In this document: one piece after another, positions 1 to 64,000 of the stretch | Numbering within the stretch: the first letter of the stretch is position 1 | Layout: each line of letters begins with the position of its first letter | Assembly: GCF_000204055.1 (NCBI RefSeq) | Contig: NW_006768862.1 | Span: 63,885-127,884 of the forward strand | Length of the DNA: 64,000 bases | Origin: Melampsora larici-populina 98AG31 | Taxonomy: Eukaryota > Basidiomycota > Pucciniomycetes > Pucciniales > Melampsoraceae | Direction of reading: 5' to 3' | Made by a program: the position numbers and the translations under genes | Notes under the pieces: generated by a model | What the model saw: the letters and a program-made list of their open reading frames with translations, nothing else | Told to the model about the DNA's origin: nothing | Databases searched by the model: none

Positions 1-6
1 ATAGAG

Positions 7-811
7 ATTATAGTGGCTTCTCTTACCTCGGGTGAAATACTCATGACAATACTTGCATTTGAATCAACGAGGATCGTCGCCAGTCTAGATGATAGAGAGA
101 TATTCCCGATTTGTCAGTAAGTTACAGACCTCAAGGCAAGTTAAAAGTCTTTACCTCGCCTTTCACATGGATCAGGGCCTCGTAGTATTCCAAAAGCTTG
201 GAAACCCTGCCAAGATGGGCACGTCGAGCAGCAGGTGACTCAATGACTTCGATTTCGGATTCTTGATCAACATCAACACCAGTAGGAACATCGTAATCCT
301 GATGAGAGAATTATATTTTGATACATTAATATCAAAATGTAGATAGTAAGTTCATGGAATGACATACCTCAATAACAGTTCGCTTCTTCTTCTTACACGG
401 TGCTGAACAAGGCTGAGAAGAGTTTGAAACGTTCCTGGAGACTGTACTTTTGCGTTTGCCTTGACGGTTACGGGTAACCGGTTTGGCAGCTTTCTTCTTC
501 ACCTTGCTGTTGCCAGAAACAGGTAGGTGAAAGGGTGCAGTCAAGGGTGTTACCGATTGGCCATCCTCAGATTCAGTTTTCTCAGATTCGGCTTCAGTGT
601 CTTCAGCCAAATCTTCAGGTTTGTCTGCTGGTAATCGAATCGCACGTCGGGAGTCTGGTGACTGCATCACAAAGCCTGGTCGAGGTTGTACCGGGCTACA
701 GACTCGAAGTGATCGAGATAATGAAGGTAAAGCAAGCAAAGACACAGAATCAAGCTGAAGGGTTGTTTGGGTGAAATTTCTGACATCGGCCGAAGTTGAA
801 CTTGGAGACAT
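7..811 (-). pseudogene. hAT-like transposase N-terminus with BED-type zinc finger, broken and cut by window edge
   Basis: Reading the minus strand from the ATG at 811, exon 811-368 ends at GAG|GTATGT, exon 298-155 follows after an ATCAG acceptor and ends at GAG|GTAAAG, and a third exon starts at 84. The first exon is Ser/Lys-rich and probably nuclear (a KKKKR stretch near residue 145). The third exon reads TGDDPR, a TGA stop at 64-66, then FKCKYCHEYFTR before a GTAAG donor. The CxxC block looks like the start of a BED zinc finger, as in hAT transposases, where an aromatic Trp would normally sit at the stop position. The likeliest history is therefore TGG to TGA. The rest of the transposase lies outside the window. 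What is seen: exons, splice signals, CxxC and the stop. What is inferred: the family and the lesion. An alternative is a complete short 202-aa protein. Confidence 0.45.
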
Positions 812-1264
812 GATGAAATTGGAATCAAATAAGTGATAATAGTTATCGATTGGTAATGGAATTAGGGCTTCTGGGTGGAAAAGGGGTTTCTCAAAATGGA
901 AAGGTTAATCCACACAGACAAAAAAATAGGATTGTGGTGGAGAGGAAGAATGAGACTCACTGTGAGGTCCTTTTAAAGATGGGGCCAGTAGTTCGCATGG
1001 CCTCTGAAACAGATACATCGTTTGAAGATGGTATCTAAAGGCGTGGAGGGATAGTCCAGAATTGGCGATGGATTGAGGTTGTGATGGGGGATTGTTGAAG
1101 GATAGTGCAACCAGAGAACTGGAGTGAGTTGCTATAGCATCCTTCAACAAAGCTAAGTCGAGTCGTTGATGTGTTGTTGAAGGTTGGGGATGGTGGTGTT
1201 TAAGACAAGTCGTAACGTTGAATGGAGCTGGGGCAAGCCTCATGGGACTCTCTCTGCGTGTCAT
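812..1264. other. 5' flank of the BED-finger gene, no supported gene
   Basis: Open frames occur on both strands (850-1038 plus, 905-1264 minus), but neither resembles a known protein and they overlap each other. I read this stretch as leader or internal non-coding sequence of the hAT-like element. Confidence 0.4.
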
Positions 1265-1500
1265 GGGTTGCTATGAGGCGCTTTGGCGCTAAGCGCTCGT
1301 AGGCGCTGTGACACCTCATAGCATAGCGGATTTCCGCTATAGACTGCGGATCTGTAAACCGCTATGTGTGAGGGGGGTTTCACCATAGCTATAGCCCAGC
1401 AAAAAAACCGCTATGGGTTAAAACGGGTAGCGCGGGCGGAGCGCGCGCCCTGCTACCGCCCCGGCACCGCTATCTCGGGCGGAGCGCCGGTGGCGTTGCT
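1265..1500. repeat. GC-rich CGCTAT/CGGAGC motif block, probable hAT subterminal region
   Basis: Repeated short motifs in both orientations (ATAGCGG, CCGCTAT, GGCGCT, GGGCGGAGCGC) make this block far more GC-rich than its surroundings. A similar composition (ATAGCGGAGC, CCGCTCCGC) marks the ends of the hAT-like element at 8617-10211. Subterminal arrays of this kind are typical transposase-binding regions of hAT elements. No clear terminal repeat or target duplication could be fixed here. Confidence 0.4.
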
Positions 1501-2218
1501 TGCAGGATGATACTTTCTAATTAGGCAAGACACTGGAAGAGTACTTTCACATGTTGCTTAACTCAGTCCCAAATCATGTTCCATACCCAGTTTTGGATTT
1601 TGTCAGGGCCTGGCACTATCATGGGGGGCTGTTGTTCTCAAGCACCTAAATGAATTAAAGAAACACTCAATCGCGGCGATCACCCAATTAAGGTCAGGCC
1701 ATATTCATCTAAACCATTACCTCTGCAAATTTGATCAACTAGGATCCCCAAGCTGTGAATGCCAAGAAGGCATCAAAACGGTGGAGCATTATCTTTTCAC
1801 ATGCAACACATACAACAAAGAAAGACAACAATTCGAAAAAGACATCAAACAACTCAACCTTCAGTTCAACACAACAATTATCAACAAACCTGTGGCCTTT
1901 AAAGCCATCGCCGCCTACTGCGACAGCACCTGGAGGTTTAAAAACCAATGGAGCTGGGCAAAAATTTCAAATGAAAACCCGCCAACATATAGGCAACCCC
2001 CTAGAGATTAATCTCGAATTCTTCATCATTTTTACCACATCCTTTAGCGCTTCCTTCCACATTACCGTATAAACATTGTATACTAGTTGAAACAGCCAAC
2101 AGCAACCCTTTCCCCTGACACAGCCAGAGGGGTTTTACCGGTGCTGGAAAATATGCAGTGTTCAATAGCCTTACGGCTCCAATGACACTTTAAGCAATAA
2201 AAAAAAAAAAAAAAAAAA
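1500..2218 (+). mobile_element. 5'-truncated LINE (non-LTR retrotransposon) 3' end with poly(A)
   Basis: This is a fragment holding the last part of a LINE ORF2, about 190 nt of 3' UTR and a 20-nt pure A tail at 2199-2218. Severe 5' truncation with an A tail is the normal outcome of target-primed reverse transcription. The left boundary is approximate, and no convincing target-site duplication was found. Confidence 0.65.
1604..2011 (+). pseudogene. LINE ORF2 C-terminus (post-RT cysteine motif)
   Basis: The plus-strand frame from 1604 to the stop at 2009-2011 is open for 135 codons. It contains the LINE C-terminal pattern of a helical QLRSGHIHLNHYL stretch followed by SCEC...EHYLFTC, a CxC-x(n)-H-x4-C zinc-type motif found downstream of the RT/RNase H region in Tad/I-like and related LINEs. 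There is no start codon in context and no reverse transcriptase domain, so this is the tail of a truncated copy and not a functional gene. The clade cannot be set from this piece. Confidence 0.65.
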
Positions 2219-2416
2219 CCAACGGGACCTTTGTTTGATAGCTCCAATGGCGTGACGAGACTGGCTCTTCCCGGATTAGTTAGGAGACTATGTCACACGG
2301 TGGTGACCGACTTTCTTTCAACATTTTTGACAGTGCGTTGATTCTCAGCCAGATTCCGGAATGATGAATTAGGTGTGGCGAAGGGCCGAGGCTCGAGGAA
2401 GATATAATATTACTTA

Positions 2417-2736
2417 GAGCATCTCCTATCGTTCGAGTAAATTTTCAGTAAATTTTCTGTACGTAGGTGTTTGGTACAGTATCAATCGGTACAGAACTGT
2501 CGAAATCCACTATCGTTGGAAAGAAAGTGCCTCGGTACAGTACCAAATGGTGAGAACAATGGTTTCCCCGCAGATACCGAATCGGTAGAGGTCCAGTAAA
2601 TTTGCTGGACCTCTACAGAATTTTGACCGATTCGGTGGATACCGAATCGTGTTTTAGACACGATTGGGGAATTTAAGGGTCGGTACAGTAAAATTTACCG
2701 TACCGAAGCCCTTTACCGAGACGATAGGAGATGCTC
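2417..2736. mobile_element. PIF/Harbinger-type MITE, 320 bp
   Basis: Perfect 16-bp terminal inverted repeats GAGCATCTCCTATCGT are flanked on both sides by TTA (2414-2416 and 2737-2739). A 3-bp TTA/TWA duplication with GAGCATCTCC ends is characteristic of PIF/Harbinger (Tourist-like) elements. The interior is itself rich in inverted GGTACAG/CTGTACC and ACCGAATCGG motifs and has no coding potential. Confidence 0.8.
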
Positions 2737-2906
2737 TTATTAAGTCTAAGTAGATAGGTACTTAATATACTTAAGTGAAACCCTTTGACCGAAAATCGAG
2801 CAATCCAATCGAGGTCAACTGACCTCACAGTTTACTTATTCCTTTTCCAACTTCAACATTCACAGCCACGAACAAGAACAAACATAGGGAAGACGAATAA
2901 CAAGAT

Positions 2907-5470
2907 ATGTCCTCTCCACCATCTCCCACTCACCATAATGAGTCTATTCCACTTGGTTCGTTTGCTTTGACGGAGCTATTTACCAATCCTTCTCATCTCC
3001 TAACTGACCCTTTTGGTTCAAACAGCTGGCACCGAGGTTCATGGTCTCAAGCGAAGTCGTGACACTAATCCACTTGGTCAAACTCCGGAGAGTCACCATG
3101 AACGTCGATCACCAAACCCCAGCGTCTCCCTTGAAGTAGGTTCTGATATAGAAAGCGAGGTAGATTTACCCTCACTGGTCGATTATCCTCTCATACATCT
3201 TTCCCGATCACCGGGTTTTATAATCTGGCTTGTTCATCATCACCCCTGATGATCGAATACGCTCTCGAAGTCGCACCATCCTGGATTTTTGGTATCGTCC
3301 CTGCAGTCGGGTAGTATCATCCTGATCGTGTTTTTCTTTTGCTTTACCTGATAGACGCCCAACCAAGTCGGGCATCCTCCCACACCACTGGCTAAAAAAG
3401 GGTCAGCTTTGTTCTCGTGTTATCAAAGCTTCAGTGTCTTCTTTTCCTTATAGTCGATTTAATTACTCAACAGACGCCGTTTCTCGAAGTGCTCGGATGT
3501 TGAACAGACCAGCCCACCTACGACCCGTCATCCTCAAGGTGTCTCTCACAGTCATACTTCCTCCAATGGTGGTAGCGACCATGACCACAGCAAATCGCGG
3601 GTGACCACTCCGGAAGCCACTGAGGTTAAATCTGTTCGAAAGAAAGTCGAAGGCATGGGCGTGGAGAACGATCAGGAACAGGCACATGAAGCACTAGAAG
3701 TGACTCCTCTCAATCCTGGCCAATCTGACAACGAGGCTTCGATTCTTACAGCGCCTGCGAAGTCTGATGCTCTGGTTCGAGTCATATTTCATCTTATCGC
3801 AACTCTACCGGCGATGCATAGGAAAGTGGGAGCTGATGTAAAACCTTGACATTCTTCAGCCTGCCTCTTGGGCGTCCTACAATCATTCTGAATCGCCATT
3901 CATGGTACATGCGCCAAAGTCCAACGTCTCGATTTTTTCCGCCTCAGATCCTGTTACCTCAGATCAAGCTTCAGATTCTACACCAGTTCCATCCTCAAAT
4001 ACCGGTCCTGCTCGTGCCTTTGCGGTCCCACACAGTAATACACACAAACCTTCCTCCTCTGCCTTGCATTCATCTTTCACTAGCGCCATCACTGGATCAA
4101 ACTCGCTTGCTTCAGCTTCCCCTAATTTCCCCTGTGGCTCAGATTTTTTCCTCAAAGGTAAGCGCAACAACTGTTTAGCTAGCTCTCAGTCCGGGCTAGA
4201 GCCCGGGAATTCAGTTCAGAATAAGAAGGCCAAACTACCCGAGGCAAGTGGGGGTGACGGCTTTGCCGCCTATTCGAGTGGTCGACCTACTAGTCTCAAG
4301 CCAGCAGCACTGGACAAACTGAACAACAACGAAGCCTTGCAGATCCCCTCTCTTTCAGCCCCTCTTCTGAATGTCAAACCGATTTCTTCAGCTGCTAGCT
4401 CCGTGTGCGCAGTCAACGGAGACTCCGATAGTATTCGAAGCCCTCCCCTCTCAACTTCATCAGCGATCACATCATTTCCCCAATCTAGATCAAATCCTAG
4501 CCCACTTGGATTCTCCTCTTTTTCTCAATCTTCAGCTTTTGGTGTCTCGCCGCTAACGAATGGCAAAGCAAATTGGACATCGTCTACACCTTCGGTCTTC
4601 GATCAGCCTACTATCTCACCAAGTGACGGACAAAGTGAAGAAGGGGGAAATGGTCCCAAAAAGAAAACTCACTTAGCCCTTGCTGCCGATCTCGGGGGAG
4701 AAGACAAGCATGCTGGGTTTGGGGCCAAGGAACGTGAGTCTAATGGCCCTCTATCGGCTCAATGCGTTCGTGTTTGATGACCGTCGAATTTCTACTCCAA
4801 ATTTTTCATGTTACTATGTCTCGTCTACGTCTCCATAGTCATCACGGGTGAGGAGAATGAGAATCTGGTCAAGAGTGTGAGATGTAAAGTCTTTACTTTG
4901 GAAGAGGATGGAACATGGCATGAACGCGGATCAGGTGGACTTCGATTACTTCGTAACAAATCAGAACCTTCGCGTTATCGATTGAGTACGTTGTTGATCC
5001 CCTTCTTGCCCCACTTGCAGTATCCATGTTTGATCATCTATACTTATGCCTGGACAATAATCGGATGATCAGTCATGAGAGCCGATGCCGTACACAGAGT
5101 ACTCTTGAATGTCCCAATCTTCAAGGGTTTCAGCTACGTGGCGAGTCAAGAAAAGTTTCTATCGTTTGCTTCGACGGCCATCAACACCGATCCATCAATT
5201 TCTTCAGCGTCGAAGGATTCTGGTGACGGAGGACAAACTACGAATACTAGTAACAGCCAATTTCAAAAGTACCTTTGTAAAGTAAGTCACAGTTGATTGA
5301 TAAATGAATCTTATTGAAGCTTCTAATTCAATTTCTTATTTTCATAGTTCAGTCGAACGGAAGCTCGTCAAGAGATGATTGATAGTATTCAACAATGCTT
5401 GACTGATTTGGCCTCAAGACCAGACCTTCCAACTAACACCCATCTATCTACATCAACAGATGAGGATTAG
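2907..5470 (+). CDS. Yrb2/Hba1 (RanBP3)-like nuclear Ran-binding protein, 8 exons, 627 aa
   Basis: Proposed exons are 2907-2955, 3026-3159, 3355-3401, 3474-3774, 3860-4733, 4839-4985, 5073-5281 and 5348-5470. They sum to 1,884 nt, exactly 628 codons, with TAG at 5468-5470. The N-terminal half is Ser/Pro-rich with basic nuclear-localisation-like KRSR and RKK segments and a VRKKVEGMG stretch. A low-complexity Ser/Phe region follows. The C-terminal part (about residues 469-600) is a RanBD1-type domain: TGEENENLVKSVRCKVFTL, GTWHERGSGGLRLLRN, MRADAVHRVLLNVPIFKG. Proteins of this family bind Ran-GTP and assist Crm1-dependent nuclear export. Two introns (2956, 3775) use GTTCG donors, and those junctions and exon 3 are the least certain. 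The gene appears intact and is the clearest resident host gene of the window. Confidence 0.85.
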
Positions 5471-6104
5471 GATACGGAATCTGAACCTGATCAATAGCAA
5501 TCTCTAACTAATGTTGTTTTGTTTCTCACTCACTTTGCTTCTTCTTCTTCATTGACGTGTATATGATAGTTGTCTTGTTCCTGTCCCGACGAAAAAAACG
5601 TTTTTGGCGGTGTCCTAAGTACCAAGTAGTTCTCCATCTTTCTAACTATACAACCCCTTCACTTTGAGATTTTTTACATAAAATAAAATGTGAAGCTCAT
5701 AAATAAAAAACATTTGTGGTAAATCGGAAGTTGTATAAAGTTCAATTTTATGGGAATAAATGATCATCTACCACTACCATGAAATGTTGGACTTGGAACT
5801 TGGACATCTCAATGGATAGTGCGCTTCCGTGTTTTGGACATCAATCATACCAATGTCGCCTATGTTTGATATATTTGCTTGTGTAATAGTTTGAGACATC
5901 ATGAATGATTGGAATTTGATCCTTGTATCACTATTGGCTATACAATTTTCTTGATTGTTTGCAAGGGAGCCTGCTTGAGAAAACCTCAACAGTGAATTTC
6001 ACCTTGATTCTGATAATGGGACCAGATCAGTAAGTGAAGCGGATGTGCCTGTCTTGGAAGAGGGTCTTAGTTAAACTTATCTACAATGTTTTTTATTGCA
6101 TTGC
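5471..6104. other. 3' flank of the Ran-binding gene, no gene seen
   Basis: T-rich 3' untranslated-like sequence is followed by AT-rich DNA. AATAAA-like strings near 5680-5710 could serve polyadenylation. No open frame with recognisable content was found. Confidence 0.4.
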
Positions 6105-6340
6105 TTAGAGCATCTCCTATGATCTTGTTCAGTGGCCTCAGTCAACGTCTGAGCTTGTCTAAGGCAACCTGCCGCAAAAAAGCGGTGGCAAGGGACTGGC
6201 CCCATTGCCCCTACTGAAATTATTATGTAGCGGCTGCAAGCGTTCTGCCATTGCTGCCCGTGAAAAAAACTGCTTGCAGCAGGACTCAGATTGTCGGCGC
6301 GGCGTAGAAAGCACACCATTCACAGCCCCCAACTACTGGT
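6105..6340. mobile_element. Orphan left end of a Harbinger-type element
   Basis: TTA at 6105-6107 followed by GAGCATCTCCTATG repeats the terminus of the MITE at 2417. No matching right end is present before 6341, where a different element begins. This looks like a copy interrupted by later insertions. Confidence 0.45.
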
Positions 6341-6875
6341 CACTGGCAGGCCAGTACATCCAATGTCTCCAAAATGTTTTCAACAAAACTTCAATTTGTT
6401 TTCAGCATAACATCCATCTGCTATCAAGATGTTTTGGGTCAGTTACCAGCAAAATATGTCATACCACCAAAATTGAGATGATGACATACAGCATCATAAA
6501 TCTGTACAAACCTGCTCCTGTATTTCCCCACCAAGAATATATAGTTTATTAACCTTTGTGACATAAAGTGACTGAGTTATTGAGGTTTGAAAAGAAAAAT
6601 ATAGACCAAAAATACTGTATTTGTACTATACCTAAGAATTGTTTCTGGAATATCTTCCGGCTTCATCAATACACATACACAAAAAATTGATATTCCTTTT
6701 GTAAATATGTTTCTCCACATTTTTGTCTCCTGAAGCCTTCCTGTATGGACAGTATTTCTATATGTAATTGTGGTGTGTACATGGGCAGTCAACATTTTGA
6801 TTGATTCTTTGATTCTAGACAGAATATGGCAAATTTTATGGCAGAAATTTCTGTAAAATACCATTTACATGTATA

Positions 6876-7140
6876 GTGGGAACCATCAAGAGCCACTTAA
6901 TTGGGCAATTTTTCAAAAAAGATTGCCGAAGTCACAAATATCACTCAATTCAAAAATCAAGATATTTTTGGGGTCCTCTTGTTCAGGGCTATTCAAAAAT
7001 ATCCTCAGAAGACCAATTTTCGAAGTTCTTGTTTTTTTTATTCCTGACGGTCAAGAGTGTACCAGAGGAAAATCAGATGTTTGTTGTATGTAATTACAAA
7101 CTACCCGGTCTGTGGCTTCTTGTGTCTTGATGGTTCCCAC
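6876..7140. mobile_element. Nested TA-flanked MITE (Tc1/mariner-like), 265 bp
   Basis: Inverted repeats GTGGGAACCATCAAGA lie at both ends and are flanked by TA (6874-6875, 7141-7142). TA duplication points to Tc1/mariner. It sits inside the larger inverted-arm element. The interior is non-coding. Confidence 0.5.
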
Positions 7141-7142
7141 TA

Positions 7143-8150
7143 TATATCAATAAAATTCCAAATGATTTTGGCAATGGACATTACTATTTGGCAACCACCT
7201 TGTTTGACCCAATGCCCAGTTTTTGGATACTTGTTATTCAATGCCCTATTTGATTGAAATATAGCCCGGTTTGAATTTGAAATTGGGATTTGAGATTGCG
7301 CTGGCTGGCTCAGCAAACATGCTCACAGCCAATTTGTTCATTCAAATGTCTCATTTTCTCACTGGTCATCAAAAGCCAATTTTACCCTTACTCAAAGTGT
7401 CAAACTCAAACTCTCGGATCTGTTTATGACAGAGATCAATCACTTTAGCCTTTTGGATTTCATAACAACACATAAAACAGATTGATAGAAATAAAAAAAT
7501 AAACAAGTGTTAGAGTATGTTATAAGTAAGAGGAAGTAAGCATACAAAAAGAGCAAGACATGAGCAACAAGCGTGAGAATTTGAGACTGAGAGAAAAGTT
7601 GCACAACACAAACAACAACAACCCATCAATCAACACACATGAGATGGTGATTGAGATCAAGAGAAACACCAACAACTGTGTATCATTTTTGCCGGTCAGA
7701 GGTGAATCCCTTGTTTGTCTAATGAACAGATTGATTGTGGATTGTTGATCAAAACTGAGAAGCTCCTTATTGTATTGAACAGATCACATGTTGCCAGGCT
7801 CTTAAACGGTTCATCCCAACGGAGATGGGATGAAGCTTGATGTTGATGTAAGTGGTAGAGAGGTGGTGGTAGCCCAGTTTTATATTTGATTGGAGGTGTT
7901 CTTAGCCCGGTTTCTCATGGTGAGAAGCCCTCTTTTGAATATGAAAGCTGTTTAGTTGTTTGATGCCCAGATTGGCTGCGGCTGCGGCCACATTTGGCGG
8001 AGACAGGTCCCGGTTGTGCAAGCAAAGCATGGATAAGTACCAAAGGCTGACCAGGCGTCGGGTTAATGAAAGCAGTTGCCAAATAGTGCTGTCCTTTGGC
8101 AATACATCCCCTCAAAATTTGTCTTGGGGCAAAGAACTTCAGAAAATCAA
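7143..8150. other. Interior of the inverted-arm element, no gene
   Basis: The sequence is AT-rich, with only short open frames on both strands. None resembles a known protein or has plausible splice structure. Confidence 0.4.
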
Positions 8151-8674
8151 ACTTGCAGATCCACATTCAGGAATCACATGTAGAGATACTGGACATGCAG
8201 GAAGGCTTTAGGGGGACAAAAATGTGGAGAAACATATTTTCAAAAGGAATATCAATTTTTTTGTGTATGTATATTGATGAAGCTGGAAGATATTCCATAA
8301 TCAATTCTTAGGTATAGTACAAAAATAGTTTTTTTTCAAACCTCAATAACTCAGTCACTTTATGTCACAAAGGTTAATAAACTATATATTCTTGGTGGGG
8401 AAATGCAGGAGCAGGTTTGTACAGATTTATGATTCTGTATGACATCATCTCAATTTTGGTGGTATGACATATTTTGCTGGTAACTGACCCAAAACATCTT
8501 GATAGCAGATGGATGTTATGTGAAAACAAATTGAAGTTTTGTTGAAAACATTTTGGAGACATAGGAAACTTTCAATAGGTATAGCACTAGTACTTCCCAA
8601 GATATTCAAGTGCAAACAACACAGGAACCGCTCCGCACCACTCGGGATTTTGACCCTTTTTGTGTGCGGAGCGC

Positions 8675-9137
8675 AGATACCGCTCTCAACCGCTTCGCAC
8701 CTATATCACTATTTTCATTATTTTTTGGCTCAAGGCATAGCGGAGCAAAAAAGCCGCTCCGCGCGCGCTATATAGTACACTATGCGCGGTGTGCGCTATA
8801 TAGTGCGCAATGAGCGCTCAACTGGGGCCAGATACCGCTCTCAACCGCTTCGCACCTATATCACTATTTTCATTATTTTTTGGCTCAAGGCATAGCGGAG
8901 CAAAAAAGCCGCTCCGCGCGCGCTATATAGTACACTATGCGCGGTGTGCGCTATATAGTGCGCAATGAGCGCTCAACTGGGGCCAGATACCGCTCTCAAC
9001 CGCTTCGCACCTATATCACTATTTTCATTATTTTTTGGCTCAAGGCATAGCGGAGCAAAAAAGCCGCTCCGCGCGCTATATAGTACACTATGCGCGGTGT
9101 GCGCTATATAGTGCGCAATGAGCCCTCAACTGGGGCC
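8675..9137 (+). repeat. Three tandem 155-bp repeats
   Basis: Units start at 8675, 8830 and 8985. The first two are essentially identical and the third is 2 bp shorter in its GCGCGC run. Each contains two inverted ATAGCGGAGC/GCTCCGC blocks and two copies of GCGCTATATAGT. As the array lies just inside the left terminus of the hAT-like element, it may be an amplified transposase-binding region. Confidence 0.9.
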
Positions 9138-9139
9138 AG

Positions 9140-9985
9140 CGTGAAGAGAAAAGAAAATGCTTTCATTTCTTATTGTTTGTTGGCTTATAATGCTTTTTTT
9201 CCAATTAATAATGAAAATTCTTGATTGATTGATTTGATGATTGGATTTAATTTTTTGGTTTGGATTTCTTTGGATTGGATTACAATTGTAGAAAGTGAAT
9301 TTGAAATTTCTTGATTGGTTGCAGAACATTTGGTAATCAAATTGGTTAATGATTCAATTAAATTCAAAATCATATTTGATGTTTCTATATTTGAATATTG
9401 TGAACCGTTAAAAAGATTAGATCCTAAACCCATATTAAAATGTTGTTCTTGATGAATCTAGTCGCACTCAAAGGAAAGAATATCATTGATTTGAAAAGTT
9501 CAACAAACAATAAAGAAAATGATCAAAACTCAACTCAATCAGAAATCCTAATCAAATGATCATTCAAGATTTCTCTAATATTCTTAGCAAAAGATCTAAT
9601 CAACAATGGATCAAACCTAGCAGCATATAATTCATTAATCAAAATCAAATTTAATCTTTCAGTTTTTGAGCTATTCAATGCTTCAAGAATTTGATTTTTA
9701 GATCTTTCAAGATGAACTGATTCGAATCGTGAAATAGCTTGAAGCGTTAAAATTGTTTCAGGTGATTGTGTGCGGATTGTAAGATCTTGTGACTTGGTTT
9801 TGATGGAGGGAAATCAAACGGATTGAAAAATGCAATGAATCACAGGTCGGCCACAGTCGAAGATGTTGCCAGGGATGGTCCATTGTTTTGAAAAGAGGCT
9901 TAGCGCTTTTCGGATGGCAAATTGGTGGTCTGAAAGGTTTGCATGGATGCAGCAAAATAGTTTGATATGGTGAAGGCAAGAAACC
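9140..9985 (-). pseudogene. Unidentified captured gene fragment inside the hAT-like element
   Basis: On the minus strand two segments look like real protein. The first, about 9800-9555, reads TIRTQSPETILTLQAISRFE and continues through a long Leu/Arg-rich helical stretch to LNDHLI. The second, about 9465-9185, contains NMILNLIESLTNLITK and ends in LLIGKKAL. They are separated by about 90 nt that could be an intron. The upstream part (9979-9800) changes frame. The composition (Lys/Asn/Leu, helical) suits a coiled-coil host protein, but I do not recognise the family. Without a full start or a consistent frame it is best read as an exon fragment taken up by the element. Confidence 0.45.
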
Positions 9986-10218
9986 TGTATCAATCTGTAC
10001 CCTTCCCCCTGGGTACAGGGCTTTTGCTCCGCTATTTAGCGATGAGCGAATGGCCCCAAGCCCGAGCGGAGTGATTGCTCCGCTCTGGAATTTTCAAGCC
10101 CTGCCAAGCGGTCCGCAGGCTCTGCTATAATGGGGGGAGCGTAGAGCGGAGCAAAACCTGCTATAACACCGCTCCACAACCACTATATGTTGCGGAGTGG
10201 TTCCGGTATTGGTGCAAA

Positions 10219-13200
10219 GCCTAAAAAATAGCCAAAAATCAAAGGTTGGAATTGGACCTGGGGGCCTAAAACATTGTTGCGCCTTGGCGATTTACGGCGC
10301 CGTGAGCCAAGCTAAAGGGGTCGGACCAAGCTCATCTGATAGCCCTATTCCATGCGCATCTTTTGCAGTGCTTGGGACTGTGGGAGAATGAGTGGTGTGT
10401 TGTGTAGAGCCCAAAAACTGAAAATCGGGCTTTGTCACTACCCTCCCAGGCGCATTCCAGGGTCCTCTTACACCTCTGCACAAGGGACTTAGTTAAGTTA
10501 GCAAGACTTGTGAGTTCTACATCCAATCACCAATATTGGAGGCGTCAACAACAGTAGTAGGACTTTGATGATGGCAATTATTAATCTGCCTTACCTTTGA
10601 ATGCAAAGGTGCTGTGGTAAATAGCTCCACCAATACCAATGTATAATAAACTTTGATGAAAAAGCAGCATTTCATCTTGCAGCAGTTTTTTTCTGAAAAA
10701 AACAGGCCTTGGTGCGCCCACAACCTGAAGCTGCAGGACACAGAGTTGGCATTAAGGGGAGTCAAAATGATGCCCCACAGCTGGCTGTTGCAGCAGTATG
10801 TAATGGTTCTGTGTCATATCCATTTGGTTCTGCTGTGACAAGCCCAGAAACCAAGGATGAACACACTTGAAAACCCTTGTTCCCTCCTGAATTTCACTTT
10901 TCAAGAGAAGCAACCCTTGATCTTTCCAACCAACCTCCACTTTGCAACAACAAACAACCAACAACCTACCTTGGCCTTCACTATATCAGATGATCCAATC
11001 ACAGGGGCCAAAACTGATGCTCACATACAGGTGAGCATTGTACACTCTCTTGAATCCTCCATAATTCATTTGAAGCCACTGAACAATGCACAATTTGAGT
11101 TGAATCATTGTCAGTAAACTCCATCCAAGTTGAGAGAGATGCACCAGATTCAAAACTGATGTGTGCAATGAGGTGAAGGATCAAATTTGATTGTTCAATC
11201 AAGTTGATAAAATAAACATAAAGAAAGAGATTGCTCAGTTTTTGAAAAAAACTCACAGGTTTATTTTTGAAAACTCAAGTGTTTTCTCTTTTTCCAAAGT
11301 CATCAATTCTGCAAAGGGCTGTAATATGGTAATTACATATAATTAAACCTAGACCAAGCATCAATCAAAAGCCGGCACACAATCAGACAAGGCACAAGTG
11401 CCAACCACAAGTTGATGTTCAACCCATGTATATATAAAGCTCCTTCTTCTCTTGGACAACCATCTTTTTCACAGATCACAATACTAGAATCACATTCCAC
11501 TTGAAATCCTATTGAGAGGCTCTTTGATTATATGATTGGTTGTGCAGCTTTGAGAACAAACTTGAGCATTCTTGGATCCATTACTGAGTAACCAAGGTAC
11601 TGATTTATATAGGCCCATGTCTATCCTTGCACCTAGCAGTAAACCTTAAAGCAGCAATTTTTCCTCTGGTCCTCCAAAGTTTAAATTAGCCCAGGATCCC
11701 TGGTTCTCCAAAGAGCAAAGCCAGCAGTCTCATTTGGTTGAAGCATACCTAGCTCCTTTTCTCCTTTTTCATATCCTTCTCAATCCACTCATGAGAGGTC
11801 ATGTGATTGTAGTCTTCACTTGGGTTTACTATGCAAAGACATACACAATTCCTTTTACCTTTTCTTCCATTGAAGATTATGTCTATTAGATGTGTACTCT
11901 TCACAAGGCTGATCTCACACCAAGGAAATCCTGTGTGGTCCATGCAAATCCCCCTTTTTTATACCCCTCCTGCACTGCCAACATAGATGCCTTGGGTCAA
12001 GAAATCTGAGGCATCATTGGAGGCAAATCCTCGGACAGACCTTGTCTGAGGTATTCTTTTGCGCTGAGAATTACCTCGGATCAAAACCTTGGGAAGCTTC
12101 TGTCCAAGGTTTGGCATCCAAGGATACCTTGGATTGAAAGATTGAGGTAAACATGTTGGCGCTGCTGAGAGACAAATTCTGCTACTATTGCCCTGGCCCA
12201 GACACCTCCAATGGCAATACCAGAGTTTTTTTTGCATGTCTTTGTTCATATTCTACTTTTTTGAGTGAAATATGATATGGTTATGTCAACCAATGCACGT
12301 GCAGCTGCCTCAAAATGAAGCTTTTGCTTGAAGCTGGGCACCACAGGGTGAAAGACCATGCCACCTGCCATGTATGAGCTATGCATGACAACCTATGAAA
12401 ACGCGGTGACCAGCTGATGGGCTGCATAAGCTGTTCTATGAAGTTTACATCACCTTTCTGTAAATTTGGATAGTGGTCTTATCATCGTGAATAAGAAACC
12501 CCTGAAATTTGATCTTCTGAGTCAGGCTTGAAAAACTCTTGGCCCATTTTTATACTTTTTGTGACCTCATGTTGGACCTGGCTAAAAAGCATATTGTCAT
12601 TTTCAAGTTGATTTCCATGGCCAGAATGTTGATCCTTGACTCTGAAACCAAAACTGACCTAAATCTTGAATAACCATATCAGAGGTATCCTTGGGTATAA
12701 ATTGAACCAAAGCTGTTGATAGTATCTTGATTCTTGGAGCCTTTGTGAAAAAGGATTTATGCATGAGTACTAAGTGCTGCTGATATGGACATGAATGAAC
12801 CAATCAAACCACAATACACACAAGCTCAACCTGGAGCATGCCCAAACCTGATCCTCCTGATATGATATGAGATCAAATATTATCTTGCATGTGGAGATAA
12901 TGATTTCTCGAGCAATGCAAGGTACATATGAATCTGGTAGGTCCAATCTCTATCCCACTTGCTGCAGTGCAGATGATGATGAAATGCAGTGTTTTTATAT
13001 TGGATGAAACTCATGATTAGGTGTTGAGTGAAATGTGCTGTATTGGTATTAAAATGTTCAAATTGATTTTATGGGTTTACCTTTACTGTTCCTTTGAACT
13101 GACCCCAATCACATCATCTTTAATTTGGTTCGACTGCTTAACATAATCTCAAGCTTCTAAAATGTTTAAATTCATTTGACCATCAATCCATCAATCCATC

Positions 13201-13290
13201 GAATCGAGCTCAGCAATCCATTCAGAGAGACCAAGTGAGCAATCTTGACTCTTTATTAAGCTACACTCAGCTTGACTCATCTTGTGGTCC
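10219..13290. other. Three-kilobase stretch without a supported gene
   Basis: Only short open frames with no recognisable content are present. One feature is the AAGGGACTTAGTTAAGTT motif at 10482-10499, which matches the terminus of the MULE-like elements near 36.7 and 41.8 kb. The sequence looks like old, degraded repeat DNA leading into the promoter of the gene at 13291. Confidence 0.4.
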
Positions 13291-16238
13291 ATGGAACTTC
13301 AGAATGGTAAGTGTGATTCATTTGATTATCTGATCGCTACTTTATGTACTTCAAAGTTCAAACTGATCACCTTTGATTCTCTCATAGACCTTTACTTTTC
13401 CAATTCAATCTCCAATCTTGAAAACACTCCTGAAGCTCAGCCATCACTTCGAACTATTCGATCGCTTCCTCAACGTCGTAACAAACGTCCTCGTCTGAAT
13501 CATATCGAATCTCCTCCGCCTCCTCCCGAAAGCTCTAGTCCTACCGAAGCTAGCCGTAGCGAAAGCCCAGTCACACCACCTACCAGACTCCTTCCATTCC
13601 ATAGTCCACGCACCAAAGAAGCTATTGCTACTTTAACTGATTCAGTTGCAGCCTTCAACATTCGTCGTTCATCTCGCAAACCAATGACTTCTGAAATCGT
13701 CCGATTGGCAAGTCCACTCGATCTTCCTGATGGAAGTGATCACTACTCCTATGGTGCTCCCCGTTTGGAAATCGGCTCATGCTTAGAAGAGTATGAAAAC
13801 CATCAAGTCGGACAGCTTGCCAACGGGGTCGATGAAGAGGACGAAGAGGATGCAGAGGATGCACCGGAGGAAGATCAACAAGTTGAGGACGAAGTAGACG
13901 AAGCGGATCAAGATTTCAGTGGTTATGCTTTCTTATCCGCTGGTCACCCCAAGCAGACTTCATCTACAAATCAGTCTAGTCTAGCAGATCAACCCAATGC
14001 TAACAGAAAGAAACGCAAAGTCCCGAGCACTGTTGTCATACCACTCGCTCATCCAGTCATACAATACGGTTTAGAGTATGAACTCAGGCCTGCCAATGTC
14101 TCTTCACCATATACATTACCTCATACAATGGCACATACTACTCCGGCCTTTGGTCAACTACTACGAGCCGCCCAATTGGAAGGTGAGGGTGGGGAGTATG
14201 ATGATGCTGAGGAGGAGGAGGAAGACGTTTCTGCATCAACTACGCCAGTAGATTTCACGAACCCAGTCACACTTGCTAAAGGTGATTCATCCGTCTACAT
14301 CCCCTTTCATTTGGTCTTCATTCATTCGTATGTCTTCATGATTTCCTGTGGGACTTTGCTTTACTTGATGGGGTTCGATGCGGATCAGCCTCAATGGCTG
14401 TTTCAAAATGATCTTCCGCCCGAACTTGTTGTCACTATATCATCACCCTCATTCTTGCGAATGAAACAAAGTTTGAAAACATCATGCACTACTATCCTGC
14501 TCATATTTATTGTGTCAAAGGAACAATATGAACCACTGATGTGCTCCTGTTCCTCTGATTACCTTCCGTAGCTCTCTCTTCCCATCATGTCAAAATGATG
14601 AAGAAGCCAATAAGCTCCCCTCGTCATTATGGTCGCCAGCTTCACAAACTTGCACTTTCACGATTGCTCATCCGCTCATCACCAGGCCCGAGTTCCTCAT
14701 CCCATCTCGGATCTATCAGTACTCCAGATCAGAGTACGAAAACTCCCAAGAAGACTAAATCCCCAAGCTTAACAGCCCGAAACAATTCAGCCTCCAAACG
14801 TACCCCCAATCGCAAAACTCCATTACGCCCTAAACCGAAGGCACCACTCTCTAAGCTCAAGATGCCTGTGCTACCAAATCTTTATGACCCTTCCCTCCCC
14901 CTCGAAGTAGCCTACCCAACTACTGTAGACCCGGCTCGGTTGACTAAGTTAAGGTCTCATTCTAATCGCGAGCAAGTTGAAGAAAACCACTCTCCCAGAT
15001 TTGAAGTCTTTCCTCGCCCTTCCTCCGTTGATCAAAGTCGGCGTCCAAGTTTGACTATGCCAAATCATGCAAATGAAAGTGAAGATGGATCGGACGGTCA
15101 TAGTCTGCGTGGCGAATTTTCATTTCGTTTGGAAATTGCCGAGATCAATCATAGGCTGGTTGCCTTGCATATTGCAATCTCAGACGAGAGGAAAACCAGA
15201 GAAGCCCAAATCAAGGAGGCTATGAAGATAGCAATGGAGCAGCAACATGATCTTAGACAGCACATTCGTCGGTCTGATACAGCGAAGCTCTCACTTGGAG
15301 ATGCTGAGGGTCGCTCTGATCAGCGTTCAATCACGGTAGGGAAAGACTCTATCAAGGGTGAAACGACGCCGATGAAAAGTTCTGGCCTTACCTCAAACAA
15401 TCGACGTTCAAAGTCCCACATGTCACAGAGGCCACTTACTTCTAACGTTGACCACGGGCCTAGTGGTCCTCCTCCTTCCGAGCCACCTCCACCTCTGCCA
15501 TCCGGTCCTCATACCAACTCATCATCGGCTAATCTGTCATTGAATAATCCTAACGGTCGAATTCCAGAGCCTTCGCCCAAGAAAAATGGAAAAAAGGGCA
15601 AGAAGAAGCGATCTGCTCATGCCAACGCCAACAACATTCACCATCGAGATAATTATGTCCCATCAAGGCTTCCAACAACTCATCAGCAGACCACAACCGT
15701 TGCAGGTCAAGGTGTGCTGGGTACCGAGTTAGCCACTATGGACCTTCTTGCAAAAGACTACGATCCTACCGGTACCAGATCGTCCCTGCATCCATTTATA
15801 GACCCTAACTTGAGTGTTTTACGTGAAGGTGACACGGAGACCAGTCCTAGCGCTAATAATGGTAGTCATAGTCAATTAGGATCATCAGCCATTGCTAAAT
15901 TTTTCGTAGAACCCGATGAATGGATCTGTGGATTTTGTGAGTATGAACTTTGGTTTGGAGAAGAACTTTCATTAATCAAAGTGATCAAGAATCGAAAGAT
16001 GATCCTTCGACGACGGAAAAGAGCAAAAGAAAGAGCCGCAAGAGCAGCTGCTGGAATCAAAAACCCATCTAATCCTGGTACTGGTCCTACCAATTCATCT
16101 GGAAACAATGGTCTTGCTTCTTCTTCGTCTTCTGGTACTAATAATAATAAAAATATTGTCAACCCAGTTCATTCTAATAATCCATCAATCCCGCCTCCAC
16201 CACCGCCACCACCTACCTCTTCTCCTGCTAGTCCTTAG
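13291..16238 (+). CDS. Uncharacterised fungal protein with acidic region, C-terminal CxxC block and polyproline tail
   Basis: The ATG at 13291 opens a 16-nt exon (MELQN) with a G|GTAAGT donor at 13307. The acceptor at 13387 leads into a long frame to about 14280. This part is Ser/Pro-rich, then strongly acidic (EEDEEDAEDAPEEDQQ), with basic KKRK segments. The frame ending at 16238 must follow through one or more introns between about 14280 and 14700, which I could not place with confidence; the hydrophobic stretch translated at 14300-14370 is probably intronic. The last part has a helical, charged segment (about 15110-15260) and a distinctive WICGFCEYELWFGEE followed by Arg/Lys-rich RNRKMILRRRKRAKERAARA, then Ser/Asn-rich sequence and a run of prolines. 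A CxxC block followed by a basic helix suggests a nuclear or nucleic-acid-associated protein. I do not recognise a named family. Confidence 0.65.
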
Positions 16239-17700
16239 AAATTTAGTGTAATTTTTTTTGCATTTGAAGTGATGGACTTAACAATCATTACTTCTGTTGT
16301 TTAGTAAAAAATATATACGTCTTGCAAACTCGTTTGAATGTTTTCTAGTACACCTATCGTACTGACCCTGACCCTGAACCAAAGTTTTGTTTTGTTTTCC
16401 AATTCTTTAAATGACTATCTTTCATTATTTACATATATACACTAGAAATCTTTATCAATCATCATGTTCTTTTTTTTTACAATTTTCTTTTATTTGATTG
16501 TTTTCTTCTTTTTTCTTTGTCTACAAATAGATCTCTACAAACTACAATGGGACAATACATTTTATTTTTCAAAATCAAGACCAAAGAAAAATAAACACAT
16601 TCTATTTTTCTTGTTTGCTTTTTGTTTTGTTTTTGTTTTTCTATTTTATTCCTAAAAGAAAAAGTTCTTTTTAGATTTCTTTTATTCATATATAAAAAAC
16701 ATATCTTACTACAAGAAACTCTTTTAGTCTATAAGATCATTTTTTTTTCTTTTGCACTTCTCTCTTTTACATTTCAAAATTTATTTTAACTCTTAAACTG
16801 TTTTTGTTTTTGTTTGAATTCTTTTTCTTTTTCTTTTTGCTGTAGCCTAGCTTATCCAGCATTCTGTATGCTGTAATTTGCAAGTTTTCTTTGTTTTTTC
16901 CATTGACTTGGTTCATGATTTGGTTTTCTGTGAAGGGTTAAGAGTACAGAAGTATACATGTTTAGTGGGTTTGATGGTTTGGACATTTTTATGCTTCAAG
17001 TGTTGTCAAATGTATGATGGGGTCAAGGGAATTTGAGAGTCATCATTGTTAGATTGATCATAGCTTGTCACCCAGTATTGAGAATGAACATTTTGATTCT
17101 TTTGTGACTGAAGATGGTCAAGAAGATTATGTGATTGCCATCATGGCATTGTAGTGTTGGAACCCAATACATTGCTCAATATTCAATGTCATTGTTCTTA
17201 TTGTTTCTCTGTTTAATCATCATTCTTTATTTGCTTACTACATAAACCATGCACTTTGCTTGAAATACTTGCTGTCAACCTTTTGTCTAGTCTAAACTAA
17301 CCACAACATCTATCCTTGATTCTAGTTTATCAAATCTTGATTTGAGGAAGTTTCTTTTCTTTTTCACAATTTATCAACCTTCCTCATTAACCAAACAATC
17401 ATCCCAATAGACTATATATTTTCTCCTGCTAGGATATTTGACAGATATGTGTGTTGTATTTGATCTGATCAGGGATCTGAGATCCTTTTAGGTCATGAGC
17501 CACGGCTCTACACTTTTCTGAATCATCAACAAAAATTCCACTAGAGTTTTAAACTCAGTCTCTTGGCTAGAGAACCTGTTCCTTTGAACTCAAAATGCTA
17601 CTCTCAGAACTCTAGTACTCTAGGTTCTCACCAGTGTGTTGTATTGATCCAACTCAAACTTTCAACTTCAAGATCCATAAAATCAATCATAACAACTCAA
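16239..17700. other. T-rich 3' flank and AT-rich intergenic DNA
   Basis: Strongly pyrimidine-rich (TTTTCTTT-type) sequence runs from about 16460 to 16850. It is followed by ordinary AT-rich DNA with no open frame worth calling. Confidence 0.45.
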
Positions 17701-17719
17701 TCCCAAACTTCACAGTTTT

Positions 17720-18540
17720 CCCCACCAACCTTCAATCCAACATGCCAGATACTTTAATTGAATTGGTTCTCAGTCAATCTGAAGCACCATCCCACCCCAC
17801 AAACTCTGATACACTTACAGGTTCTACCAATAACCCAAACCCCAGTCTCAGATCAGCTTTAACTAATCTTTGTTGGAATTCCAAGACATCATCTCAAAAT
17901 GCATCCCAACTCTTCGGTTCCAGACTCTTTGTTCCTCATGGCCCAAATTCTCAAACTCACCAACATTAACAAGATAGATTGTGGACTAGGTCTCAAGAAA
18001 AGCTGTGGAAGCCTGTCAAGCAAGACACCTCCCTCTCTGAATTGTATCTCAAGGATCTAGGGAAAGTGGAAAACCTTGAGTCCAAAGGAGCAGATCACTC
18101 AAAATCATCTGTGTTACTGTTCCTGCCAACCAATTACCTCTCATCCAAGGAATTGAAGACCCAAAGAAATCCTACAACACTCCAGTCAATCAGGTCTCTC
18201 AAGACATTGGTTTGAAAGTTGCAGCTCTCTTTGCCAAGGTTGCCACAATTTGCTACTTGGGCAGCAAGTCTGTCACTTCTTTTTTGGACAGAATAAATGC
18301 CCTCCACACCCAGCTTGCTGAAACTACATCTGCCAAGTCAGCTTTGAAGATCAGCAAAAGCTTCTTGCTGGTTTTCTTCTCCTAAGTTTCCCAGGATAAC
18401 AATTTGGCACTATTTGTGTTCAAAGTTTTGGTGATTTGAAGACTTTGACAACAACAAAATTAACTTCTTGCCTCCAAACCAAGTTGGCACTCACTACTGT
18501 CAACAACACCGTTAAGAATGTTTGAGTTTCTTGGAATCAA
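17720..18540 (+). pseudogene. Degenerate LTR-retrotransposon gag-like remnant
   Basis: Across frame breaks the plus strand reads segments resembling a Copia-type gag (UBN2-like). These include MPDTLIELVLSQSEAP, then LPLIQGIEDPKKSYNT, then VAALFAKVATICYLGSK with TSFLDRINALHTQLAETTSA. Several stops and frame changes interrupt it. No protease, integrase or RT follows, so it is an eroded fragment. The family assignment rests on the FLDRINALHTQL pattern and general layout only. Confidence 0.4.
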
Positions 18541-18735
18541 GTATAATTTATATAGAAGAGGAGAACTAAGAGTGGGCACAATAGCACAATGACAACATCC
18601 TCCTACACAAGATCTAAGAGAATGATTCTGCCCTCAAACAACCATCATAAATAATTAGAAAGATCAAAGATAACAAAGAAGAAACTATAAGATGAGTACC
18701 TGGTATTGTCACACATATTGATTGGTATAAGCTAT

Positions 18736-19117
18736 CACTGCCAGCATTAAAGAGGTTCCTTGATGGGAATTAGCACTAGGCTGGGAACATTTTTGAGAGT
18801 AGAATGGGTCATGAAACCATCTCGCAGTGGCCATCTGAGCAATACAGCATATGTTACATATGTGCAAACATCTGAGTGAATACTTAGCTATCATCTACAT
18901 ATAGCGCCGCTCAGTTACCTGCTCATCTGGTTGAGAAATTCACATGTAATATTTTCTGGAACTTTGTTACAATTGCAACAAACAGCCCAAAAAATTGACT
19001 ACATATATCACAATGGCTACTGAGGAATACTTATGAAGATATTTAGCAGTAACAAATGGGGAATTTGGTTCCTGAGACCCATATTACCACCCGGTAATCT
19101 CTTTAATGCTGGCAGTG
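18736..19117. mobile_element. CACTA-type MITE, 382 bp
   Basis: Nineteen-bp perfect terminal inverted repeats CACTGCCAGCATTAAAGAG are flanked by a 3-bp TAT duplication (18733-18735, 19118-19120). CACTG/CACTA ends with a 3-bp duplication define the CACTA (En/Spm) superfamily. It is non-coding. Confidence 0.8.
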
Positions 19118-19120
19118 TAT

Positions 19121-20206
19121 CTATAATTGGATACCTGATCTCTGGGACTACAAGGGATAGTCTATCACAATTCAAACATAACCACAGTCAAAAAAACAAC
19201 ATTGATACGAGTAATAAATCACATCTCATCTAAACTTAACAAAGTACCACACTATAATTATGGTATAGGGCTTGGTTAGAAAACAAGAAGAAACAAAACA
19301 ACTTGATATCCGGGTTGTGAGATGTGGGTAGCGGGAGCAGGAGCAGGAGGTCTTGAAGGGTTTTTGATAATTTTCAAGACCGCCTGCTTTCCGTTTGATT
19401 TCTTATAGACACTTGACACTTGTACAAATTATTACCTTGGGACTGAACCACCGTTCAGTCAAACATTTTTGGTAACCCTGGGTGACCACCGGATTCTAAT
19501 AGGGGGCACTCTCAGGTTTTATTTGCGGGCACTTTTTTGTAGCCCCCAAAAACATAAGTAAACAAGATATGTGTGACTACCTTTTAGTGGAATAATTTCA
19601 CGTGAGTCATGTAAATGATTTGATTGTACTAATATTGATGGCATTGATCAAAGTGATTGAATTGAATGACTTGAGCAATGCTTGATCAAAATGAGAATGA
19701 CTTGATCAAATTGATTGAGTTGAATCATAGAGATTTGATTTGAGAGTTTGATATCAATGCCAGAGCATCATTGGAATGTCCAGGTTGTGTTTGTGTTGTG
19801 TTCAAGGACACAATACCATTGTACATTTTTACCCCAATGACCTTGTTCATCATTGAAAATGGAGTGCTGGTTTCAGTGATGGGTGATAAAGAAGAAGTTA
19901 GGTCTTTGAGTTTAGGATAAGGTACTGTGAGGATTTTTCGTAAGCATAAAAATTTTTGTTGAGTAAGTGATTTAATATCATGTGATAAGTTTCTTCAGTC
20001 TTGAAGTAAAATTTAAATTTGTGAATGATGTCATAAAATTCATCTTCGTCTTGCATCTTGATGAGTTGAGGTTTCGCTGTTTTGAAGCATCGCACTATAA
20101 TTCTGTTATTGTGGAGAGGAAAATTGCTTGCCAGCTGTTTCGTGCAAAAGGGAATTGAGTGAAATAATTATCAAACTCACATTGCGGGGGTGTTAGCGCA
20201 TGAAAT
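19121..20206. other. Downstream flank of the Gypsy element, possible degraded 3' LTR
   Basis: On the minus strand this follows the pol stop and the purine-rich AAGGGGGTGTG tract (rc of 20212-20222). A 3' LTR beginning near 20217 would be expected. No matching 5' LTR was found beyond 30.1 kb, so LTR boundaries cannot be set. No genes are seen. Confidence 0.4.
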
Positions 20207-20220
20207 TCATGCACACCCCC
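20186..20220 (-). repeat. Hairpin at the pol end/PPT, paired with a second copy at 20442-20477
   Basis: GGGGGTGT (20186-20193) pairs with ACACCCCC (20213-20220), and GCATGAA with TTCATGC inside it. A diverged direct copy at 20442-20477 keeps the pairing with GCGTCAA/TTGATGC, including a compensatory G-C to C-G change. The element overlaps the pol stop codon and the presumed polypurine tract. Confidence 0.6.
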
Positions 20221-22831
20221 TTGTCACGTGTCCTAGCTTTCCCCAAGGGCCTCCATTACCGCTCAATGAGGATGTTTTCGGACCTGACAAAGCCGCCAAT
20301 GCGACTGCAAGTGAATGTTCCTCTACGTCCTCTTCGTACGAGTCCAACCGTCTCGAATGTCTACAGTTATTTTGGAAAGAAACAAGCTTGCCAACCATTT
20401 CTGAATTAGAAGAAGAGGGGGAACTATCGCACTCACATTGCGGGGGTGCTAATGCGTCAATTTTGATGCACACCCCCTCGTCACTTTTCGTAGCGTGCCC
20501 CTTGGGCTCCTGTCGAGGACCTGCGGGGATTTTTTCCGGACGTGACGAGACCAAATCTATGGCCGCAATGCTGGTAGGTAAGGCTTCACGGAGTCCATCG
20601 CGGTATAGCTTGAGTTTGGAGATGTGAAACACTGGGTGAGTCGAATCATTTGGTCGAAGGTGTAACCTGAAATCCCGACCAGAGTTCAATACCTCAAGGA
20701 CCTCGTATGGACCATCATAACGAGCCCGGAGTTTGCCAGTAACGCGACCCTTGCCGCCTACGATTTGTTGGCGATCAGTACTGTCAACTAATACCCAGTC
20801 TCCGACTTCGAAAGGTGTGCCTTCTCGGCGTCTTCGATTATACTGAGACGCTTGCTCAACCCTATTGTACCACAACCTGTCCCTCCAGATCGCCCATTCA
20901 TTTTCACGGCGTTCGATCCAGTGTCGTACGTCTTCGTTATCCTCAGCTAATGGATGTTGAACCGGAAATAAACGCGGTATGCGACCGTAGACGTAGTGGA
21001 ACGGCGAGACGCCGGTCGAGACGTTCATGGCCGAATTGATGGCAAACTCTGCCGACGGGAGCGACTGATACCACTTACCGTGCTTGTCTGCTACAAGGTG
21101 GCGCAGGATTTGACCTATAGTCTTATTCGAGCGCTCGCTGCGACCGTCCGCTTGCGGGTGATACGACGTGGAGAGTTGCATCCTTACCCCCAAGAGCTCG
21201 TGTAGGCGCTTCCAGAACTTGGATGTCCATGCCTTGTCACGGTCTCCGATGATCGATTCGGGTAGGCCGAAGATGCATGACCACGCGGCAAAGAGTCTGG
21301 TAGCGGTACGTTCGGCAGTGTCCTTCTGGCTTGCAGGGATGAGACGCACGAACCCAGTCAGCCGGCATGTACAGGAGAGGATCATATCATACCCAGCAAC
21401 TTTTGGAAACGGGCCGATAAAGTCGATGCCAATAGATTGCATTGGCTGATTGGGCACTGCTGAGCATTGAAGCTTCCCCGTTGTTGATGTGGTGCGTGCT
21501 TTATTTCGTTGGCATGAGTCGCAAGACTGAAGATGTCCTTCTACGTCTTTTGCCATTCCAGGCCAAAAGAAGGTGGTCCGCAGGGTCGTTAGTGTCTTTA
21601 GTACCCCCAGGTGTCCCAAAGCTGAGTGAGCTTGGTCCATGAAGTCTCGTCGTAAGTTACCGAACCGGGGAATAACCAGGCGCCCGTCAAGGTACATGAG
21701 CCCATCCTTTAGGATGCAGTCCTCACGTAACGGAAGAACCTTGCGCAGTTTGATGCAAAAGACGTCGTGCTGGTAACCCTCTTGAATTTCTTTAAGTTCT
21801 GAATCCTGCAAAGACCCGCGTACCTCACAAACAGAGATATCCTCTCGGCGTGATAACGCGTCTGCCACCGAGTTGTCTTGGCCTCGCAGATACTTGAAGT
21901 CCAAGTCAAATTGGGACAGAGTCTCCAACCATCTCGCTTGACGTCGGCTGAGATTGCGCTGGGTAAGAAGTGTCGTGAGAGAGTGATGATCCGACATCAC
22001 ATTCACCCGCATGCCCAGAAGTAGGAGTCGCCATTTGTTCAGTGCGTTTATAACTGCCAAGAGCTCTTGTTCATGGACCGGGTAGTTCTTCTCTTCCGGG
22101 TTCATTGTACGGCTCTCATAAGCTATGGGCGAAGCTGTCTCCCATCTCAAACCTTGAAATAAGGCTGCGCCTAAGCCGTCACCGCTCGCGTCAGTGAACA
22201 ACCACAGAGGTTCCTTCGAGTCATAATCCAAGTTCCGGAGGACAGGTAATGTCGTGATCAGCCTTTTGATGTTGCTGAAGGCTTGTTCTTCTTTCTCACC
22301 CCATTGGAAAGGTTTGCCTTTCAAGGATGTGCTGGTCAGTGGGGTCAAAGTTCCTACGTAGTGTGAGAGTCCGTCAATAAATTTTTTCATCCATTGGACG
22401 GTACCTAAGAACTTTAGCAGTTGTTTGGAGCTTGAGGGCAAAGACCATTTTGAAATCTTCTCTACCTTCTCGTCATCCGGACAAATTCCTGCCTCGCTGA
22501 TGTTGTGACCCAGGAATTTGATTTCTCGTCGAAATAACTTGCTCTTCTTGACTGAGCAGAATAACTTAGCTGACCGCAACCGTTCCAGGACCTGTCTCAA
22601 ATGAATTTCATGCTCTTCTACCGTCTGAGAAAAAATGACTATGTCATCTATATAGACAACACAAATCTTCCCCACTAATTCACCCAGGATTTCCTCATTC
22701 CGTGCTTGATGTGTTGCCGGACCATTTGTAAGTCCCATGGGCATGACAGTCCATTCATATAATCCCCAGGGAGTTTTCACCGCCGTCAGCGGGATGTCCT
22801 CTTCCCTCATCCTGTCTTGAAAGAAAGAGTT
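20207..22831 (-). pseudogene. Gypsy pol 3' part: RT (C-terminal two thirds), RNase H, integrase
   Basis: The minus-strand frame is open for about 875 codons. In order it has: RT fingers/palm with YEWTVMPMGLTNGPATHQ and the catalytic YIDD box; the RT thumb; RNase H beginning LWLFTDASGDGLGAALFQ; the integrase zinc-binding region (H..H, CDSCQRNK); and the integrase core with D in GIDFIGPFP, D in GDRDKAWTSKFW and E in HPQADGRSERSNKTI. A basic C-terminal domain ending FHISKLKLY follows. No chromodomain is apparent. The first codons of the open frame (to 22832) belong to the inserted element's terminal repeat, not to pol. This part has no internal stop, so inactivation came from the insertion. Confidence 0.9.
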
Positions 22832-23440
22832 CACTGCGTCCGCCACCTCCCTTCTCGACGTCAAGAAGGGTAGAATGTCTTGATTTGGTTCAACTTTGTT
22901 CCAACTTTATTGCGGGTTAGTTCCGCTACTGAGTATCCCACTCAGCATAGACTGAGAGATGCATGAGTGATTGATCAGAAGTCATTGAGCCTCAGGGAAT
23001 TCCTCAGACATTAGATTCTCAGCCTCAGGATATTCCTTTGTTTTCTATTATGATCCAACCCTTTTGACCAACACATGAACTCAAGTTCAAGTTGATCAAC
23101 TCGATTCATCACCGTCACCTAAAAAATCCTTCATGAAATCAAATCGATCAAAAGAATACCTAAACCAAAACAATTAATTAATCAAATTCCAACCTTTCTT
23201 TGCAAATCTCAAAATACTTTCTTATTAAAACTTTTTTTATAAATAACAACGCGCCAAGAAAGTTTTAGTGAACCAAATTTAACAATGGGCATCATTATCT
23301 TTTCTTAGACACGCGTTCTGGATTGCACTTTAAAGTAAAAGGGAACAAAGACCCCGGTCTTCAACATTTTAAGTCTTCCTTGCCCCTCCGAGCCCGCTTA
23401 CACTCCACCAATCACACAAATTTGTGCGACCGACGGCGGG

Positions 23441-24266
23441 ATGTCACATAGGGACTCTGGCGCATCGTCTCTTCCGGCAGATACCAATCCAGGATTTTAT
23501 GAGATGTCAACAAATGAAAAAGTGCATGAACAAATGAACTTAGACCAACCACGGGTTGGTTTACCTCAGCTACCAGTGTACAAACATAGTATCTTTCATA
23601 GAGTTATTAAAGATTTTATGGTCCAAAGTATGGATGATTCTTTAACTTCAATAGTATCAAACTGTCATCAAGTTCTGATCTTGTCTTCATCTTGGGGGCG
23701 GGGAAATAGGTGGCGATTTTTTGAATTCGGATGGGACAGGTTCTACTTCGATTTATGGTCAAAAATTTGAAGATGAAAATTTCGAATTGAAACATGAAAC
23801 TGCTGGACTCCTTTCAATGGTTAGCAAAAAAGACAAACCAATGAAATTCACATCGAGTTATGAAAAAAACTGATCTTGATCTTTACTTATTGATTTCCAT
23901 TAGGCAAACTCTGGACCTAATACCAATGGTTGTCAAGTAAGCAAACACGCGTTTCAAACTTCAATTCGCTCTGATCAAATTTAAGCCGTTATTGACTCAA
24001 AATTCTCTCATGTAGTTTTTCATTACTTCTGCAGCTTGTGATTTTTTAGATCATAACCATGTTGTTTTTGGGAAAGTATTGGATTCAGATGGACTTTTAG
24101 TAATGAGAAAGATCAAAAATGTACCTACTGGTCCGAATAATCGACCTAAATTGACAGTCAAAGTTACTGGTTTGTTTATCTTTTTACTCTTTTGCTTTTT
24201 AATTCACAGAATTGAATCTTATGACATTTTTTGATTTACTTATTTGCAGAGTGCGGTGGAATGTGA
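23441..24266 (+). pseudogene. Captured cyclophilin-H-like peptidyl-prolyl isomerase fragment
   Basis: The exons read are about 23590-23627, 23710-23819, 23904-23936, 24016-24169 and 24250-24266, all with GT..AG junctions and phases that match. They give FHRVIKDFMVQ, then [63 protein letters not shown] and a natural end ECGGM-stop. This is the C-terminal two thirds of a cyclophilin of the spliceosomal PPIH type (the PTGPNNRP tail is characteristic). It retains catalytic residues of that half (HR in FHRVI, Q and F in CQFF). The N-terminal strand region is missing. The sequence from the in-frame ATG at 23441 (SHRDSGASSLPADTN) is unrelated, so a chimeric transcript is conceivable. No lesion was seen in these exons. 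Confidence 0.85.
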
Positions 24267-24659
24267 CTGGTTAATAAAGAATTCATTACACTTTCACACT
24301 TAGATGACCCACAAGGATTCAACAAGAATTGCCTCACTTGGCCAGTTGGGTTATACATTAAATCACTCATATAAGATTGTATTACAGCAACAGTGATGAG
24401 TCCATAAATTCAAATCTTGTATTATTTTGTTAGCATTATCAAATTGTTGCAAGCTCCTCTTTGCACACCATATCATAGCTAGTCAAGATACCCTAAGTCT
24501 TTCGTGCAACACTATATCATAGTACATACAACCAATTGTAAGCTGCAATTTCAGCTTTTGAAAAGAGATAGAAATGATTAACTCACCATAGAGTTATCTA
24601 GATTAGAAAAGCAATCAAGTAGTTGTTTGCATTTCATGATTCACGGTTATTTGCGGCTC

Positions 24660-26285
24660 TGATTCAGGAGCTAGTACAGGAAGTGTGTCCAGTTGCGATG
24701 GAGTGATCGTGGGTTGATCTCCGGGATCTCTGTAGAAGGTGGCTTCAAAGAATCTGATGCGCTGGCGACTTGATTGTTAGCATTTGGTGATTTTCGTCGT
24801 GGCGTGTCTGAAAGAATCACCTCTGGTTTCGGAGGATGACTTAAGCTTGAAAGAATCGACTCTGATAGTTCGAGTAAAGATGTAAACTCATCAGAAGGTT
24901 TTTTGATTTTCAAGTCACCATATATTTCTACTCTTAATGAATGTTCTAGCATTGGTAAAACATGTTTTGTCCATAAATCAATCGATCTACAATTTCTCGA
25001 AGTTGATCAGATGAAGCTGATCCTCGATGATCTTCTTTCATTATACTTTTAAGGTGTTCAGAGTTACTTGTAAATGTTGAATGAAGAGGACTAGGTGGTG
25101 GAAGACTTAAGGTAAGCTTTCTTAATTCTTCATTGATGGTTGTAAGGATTTGAAGTTGATAAGATGAGAGTTTGGAATACGATTCTATGATTGGTAAGAG
25201 TCTTAATTCGTTAAGAGCAATGAGTTGACTGTTCAGAAATCTTGCCAAGGGTGGAACGAATGTGAGAAGATGTGATGGTAGTCAGCTCGGTGAAGTTGAT
25301 GGTGGGTTTGTAGTCAAATCTATTGTTAATACTTGTCGTAGGGTATCTGGAGCAATTAAACAATGTTCAAGAGGTTGTGTAGAGGGTGGGTGTAACGATT
25401 TTCGACGAGGTTGAAATGCGGCTTGTTTGAAGGAAGACGAAGTTGGGGTTTGAATTAGGATTGGCTTTAAATCCGATTGAAATTGTTCAAGACCTGATTC
25501 CATTCTTAGTTTAATGATGTCTTCTAATGTGTTAATAAAAGTAGGGTCTTATCGCACTAGTGAAATCCATACCCCGTTTTGCAAATGCAGCTGCACAGTA
25601 TGAAGTGAGTTTTATAAAAGAGGATAGAGTAGAGATTGTCACGAGTAGTTTAACATGATGAGTCAGAGTAGAAATTAAGAGATGTGTGGCTTGAGTAGCA
25701 AAAAAGTTTAATGGTGAAACTGAATCTTTGAAAAAAGCAGGCGAAGATCCTCCAGTAGAATTCGAGAGATGTTGATCAGGATTGATTTTGAGAGTTGAGG
25801 TGTCCGAGTTTGTCGATTTCAAAAAGATTTTATAATATATCGAAATCGTATCACCCACCAACTCACGCCAAATCTCGAGCCATTTACGTAAAAACTTTAA
25901 ACGATCTTCATTGTGTATTGAAGTGAAGCATCTGAGAATTGATCAAGATGAAGTGGATTAGAAGTAGAAGATAATGCTGAAGGTGAGAAACCAGTTGAGA
26001 GTTGAACTTGTTGAAGTGCATTGGCTAAACAAGACCATCGACTTGCCAAAAAAGTGATCCGTAATTCAGGTTTGGTAAGTGATTCGATTGAAGGAGAATC
26101 AATTGATTGGGAGAATAGATTTGACATCCTACGCAGAACGCCAATGGTTCGAACAGCTGAAGGAAACTTTAAGCCTCGATCCTTAAGACTATTGATCAAA
26201 TTATCTCGTAAAGCTTGTAAAGCACGATCGACTTCTAATCTGATTTGATGTAAAACACCACCAGCTGATGGATGACAATCTTGAA
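24660..26285 (-). pseudogene. Captured COG8 (conserved oligomeric Golgi subunit 8, Dor1-like) fragment
   Basis: The minus strand carries the middle and C-terminal parts of COG8 in order. These are ALQALRDNLINSLKDRG (26240), VRTIGVLRRMSNLF, LRITFLASRWSCL, RLKFLRKWLEIWREL (about 25890), TSYCAAAFAKRGMDFTSAI (about 25600), DIIKLRMESGLEQFQSDL (about 25500), LLTFVPPLARFLNSQLIALN (about 25240) and VLPMLEHSLRVEIYG (about 24960). COG8 acts in the COG tethering complex for intra-Golgi retrograde traffic. The fragment cannot make that protein. The frame changes near 25915, 25545 and 24965 without clear introns, and a TGA interrupts at about 25280. The N-terminal third is absent. Confidence 0.85.
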
Positions 26286-26289
26286 GGGA

Positions 26290-26986
26290 CATGGGTTCAA
26301 AGCTTTTGTAGTGTACTTGTAGAGAAACTCTCCGATCATAGTCTGTGTAATGGCGTGAATGGCATTGGGATCGGATGAAACTGAAGTGGATTGATTGAAG
26401 GAATTAGCAATTGGATCTGCAATATTACCAGCCTCACTCGTTCGGTCTGTTCAATCTGAGGTTACAGAATGACCACGAGATCTCTGACTCAGACGATCAG
26501 ATGAGCCTTGACCTAGAGCGGTATGGTTGGGTGTGTTGGCTCGAGATCTGTGCTTTTTGCTGGCGTATTTCTTAGGTACATGTAAGTTTGCCACCCCGAA
26601 TTGGCCCATTTCATCAACTTCAGATACATCTGATTCGTTGAATGAATTGTTAGATTGCGCGAGGTTGATCCCATTCTTGATCTGACTATTTGAAGCATTA
26701 GGTATAGTTCCACCACGTACTAGAGTTGATTGTTTGAACTGAGTAAAGGCCAGGTACGTCGTAAGTAACTTCATCTCGTTCGCAATGCATCCTTCGGAGG
26801 AATATTGAATGAATGGGGTCCAAGGGGGGGGACGTTTAGTTGAAGAGAATCAGGCGGCACGCTGATGCGCAGGCCTGAGCTGTCCAGGTTTCCAAATAGC
26901 TTAGGCTGCTTAGGGTTGCTTAGGGTTGCTGAGGTTTTGAATGAGTGGAAGAAACAATTTTTTTGAAAAGACCTTTCTCGCACCAA
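26290..26986 (-). pseudogene. Captured Num1/Mcp5-like fragment ending in the start of a PH domain
   Basis: The minus strand reads a Ser-rich linker (NSSQ..., SQRSRGHSVTSD) with one in-frame TGA at about 26451, then SVSSDPNAIHAITQTMIGEF and LYKYTTKAL at about 26315. ...AITQTMIGEFLYKYTRK... opens the C-terminal PH domain of fungal Num1/Mcp5/ApsA cortical dynein-anchor proteins. The rest of the PH domain is missing, and the sequence joins directly to COG8-like sequence near 26285. The upstream open piece 26986-26771 (LRISVPPDSLQLNVPPLGPH) probably belongs to the same gene but is in another frame. Identification rests on the PH-start motif. Confidence 0.65.
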
Positions 26987-27040
26987 AGTCCAACCATTCT
27001 ACCCTTCTCGACGTCGAGAAGGGAGGTGGTGGACGCAGTG

Positions 27041-28955
27041 GTTGGTTTGGTCCACAACAGACCAAATCTTGCCAGTTGCTACCAAGCGTACTGATTCATC
27101 TACATTGGGCAAAGGTGCTCTGTCTTTGACCGTGTACTTGTTCAGAGTACGGTAATCACACACCCACCGTGGTAATTCAGTGGGATCTTTCTTGGGGATT
27201 ATTAAAGACGGGGATGCATACTGGCTTTGAGACCGTCGAATCCTACCAGCCTTCAGATGCTGGTCAATCAGCCTTCTCCAAGATTCACGGTGCTTTTGAG
27301 GATACCCAAATTGTTTCTTGTTAATGATCACATTCGGGTCCGTCAAGATGATTTTATGTCGTACTTGTCGTTTCACATCCGGCAGACCGTCCGGGAATGT
27401 TTCATCCGGCGGCTCGCCTTCCTCCACCGGAGGAAGTTCTGCCGGGAATAGATCTTCAAAGTCTTTAAAGACTGCTGCTTCTCGGTCATTCAACTCTTGT
27501 GCCTTCGAAATCTTGTCAAGATTTTCAATGGCACACAACAAGCGATTCAATTCTGATTTCATTCCTTTTTCATAAAAAACTTTCCCACTGGGTTCATGTA
27601 AAACACAACGCCTGTGAAGCGATACATCTAATTTAAATTTTGAAAGAAAAGGCGACCCAAGGATCATGTCGTAAGTTGAGCTGAGAGGTGCCAGTTTGAA
27701 GAATACTGCTCCAAAACGCATACTGGGTTGATCGCATTTTAGGTTAGCCATAGCGAACTCCTTCAGGACCAAAGGAGTTCCTTCTGTTGAGATAGCTAGG
27801 CGTACCTCTACTGGGGACACCAAAGGCCTTCGGGTGATTTTTAATTCATTCGCCATGTTGTCTGACAGGAGGTTCGTTCCCGCTCCTGAATCGATGAGGG
27901 CCCGAACAGTTTTACCATTACACATCAGCTCTAGGATGATGGGCAAGACAGATGTTGAAGGTACACACCTCAGTTGCCCCTCCCCCAATTCTTCAGTCTG
28001 GGTGCTTTGAAATCGAATTGCCTCCTCGTACGCGGCAATGTCTTCTGCTAGCATGTCTGGGAAGGTCTCAATTGCCGCAACTCGAGAGGTCGTCGTTACA
28101 GCCGGAGGTCGACCTGCTGGTCGATGAGTTGGAGCTCCCGGTGTTGCAGTAGCGAGTGTTGAAACAGCCGCGCGGCGAGGTCTGGGACCTGGGTTGAAAT
28201 CCGGTGGGATTGACAAGAATCGCGGATTCTTCTTCGTACAGTTGAGATTATTGCACTTCTCTTTGCAGGTCGCGCAAATGCCTGACTGACGAAGGTACTC
28301 ATGGTACCTCCAGGCGTTGTCTGCTCGGTCTTCGTCCGAACGCTGACGGGGAGCTGGAGTAGATTTGAACGACGTCGTTGCTGGAGGTCCGTTATTGGTA
28401 GTAACAGAAGGCGTCTTCGATCTGACAGAAGGGTCTGGGACCAGTCGGCTATGGATGAGGAATCGCCAGATACCGTCCGCTGCATCTTTGAACTTCGGAA
28501 AGGAGAAAGGTTTGGTCTCTAACCGTCCTTCACGGTGAATCATGTCTCGGAAAAGTTGAGGAGCCCCCCACGTGATGTACTGAGCCAGTTGATGGTCGCT
28601 GAATTGGCCAAAGGGTTTGACTAGACGGTGTAATGATTGTGCTCGTGCTACATACTGGTCAAAAGTTTCGCCTGACTTGATTTCTAGACGTCGTAGGGAA
28701 TCCTCGGTGTCCGTTCGCCAAGCGTGAGGCAACGTACCCATGGCCATCATGTCCATAGCGCCTTCCCAGGATTGTAGCTTCAATTCGTCCCGATTACTTT
28801 GATACCACGAGGACATTTCTTCATTGTTCAGTAGAGCACCCAATAATTTGAGTCTCTCCCGGTCCTCTACGACGTTCTTGATATCGAACGTCTCCTCAAT
28901 CAAGGTTCGCCAGTGAAAAAGATCCCCGGGCTTTCCAAACTTTCCTGTAAACTTT
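27041..28955 (-). pseudogene. Gypsy gag C-terminal half, protease and RT N-terminus
   Basis: The minus-strand frame, open from before 28903 to the CACTA junction at 27043, shows a gag core (FDQYVARAQSLHRLV), a cysteine cluster CATCKEKCNNLNC, an aspartic protease with ALIDSGAGTNLLSD and MILGSPFLSKF, and an RT start with HLKAGRIRRSQSQYASP and WVCDYRTLNKYT. It ends in SVVDQTN, where the CACTA element entered. The cysteine cluster is CxxC-x3-C-x4-C without the usual His of a CCHC knuckle. Apart from the insertion and the upstream frameshift the frame is clean, suggesting a fairly young element. Confidence 0.88.
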
Positions 28956-30095
28956 GGTAAGCCGCTTAGGTAAGCCGCTTAGTTTGACTTGATCAGCGGT
29001 GGTTGAGGTAGGTCTAGTCGCAGCTGGTGGTTGCGACGGTAAGATCGGGTCAGATCGATAAGGCCTGTCCGTCGTGGAAGCCTGATTACCGGGGTGATGG
29101 GCTGGTGAGTAGATAGTAGACAGCGGTGACGGGTGAGCTGGGCTGCTAACAAGAACTGCAGGTGTTGACTGTAGCGGGGTAGGACGAGATGTGGATTCGC
29201 GCGTTGGGTTTTCATCCGCCCAGCCCACTCTCTGATGGGTGGTTGGGTGTTCCGTCGATTGGCCTTCGTGCTCGTCTCGAGTGGCCGGCTGCTGTGATTG
29301 TGCAGTTGCTGATGCGACTTGTTGTCCTCTAGGTAACGGAGTAGGTGAAGTCGGGGTAGTATTGATGTAACGGCTGAAGGCCTGAGAGTTACCGGTCTGG
29401 TTGGCATCTCGTTGAGTCGCCGTCGCTGGTTCTTGTTGCAGCAATTGAGATCTTTCTGACAGAAGTTCTCTCACCAACTTTTGTAGATCAGCGGTTTCTT
29501 GACGTGACTGGTTAAGCTGATCCGTTTGGTGTTCTAGCCTCGCCACTTGAGCTCGTAATACTCGCACCGTCTCGGTTTCCTCTTCACCAGTCATTGTGGT
29601 GGTTGGCTCGCACGTCTCAGGTAAGTTTGGCAAGGTGCTACCGGATGGGTTCGGTCGTGGGGTGTCTTGAGGCAGGTAGCCTGGCGGGTGTGGTGTATTC
29701 TGAGGGCCCAGTAGTTTTCGAAAGTGCAAGTCGAGGACTGTCTTTTCAGGCGCTGGTGGTGAGATCTCAATCGGGGAAAACAGTAGCTTGGTTGGTTCTG
29801 ATCCAGTGGTTTCGTGGTCGATACTTTGTCGGTAGGACGAGGCGTACACTACTCGATCCGAGAGAGCGGCTGGTGATACCGATGCACTCGCTTCAGGTCT
29901 CCACGTGTAGTTTGGAGCACGAGGGGGTGTTGGGCTTCCGATACCTGCTGGTATTGTCGCTTTCGCTTTTTCCTTCCTTGCTTGACGGAGTAAAGTGTCC
30001 GGATCGTCGAGGTAATTGTCAGGTTTCAGAGACAAGGGACCTGACATTCGATTCGTGGTGGCGTACAGGCAGTACTGTGATGATACCGTTAACAA
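28956..30095 (-). pseudogene. Gypsy gag N-terminal half, frameshifted
   Basis: This is an open minus-strand frame; a second in-frame Met at 30047 (MSGPLSLKPDNYLDDPD) is an equally good start. The protein is Pro/Thr/Ser-rich with a coiled-coil region (VRVLRAQVARLEHQTDQLNQ, about residue 185) and then another disordered Pro/Thr stretch. Just before its end the 13-bp unit GGTAAGCCGCTTA is present twice in tandem (28956-28968, 28969-28981). This shifts the frame so that the ORF ends 53 nt later at a stop, while the continuing gag reading is in the next frame. Confidence 0.8.
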
Positions 30096-30239
30096 CGGAG
30101 CGGGGTAATTGGCAGATTGACTGTTGGCAGGACTTGGCAGAAAAGGATCCCTCGACGGGATTGCTGATGACAGGTGACAGACTAGAACCGATAGGCAGAT
30201 TATCCCGAAGGATAGGGCAGATTGTAGATTGAGTGGTAA

Positions 30240-30600
30240 AATGAAAAAAATTGTTGTGTAGTTTTGAAGTGATCAACTTAAAAAAAGTGTAAGGTTCGTG
30301 TGGGAACCTTCACTGAGGGTCCGGAATAGAGTTCCGGCACGACTTCTCGAGAGAGCAGTAAGTTGGAACTTCGGTTTATTATTAAATCTAGCTCCGAAAA
30401 GTCCAAGATAGGCTCTCTGAGGAGTCAGTAACACTCTAAAAGAGAAAGAGAAAATAAGAGAAATAAGAGAAACAACAAAAGTAATCAAAACTCACCTAGC
30501 TCCGAAAAGTCCAAGATAGGCTCTCTGAGGAGTGAGGAACTTTCCGAAGCCAGGAGTTGGAGAGTAAAGGTGAAGTGAGGTCTGCCTAATCCCATGATCC
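30240..30600. repeat. 5' flank of the Gypsy element with a duplicated 38-bp segment
   Basis: The segment starting CTAGCTCCGAAAAGTCC occurs at 30388-30425 and again at 30496-30533 (spacing 108). This area should contain the 5' LTR/leader. It does not match the DNA beyond 20207, and no primer-binding site was recognised. Confidence 0.5.
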
Positions 30601-30622
30601 AATCCCATGCCTGCCCGTCTCT

Positions 30623-31866
30623 ATGTGTACTCCTTACAAACCCTCCAAGCTCCACCTCCTGATAGTGCCAGCAAGGAATGAGACAAATGGATTCAAAGAG
30701 CGAAACAGTCACCTTGGCAACACATGGTCCTCATACGACAACGACGAGGAAGACATCTTTCATGATCGAATTTTCTTTCCACTTGGATATTTGTCATGCG
30801 GGTGGGAATTACCACCAGCTGAACCACAATCCGAACCCCTAACGGCCGAAGATATTGAAAAGTACCTACCGATATATAGACGCCTAGTCAATACTGACAA
30901 AGTAGCAAAAGATCTGGGCCAACAAAAATTTGGGCCTCACCTACCCACAGCTCGCCAAAATAAGGGAATCACCAAGGTCCGAAGGATTGATCACGAGGTA
31001 CGACTTGTACTTGTACTATTCACATACAAACTTCAGCTGACAGTATGTCCTCCCACCAGCTCCAGATTCTGAAAATACGCTATGGCATGGATTACTCCCT
31101 TATGGCTTCCTCGTGGTCACCGGACACCAAAAACCGCAAGGCGCAGTGGAGTCACGAGAGTTCATCATGCAATGACTGGATTGTACTCAGTAATGGCACC
31201 TGGCACCTCCTTGAAAAATTTGTGCGCCAGGTCACACAGTCTGACTCAGACATCCGTCCCAAAAACGCCAAGAAGGTCCAGCCTAGCAATGAGATAAAAG
31301 GACAGCTCATTGCTGCATTGAACTCGCAAGTTGGTACGTTTATTTTCACTCAACTTAACTACATCATCACAAAGGAGTATTACTAACAAGGTATCATCAC
31401 AGAAAAATACCTTCAACCACCCTTATCCCACCTGGACTGCCACCCCAAGACCGCAAACCCCCACGTTGCACTTGAGAATAGGGTATTCGAAGGTGGCATC
31501 AAGCTTCGCGTCGTACAAGCACCACAGAGTCAAATGACTGATCTTATCCTATCAACCGAGTTGCAGAAGATGACGCTTTCAACTCATAAGCTATGGTTGG
31601 CCGATATTCAGGCTGGACATTACACGGTTGTCCAAGCAGCGGCTTCAGGACTTACGGCGGCAGAAGCAGCGCTTGATGATGAGCCTATTGAAGATGGCAA
31701 ACATTCAATCACCACGCAGTCATTAGAAAGTAAGGTCGGAAGGGTTGTCAAACCAGCGGCTTCAGGTCTTACGGCGGCAGAAGCGGCGCTTGATGATGAA
31801 CCTGTTGAAACAGAAGAAGGTGCCATCATGACTCAATCCTTATCCTTAGGAATCACTGAAGCATAA
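30623..31866 (+). CDS. Unrecognised gene with duplicated C-terminal AASGLTAAEAALDDEP motif
   Basis: Exon 1 from the ATG at 30623 runs to about 30998 (ILPRID HE-type end at a GAG|GTACGA donor) and includes DEEDIFHDRIFFPLGYLSCG and EDIEKYLPIYRRLVNTDKVA. An acceptor near 31044 (GACAG) leads into 31045-31335; two frames are open there, and the one giving LLEKFVRQVTQSDSDIRPKN connects better to the next exon. A GTACGT donor at 31335 and an acceptor near 31402 lead into EKYLQPPLSHLDCHP, KLRVVQAPQSQMTDLI and WLADIQAGHYTVVQA. The end has two copies of AASGLTAAEAALDDEP before the TAA at 31864-31866. I do not recognise the family. It has no signal peptide or membrane segment and may be a lineage-specific gene. 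Confidence 0.5.
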
Positions 31867-32992
31867 CACTCAGCTAGCTGACTCAATCATCAAAGACGTT
31901 CCTGAAAAATTTTCACTTTTGTTCAAAAATTGGTCTCTGTGACTTGATGCAGTTACAATTTCCTTGCTATCTCTGCCGCTCTTGTATTGTATTGTCTGCG
32001 TTTCTAGAGTGAAATTCAATGATGATTGAGTCCCCTCCAATGTGAGCGAAAATGAGTCTTACAAGATTGGCATCAAATCTCAAGGAGACACAAATCTTCT
32101 GCATCACAAAGCTCATTACAGGTGCAACATGATGAAACAAACATGTGCAACTTCACCCCAACATTTACCTTACCAAGTTCACGAAATTATTTGTGAATTT
32201 TGTGAACCGTGCTCTAATTACCAAAATATAAGAAGAGAAAGTTCACAAGGACTTCACAAAGCTTCCACTACAAGCTTCACAAGTGTACTTTTGTACTTTT
32301 CATAGTTCACAGTCAGTGACGAAGTTCATCACAAACTTCACAATCATGCATCACCATTTCACAAATAAGAGACCACGCTTGATTGTGATCTGTGTGAACC
32401 TGCAGCTTCACAATGTTCACACCCCTGCTTCACAATTTAAACAAAGTTCACAACCAAGCTAGAAAATTTTGTGACAAAGTTTACCTCACAGGTGAACTTC
32501 ACATCCAATTTCACAACTTCACAAAGTTCACAAAGTTCACAACCACAACTAGACCAACATCCACAATCAATTCACAATTCATTGTGAACTGCATGAAGCG
32601 TTCACAATTTTTACTTCACAACTTCACAAAGCTCACAATCACAATTTGATCAAGATCTACAGTCAAAAGTTCACAATTAATTGTGAACTGTGTGAAACCC
32701 GCACTCCACATTGTTCACAATGTTCACAATGTTCACAATCAAGCGTCAGAATTTTTACCAAATTTACAAGACTTCACAAGTGATGATGAGGTGTGAACCC
32801 ACAACTTCACAAAGTCACAAAGTTCACAATCAGGCTTCTCAATTTGTACAAGTTCAACAGTTTAAGTTTGAAAGACATCAATTGTGACGTTTGTGACGTT
32901 TGTGAACCTTCCTTCAATTCACATTCCCCGTTCACAATCACCAACCGCACAACAGATGTACCTCTGGGCTGGGCAAAGGTGTGAAGCGAAGT
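31867..32992. repeat. TTCACAA-rich simple-sequence region
   Basis: From about 32160 to 32960 the octamer-like string GTTCACAA/ACTTCACAA (and its complement TTGTGAAC) recurs dozens of times at irregular spacing, including head-to-tail runs at 32700-32740. Short open frames are by-products of the repeat. No gene is seen. Confidence 0.6.
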
Positions 32993-34500
32993 TCAATTGG
33001 ATTGCATATCTTTGTCTTGGTCAATATTGAGAGCATCATCAGCATCTTCATCAGCATCATCATCCCCCTGCTCATCATGGTGCCCTTCTAGTACATCATC
33101 ATCATCACCTTCATCTCCATTATTGTCTTCATCATCACCCCCCTCTCCTACAATTGTCACTCTTTGCGTCATACCCTCCCATTCAGCAAGACTTTCTTTG
33201 AACATACTTCGCCACTTTGTACACTTATCCCGATCAACTTCCTCGCTACAGCCCAGTGGGGGGGTTGTCAAGCTAACCAAAATGCATAACTTGGTTTGCC
33301 ACCTTACCCATAGACGACAGGCTCGCTGCACAAGTGTGGCATGCAGAGCCTGCATGGTCTCTTTGGATACAGCCCAAATGGGAACAAGGCCTATAAATCG
33401 ATGAGGAAGTTCAGGCTTCACTATATGTGTACATCAAAAAAAATTCATACCTTGCTGGATTTCATCCCGAAGCACGTTGATTTTCTCCTGGAACGCGAGG
33501 GCCCAGTTCATCATCTGCCGCGCTTCCTTTGCTATTTGACGGAGCTCCTCCTCGCATCGTTGTACGTCTAGATACGCTTCAATCCCATCCTTTGTTCGCG
33601 TGTCTACTGCCCAGGGTTCTCAAGGGTGGGTGAGACCACCAAAATCAAAGAATGAATCAGTTATCTCCATCTGTTCCACCTCCTTTAGTGTTGGTGTGGG
33701 CAGTAAAACATCCGGCGTGAATTTTTGATTTTAATCCCGTGCTAGTCGATTGTAAGTAGTGTGCTTCCTTCTCAGCTCAGCGTTTTTCAATACTCTTAGA
33801 TTGTTCATTTTTGCTTGGACATTAGTCCCTGGGTGAAGGGTGGAAAAAAACGTGACCGTTTAATGCTAAAGAGTGTGAACAAAGCTTGTCTTTAACCCGA
33901 CTCACCTCGTGCTGTGCCAGAATGCCTGCGATGCTCAATGACACCACTTTTGGCCACTACAAGACGGCCCTTGGCCACCTGGATCTTGACCAATGGCTTG
34001 GCGCGATCATCTACAGAAATATATTCGTGGTCAACCTCAAATGAATGTTATCTGACGTGAAATAAGACCCACCATCAGTTCCAGTCAGCTCTTGGAATTC
34101 AACATGTCCTAATTTTTCAGTGATATCTTCCATAGCTTCTTCCAAATGCACCATAGTATTTGGCAAAGACAGCATGGCCTGTCTCTTACGACCACATCGC
34201 TTTGACTTTTTTTTCCTGCGCAAAGCAGTGATTCTATCTCTGAAATGCATGATTCAACCTTCATTAGCCATTCTGCCCATATTGCTGAAGATGGTAGAAT
34301 ACAAGAGACTTACTGAGCTGCAATCAGTTTTTCTTCGAGCTCAACCAGTTCACCCAGCTTTTCTAGGTAGTCCGCACTGGTTTGACTCAAGGCCTGGCTC
34401 TGCAGTTTTTTTTTGCGACACCACTGTTCCTCAAAGTAGGCAACGTTTAACCCATGCGCACTTTTGAGGTGGGCTAATTTGTCTTTGGCCAACTTCAACT
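32993..34500 (-). pseudogene. KDZ transposase-family gene, 3' half
   Basis: Minus-strand exons with plausible GT..AG borders are about 34498-34310 (AHLKSAHGLNVAYFEEQWCR...LGELVELEEKLIAAQ), 34245-34080 (RDRITALRRKKKSKR...MVHLEEAMEDITEKLG), 34010-33905 (DDRAKPLVKIQVAKGRLVVA), 33612-33450 (DGIEAYLDVQRCEEELRQIA...MNWALAFQEKI) and 33421-32993, which ends in an acidic Asp/Glu/His run. This order of coiled, charged segments matches the C-terminal region of fungal KDZ (Kyakuja-Dileera-Zisupton) transposases. The catalytic half is absent; the gene stops 3 bp from a CACTA MITE at 34503. It is inferred to be a remnant, separate from the KDZ 5' half at 42.3 kb. Confidence 0.6.
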
Positions 34501-34502
34501 TA

Positions 34503-35234
34503 CACTACACCAAATGACATCTTCACCCAGGGGTATAGAAAAGTAGTGTGGGCATAGAAAACTATGGTTAAAGTACTCTTCTATATCCATAGAGATAGTA
34601 TCATCTACGCCTAGACAAACCATTCTGTTCTATACCCACAGATGAAAATATTCACATGACCACAAGGACTGTATATATAAATCTAGACTCAAAGCCCTTC
34701 TTGAGTCTTGTCCCATGGGAAAGCATGGTCCATCAGTCATATTGTACATATGTAGAGAGTGTCTGTCAATTTGTGTAAGATTGTGCATACACTGCAAAGA
34801 GAATGAATTTTACAAGGTGAAAAATGATTGCATATGACCAAAATGATTGATAATGCAGAATTAATGCAGAATAATGCAGAATTAATGCAGAATTAATCAT
34901 TTTGTAGATTAAATGTAATCTTTTTTCACCTTGGAAAACTACATTATCTTCACAGTGCATACATACTCATATACAATGCTGAACATGGTTGAAGATCTCT
35001 TGTATCAGCATAGAATTGTATTTTGGGGTAAAAATATCAAAAAACAGAAAATTGAGATTCTGTGCACTGTAACACTGCCTTTGGGTCCCAATACATACAG
35101 CTGAGTCAGCGCAAAGAAAATACTCAATTTCTCAATCTCAAATATTGTACATAGGTGTATCAAAAGCATTGTTCATTGGTATAGAAAAGTACCCTTTTCT
35201 ATACCCCCGGGTAAAGATGTCATTTGTTGTAGTG
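34503..35234. mobile_element. Canonical CACTA MITE, 732 bp
   Basis: The ends start CACTACA[C/A]CAAATGACATCTT and continue as imperfect inverted repeats for about 45 bp. TTA is duplicated at 34500-34502 and 35235-35237. CACTAC...GTAGTG termini and a 3-bp duplication identify CACTA. The interior is non-coding, with an AATGCAGAATT array at 34853-34895. Confidence 0.88.
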
Positions 35235-35237
35235 TTA

Positions 35238-36382
35238 TAGGAATAAGTTTATCAGATTAGGTATTGATGATTGGAATCCAATGATCAAAACTAACACTAA
35301 GGATAGGTGAGATAGGTGATACATTTTGTGAGACATGATTAGAATGTGAATTCTGAGTGATCAGATCAAAGTTTGTAATATGACGTAAGCCCAAGTTAGG
35401 TATCATTGTATCTGATGATATACAAGTTGATCAGTGTTGATTGATAAAAGAAAAATGATACTCATCTGATTTTTTAATGAGAGGTGGGCTCAAGATTGAA
35501 TTAAGATGATCATCAAAATGAGTAAGGTCATGAGTTTGGGTTTGATTAGTTGAACATCTATTGAAATTGAGCTGGATTGGTATGGGTGAACAAGGTTAAA
35601 TTTGATGATTTGATGAGCTTGGGTTTGGGTTCTCTTTGTTTTGGGAGAGAATTTGTGAATTATTTGCTATTGATTTTGATTGATTTAAACAGTACAATGA
35701 TTCAGTACAAGTAATCATCATTGAGAACTGGTTAATAGAGATTGATTTTGGAAATGGACGTACAAAATGTCTTGGAGTTTATCCATCATCCCGTGCTGAT
35801 TCCTCTCCTTCAACTTCTTAGCTTTGGCAGCTTGGCCCACCTCATTGTTTCCATGTTGCGTGTGTTTGAGTGAGGGCAATGCTGAGCAAAATTGTGAAGT
35901 TACAAATCCAAAATTTTGAAAACCTGTTGTTTGTACATATATACACATGCACTGGAATTGATCCGCAGTCTCTCCTCCAATTTTAGGATCACCTTGTTTG
36001 CTGTGTTAAGAAAGCAAAAGAACAAAAAACGCAAGCGAAAAACTGAATCAACAGAAAGATGCGGAAGAATCAGGCACTTCTTCTTACCCATTTTTTTCTA
36101 CACAGTAGATTATGGGAAGTTGGTGCAAAAGGCAATCCTAAATTTCCCCTACTAAAAATCTCAAGGAACCACGCCAAAAGTTCAGGGTAAGGAGTAAGTC
36201 CTGTCAATGTATACTACTTACATCATCATATGACTACAAGATACATCTTTACATATTTGCTCCTGCGTATTTCAAATCATTTCATTAATTATATCAATTT
36301 AACTCTATGCTTATACTTAGATTCATGCTTGTACTGTTTCATATATATTCTATTGTTCTCCAGAGCCTGTTGTTGTTTGGGC
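35238..36382. other. No supported gene
   Basis: AT-rich sequence with short, unrecognised open frames on both strands. A possible KDZ upstream exon (minus, about 35870-35760) could not be supported. Confidence 0.4.
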
Positions 36383-36609
36383 GTTGATTCTCTTTCATTC
36401 ATCTCTCAAACACTGTCCTTAGCGCATCACTCTTATTCTTCTCTTTATCCATACACTTAGAGTGCTGACTATTGCGTACAGGTTATTATACAATCAATAT
36501 GAAATACATAGTTGATTCTCTTTCATTCATCTCTCAAACACTGTCCTTAGCACATCACTCTTATTCTTATCTTTATTCATACACTTAGAGTGCTGACTAT
36601 TGCGTACAG
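36383..36609 (+). repeat. Direct duplication of a 99-bp segment
   Basis: GTTGATTCTCTTTCATTCAT... at 36383-36481 is repeated almost exactly at 36511-36609, separated by 29 bp. Confidence 0.85.
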
Positions 36610-36624
36610 CTGTTTTGTGATTCA

Positions 36625-36692
36625 TTAAGTCCCTTGTGCCTTGATCATTGCTTCCTATGTATAAAACCCGGCACAAAGGGACTTAGTTAAGT
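36625..36692. repeat. Hairpin with MULE-like TAAGTCCC terminus
   Basis: TTAAGTCCCTTGTGCC (36625-36640) pairs with GGCACAAAGGGACTTA (36670-36685). The right arm continues GTTAAGTT, as at 10491-10498 and similar to the end of the element at 41191-41799. Confidence 0.55.
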
Positions 36693-37009
36693 TTGGTGTA
36701 TAAGTATCAATTGTGATTTATCCAAACTAATTATTGGAGTAAGTGTTTTGTAATTATTTCATCATTGGTTTATCAAAGGTAATTCTCCTCCTCTTTTCAT
36801 GTTGCCTAATCATTTCTGAATATGATATATTTGCTTTTTTCAATTGGACACTTCAACATTTACCATGGCTGCTAATGCCTGCTCAACACCAGGTGTTCTG
36901 TCTTGGAATATAACCCTTTGAACTGGCAAAATAAATCACTCAATGCACTGTGCATAATTTGGGAGCACTTCCTAGAATCAACAAATTGGGGAAAAAAATT
37001 GATGCTCAT

Positions 37010-37430
37010 GTACAATCCACAATTACATATATAAATGTGTTTTGTGAAGGAAGGCTGTCAGGTACAAACATGTGGAGAATCAGATTTCATAAAGGACAAT
37101 GAAACATAATGTATATGTATATTTATAATTATCAAAGATATTTATGATTTGGTGTTACAATTTGTAACATAGTATTTTTTTCTATGTTTTTTTAAATCTC
37201 AAAACTCAGTCAATGTACATGATGAACATTAGTAGACTAGATATTCTTGGTGGGGAAATATAGGAGCGGTTTTGTAAAGATTTATGATGTCATATGACAT
37301 CATGAATGTTTACAGTGGTATTACATGTTTTGTTGGTAAATGACCCATAAAATGACCCATATTGTTTTGAAAACAATGGAAAACATCTTGAAAAAATCTT
37401 GGAGTCATGAGATGCATTGGCCTGCCAGTG
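37010..37430. mobile_element. Diverged copy of the inverted-arm element terminus
   Basis: This is colinear with 8190-8563 (shared CATGTGGAGAA, ATTCTTGGTGGGGAAAT, TTTATGATGTCATATGACAT-like blocks). It ends in the intact terminus GGCCTGCCAGTG, the inverse of the start at 6341. No matching left end was found nearby. Confidence 0.6.
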
Positions 37431-38964
37431 AGTCAGACTAGTAGTTGAGGGCTGTTTTCAGAGACACCAGGCAGTTGTTTGTGGCATGAGGCAAAAATTT
37501 GCTTGTTAAAAACAACAAAGGAAGTATTGCAAGGTTTGCATGTGAATTTGGTTCCAGGTTTTGGGTTGTGCCAACATAATTTGGGACATTGGACTTGTAC
37601 TTGCTGGTTCTGCATCCTCATGAATCTTGCTTCTTTAGGTTGGGAGAGTCAGGCACCTGGAGTTGCCAGAGGTTCCAAGACACCAGCTGGAAGGTCAATT
37701 GCTTGCCAGATTACAAAGGTTGCAAGTACTGAGAAGATGGTTCAGGGGGTAGGGGTAACTTCATCAAAAACATTGAGAGGCAATGCTAAAAGGAATAAAA
37801 AATAAACCATTACAGATATATTGAATAAAACAAATGATACAGGATCAGGGAGATGTTTTATTTGAGGCTGGAAGGGTCAAGAATTGCCCTGTGGCAGGGT
37901 GATCATGCTTGTACTTGGAGCATGAGGATGGTTGATTTTGCTGAGAGATCTATTCACGGGAGAACAATTGGACCAGTGAGGTGAGCATCACCAGATGAGT
38001 TCAAGCATGACATGGAACTTGGAAGTACTGGCTGAGGGTGGGTGTTGACCAGACCAAGATCTTTCAAAAAAGGGACTGGTGTGAAGGTTGGTAGAAAAAA
38101 CAAAGAGGACTGTAAGGAAGATGTAGGGGCAAAGTTTAAAGCCAATTGCGGACTGCGTCACCTGAGGGGTCATTGCGGGAGGGATCAGGCCAATGGGGAC
38201 AGTCATATGTCTTGCAGGTTGCTGAAAAGCAGGTGTGCAAGGCAAATAGCCCAGAGTGGGTGGATGAAAGGGGTATGGTGGGGGTATGTTTGGCATAAAA
38301 TCAAGTCAACCTTGGAGCTGTGCTGCTGGGGTGGTGTTTGACAAGATCCTGCTGGGAGAAATGATGTTTACATTTTTTTTGACACCGGAAATCAAGAACT
38401 TACCAATTACTGGCCATACTTTGAGCTATCAGGTCCTGCTAGTTGCACTTGTACATATCCTGTGGTGGGGATTGTATGTTGTTGATTCTGTTTTTGGCTG
38501 GTCTATGATAAGCATGAAAGAAATTGATATCAGTGAAAAAAATTAACAGGATGATGGGAAAGGGCTGAGCATTGGGAGCTTTCTGATTAACAAAGGTCCA
38601 AGACTTAGATAGTGTGATTATCAAAAAGTGGGACAAGTAATTCCTTGTCTGCTGGTGATATTGATAGGAATGCTTCTTGTATTTATGGGAGTCTGGCAAG
38701 CAATCAAGTTGTGGTTTCAAGATACAATGTTTGTTGGTGCTTGCTGGATGCAACTGTTGATTGAATCATTGACCAATCATCCAAATTTTCAATGAAAAAA
38801 TGGAGCATGGGGTGGTGTTGAGTGATTGGACAAAATTTTGGATGAGGCTGATGCTGATAAATTTGGGTAGTTGACTGAATGTAGCTGCCAAACAAAAACA
38901 GGATGGGACATCTGGTTTTTGGTTGAGCTTCTGACCTAGGCTAAAGCTCTGGAATAGTATGGAA
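37431..38964. other. Possible degraded coding DNA, no gene called
   Basis: A minus-strand piece at 37560-37480 has spaced cysteines (QCPKLCW, CKPC, SCHK), and a Pro-rich open frame lies at 38296-37988. They do not join into a consistent model, and I do not recognise a family. Confidence 0.35.
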
Positions 38965-39315
38965 AGGACCCCGGATAGCTCCTATAAAGCATACCGACGA
39001 AAAAACACCAAATATTCAGTCCTTCATACCTGAATTTGAGGGTCTGGAGGGCCAAGAATACCTCTTTCGTTGGTAACATTTTGAATGAAAACTACCAAAA
39101 TTTGCCAAAAAAATCCTCGCAAGTCCTTAACACTCAAAAATAGCCTAGGAAGGCCTAGAAAAGCTACAAAATTTCCCATTCATTCCTCCGATGTCGCTAT
39201 GATCCAATGCCAACGAGGTCAAAACATACTTATTTCGTCGCTTACATCGCCAAAATTTCAAACCAAAAAGATACCTTTTTGGTCGGTACCTTTAATAGAA
39301 GCTATCCGGGGTCCT
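38965..39315. mobile_element. hAT-like MITE, 351 bp
   Basis: Inverted ends start AGGACCCCGGATAGCT and remain similar for about 40 bp with small differences. The flanks GTATGGAA (38957-38964) and GTCTGGAA (39316-39323) match at 7 of 8 positions, as expected for an old hAT-type 8-bp duplication. Confidence 0.6.
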
Positions 39316-39379
39316 GTCTGGAATACACAACCACCCACATAGCCCTGTATTTGCTGTATCTGGGTTGTGCCATGTTATA

Positions 39380-39596
39380 GTGCTTATCCCTAAAAACAAG
39401 GAAATGTAGCATGGGGTTGTGCCCCAAATATTGAAATTTGAAAAGCACAGAAAAACTATTGATTGTTCCAACAAAATATAGAAACAGAGTTCTCAATCTC
39501 ATGATTCCAAAACCACCTTTGAAGAAAGGTGAGTGTTGGCAGAGGGGATAGGTTTTGGGGATCTGATTTGATTTCCTTATTTTCAGGGGTAAGCAC
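39380..39596. mobile_element. TA-flanked MITE (Tc1/mariner-like), 217 bp
   Basis: Inverted repeats of about 28 bp begin GTGCTTA[T/C]CCCT and are flanked by TA on both sides (39378-39379, 39597-39598). Non-coding. Confidence 0.55.
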
Positions 39597-39599
39597 TAT

Positions 39600-40715
39600 A
39601 CAAAAATTCAAAAAAGATTTTTAATAATGACACAAATTCTTAGAACTATTGGGACAGTTGTATGTGACTTTCAATTTTCAGTATAAGTGTTGCATGACTA
39701 TCCATTGTTGGATCAAAATTTGTGCATGGCTAGCATTCTCTACAGTCACAGGGAATATGTGAGAGAGTGAAACCAAGCCATAATCACCTCTCCAGCTGCC
39801 ACACAAGTATCCACTGCTCATTTCACATGGATCATCCAGAGATGAGTGTGCTCCCACCTCAACCTCATTTGGAAGATTTTACCTGCCTTGTAGGCTCCTT
39901 CTAGAATGTGTGGTGAAGGTCAATCAAGCTTCAATATGGAGAGATCATGGAGGCGGACATGACCACAAGAGGATCCCATGATTATTATAAGCAACACCTT
40001 CAGTGGTCACACAATTGTCACCCTGCTTTCCCTTGATGCTCAATAGCAAAAATAATAGTGTCAAAAAATATATTTGAAATCCTATCAATCCATAACAGCA
40101 GTGTCCCTTTCCCCCATTGTAACTGGTTGGCCACCCCAGCAGCCTCCAGTGGTTTTCCCTCATGTGCCAAACCCAAGTTACACATTCATCTCATTACTAT
40201 GATCTGTGCATACAAAATCCCCACAAAAGCAATCAAGGTGGATGTAAATAATCACTAGAATGAGGTATTACAAAAAAGAAAAGATGAACAAAAAAGTACA
40301 GTTTTCTAAATTTTTCTGTGAAATTCAAAGTGGGGCTGAGTGGGTTCCTTTTCCTTGACGAATCTTTGGGAGGGGCCTAGCCAAAATTTGTTGCCAGAAT
40401 CTGTTCTTCCACAAAATCTGGTCATGCTAGTGGCAGCCTCAGTTCCAACATCCTAAGGTCTCAATCCATGTCCACACACGGTTAGGTGTGTTGCTAGGTA
40501 AGTGGATAAATGTTAAGATATTACATCTTTTCACAACTGGTTCAACCAAGGGGTGTGAATTCACCATATTGGGGAGGCTCAACTTGAACTCGCTTCTCAG
40601 ATTATCCGAATTGTCAAACTTACTGAATTGCCTTGTGTCACTTTTGCAAAAGTTATGTAGGTCATGTCACAAGAGGGTCAAATTTCCAAAGTCTTTTGAA
40701 TAAACTCAATGGAAG
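39600..40715. other. No supported gene
   Basis: Ordinary AT-rich sequence. Open frames are short and overlap on opposite strands without recognisable content. Confidence 0.4.
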
Positions 40716-40719
40716 GGAT

Positions 40720-41040
40720 GCCATGACATTCTCATCATACTTTTTACAATTTATGGCGTTCAAACATGCGCAAAAAATTTGCAAGTTGCGAGAAAGTTGT
40801 GTGCAAGTTCTTTTAAACATCTTGCATAGAACTTGGACAAAACTTGCAGACTTAAGAAAGTTATGTGTGAACCTAGGCTTCCCCGCTTCAAGGACTCAGT
40901 TTGCCCTTGATGAGAAAGGGTAAATACATACAGCAGGGGGTTGTCGGATCTTGCACGGATCTTGCACATCGGTTTTGCAAATTTCTTGCACATGTTTGAA
41001 CGCCATAATTGTATGAGAATGTGACATGACCTCACTTTTC
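40720..41040. repeat. Imperfect inverted repeat around ATGGCGTTCAAACATG
   Basis: ACATTCTCAT...TTTATGGCGTTCAAACATGCGCAA (about 40728-40775) is mirrored at about 40975-41025. The spacing (about 200 bp) and arms resemble a MITE, but no target duplication could be assigned. Confidence 0.5.
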
Positions 41041-41190
41041 CATACAAACTTTAAGTGACACAGGACAATTCCAGATAATTCCCTGTGAGTTCTGGGTGAC
41101 TTTACATTTCATATTCCACATATTTCATATGTCTGCTTGAGCAAGATGTTCATCGTGTGATAGCTAATATTGTGATCCCAGTATATACAT

Positions 41191-41799
41191 TAAACTCAAC
41201 TAAGTCCCTCGCTGACTCTCGCACGCTTCGAGCGCAGCGAGGGACTTATGACTCCCAAGCACATTTTTGCCTGTGAGGGAAATGAAATTTGGCAGGGAAA
41301 AACTTCTCTCCTTGTGAAACGTTTTCCCCTATTTGTGAAATTTCTTGGTCCAAAGAATTTTTTTCTTCGCCTACCTGAGCCGCTTCGATCTATCAAAACA
41401 AATCCGAGGAAATCGAGGAACCCTTCCTCTATGGGCTCCTGAAGTTTCACGTTTGAGGGAAATTTCTGGGACTTTGTCTTGTTTAAGCCGTCATATGTAA
41501 TTGCTACAAGTGGATACAGTCGGAAATTACACCAAAAGCTGGAACTTGAGGAGCCCTTAGAGGGAGGTTTCCTCGGTTTCCTCGGTTTTTTTTTCGATGG
41601 TTCAAAGGGCCTCATAGAGGCGAACATATTATTTCTTTGGCTCAAGGATTTTCACAAATAGATGAAAAAGATTTATAAGGACACCAATTTCCACCAGCCA
41701 AAAGGCAATCCCCTCACAGGCGAAAATGTGCTTGGGAGTCATAAGTCCCTCGCTGCGCTCGAAGCGTGCGAGACTCAGCGAGGGACTTAGTTGAGTTTA
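41191..41799. mobile_element. Mutator-like (MULE) MITE, 609 bp
   Basis: Nearly identical inverted ends of about 95 bp begin TAAACTCAACTAAGTCCC and are flanked by a perfect 9-bp duplication TATATACAT (41182-41190, 41800-41808). Long inverted ends and a 9-bp duplication fit the Mutator superfamily. Each end contains its own hairpin (TAAGTCCCTCGCTG pairing with CAGCGAGGGACTTA). The minus-strand open frame across it is not supported as a gene. Confidence 0.8.
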
Positions 41800-42321
41800 T
41801 ATATACATAAGACACCTCGGCGTACTGTATCCAACTACTTGAAGTAGTGTAAAAACGTGTATGATACTGCCATTACCAGTGGTGCGTCTCTCATCTCGAA
41901 CCGTCTCACACATCTTGCCTTTTCGGTCCCCCAACTTATGCTGACCCGAGAACTTTTTTGAATTTCAAGGTACACAACTTAGCCGCTTAAGGCTTAAGAA
42001 TATGTAACTGGTGGAATATGTAACTGCTACATATGTATGTCAGTCAGAGCCTTCCACGTTCCAAATTCCCCCTCAACTCAGCGTCGTCTTCAATCTACAA
42101 ATCTTTTGCATCACCCACTCACAAAACCTATCGATTCAATCTAACCTGCTGTCGGTGTTGATTGGCCCACACGTTGTTGGCTTCTCGCTACGAACGTCAG
42201 GGCCATTTGTCCCGCTGCATGGTCAACATCATTCACAACTCGAACTACACTCGAAATTCACGGGCCATCTACAGCTTACTCATTCAAGTGATTCAATCCT
42301 CAACCTCTCCTCACTCTCGCG

Positions 42322-43907
42322 ATGGTTAAGAATCATGGTCTTTCTGGGTTCAATGCGGATATGTTTGGCCACGGAAAAAAACGGTCCCGAAGAATCAAAA
42401 AATCCCCCTCACCTGACATGAACCGTGAAAAAGCGTTGAAGATCAGTCAATCTCTTGGTATATTGAGGGATTCAGAAAATCCTCCCCCGCCTCCCTCTCC
42501 CGAACAAGACGATAACGACGAAAACAACTGGCAAGATGTAGATGACGGCGGTGTTGGTGTTGATAGCCAAATCAGGCCGGACTCTCCAGGTGATCAGTAT
42601 GCTCGCCATCAAAAGTCACTCCGACGTGCAGAAGCCCGAGCTAAGGTCCAGCAAAGGTGGAAGGCACTAGAAGCTCAACTCACTGCATCGTACCTTTACC
42701 TTCAACACTACACCCGCCATTGGACCTCCCAGCCCTCGTTTAACTCATATCTTTCTGATGAGATTCAATGTCAATGTCCCCCTGCAAAACTTCGACAACG
42801 ACCCATTGATCTGATTGACCTTCTGAGTTGGTTTGATTTTTTCGTCATTTCACTTTCTTTTCATTGACTGATGTCTCGCGTCTTTAACTAGGCCACATCA
42901 GCAAACACCCGGTCACATTCTGTGAATGTGTACCTGATGTTGTCCGTTTACTTCATGTGGGTTATATATCCGGCTCGCCTCAACATCCTCGCACTGCTTT
43001 CTCTGTCCGACTTGTGCAATTCCACCACCACCTCTGGAACAACACAGTTGTATCAACTACGGGATTTATTGATGCGCTGATGGATTTTCTTGATGAACAA
43101 TGCGCTTCAAGATTGAAACCTCAACAAGTCAGAGGGACTTCCACGAAGAACTTCAATCGTATTCTCAGACATCCTTTTACTCAGGCAATCGACATACATC
43201 GCCAAATTCTCTTGGGCGAGCAAACTCTGTATGAAGAAGGCCTCGAACTAACTCCACTTGATATCTCTGCCGCTCTATGTTGTCGGTGTTTCGGTCCAGC
43301 AGAGGCAGAAGTCAAGTTGTCACCCAATGAACCGGACTTTATCATTGCGATGGATGGAAACTTCCAACATCGGCATCAAACCCGCGCCAGTAAGGACTCG
43401 CCTCAAGAAGACCAATATCCCGACTCCTTCATTCAACCTAGTAAGCTTGAAAAAGAGGTTGTTGCTTGCCAACAAACTGATGCTCAAGCCCATAACATCA
43501 AGGTACGTATTCCTGCCTTTGTTTGATCTCCAGTTGTTGGTCTTTACTAACGCTGAGCTGAATTCTTTCAATTTCAGACCTCCTGTTCTGATTCCCACAC
43601 CGCTGCAAATGATGTTCGTAATAGTTCATCATGGGATAGGTGTGATGACACAGGTTTGTTCGCGGCTGCTTGTCGTCATGATGCACCTCTCTACTTTGTC
43701 AATATCTATCAGAGTGGTGAAAAGTGAGCTTTCCTTATATGTGCATGTTGAGTAATGAAAGAAGCTCAGGACTGACACATCCTTCTCATATTTAGACTGT
43801 ATTATCCTGTGGCAATACTCAAAAAGCTTCGAGAATTGTACCCTGACCATTTTATAGGCATACTCTATGACATCGGCTGTCACTTTATGTTGTATTATGA
43901 TGTTTGA
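42322..43907 (+). pseudogene. KDZ transposase 5' half, truncated in the catalytic domain
   Basis: Exons 42322-42826, 42892-43502, 43578-43723 and 43796-43907 join in frame to 457 aa. The order is basic N-terminus, acidic DDNDENNW stretch, helical RRAEARAKVQQRWKALEAQL, then CxC-type cysteines (QCQCP, FCECVPD). The KDZ domain follows: DIHRQILLGEQTLYE, CCRCFGPAE, IIAMDGNFQHRH, GLFAAACRHDAPLYFVNIYQ and ILYDIGCHF. The MDGNFQHRH and YDIGCH blocks carry the presumed catalytic acidic residues. The reading stops seven residues after YDIGCH, where intact family members continue for several hundred residues. It is therefore a 3'-truncated copy of a DNA transposon transposase. No terminal repeats were identified. 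Confidence 0.85.
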
Positions 43908-43931
43908 TGATCTAGCCTGAGACTCAATAGG

Positions 43932-43949
43932 CCGCTCGATCGATCGAGC
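43932..43949. repeat. Perfect 18-bp palindrome
   Basis: CGCTCGATCGATCGAGCG lies 25 bp downstream of the truncated KDZ stop and is isolated in AT-rich DNA. Confidence 0.7.
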
Positions 43950-44479
43950 GTATAGATTTTGGTATCTGTTTGGTTTAACTGATTCAATCAGAGATGCTTA
44001 CCTGTCCCTACCTACCTTTGCAACATCTTCTAGGTAGCCTTTGTTGTTGACACCATGGAAAATAGCAGTTTAGATGAATAAGTTTTTGATTTCATCGGTC
44101 GTTGTTCACCATTATGATTTGCTTTGTTCAAGTAAATCACATTGGGGTGCTGTAATAGTCCTCGATCATCTGTTCTTGAGTTCCCAACTTACAGATCATT
44201 ACCTCTGACAACCTTGTTCCTCAGGTATCTTTGCCTCCGTTCTGATCTTACATTCTGATTATATTTCTGATGCTCTTTTCGGGCTTGCTTGTCTGATTCT
44301 GATTTGGTCCAATCTTGATTTTGTCCGATTATATTCTATGGTTTGGTCTGTTCTCTTCTATTGTTTCTTGTGCCAGTCCGATTTCCTTCACATAAATGTA
44401 GGCTTTATCTTTATCCATGATTGCTCACATAATCTCAACCTACCTATCTCTACAAAAAGGGATAGGTAAGTTGAGATGA

Positions 44480-45010
44480 GAAAGGGGTGTAGAAAAGACC
44501 ACAAAATGTGCACAATTCCACAACTTGCTCAGTTTTTGCCTGATGCTGATGGGCAAATATCAAAAGTTGTTGATAGGAAAATTACAAGGATAGTTTGATA
44601 ACATCATTTTTGTAAAATCCCAGTTTTTGATGCTCAGGTTGGGGTTTTGATGAGTTTCCCGGGTGGTGTGAAGGCCACAAAATGATCATAACTCACTCAG
44701 TTTGTGCCCAATCTTTATGGTCTGAAAATGAGAGTTGTTGGAAATATAATTATAAGGACAGTTTAATATTACCAGTTTTGTATATCATCACTTCTTGATG
44801 GTCAAATTGAGGATTTGGTGATATTCTGAGGGACCGTAAATGTCACAAAACGTCCATATCTCACTCAATTTTGGTGCAAACTTGACACTTCCATAATGAA
44901 AGTTGTTTGAAATTGAATTTCATTTTCCATTTAATAAGAACTTCCACTCAAAAAATGCCTTCTTCTCACCGCTTTGGCCATTTAAAGTTTTAACACATGT
45001 TTTTATATGA
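44480..45010 (+). repeat. Degenerate tandem repeat, period ~180 bp
   Basis: The pattern CACAAAA..(T/C)..CATA(A/T)CTCACTCA(G/A)TTT..TG(C) with a following GAAAGTTGTT block recurs near 44490, 44676 and 44845, with a weaker copy near 45015. Copies are diverged. Confidence 0.5.
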
Positions 45011-45222
45011 GTATATCTCAGCCAAAATTTGTCTGTTGATGTCAGGAGCAGTTCCATTGAATTCCTGAGTGTTTTTTAGGGGGGGTTTATTATTGAAGTT
45101 TTAGTCCAAAGTCACTTTGAAATTTCATCAAAATTTTGGCACAAGATTGCATATATCTGCACACTTTACACTTTGTGTTTACCTTGTTGGTAATAAGGAC
45201 AACTTTTCTCACAACTTCCTCA

Positions 45223-45259
45223 CACAGTGCCCGTGGGCAGCGACCTCGACGTCGAGGTC
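45223..45259. repeat. CACAGTGCCCG + TCGACGTCGA palindrome (transposon-end-like)
   Basis: CACAGTGCCCG (45223-45233) is followed at a fixed offset of 19 by the perfect palindrome GACCTCGACGTCGAGGTC (45242-45259). The same block occurs at 51254-51290 in the same orientation. Confidence 0.6.
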
Positions 45260-46964
45260 CCAACTTTCGTGTAGTTTCTCTCACAAGAACAAGTTGTTTG
45301 TTACACAAGTGTCTGAGAAACACAAACAAAGGAAGCATCTACTCAGAGCTGAACAATACCAGCCCAACCCTAGCTCAAAGTCGTTCAGCTCATGAGCAAA
45401 AACCACGACACCAAGACGAATAGAGTATCATCAGTACTTCATTACCGTCAAACACCTTTGTTTTTCTACGTATGCTATGTAACATGTACTCTGCTTCTGG
45501 TCGGTTTCCCTGAGGCTGAAGCTGTGTACTATGTACTACTAGTATTGTTACGTCGATTCAACATGTATCTTCACGAGCAGATACCCAAATAGTGCCTTTC
45601 GTGCCTGGTTTCATTCGGTGCTCCCCGAGGTACTCTTGAAGAGGGAAACCTGGGTCTTCCTAGAATGATATGAACAGGAATGGGGGACGTTTCACTGGTT
45701 CAACACAATCTCATACCATCAATTAACTCAAACTTAAGAAACCAATCATCAAATTTTAACATATTCGACTCAAATCCAATCAAAAGAAACTCATAATATG
45801 CACCATGAATCAAAGCTCGTCTACGGATTGCTGTTTCAAACCCACCTTTTCTTCTTATACCTGGTTTATTTCATTTATCGATTAATTTTGGATCTTATTT
45901 AGCTTCAAAACTTCAACGTGAGCTTTTCTTCTCAATCATTCAATCTGCTTATTTTTTCAAAATTTGGAGATATTGGTCTTTGCTTGGTGATTAGCTAAAT
46001 AACCCAAAAGTATGTCACATCATAAATTATTATTGGGTCTATAGTTTATTTTCAATTGAAACCCGATTTGTGTATATCAAATTTATTCATTCTTATTAAA
46101 CTCAATCACCACGCCATTTACATTGATATCTAAAGTGATCGCTTTCTCAAATGGAGTCTTTTTAAACGAGTTTTGACTGCGAAGATAGAGGGGATCCTTT
46201 GTCTTGACGAAAGGGGGGTCAGAGAGTGTGGGCTCATAGCAATACTTTTTCCGTATCAAAAGATGATACTTTTGGATGAAAATGATGTGTGTTTTCTTCT
46301 TTTGAATTCTTCTTTCTTTTGTGCTATAATACCGGAAACGATAAGAGTCAGTGTGTACGGTGAAGAAGCTCGTCGTCCAGTCTGTCATACTTTACCGCTA
46401 CTGTTGGTGGTGATAGATTGAATCATACTTGTTAAAACATTTTATAAGTTTTGTACATTACTTTGTTTCCTGTTCGTATCCTATCATGTAGTAGATGGCT
46501 TGAGGATCCCATTTGAGAATGAAAATGGTAAATCAGAAGACGTGCAGAAGATCAGAATCATCAGTTCTTAAGCTATGCACCTTCTTGAGCTGGGCTGTAA
46601 GCTGATGGTAGGAATTCTCAATCGTCAAGAATCAGAGCTAATGTATGTAAAACAAGTAAATACTACTTCAATTGCAATTATACATGTATATTTCTCCGAT
46701 CATCAATAGCTATACAAACTCATAGAATTAGTAGGCTTCTCAGATTTATAGGGCTCGACGTTTTGTGATTTCAAGCCTCAAAGATTCAGAAGATATCAAA
46801 AAGTGGAACAAAAACCAAAAAATAGACTGAAATACTTCCAAGTAGGGGACAAGGTCGAGCTTTAGAATTGGAGGGGACTACTTAAATGATTATGTTTGCG
46901 TATGTCCAAAGACAACATCCTGAGATATCAACACATCAACAAATCAGCTCTGAGCTCATGCGGA
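45260..46964. other. No supported gene
   Basis: Short overlapping open frames only. This is the 3' side of the Tnp2-type transposase gene. A CACTA-type right or left terminus could not be assigned with confidence. Confidence 0.35.
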
Positions 46965-49900
46965 CTAGGAATTGAAGTTGGTACTGACTAAGTTCCTCAG
47001 GCTGACAATCGAAACAGTCGCTTGAAGTATACCTAAGCTCCCTTCCTTGTTTTTCTTGAGTGCTATATGGCCAATGATATTTTGACTATCAATCACCTGT
47101 GGTTCCTCTGTTTGGTCATACACTATTGTGGCGTATAGCTTGGGATGGTTTTTATAAAAGTTCTTGGGTAAGTCTGTTGAGCTCAACGGGGCAAAGGGTG
47201 CTACTGAAACGAATGTTGTTGGGATGATAGCTGTACGAAAGTGAGAAATAACATATCCAAAACGATGCTCGCCACAGAGCTCATACTCAATCATACTGTT
47301 ACCTTCATGAACGGTGTGAACGCTAAAAGTTTTTCCAAGAAGTCGAAGCCGCTTGATGGTTTGAGCTGAATTTGGAAGTCTCTGACTTGATGGAGTAGTG
47401 TCATTGTCGAGGTTTGTGAAGTGGCCGTACCTCCCATCTAGGTTACAATTCAAGTATTCCACCCAGCTCTTGTATGTACTCGCATCTAAAGGTTTCTCTA
47501 CCGTCCACTTTTCATGGGGCGTCCCTGAAAGTCTTTCGATAACTTGAGCCTTGATTGATTGATTGGCTTGACTGAGAAAATTAGGTGCCCTGTCTATCAC
47601 CGCCTGAAAAAAGCCTCGACGAATGAAAGATGTACACATCGTCTTGTCCAAATTGTCTGTCACGAAATAAGATTTCAGTGATATTCGCGCTAAGGTGTTG
47701 AATGTTATGGTACTTACTCAAGTGATAGTTCTTGGGCAGATTAATCAATACACCATTCATTCGTTCCCCTGCCCAACTTGCTGTGTAAGTAGGAGGGCCA
47801 AGAAGGCTTGCAATTCGTGGTATATGTTGTGCAATATGAAGATTGGTCTTCACACTGACATCCGGCCAGTGCAACTGTATGTGTGTGCGGTAGTTTTTCA
47901 AAGTAGATGCTAACTGAACCCCATCATCGTGGCTGAATTTTCGAGACGCAGTTATATTGGCGATCTCACAAGCCTCTATTATACTTTGACACATTGCTTG
48001 GTGATTTAGATTTTCGGAGTGATATTTATCAGGGATGGTAGAAAGAACCATGTATACGGTGTATATCGAGAACCATTCGGAAGCCTTAGGTGTTCCGGCA
48101 CTCTTCATCCCTACGTTCTTTGGTGGGCGCGTCATCCATGTTGGAGTGACCACACGATCAATTGTTTCTTGTAAGTCAGCAAGGTCAGATAATGTAAATT
48201 TCAAGGGAGTTGCTATGTGATTGATACGCTGAGAGGGTGGTTCACATTCATTTGCTGCCATGTTATTTTGTAGCTTAGCACTTCTCTTGTAAGGAACTCG
48301 CTGATGCGGACCCCGAATGGTGGAGGCGGAATCTGATCCACTGTTGGGATTTGAATTTTCTTGGTTGACTCTTCGCTGACGGATGACCTTTTTCTTGACC
48401 GGGCCAGTGCTAGTGCCAGTGTTTGCTCTGGATGCCAGGCGCATAGACCTCCTGGGTTTTAACTGGGTCGGGACTGATTGATTTTCACCATCAGAGGCAA
48501 TCTGGAGTTCAGAGTCGCTATACGTAGCAGGAATAGCTGTCCTGCTTCGTTTTATAACATCAAGCCTGTTTGTCGAGTTCCACGAAGACATGTTACGCTT
48601 TCTGAGAATTGGAATCCAGTCAGTATCCTGGCTATGAAGGCAGCGCTTATTAACTTACTGAGTTGATCCGCGTATATTTTCAGTGATGGTTGAATCAGAA
48701 CCTACTGAGATGGATGCCTCGTAACCGCCATCTACTGAAGACTCTCTTTGAGTTGTCGATATGGAAGATCTCGATGTGGAAGCGGATAGCTCTGGATCAG
48801 CAAGAGCTGACAAGATTTGGTGACCGTCTCTGGAAATTGGATTGACCGGGGTATTTTCTGTGCATTCTTGACTATCAGAAGGGCCAGGAGAACATCGAGC
48901 TTTCAAAGCAGCAGACGCGTGCATTGCCTTCAATTTGTCTCCAGCCTCTATCATCCCAAGACAAGAAGTCGCGTGGTCTGACAGCATTCCTAAGAGGATA
49001 CAATGCATTACGTCGACGGTGATAAAATCTATAGGCTGCCAATACGGTAGCTCGGAAAGAACAGTCCATCGCAGGCCGAAATTGCGAAAGATCTTGTTTT
49101 GCTGTCCGAGGGATGTCGCGTTCTGCCATTCATTCGAATGCTGCTGATGATTCAGCCTTTCAGGCCATTTTTCAATATCGAGTTTGGTGAGATCCGCTCT
49201 CAATAGTGCACAGTGTGCGCAGAACATCGTAGCTGAGTGCCCAGCTAAACCAGTCACCTTTCTCATAGCAGGAAGGTCAGCCATTATTGGCCAAATTGCC
49301 GCCCGTATTACACGGCCGTTTTGGTGCCTTTGAGTTGATGTAAAGAAGATTCCGCTCCATAATTATTGGAACTGAGATACCAAAGGCTTCAAGAGATGGT
49401 TGATTTGTTCCAACTTAGGTTCGTGTGGACCGGGAATTATTGCAAACAGGAAGGTATATTCCGCTTTGTATCGCATGTTGGGTGGTAGATTGAGGCAAAT
49501 CAAAAGGAGGGTTCCACTGGAGATATGTCGTTTGGCTGATCGTCCGTGGGGGTTGAACCAGTCGCAGTAGAGTCCAAAAACCAGATTACCACTGGTCAAT
49601 GTGTAGGGTTTGTCTTGATCTCCAAACGTCTTCCAGATTTCGCCATCCCATATATCGGTCATGGTTGAAGCATCAGAAGGCTGTGATCGTAGAAGAGGCG
49701 CATCAAGTGAGTCCTCAAAGCCAGGCAAGAACATCATCTTCGCCAACCATGTTTTGAGTGACTGGTAGTGAAAAAGACGGAGCGCCTTTGGTTTCGAGTC
49801 AGTTGTGTAAAGTCGTGTGTTACATTTGCTGCGAAGAACCTTTTTAAGTTCTTGTTTCAATTGAGTCGGGTCTTTCAGAAATCGCATTGCATCACAGTGC

Positions 49901-50870
49901 AGCTTGACGTTTGGCTGTTCTTCAGTGACTGCTGTCCCATGAATAGCAAAACATTCAGGGCAGCAGACCTCGGAAGCTAGATCGACGTCCAGATTAAGCA
50001 TTTCGTATAACTTTGGAACGGTTGTTGGGATACCTTCCCAGTACCTATGGCCATTATGATTGTTCTCGATTGCGCACTGACGAGCCTGTAATTTAGCCAT
50101 ATGTAGTGCTGACCGGCTTGAACGCTCGCTTGCACCTCTTAATATACTGGACTGGGCGATTTGCAAAAGTGAGATCATTATGGAGGGACGAAGAAGATAG
50201 ACCTCCTGCATTCGAAAAGCATCGGTACAGAATTTGCTCAAGTGTGAGATTTCGTGGTGACAGGGAGGTTCATCTTGCACATTATCAACCTCGAAAGTGC
50301 TTCCTCGACGGCCTCGGCGGTCACGAGAAGACAGGACAAGATCATCATGATAAAGATGATGATTCGTTAAGTTTGTTGAACGACGTATTTGCGGCGTTAT
50401 ATCGCCAGTGCTTAAGGACCTTCGGCGGGCCTGAAGACATTTCCAAATTCCAATCAATTCACAGCTTGATATTTGGTTGCTGATGCATTGAATGTGAATT
50501 TTGAGCTTACGTATGATGGTTTTCCTTGGATCCCAATCCTACCAGCGTTTGGTCCCGTACTACTGATACCACGTACATCAGTAGAGTGACCAAGTCTTCC
50601 GCGAGAACTAAGACTACTACTGTCGCTAAAATGACGGGGTGGTTGTTGACGAAGCCTGCGAACTTGTAAGTCGTGAATCCTTCCGTTGGTAAGGTTCCTT
50701 GCTTTTCCTGAATACGTTACACCTTCGTATTTAAATTTTTCGGCTGAGCACTTCAGCTCAGTACAAGTACACACCAGTAGGGAACCCAATGTGTACGATG
50801 AATCCATTAAGATGTTGATCGAATAGGTCTGTAAGCATATGTTGAGATAGTTGGGGAGTGCGTGGATCAC
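46965..50870 (-). pseudogene. Tnp2/CACTA (En/Spm) transposase, nearly complete, one nonsense codon
   Basis: Exons are 50870-50511 (a better start is Met at 50807), 50430-48659, 48601-47718 and 47656-46965, with GT..AG borders and matching phases. The N-terminus has cysteines CTCTELKC. The Tnp2 core begins with CCPECFAIHG, continues GNLVFGLYCDWFNPHGR and IPGPHEPKLEQINHLL, then ADLPAMRKVTGLAGHSATMF with CAHC, and DFITVDVMHCILLGML. The DUF4218-like part has NLHIAQHIPRIASLLGPP and WAGERMNGVLINLPKNYH. These proteins cut CACTA element ends. A TAA at 49363-49365 interrupts the second exon between VSQFQ and LWSGIFF, with the frame fully open on both sides. This suggests a recent loss, or a read-through or sequencing issue. 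Full terminal repeats were not found. Confidence 0.85.
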
Positions 50871-51757
50871 GAAGAGTCAAGACAGATTAGTTGAATGAAA
50901 TGAACAACATACAAATAGTCAAATGGTCTCCTAATGTGTGACAAAGGGAACTGATAAAACCGATGTCGGGCTGCTAGCTACATAGGCTCTGTACAGCTCT
51001 GTACTACCGGCTACATACTTTCCTCAATATTCTGTGGTCAAGTCATAGGTACAGATCCATTTAAGCTTCATAGTGTGTGATCTACAAAGGGCTGATTAAA
51101 GGTCTGTCAGAATTTAAAATACAATTTCATTTGGACATGTTTTGATCTTCCTCCTCAACAAAATGATTGGAGTGAGAACTTAGAAGTAATCAAAAATATA
51201 TCACGAGTTTAGGATGAGGTTACAAGGGTGTCTTTTGGTGCTACATGTCTTGTCACAGTGCCCGTTGGATGCGACCTCGACGTCGAGGTCACGACGTTGT
51301 CTTCTACTCGACAATTTTCTTTTTTAAAGATGCATTTTAGGTCCTTGACTCTTCATTATCTATGAAGTATTTGCTCGAGTGGGGGTGAAGGTTTCTGGTC
51401 ATGTCTTGATCATCCAGCAGAAAAAACGAAGTTGGTCGTCAACTTGCAAAGGTGGCAACTTTAACAAATGATGTTCATTGATGATACAACTCACATAGCA
51501 TAGCGCAGGCTTCTAAGGAGATTGTAGGCAACTTGAAAAAAATATAAAGAATCAAATTTGTATTCACAAGGAAAAAGAAACACACTAAGCAAGAGTAGAA
51601 GACAAGATTGAAAATTTATATAAATCAAAATATATACAAAGAAAAAGTGACTGGGAAAGAGTGATAGCCTTGAGATTCAACGTAAGAGAGTGCGAGTGTA
51701 AAGATAGTATATGCACCTCTTTATGCAGTTCCGGACTATATGAGAATTAACCTCTTG
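50871..51757. other. Spacer between the transposase and gene B, with a second palindromic end-like block
   Basis: At 51254-51290 the block CACAGTGCCCG + GACCTCGACGTCGAGGTC repeats that at 45223. Both point the same way, so they are not a terminal inverted pair. No gene is seen. Confidence 0.45.
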
Positions 51758-53117
51758 CTAAGCACTCCAACGCCTTTGGTAACCGCTGACAGAAGGACAC
51801 AATCGAAAATGAAGTGTTCCTTGCGCCACACCCTCAACATTCTCAATAATATCCTTCATAAACTCATCAATTTTCTCTTTGCAGTTGCATAAGACACAAG
51901 CGTTTGGATATGAACCTGTGTAGTTGAAGGCAAAAGGGATATCAGCTTTAGAAACTTAGAAAACATACATGGACCATGAATAAAGAAGTGTAACAGACCA
52001 TTTGGCTGCTGAATGAAAACTTCGACTTGTGGAGGTTCGGGAGACGATCTTACAACATCAAATGCACCGTCTACCACGACATCAGGAAAGTCTATTTGTC
52101 GGAAATCATTTCACTATCAGATTCATCTTTGGAGATACTGTTCTCAAATTTATAAAGAAGTTCAACATACCATTTGGCTGCTCAAAGAAAACTTCCACTT
52201 GTGGAGGTCCAGGAGCCGATCTTACAGCATCAAATGCACTGTCTACCATCACATCAGGAGGGTCTATAATCATGGCGTGATCAGATAGGTTGTCGGAAAG
52301 CATATAACTATCAGATTCATCTTCGGAGATACTGTTCTCAGATTCGTCCTCGGAAGTCATATTGGTTGCAGATTCGTAGTCAGGGGTCATATTGTTCTCA
52401 AATTCGTCCTCAGAGATCATATCGGTTTCAGATTCATCATCAGAAGTCGTATTGTTATCAGACTCGCTGGCGGAATTATTGATTTGTGGACGTTTATGAA
52501 TTGGTGCCACTGTGACTAAATAAAACATGCAAGGTCAGTGAGCGCATATTCACACACATATTAACATGCGATCAGGGGAAGAATCCTGACGTACCTTTAG
52601 GTTTCTCATCAAACTCTTCGACTGCCTGGCGCTCTAGCGAGGCGCTTCCAGGCTCAATTAGCCTCCCTGCTTCCAAGATAGGCTCAGGCGTGTTCGGATC
52701 AGCAAGCGTTGGAAAGTATTCGATTTGGTCATGGTGTGACTCGTTCGCCTGGTCTGCCATTGGCATGGCCTCAGATGCGATCACATAAGGCGGAGCCGAG
52801 AGGGACGGAGCAGGGTAAGGATCAGCTGGACTCATTGTATGGGTGAGCTTGTGACTGATCGTGATTGAGATGTTGCTTGAAAGCCCTTCAGAAGTTCCAA
52901 ACATTGAAGTCGGATTCATAGTGGAAATAGTGGCTGTGTTAAGTTGGCTTGTGGTCGTGGCGCTATGCATGTCATCATATGACACCGAGCTCATAATTTC
53001 CGCGCTACTTGATATGCCAAAGGTATTGCAAATCGGGAAGTCGATGGTGAATTCATAAGCTGATTGAGTTGAGGAGGTATATTGTGATTGATGCCTGCGA
53101 CCTCGACGAGCCTCCAT
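51758..53117 (-). CDS. Modular repeat gene B: 4 phase-1 exons, 372 aa, acidic repeats and C-x-C terminus
   Basis: Exons 53117-52595, 52515-52171, 52091-51999 and 51915-51758 sum to 1,119 nt (373 codons), with TAG at 51758-51760. All three introns fall after the first base of a codon (phase 1). Exon 1 begins basic (EARRGRRHQ) and is Ser/Thr-rich. Exon 2 is an acidic repeat array (variants of TSEDESEN..) ending in DPPDVMVDSAFDAVRSAPGP and QVEVFFEQPN. Exon 3 (93 nt, 31 aa) is a near copy of that end. Exon 4 has CVLCNCKEKIDEFMKDIIEN, similar to the last exon of gene A. No signal peptide or membrane segment is present. I do not recognise a family; a TnpA-like accessory protein of a CACTA element is one alternative. 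Confidence 0.65.
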
Positions 53118-54906
53118 TATCTTTTTTAGAAAAATACAGAGTCAGTTCAAGATATGACCACGATCTGAAGGCCACCAACGTACAAGCCCATTGTGTTGCC
53201 TTCGATATGCGTTTCTTGAGAGAGCGAAAGAGATTGGTGAAGGCCGTCATTCTTGAAATGATATGTCAGAACTAACTCAAAGCTAGAGAAAATGATGAAA
53301 AGCAATAGAAAATATCACAAAAAATTGGTAGGGTACAGGAGGGTAAAGGATGCAACACAGAGGAGAAAGGCTCTAGAAAAATACGTGAATCAATAAGAAA
53401 TATGATGAAGAGAGTGATGAACGGCTTGTGCAAGAGTGGAGAAGAGAAGAGGGAGAAGGCAAATATATATGAAGAAAATCGACGACGTGATTTTTGACCC
53501 TCAGAGGGCTTTGTACTTAGCTTGTGCATCAAGAGCAGAAACGATCAAAGGGAGGTCTTACTGAATCTCGACCAGTGAGAGAAAAACAGATGGATGAAAG
53601 ATACGGTGAAGATAACGGCCACGATTCTTAAAGGCAAACAGTCACTATTTCAAAAAAAGAAGAATCTTTCGGACAAGGTTCAGATTGTGAAAGGGTAATT
53701 ACCAGTGATAATGGAAGAACTACGAGCACTAGGGATGGATTCTACAATGGAAGAAAGAAAGATTTGTAGATTCTCCAATCGATATGTAAAAAAAAGAAAA
53801 GAATATGCAAAAGATCGAACTGAAAATGTGAGGACTATGGGATATACATAGGGTCCAAAAACGGGAGCCGTACAAGGGGGAGACTATTTGGTACCATTGC
53901 TAATTTACAGCTCACATCTTTGTTTGGATTGCGCCTGAGTAAGCACCCGAGCACCGGCTGATGTCATCCGCCCGGCAGCCATGTTTCTCAGAGTTTTTTG
54001 AACGGTTCAAGAGTTCTATCTATGATGTTCTCTCAAAGCTATTGTAGTAGCTTGTACACACACTTGAATGCAAGTTTATGATCAAGATATCCTCGAGAGA
54101 AGTAAAAACAAATTAGAAAAAGGTGTTTTTCTTGAGGTTTATGACATATTGAAGTGTTATTTTACTTTCCTTCATGCCAAAGAGTATATGTATAGAACTC
54201 ATTGACTTGACGACGTGAAGGTACATATAAGAGTCATTTTTTGTAAAAATCATTCATGTTTTACATTATTATAGTTGGTCATAAGACATCTCACAATTAG
54301 ATTGTTTGGATCAAAAGTGCATGAGTTATCCCAATTAAAATTCAAAAAAGATCTAGTTTTCGAAAGAGCCTCTCAAAGATTTTGAAGAGATCTATATAAC
54401 AATCATCACTGACCATAGTTTTTGAGATCTTTCAACTCCATGAACACTTCGGCTAGTCTGTCTTCACTTTTCTTTTCTTTATTGAAATGGCTAATTATTA
54501 ATCTCTAATGCAGTTTCGGCCACATCTTTCCTCTGAGGCAAGTCACAGTATGCTCTACACATATCAAGCGAGTTGATGCATGGCTACTATACCGGATCAC
54601 TTATTTTTAGTCGTAAACATGATTTCCAAATCCATTGAGGCACATTAGATTGTCTTGACCTTTGGTCTCAAAACCACACCGTACAGAGAGGCTCAACAGG
54701 GCGATTACAGACGTGATGAAAACAGAAACTTCAGATTGTATGAGTAAAATTTTGAGTAAAGAGATATCTGGTTGTGTACACAGCAGCGGCCAAACGGAAA
54801 CTTCAAATTGTACGAGTTAAATTTTGAATAAAGCGATCTCTGGTTATATACACAGCAGCGACCAAGATGAGCAGAGAAAATTACATGTATTGATAAATTG
54901 CCGAGC
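53118..54906. other. Upstream of gene B / downstream of gene A, no gene seen
   Basis: Purine-rich on the plus strand around 53280-53470 (CT-rich on the minus strand, as often upstream of fungal start codons). The rest is AT-rich and without recognisable coding sequence. Confidence 0.4.
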
Positions 54907-56738
54907 TCAGTTCTTAAAATGCATGAGAACTTTCGTTATACGTTCAAAGTGAATATGCATTTCTTCCAACAGACCCTCCATAATTTGATGACAGCTGCAT
55001 TTCGAAGCTGAATGTGAATGTACAAGACATCAATTGAGGATTTCCATTTGGTAGACCGAGTTTGAGGGGATACTTACAATCACGATCAGAGGTGTTCTCG
55101 TATGAGTCGCGCGATGAGGTGGGAGATGGCTGTCCATGATAGTCGGTAGGAGAAGTGGCTGATGTGGGAGCAATTGAAGGAGTCAGGAACTTGAGGGCCG
55201 GATCAATGGATTCCTCAACACCCCCAAAGACTGGCCTAGACAAAAGACCACGATTTGAGCCGCGCAATGAGGTGGGAGATGGCTGTCCAGGATAGTCGGT
55301 AGGAGAAGTGGCTGATGTGGGAGCAATTGAAGGAGTCAGGAACTTGAGGGCCGGATCAATGGATTCCTCAACACCCCCAAAGACTGGACTAGACAAAAGA
55401 CCGCGATTATTGTCGGTAGGAGGAGTGGCTAATGTGGGAGCAATTGGAGGAGTCAGGATCTTGAGGGCCGGATCAATGGATTCCTCAACACCCCCGAAGA
55501 CTGGACTGGTCAAAAGACTGTGGCTGTCCGTGGGTTGATTGATATCTGGGGTGTTGAGGATGCTTCTCTTTCGATTTCGATTGTAAGGGCTCTCTTTGAC
55601 TAAAAGTAAACACGTCATTTGGGGAAAAAGTCACATATCTTGATGGAGGTTGCATACCTTGAGACCCAAACTCGAGAGCATCTAATACCGGTCTCCTTAC
55701 ACGATTGATGCCAGGTTTAGAATTGGATGGATGAATTGAGAAGATCTGGCTGCCGTTGTCTTCGATCCTGTGTTGCTTGGTTGGCCGGACTACAACAAAA
55801 AGGTTGGTTATTGAAGTGCAATCCACATATGTGGCACCAAACTCACGGTCAAAACCCTCAACAATAGAAAGAGATCTACGCCTTTTTAAAGTAGGACTAC
55901 GAGCTTCATCTGTAGTCACGAATTCGAAAGTTGTTTGTTGTTTGGGAAGTGTGAGAAAAACAGAGACACACATTGAGATTCAAAAAGTGGAATGTCAGCG
56001 TTAGAGTACATACTATGCCGCTTAAGAGTTCGAAGTCTGTCAAGTTTGAATCACCTTCTTGAAACATATATATTCCAGCTGGTGGTGACTCCAACATAAG
56101 GAACCGGTGCTGTGAGAAGGTGTCCGTAGAGCTATGATCAGACATGACCTCAGACCAATCGGCGGTGTCCATGGTGGCTGATAATGTGTAAATCAACAAT
56201 CGTAAATCAAAATTAAAGCAGTGAAACATCAAGAACTTACCATTGAGCTCATTTTTAAACTCGGACCACTTGACTGGGTCTGATAGACTGTCGCTTATTG
56301 ACTGACTATCAGTATTTTGAAACCTAGTCTTTGCGTGTTTTGCTGGGAATTTATTGCTTGTGTCGGTGACTACAGAAAATAACGGAGGCATAAGAACTTC
56401 AACACTTCATTTGGAACACCTCAAATGAACAAACCTCCAGAGATGGCGGAGAGGCGTCTTTTGAGACTCGATGAGGTCAATTGGGAACTTGAAGCGGCAA
56501 TACCTTTGATTAAAAGTCAATCAATTAGTATTCTTTTTGAATGATAATCACATCAGATCTTACAATTGTGAGATGGCTGGGTCATTCTTGTCACTCCCTC
56601 ATTTAAAATTGAGCCACTACTAGTGTCAAAATTAACATCAGCGAGTGACATCTTTGGAATACAGCTAGGTCGACCAGAGCGATGCGGAATTCGAGAATAT
56701 ACACGGCGCCCATGGTAACTGCCTACGATTTTTGACAT
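54907..56738 (-). CDS. Modular repeat gene A: 8 phase-1 exons, 437 aa
   Basis: Exons 56738-56564, 56503-56435, 56369-56241, 56177-56055, 55909-55847, 55789-55658, 55599-55078 and 55007-54907 total 1,314 nt (438 codons) with TGA at 54907-54909. Every one of the seven introns is phase 1. Exon 1 is basic (YHGRRVYSRIPHRSGRP); exons 2 and 5 carry KRRLS/KRRRSLS; exon 7 holds three copies of a unit with SPVFGGVEESIDPALKFLTP; exon 8 is KCSCHQIMEGLLEEM plus a helical tail. The protein is Ser/Pro-rich, with no signal peptide or membrane span, and probably nuclear by its basic clusters. An open stretch upstream (57120-56809) may be an extra 5' exon but did not fit in frame. The exon 4 donor (GAAG|GTGATT) was chosen because the alternative breaks the frame. 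I do not recognise the family. Confidence 0.7.
55095..55520 (-). repeat. Three intragenic repeats in gene A exon 7 (156 and 117 bp spacing)
   Basis: The string GTCGGTAGGAG[A/G]AGTGGCT (plus strand) occurs near 55141, 55297 and 55414. Units share about 95 percent identity by eye. The middle spacing lacks a 39-bp sub-block. Each unit length is a multiple of three, so the frame is kept. Confidence 0.8.
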
Positions 56739-57120
56739 GTTAATCAAATAGATAGTTGTTGGACTGTGATTAAATGACAATAAATTGAGAGCTAAAACAA
56801 GCAAGAACGAGTTCGCCGGGCTTTGAACGTTGGATATATCCTACTTGTGGAACATGGAGAAAGTTGTTAGGAAGCGTGTAGATGCGATGTTTAAATACAA
56901 AAGAATCACACATACCAAGCTCTCTGCCTTGCGATGGTGGTTCAGCAAGAATGTCATGTTGTTTGCGAGGAAGTCGACCGAGATTCGCAGAACAAAGGTC
57001 ATCATTTGCCCTTCTTGAGTGAACCAGGGACTTGCGGAGTTGTGATTTGCCAATGGGAAAAGGGCCTGCATGCTGATCTCCCACAAGAATGGGCATCAGA
57101 ATAAAGTCAAGACTGGACAA

Positions 57121-57540
57121 GAGAAAAGAAGAGAAGGTTGTAAGGGTGAATGACCGTTATTGTAGGTTAGTGTTAGAGGAGTTGAGCGTCTTTGCCACGG
57201 TTAGAGTGTGTCTGTGCAGCCCATGTTGAATACAGTGTAGATATGTAGAGAGCAACGGTTTATTCAAAGGGGACTGATGCTAGAATTGTAAGTATCATGC
57301 AGGGCTTATGGAAATGATGGACGAATTCAACCTCCACTCATCTGTAGTGGGATTTGAGAGGATTTGAGACGTTTAGAATGTAGAGCTTGTGTTTATGCTG
57401 AAGACGTGTTCGAGGATGCTTTGGGGCTGGGCTGAGATCGGGGTTGTGGTAAATACTTTGGCTTGACACCGAAGGACCGGCTATTTCACGGCCCCGCGGG
57501 GTGTACGGGGGGCTTTTCGGGTCTTGGCAGTTGTGTCACA
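57121..57540. other. Upstream region of gene A, no gene seen
   Basis: Includes a short GC-rich palindrome-rich patch (CACGGCCCCGCGGGGTG, 57487-57503). It may hold the promoter of gene A. Confidence 0.35.
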
Positions 57541-59480
57541 TCAAATTTGATGTGATCCCCGAGTATAGTTTAAATATGAGATATAAGGGTACATATTTAA
57601 ATTGATTATATAACGGTATTGGGCTCAATTATTAATTTTGAATGAGAGTGATGTATGTATATGGTATATGAGATATAAGGGTACACTTTTAAATTGATGT
57701 AAAGGTATTGAGCTCACTCTCAATTCATGTTCTCAAGTACCCTTATACGTATATTATTTCATTAATTTAATATACACCACTCAAATTCATCACACTTACT
57801 ACCCTTATATATATATTTAAAGTAATCCCATTTCAAAACATAAAATTCACCATACCCTTATACTCATTTCATTAATTTGTTATACACCACTCAAATTCAC
57901 CATACCCCTCATTTCATTAATTTGATATACACCACTCAAATTCACCATACCCTTATACGTATATTATTTCATTAATTTAATATACACCACTCAAATTCAT
58001 CACACTTACTACCCTTATATATATATTTAAAGTTATCCCATTTCAAAACATAAAATTCACCATACCCTTATACTCATTTCATTAATTTGATATACACCAC
58101 TCAAATTCACCATACCCTTATACGTATATTATTTCATTAATTTAATATACACCACTCAAATTCATCACACTTACTACCCTTATATATATATTTAAAGTTA
58201 TCCCATTTCAAAACATAAAATTCATCATCCCTTATATTCATTTTCATTTTACACAACTCCACTACTCACCTCTGAACGATGAAACTCAAAATTCATCCTA
58301 CCAAAGGTATTTTGGGCTAAATCCAGTATTCTGCCCTTATCAATTGATTAATTTTCGAAACACAAAATTCATCATCCCTCTCATCAAAATCAATTCTACA
58401 CAACTCCACTACTCACCTCTGAATGCATCACATTACCCTTACACACACTCTAGTCTCTACCCTCTGAATTTCAAAACTCAGGTCATACCAGTAAAGGTAT
58501 TACTAAATTCAGTACTCAAGATTCATTCCCGTACCCTTATTAATTATTCCCGTACCATTATTAATTTAATAGATGCGCTCCACCACTGAAAATTCATTTC
58601 ACTGCCCTTACATGTATATTCAGAATCCATTCCATCACCCTTATATTGATTCAATACACACATACATACACTTCACCACTCAATTCTAGATTTTGAAATT
58701 TCATACACACACTCAGCCACTCACCTCTGAATCAAAAACTCAAAGTTCATTCCAGCTAAATCCAGTACTCCAAATTCACTTACCCTTATATTAATTTAAT
58801 ACATACCCCGAACAATAAAAATCATATCCATCGTGCTTATAATTACATTCAAAATTCATCCCATAACCCTCATTTTGATCCAATACACACATACATACAC
58901 TTCACCACTCAAGTCTGGATTTCAAAACTCAAATATCCTTATATTAATTTAATTACATGCACTCCACCACTCAAAATTCATCCCAATACATACGCTTCAC
59001 CACTCAAGTCTAGATTTCAAAACTCAAATACTCATTGCAGTACATACATACTCTTTATGTTTTTCATACACACACCACTCACCTCTGAACTTCGAAACTC
59101 AAAGTTCATCCCCGCTAAATCCAGTCCTCGAAATTCACTTACCTTTATATTAATTCAATACAGAACTCCACCAAAATTCATTTCGAGTGGCCTTGTATAC
59201 ATATTCAAAATTCATCCCATTACCTTCATATCAATCAACTATGTATGTACACACATACATACAACTTCACCACCCAAATCTGGTTTTTGAAACTCAAAAT
59301 TCATTTTAGTACCCGGTATATCGATTATACACACACTCTACCACTCACCTCTGACTGCCAAACCCAAAGTTAATTCCACCAATCAAATATAAATTTTGAA
59401 ACCCAAAGTCTATTCCAGCAAACGTATTGGGGCAAATTCAGATGTACATACACTCACAGTTTATCCCAGTACCCTATCAC
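57541..59480. repeat. AT-rich satellite-like block between divergent genes
   Basis: The core has three copies of a unit starting ACCCTTATACGTATATTATT at 57739, 57949 and 58114 (spacings 210 and 165, the first with an extra internal sub-unit). These contain repeated ATACACCACTCAAATTCA and CATTAATTTGATATACACC. From 58230 to 59480 the same words (CACCACTCA, AAAATTCATCCC, ACCCTTATA, CCTCTGAA) persist in degenerate form. Non-coding. Confidence 0.75.
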
Positions 59481-60656
59481 CGTAGGAATGGACAGTGCAG
59501 TCTTGACCAGCCTTGACCGGGTGCTCAAATTAAACATCCTTCCGCCTTACCTTAACTTTTTCTTCCTATCTAACCTCTTCTTTTTACATTCCCATTCATA
59601 TAGATAATAGTTGGTCATTCCAAACGTGAGCCGTCCGTGCCCCCTCAAGCCACTAAGCTTTTTGAATTCTTATGAGACATCCTCAACAGACATCAACTCA
59701 CATATTTCTCACTCAGGCACCTCAACAACGCTCAAAATAGTGGCAATACTCCAATCTCAAGCATGGATCCAGGATTACTACCTTAAACCAATCAACGCAC
59801 AATTTGCAATCACGCCAGCTTGTTACCACTTTCCATCAACAATATCTCATTCAAATTTATAACTGTATTCAACCGTAACAACTCTGATCAATTTTGTCCC
59901 CCCCTTTTACTCTCGTAGATTTCTTGCGAAGAACCAAACACAAGAACTGTATTCAACCGTACCTAATAGTCGTGATTGCTAGAAGGCTTTTTTGCTTTTT
60001 CCTTCATGTGCGTTTTCCTTCAAAAGTGTTGTCCAAGTAAGACATAAAAAGGGAACGTATTCTCTTTTGAACATCCACATAGGGCTGACCTTATCGATCT
60101 TCTGTGTAGACTTTTCCCGCCGCCGATCAACAAAGACAACCGTTTCTTTCCAATCCCCTCAAACTATTCCGCCAGTGATCAGTTCAAGTTCAACCAACGT
60201 CCATCAAGCAAAACAACCATATGTCATTTTCCTTTCTCTCAGAGTGTCCAACTCGCGACTCTTGCTCCCGTTCATCAACAATCACATCTGTTCTTCCAAG
60301 TTTCTTTATGCCTTTAAGAAACTGCCAAAAACCTCCGCGGATTTAATGTAGCATGTTTGAAAAATCTAAGATGCAAACCGAAGATGTAAACAATTGTCAG
60401 AAGGTCAAGCTTTACGAGTCTTCCATATTTAAGACCTTCGAAGTGACTCGGAAAACTCAAAACTGCTTGCTCCACATCACCCAGCCTTGACCATAATTCA
60501 CTCAAAATCACAATCAAATTGACTCATCTAGCTCTTTGAGGTGCATCGTGCTGTATAACGTATGTAGTCCAGTGTTTTAAGGTGTAAGCTGTGTCTTTGA
60601 CGATTTTTCAACTGACCTTGACTCATTCTCGTTCCCCATGTTAGTTCAAACAGATC
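59481..60656. other. Leader region of the plus-strand genes, unclear coding
   Basis: Open frames at 59611-59862 and 59992-60351 have Ser-rich content and splice-like signals but no recognisable domain and no consistent joined model. They may be 5' exons of the next gene. Confidence 0.3.
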
Positions 60657-61259
60657 ATGTCTATCAAAATTTATGGAAACCTCACCGTTACCGGAAACCT
60701 TTCCGTCTCTGCCGTCTCTTCTTGTTCAAGCGGTAATTCCAGTCACAGCGCCCCGGTGACAGCTATCGATTCTAATGACCCTCAACCAGCAGAGAACATA
60801 TTGGTAGAAAATCCACCTGGGCAGGACCGTTCAACACCGGTAGCTCAACCATCAAGAGATGATCCTGGCACCCCGCGTCGCGCATCACCCAGAAACCATC
60901 CTGATTCTCCCCGTCGTCGATCACCCCGAAACCATCCTGGTACCCCACGCCGTCGATCATCTAGAATCGCCAGAATTGCCGAGTTCAGGTACCGACCAAT
61001 GCGCTTACAAAGACGTCCACTTCCCGCTGCTTATGAGAATCACGACGTCTGGACCAAAATACGGACCTTACCAGTCAACCTTCTCCCATACCTCTCGCCT
61101 GGATGGCTGCCACATTGGACCACTCGAGATCTTCTTCGACAGATCATCTGGCACTTTGAACCAAGGCAGCGCATCCCCTGCCGCACTCTCAAAGCAGAAA
61201 TTATTGACCTCTTTGAATATCTTGTTGTCAATCAGTACGGTGCATACTATGGAATATAA
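60657..61259 (+). CDS. Unrecognised 200-aa protein with PRRRSPRNHP repeats (gene D)
   Basis: A single open exon, with the ATG at 60657 preceded by a possible acceptor (AAACAG). Residues 1-45 are a Ser/Thr-rich start (GNLTVTGNLSVSAVSSCSSG). Residues about 68-108 contain three copies of a basic proline motif (GTPRRASPRNHP, DSPRRRSPRNHP, GTPRRRSSRI). The C-terminal 80 residues look globular, with LPVNLLPYLSPGWLPHWTTR, DLLRQIIWHFEPRQRIPCRT and LKAEIIDLFEYLVVNQYG. It has no signal peptide or membrane span. It may be a nuclear, nucleic-acid-binding protein judging by basic content, but that is only an inference from composition. Confidence 0.55.
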   Translation: MSIKIYGNLTVTGNLSVSAVSSCSSGNSSHSAPVTAIDSNDPQPAENILVENPPGQDRSTPVAQPSRDDPGTPRRASPRNHPDSPRRRSPRNHPGTPRRRSSRIARIAEFRYRPMRLQRRPLPAAYENHDVWTKIRTLPVNLLPYLSPGWLPHWTTRDLLRQIIWHFEPRQRIPCRTLKAEIIDLFEYLVVNQYGAYYGI

Positions 61260-61599
61260 GAGGTTCAAAATTTGTTCATATTCTTCTGATCTCCCAGTCA
61301 CTTACAATTTCCTTGTCATTATAGATTATAAAGATTCTATTTCCATCTTTTCAATTTCATTGTTTCTCTCTTTCTGTGTGTGGTGTCTACACATCAGAAA
61401 CAAACAAAGGTCACCCCACCTTTGATTATACTTGTATATAATTTGGCCCGAGCAGTTATTTTCATTTCTTGTTTCTTTCATCTACGTTCTCTAAGAATTA
61501 TAAAACGTGTCTGCACTGAAGCCCAAGAACAACTTGATTACGCATGTACATATTTTGCACTCAGTTAGTTTCTTGTTTTTTTTTCTTTCTGGTTTTTTG

Positions 61600-62150
61600 G
61601 AGTCTGTGTCCTCTACCAATTATAAACAATGTCGCTTTGTCTCAAAACTGCTGAAAGCCCCAGAACCACTTTCGCCTCCCCTAAGAAATCCTCAACACCA
61701 TTGGTGTTTTATGTTACATTATAAGATTGAACATGAAAATTCATTTAAATCAGTGAATCATGAGGTAGAAAAAACTGTCTTATCCTCAGTCTTGGCAGCC
61801 CGCCAGATGAGCCTTGTACGGGTGAATCTACACATAAGTACATCACAGCTAGCTTAACACAAGCCTCACCAAACAGTTATATCCCTCGAAACTTGCGGAG
61901 GTCATCCTACAGAGGTTGCTTCTGTTTAAATTCTTCACTACGTCCGTCTCCCCTTGTAGAGTTGCCCCCACATAACAATCCTTCACAGCTATTTGCCAGC
62001 TTGTTGCATCCTTCATCCGAGAACACATCTGATCATGACTGTCAGTATTTACAGAAACTCAGTCTCACTATTGGAAATACTCAATTGATGTGTGTATCCT
62101 GTACGTTCACATCCAGCTAGACAAGGCATCACAGCTCCCTCATGCTTTGG
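61600..62150 (+). pseudogene. Degenerate relative of gene A (exon 7 end and last intron)
   Basis: On the plus strand SSENTSDHD at about 62015-62040 is followed by a T|GTCAGT donor, an intron similar in length and sequence (GGAAATACTCAATTGATG), and a CCAG|CT acceptor at 62115. Gene A has SYENTSDRD, a T|GTAAGT donor, the GGAAATCCTCAATTGATG stretch and a TTCAG|CT acceptor. The exon beyond is frame-broken. It therefore looks like an inverted, decayed paralogue of gene A across the AT-rich block. Confidence 0.5.
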
Positions 62151-62597
62151 TTAATTTTGATATCCTGGCGGCAACTCTGGACACAGGAGCTCGGCTGGCT
62201 TTTTCAAAAACACGTTCCCCGGATTACATGTACCATTTGGGTTTTGAGCCAGTAAGTGCCGCTGTCTTTCTTGGGTTTCAACAGTCAAATAAGTCGCTCA
62301 GAGTTGTAACCCCCTTTTGTTTGTCTCCTTTTTCAATATTACAGACCAAGATCTTACGGTTATTTTCTTCAAATACAACAAGGGGATATAAAAGGGGAAG
62401 ACATTGCTTCCATATCAAGCCAACGACATATAACTATATATATTAAGGCTAGGTCAAATGGGGCATGTCGTCTTTTCCTCTTAACAGCCAAGGTAATTGT
62501 GACTCTACCCCTCACGCAACGCAAACTCAATCAGAAATATCCAACTTGTCGCTCCAGTTGAATCACCTCAGACGGTTTCTTGCACACTCAACCTCAT

Positions 62598-64000
62598 GTC
62601 CAATCAACGAACTGATCTCTTAGATCCCTTTTCCCAAGAAGGTGAGTAATCTTGATCAGTTGACCAATACATGTGTTTGTACCAGAAATTCAATCTCTGT
62701 GTTAATATCTATCACGGTCTAGATCTCCACGATCGTGATCAAATTCTTCCTGATCTGGATGAACTGGACAACTATTACTCCAGCGAGCTGGAAAACCAGT
62801 ACAATTCTAGTGACGATTTGATGGATATGGAGCCACCATCACCTAATTCACAAATGGATCTGTCCGACGATGAAGACTGTAATTCATCACCTAATTCACA
62901 AATGGATCTGTCCGACGATGAAGACTGTACACCATCACCTAATTCACAAATGGATCTGTCCGACGATGAAGACTGTAATTCATCACCTAATTCACAAATG
63001 GATCTGTCCGACGATGAAGACTGTACACCATCACCTAATTCACAAATGGATCTGTCCGACGATGAAGACTGTAATTCATCACCTAATTCACAAATGGATC
63101 TATCCGACGGTGAAGACTGTACACCATCACCTAATTCTCAAATGGAACTATCTGACAATGGAGACCGTATGTTTGCACCACAATGGATATTTGACTCAGA
63201 CTGATTGGTGTTTCTTCTCATCTTACCTTCTCTCTGAGCCCTCCAGGTATGATCTCCTCACCATCATCTGCTAAAATTCTGAGTTGTAATCCAAAGACTT
63301 CAGCTAGTCACAAAGATGATCCAAGTAAGCCCTCTGATTAGCTTACAAATACATCTCAGGGATGTTGAGATTGATGATTTGGCTTCAGCTCCAACAGACA
63401 GCACCTTTTCACCATCAGACCATGTCAGATGCAATAGGGCAGTGGCACCCTCCCTGTCGTACTCAGATAGGGTTCTCCGCGAGACAGTTCAGGATCCAAC
63501 GCATGTGAGTCCCGATTTCATAGTTGATCAACATGTCATGTGTAGAGTGAATCATCGAAGCTGTTTGGTAGACACCTGTCTTAAGACATCGCACCGCCAC
63601 AGATGGTCGTCCTATCGCTACCAAAAAGAAGCTTCAAAGTAGGCAGTCACAACTTGGTCAGTGGGTCTTCCTCCAACCGTCTGGATGATAAGATGACTGA
63701 CACTATCCCCTCCCCTGCCTCATATATTAGATATGATTTCTGAGGAGGGTGAAGGAGATGTTGGAGATTCTAACAACGCCATCCTGAAATGTGGGTAATT
63801 CTACTTGATCTTACAGATTGAGTGATGTGTTTACATCAGAATGATTTTTAATTTCTAAACAGCTCCTCGTGGAGGACAACTAGAATTGTCAACTCAGTGG
63901 CTTAAGGAGCGTTCTTTTACTTTTGAGATGAATGCACGCCCAACTCCATCTTCTGCGTCTTTAAAGAGAAATCTATCTCAATTACAGGAAACACACTCCA
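62598..64000 (+). CDS. Modular repeat gene C, multi-exon, runs off the window
   Basis: The ATG at 62598 opens MSNQRTDLLDPFSQE with a phase-1 donor G|GTGAGT at 62641. The next exon from about 62723 reads LHDRDQILPDLDELDNYYSS and then seven 16-residue repeats of SPNSQMDLSDDEDCNS type, to a phase-1 donor C|GTATGT at 63167. Further exons follow: 63247-63312 (ISSPSSAKILSCNPKTSASH, phase-1 A|GTAAGC donor), from about 63359 (RDVEIDDLASAPTDS), a less certain stretch 63560-63790, and from 63863 APRGGQLELSTQWLKERSF to the window end. Acidic, Ser/Pro-rich repeats and phase-1 introns are shared with genes A and B. No family is recognised. The middle splice sites are uncertain and the 3' end is missing. 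Confidence 0.55.
62839..63174 (+). repeat. Seven 48-bp coding repeats arranged as 96-bp dimers
   Basis: Units start at 62839 and every 48 bp. Their last six bases alternate AATTCA and ACACCA, so protein units alternate ...DCNS and ...DCTP. The sixth has GGT for GAT and the seventh is diverged. The array lies within one exon of gene C. Confidence 0.92.

Follow-up and report, generated by a model that had tools for sequence, protein, structure and literature searches.

The window, a 64,000-nucleotide stretch of the Melampsora larici-populina 98AG31 genome, carries a 4,209-bp element (22832-27040; copy C98) that has landed in the reverse transcriptase (RT) of a Gypsy element. Its inverted arms (22832-22886 and 26986-27040) are 55 nt long and 89% complementary, and the outer 46 bp of both ends agree at 44 of 46 positions. 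When 90 bp from each flank are joined across a single GTT, one frame stays open along the RT (...KIWSVVDQTNSFFQDRMREEDIPLTAVKT...). Elsewhere in the genome the 30-base pattern of the joined empty site has one match, with 3 mismatches (C31:965194), and its reversed control has none. The 46-bp inverted ends, the GTT duplication and the restored RT frame, all described in an initial annotation of this DNA, are thus confirmed. In the two interrupted reading frames, aspartyl protease lies to one side of the insertion, opposite RT, RNase H and integrase domains, the integrase core scoring below its cut-off. To our knowledge, Helitrons have neither inverted ends nor target duplications; both are present here, which excludes an element of that type. 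The element is composed as follows:

22829-22831, no strand: target-site duplication GTT, left copy (flank sequence and empty-site pattern)
22832-22877, plus: left 46-bp terminal inverted repeat (CACTGCGTCC...; arm comparison and end matches genome-wide)
22832-23250, plus: left end common to the family, inner border ~23226-23250 (family alignment)
23226-23582, plus: segment A, upstream sequence plus exon 1 of a putative SNF2-type helicase gene, like C2 (L043 6533-6884, 78%)
23441-24266, plus: chimeric frame, helicase exon 1 and cyclophilin H (open spliced frame; Pro_isomerase match)
23579-26293, plus: segment C, single block from a cyclophilin H/COG8 locus like C72 (L042 6318-3579, 84%)
24661-26293, minus: 3′ portion of COG8 (Dor1), frame broken in places, inner border approximate (frames and Dor1 match)
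26294-26722, minus: segment B, Num1-like coding piece like C2 (L043 3056-3484, 92%)
26723-27040, minus: right end common to the family (family alignment)
26995-27040, minus: right 46-bp terminal inverted repeat (arm comparison)
27041-27043, no strand: target-site duplication GTT, right copy (flank sequence)

Family ends and donor matches tile the interior completely, in line with the proposal of host gene pieces with introns inside a non-autonomous TIR element, and the parent genes sought in the host genome have resident relatives at two loci, C72 and C2. Judged from these matches, the cargo comprises four genes derived from two loci, and the initial proposal of three unrelated genes gathered in several steps is not supported. 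At C72, cyclophilin H lies next to COG8 in convergent orientation, and the element keeps that arrangement, order and orientation alike, so a single event can have taken both in one 2.7-kb block. The initial annotation had named just such an ordinary neighbourhood elsewhere as evidence against its own scenario, and two of its three genes show it. Both the Num1-like piece and the helicase 5′ end (23226-23582), which is additional to the three genes named before, derive from C2. The helicase is probably of the SNF2 type, an SNF2 domain lying in a reading frame ~1 kb downstream at C2.

In its spliced frame the cyclophilin matches Pro_isomerase (1.4e-36, profile positions 36-158 of 159), and the COG8 part matches Dor1 at 25897-26292 (1.3e-06) with frame breaks elsewhere, so the plus-strand cyclophilin-H-like exons and the frameshifted COG8-like region were read correctly. 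The Num1-PH-like region proved Num1-like with little of its PH domain: it covers ~120 residues before that domain and only about the first 22 PH residues (Mcp5_PH begins at residue 1140 of the resident Num1-like frame). Besides a second copy of the element, C47, the only cargo relatives among the matches listed are C72, C2 and a COG8 match at C21, which we rejected as a further donor because it is a degraded fragment. Homology at the junctions is weak (~3-4 bp at one, 0-2 bp at two); the left junction is not sharply placed.

Helicase exon 1 runs on in frame into cyclophilin H, and the resulting chimera has five exons (23441-23627, 23710-23819, 23904-23936, 24016-24169 and 24250-24266; 166 codons plus stop) with four GT-AG introns. 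The frame is open in both C98 and C47; at the sequence level the chimera is confirmed, and it extends the initial proposal. The upstream region and start codon of the helicase now head this predicted frame, in which all splice sites are present.

Over 3,736 columns, C47 is 97.7% alike to C98. Its flanks are unrelated to those of C98, so the finished chimera spread as a unit: the whole assembly was mobile after capture. C47 is without its left end, and its target-site duplication is therefore not visible. Within the chimeric frame the two copies differ at 11 of 391 nonsynonymous and 4 of 107 synonymous sites (P = 0.54, on few changes). Ka/Ks between the copies is 0.52 for cyclophilin and 0.80 for COG8, with no clear constraint in either; the contrast between a clean cyclophilin and a broken COG8 is a present-day one only, and its attribution to different ages of capture is not supported. 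After duplication the copies took TCG-preferring C-to-T damage, with changes at 27 of 108 TCG sites, 6 of 127 other CpG sites and 15 of 1,234 other sites. Introns differ less than exons between the copies. We rejected selection as the cause, since CpG is commoner in the coding part (27.6 per kb) than in the non-coding part (12.5 per kb) and TCG and CpG damage accounts for the pattern.

Other copies with the same termini, whose presence the initial annotation had left to be checked, are numerous. A DNA search of the genome, which scores the best candidates only and so gives lower bounds, returned at least 35 matches to the element ends and at least 14 complete elements (the window element and at least 13 others). 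The family ends fit CACT(A/G)... with 3-bp duplications, which are perfect in 11 of the 14 complete elements listed. These 14 comprise at least 11 interior classes. The donor search took in eight of the 11, leaving out C57, C49/C1 and C15b, and all eight matched other loci, which marks the family as Pack-type. One other element lacks four introns of its donor, as if captured from spliced RNA. The Num1 piece of C50 lacks 96 contiguous bp that the resident gene has; we rejected it as a further RNA-mediated capture, since extra bases kept at the join point to a deletion. The extra length of C1 is a large insertion containing a retroelement.

In the initial Pack-CACTA label, the Pack-type half is upheld by the host fragments between family ends; for the CACTA half it is the ends that suggest the assignment, with no partner among the matches listed. 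The window element contains no transposase, and none of the best 150 tnp2 matches falls within it. Family-wide, none of the best 150 of 195 tnp2 candidates lay between a TIR pair, some stretches being masked. For the partner search, frames were listed from C1, C15b, C16, C57 and four single-end loci, and no autonomous partner was found among the long copies and single ends in the frames scanned. Ten frames from C15b, C1 and C57 gave no tnp2 match in Pfam and transposon-type domains in two, both from C15b, a 22-kb copy with a KDZ transposase piece (6.4e-08) and a Tet-like oxygenase (2.3e-28) that are possibly nested. A C1 frame resembling a transposase by eye had no Pfam match. It is quite improbable that the ends belong to another TIR superfamily, leaving the element Pack-type but not CACTA. 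This would agree with the lack of tnp2 inside the family among those best 150 of 195, and with the KDZ piece being the only transposase domain between family ends in the frames scanned, although the duplication of C15b is imperfect. Rust EnSpm families, however, are described in the excerpts cited with CAC..GTG ends and 3-bp duplications (PMC12730594), and the genome holds at least 150 tnp2-domain matches.

We therefore regard it as highly probable, leaving the donor step aside, that this element belongs to a Pack-type family of non-autonomous DNA transposons whose ends are CACTA-like and whose interiors hold captured gene fragments. A transposase made elsewhere would move it in trans. Repair or replication may have switched from the element to other templates, over very short stretches of homology or none, passing, in the order that the junctions display, from the left end to the helicase 5′ end, the cyclophilin H-COG8 block, the Num1-like piece and the right end, before the chimera spread and one copy reached the Gypsy RT.

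Divergence from the residents bears on the donor. Over codons identical in both copies, synonymous divergence is 0.24 for the helicase, 0.27 for Num1, 0.28 for COG8 and 0.44 for cyclophilin (the last from ~70 sites), and non-coding divergence is 0.30. The segments diverge alike, which gives no support to the different ages of capture initially suggested. Percent identity (A 78%, B 92%, C 84%) was likewise rejected as a measure of capture age: with synonymous rates alike, its spread follows the differing coding and non-coding content. Against C72, Ka/Ks over such codons is 0.009 for cyclophilin (111 codons) and 0.19 for COG8 (517 codons).

It is unlikely that the element took its cargo from the genes now resident and that neutral decay followed, as initially pictured. 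In eight of 11 fragments amino-acid changes are too few for neutral drift since such a capture (P ≤ 0.001; two of the 11 are uninformative). Under an expectation in which the branches are equally long and the residents have not changed, nonsynonymous changes number 1 against ~50 in cyclophilin, 61 against 151 in COG8, 50.5 against 128 in the UTP7-like and 31 against 62 in the Sen34-like fragment. Frames for single-copy elements were resident reading frames chosen by hand among many, those of the C50 left gene and the C81-derived piece being without Pfam support (for C81 a neighbouring frame was scanned). Nor do COG8 changes concentrate on the element side: where element and resident differ, the element shares the M. 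americana residue 23 times and the resident 16 times, with 13 all different and 26 residues set aside where the copies differ. Resident capture does accord with the short list of cargo relatives, with helicase exon 1 (P = 0.18) and the C3-derived piece (P = 0.53), which do not reject neutral drift (the MitMem_reg gene gave P = 0.02), and with coatomer-epsilon, where the element side has an excess of amino-acid changes (14 vs 3 by P0134, 13 vs 3 by M. americana). Overall, the eight fragments look as if taken from a diverged relative of the residents.

If the capture were old and under selection, with the chimeric gene and possibly antisense products useful to host or element for most of its life, this would explain why both copies keep an open frame and intact splice sites and why cyclophilin acquired almost no amino-acid changes before their split. 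We consider this reading very unlikely, given the lack of clear constraint between C98 and C47; moreover, the truncated COG8 and Num1 pieces on the opposite strand were also constrained earlier, which is hard to credit to one chimeric product. The poplar rust is dikaryotic. Within the same species, the donors could have been divergent paralogues or haplotypes of these loci that were later lost or are missing from the assembly, which is one reference with a few stretches masked; the Ks spread between family fragments (0.16-0.57) is on its own no reason to assume a single donor genome. This too is doubtful, as duplicates of several unrelated genes would have to be long conserved and then gone except in elements. 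The odds are about even that the cargo was a working gene region, in a diverged genome, until shortly before the copies split; substitution patterns would place that genome ~0.25-0.3 substitutions per neutral site from the present residents. Tentatively, and with somewhat less assurance, we suggest that in a sister lineage a Pack-CACTA-like family took up gene fragments, drawn from genomic DNA and in one case or more from spliced RNA, and that the family then entered the poplar rust by hybridisation or horizontal transfer, its chimeric frames now being catalogued as native genes.

Plant Pack-TYPE elements can be multi-gene chimeras. In the excerpts cited, plant Pack-CACTA and Pack-TYPE elements are, as here, non-autonomous TIR elements without transposase that carry host coding fragments, some misannotated as genes (PMC8903248); our case differs in its fungal host, in cargo apparently from a relative of the residents and in one sister element with intron-less cargo. 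Animal Pack-TIRs share gap filling or template switching, short microhomology, multicopy spread by transposition and gene chimeras, as excerpted (PMC8277862), whereas here one family with shared ends carries many different cargos in one genome. Fungal DNA transposons with host-like genes are described in Pyrenophora tritici-repentis, where, by the portion cited, hAT and Tc1/Mariner elements were amplified with the same cargo and a long hAT encodes transposase (PMC3538342); our family has CACTA-like ends, many cargos and no tnp2 transposase among the matches listed. Rust EnSpm/CACTA elements have the same CAC..GTG ends and 3-bp duplications and encode transposase and TET/JBP, the excerpts cited describing no captured housekeeping genes (PMC12730594). 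Fungal Helitrons, from the part cited, also capture genes in a basidiomycete but transpose by rolling circle (PMC4289320). Gene capture by TIR transposons is, in the papers cited, known mostly from plants, with fewer animal and fungal cases, and the open-access literature searched, seen in part, yielded no fungal Pack-CACTA family with captured housekeeping genes.

With at least 11 interior classes in the 14 complete elements listed, the family offers a natural library for the capture mechanism, and its cargo can help date and source capture. If that cargo came from a sister species, the captured genes could be used to trace how transposons pass between rusts. Family cargo is also matched by three proteins assigned to M. 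larici-populina (P0002, P0014 and P0138), which is a warning for annotation.

The C98 element, a transposon at 22832-27040 in the window, is a real and clean insertion into a Gypsy RT. As the initial annotation had described (46-bp inverted ends, a GTT duplication and a restored RT frame), its inverted ends are alike at 44 of 46 positions, GTT flanks it on both sides, and the joined flanks form an uninterrupted Gypsy RT frame. In one related copy elsewhere in the assembly the site is empty and GTT occurs once. The element is fully tiled by five blocks:

22832 to about 23226-23250, family left end
about 23226-23250 to 23582, helicase 5' end
23579-26293, single 2.7-kb block (cyclophilin H and COG8)
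26294-26722, Num1-like piece
from 26723, family right end

The search for host relatives of cyclophilin H, COG8 and Num1 yielded matches at the resident loci C72 (first two) and C2 (Num1-like). The match of C72 to the 2.7-kb block is continuous apart from small gaps, and COG8 (Dor1 2.9e-39; 793-codon frame) and the cyclophilin gene are convergent there. The two genes, initially considered unrelated, are therefore neighbours that could have been captured together, with their 3' ends in the middle. A single 4-kb stretch at C2 is the source of both the helicase and the Num1-like pieces, in opposite relative orientation. Pieces of the C2 Num1-like gene are carried on the right side and in identical orientation by C98 and its second copy C47, by C4 and by C50, all falling in one 1.2-kb stretch (L043 3056-4271); this recurrence reflects either a longer early capture, trimmed differently in descendants, or a favoured template (capture hot spot). 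The two-gene blocks captured whole in C98, C86 and C50 are all convergent pairs within the element, with rightward genes on the left and leftward genes on the right; the C50 left gene is without Pfam support. A separate degraded COG8 fragment on contig C21 (L044 3534-4264), near frames that by eye resemble Helitron helicase remains, is perhaps a second capture of COG8 by a different transposon type.

Other copies with the same termini were sought in the assembly (98.3 Mb, 243 contigs) and were indeed present: the first 69 bases of the C98 element had at least 35 matches, and pairing these gave 14 complete elements, 2.4 to 26 kb in length; orientation followed the left end, the longer conserved one. 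Perfect 3-bp duplications flank 11 of the 14 (exceptions: C15b, C50 and C1). The left end of other members is similar to that of C98 over 110-417 bp, and the right end over 111-319 bp; older family sequence is also present inside the right end of several members. The interiors mostly have nothing in common, falling into 11 classes, with sharing between C16 and C120, C1 and C49, and C15a and C45b. Donor-like loci were found for all eight classes searched, at least four of which (C98, C50, C4 and C15a) combine pieces from two or more loci. By Pfam, C86 carries zuotin (RAC_head, ZUO1), C50 carries BING4CT (UTP7-like), C4 Coatomer_E and C45b MitMem_reg; a tRNA endonuclease domain (C7) and a bZIP (C86) did not reach the curated cut-offs, and a C16 frame had no match. 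The 22-kb copy C15b contains a Tet-like 2OG-Fe(II) oxygenase frame (L015 9344-9868 (-), 2.3e-28) and a KDZ transposase piece (L016 7567-7968 (+), 6.4e-08) between family ends, which may be nested or C15b's own. C1:3650632-3676731 is a C49-like element with a ~22-kb insertion including an LTR retroelement.

Pack-TYPE elements have been published for plants (PMC8903248) and Pack-TIRs for animals (PMC8277862), and a fungus has been described in which hAT and Tc1/Mariner elements transduplicate (PMC3538342); our search of one open-access library turned up no Pack-CACTA family of fungi that had captured housekeeping genes.

If a resident gene had been captured and had then drifted, amino-acid change on the element side should amount to about half of the neutral divergence. 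For C98 cargo, only codons identical in C98 and C47, i.e., changes predating the split of the copies, were used. Relative to the resident genes, cyclophilin showed Ks 0.44 and Ka 0.004 (no amino-acid differences in 111 codons), COG8 0.28 and 0.054 (517 codons), the Num1-like piece 0.27 and 0.039 (138 codons) and the helicase exon 0.24 and 0.079 (41 codons). Introns and intergenic DNA diverged by 0.30, and Ks is therefore not inflated.

Nonsynonymous changes per fragment; expected counts assume equal branches and an unchanged resident side.
cyclophilin (C98): observed 1, expected 50
COG8 (C98): observed 61, expected 151
Num1-like (C98): observed 12, expected 39
helicase (C98): observed 7, expected 10 (P = 0.18)
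Sen34-like (C7): observed 31, expected 62
coatomer (C4): observed 35.5, expected 57
UTP7-like (C50): observed 50.5, expected 128
C50 left frame: observed 61.5, expected 101
MitMem_reg (C45b): observed 29, expected 42 (P = 0.02)
C3-derived piece: observed 19, expected 19 (P = 0.53)
C81-derived piece: observed 5.5, expected 24

Neutral drift from the resident gene was rejected at P <= 0.001 in 8 of 11 fragments. With M. americana as outsider, 16 COG8 amino-acid changes were assigned to the element and 23 to the resident gene; at 13 more sites all three sequences differ, and 26 were set aside where the copies differ. COG8 protein identity (88% between element and resident versus 82% to M. americana) indicates that the element-resident split is younger than the split from M. 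americana. Coatomer is the contrary case, with 13-14 element-side changes versus 3; this cargo has therefore spent more of its history drifting. We favour a cargo of working genes from a relative's genome, captured there and brought to M. larici-populina with the family. Conserved cargo could possibly also stem from paralogues since lost, or from long selection inside the element; between the C98 and C47 copies, constraint appears gone or weak.

The cargo joins probably arose by a gap-filling route. The helicase/cyclophilin join is at TA(C/T)A, where the two donors have 3-4 bp in common; at the COG8/Num1 and Num1/right-end joins the shared sequence is 0-2 bp, and the left-end/helicase join lies inside a T/A-rich stretch where its position is not sharp. 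These junctions resemble the gap-filling junctions of animal Pack-TIRs, for which a median microhomology of 2 bp is reported (PMC8277862).

The C98 cyclophilin retains its four introns, in line with the introns initially noted inside the captured genes, and the C10a left gene (L023 963-1881) is without four; the family therefore holds genomic and apparently RNA-derived cargo. The C10a gene aligns to the C42 gene (L049) in one run (74% identity with gaps) after removal of four GT-AG introns of 75, 92, 112 and 172 bp, two 5' of the start codon and two 3'; with introns left in, the alignment splits into five pieces. Where the intron directly 5' of the start codon is missing, the exons join exactly; small indels lie close to the other joins. 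This gene was apparently captured from spliced RNA; a retrocopy that already existed and was then captured would also account for it.

In the C98 element, the helicase upstream region, start codon and exon 1 continue in frame into cyclophilin H, giving a chimeric frame of 166 codons in five exons with a natural stop and four GT-AG introns of 79-84 bp. C47 keeps the same frame and 8 of 8 splice sites. A stable enzyme is doubtful, because the predicted protein lacks the first 35 of 159 cyclophilin-domain profile positions. Three public M. larici-populina proteins match cargo:

P0002: COG8 in C47
P0014: cyclophilin in C98
P0138: coatomer epsilon in C4

The placements of P0014 and P0138 rest on sequence. 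The 115 residues of a cyclophilin protein of strain 98AG31 are identical to those encoded by C98; model P0014 spans the cyclophilin part of the C98 frame only. P0138 joins a left-hand element exon to the coatomer cargo and would be a second predicted fusion beside the helicase-cyclophilin frame.

Changed sites between element copies.
C98/C47: TCG 27/108, other CpG 6/127, other C:G 15/1,234
C15a/C45b: TCG 13/86, other CpG 2/120, other C:G 2/1,579
C120/C16: TCG 10/63, other CpG 11/100, other C:G 6/774
C49/C1: TCG 3/35, other CpG 2/34, other C:G 3/644

The TCG-preferring C-to-T changes in the first two pairs, which arose after duplication, suggest a RIP-like signature in this rust; in C120/C16 and C49/C1, CpG change is raised and a TCG preference is not clear. 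TCG hypermutation is reported in Pucciniomycotina (PMC12730594), and CpG bias in M. larici-populina is described as very weak (PMC4352252).

Further features were noted in the window:

46965-50457 (-) and 42957-43523 (+), tnp2-type transposase remains and KDZ-associated CxC1 domain
62671-63204 (+) and 54944-55618 (-), reading frames containing peptide repeats (SPNSQMDLSDDEDC and PVFGGVEESIDPALK)

The tnp2-type remains matched Transposase_21 (5.8e-12), with a Plavaka match under its cut-off; the tnp2-type/CxC1 remains are not linked to the C98 element by its ends.
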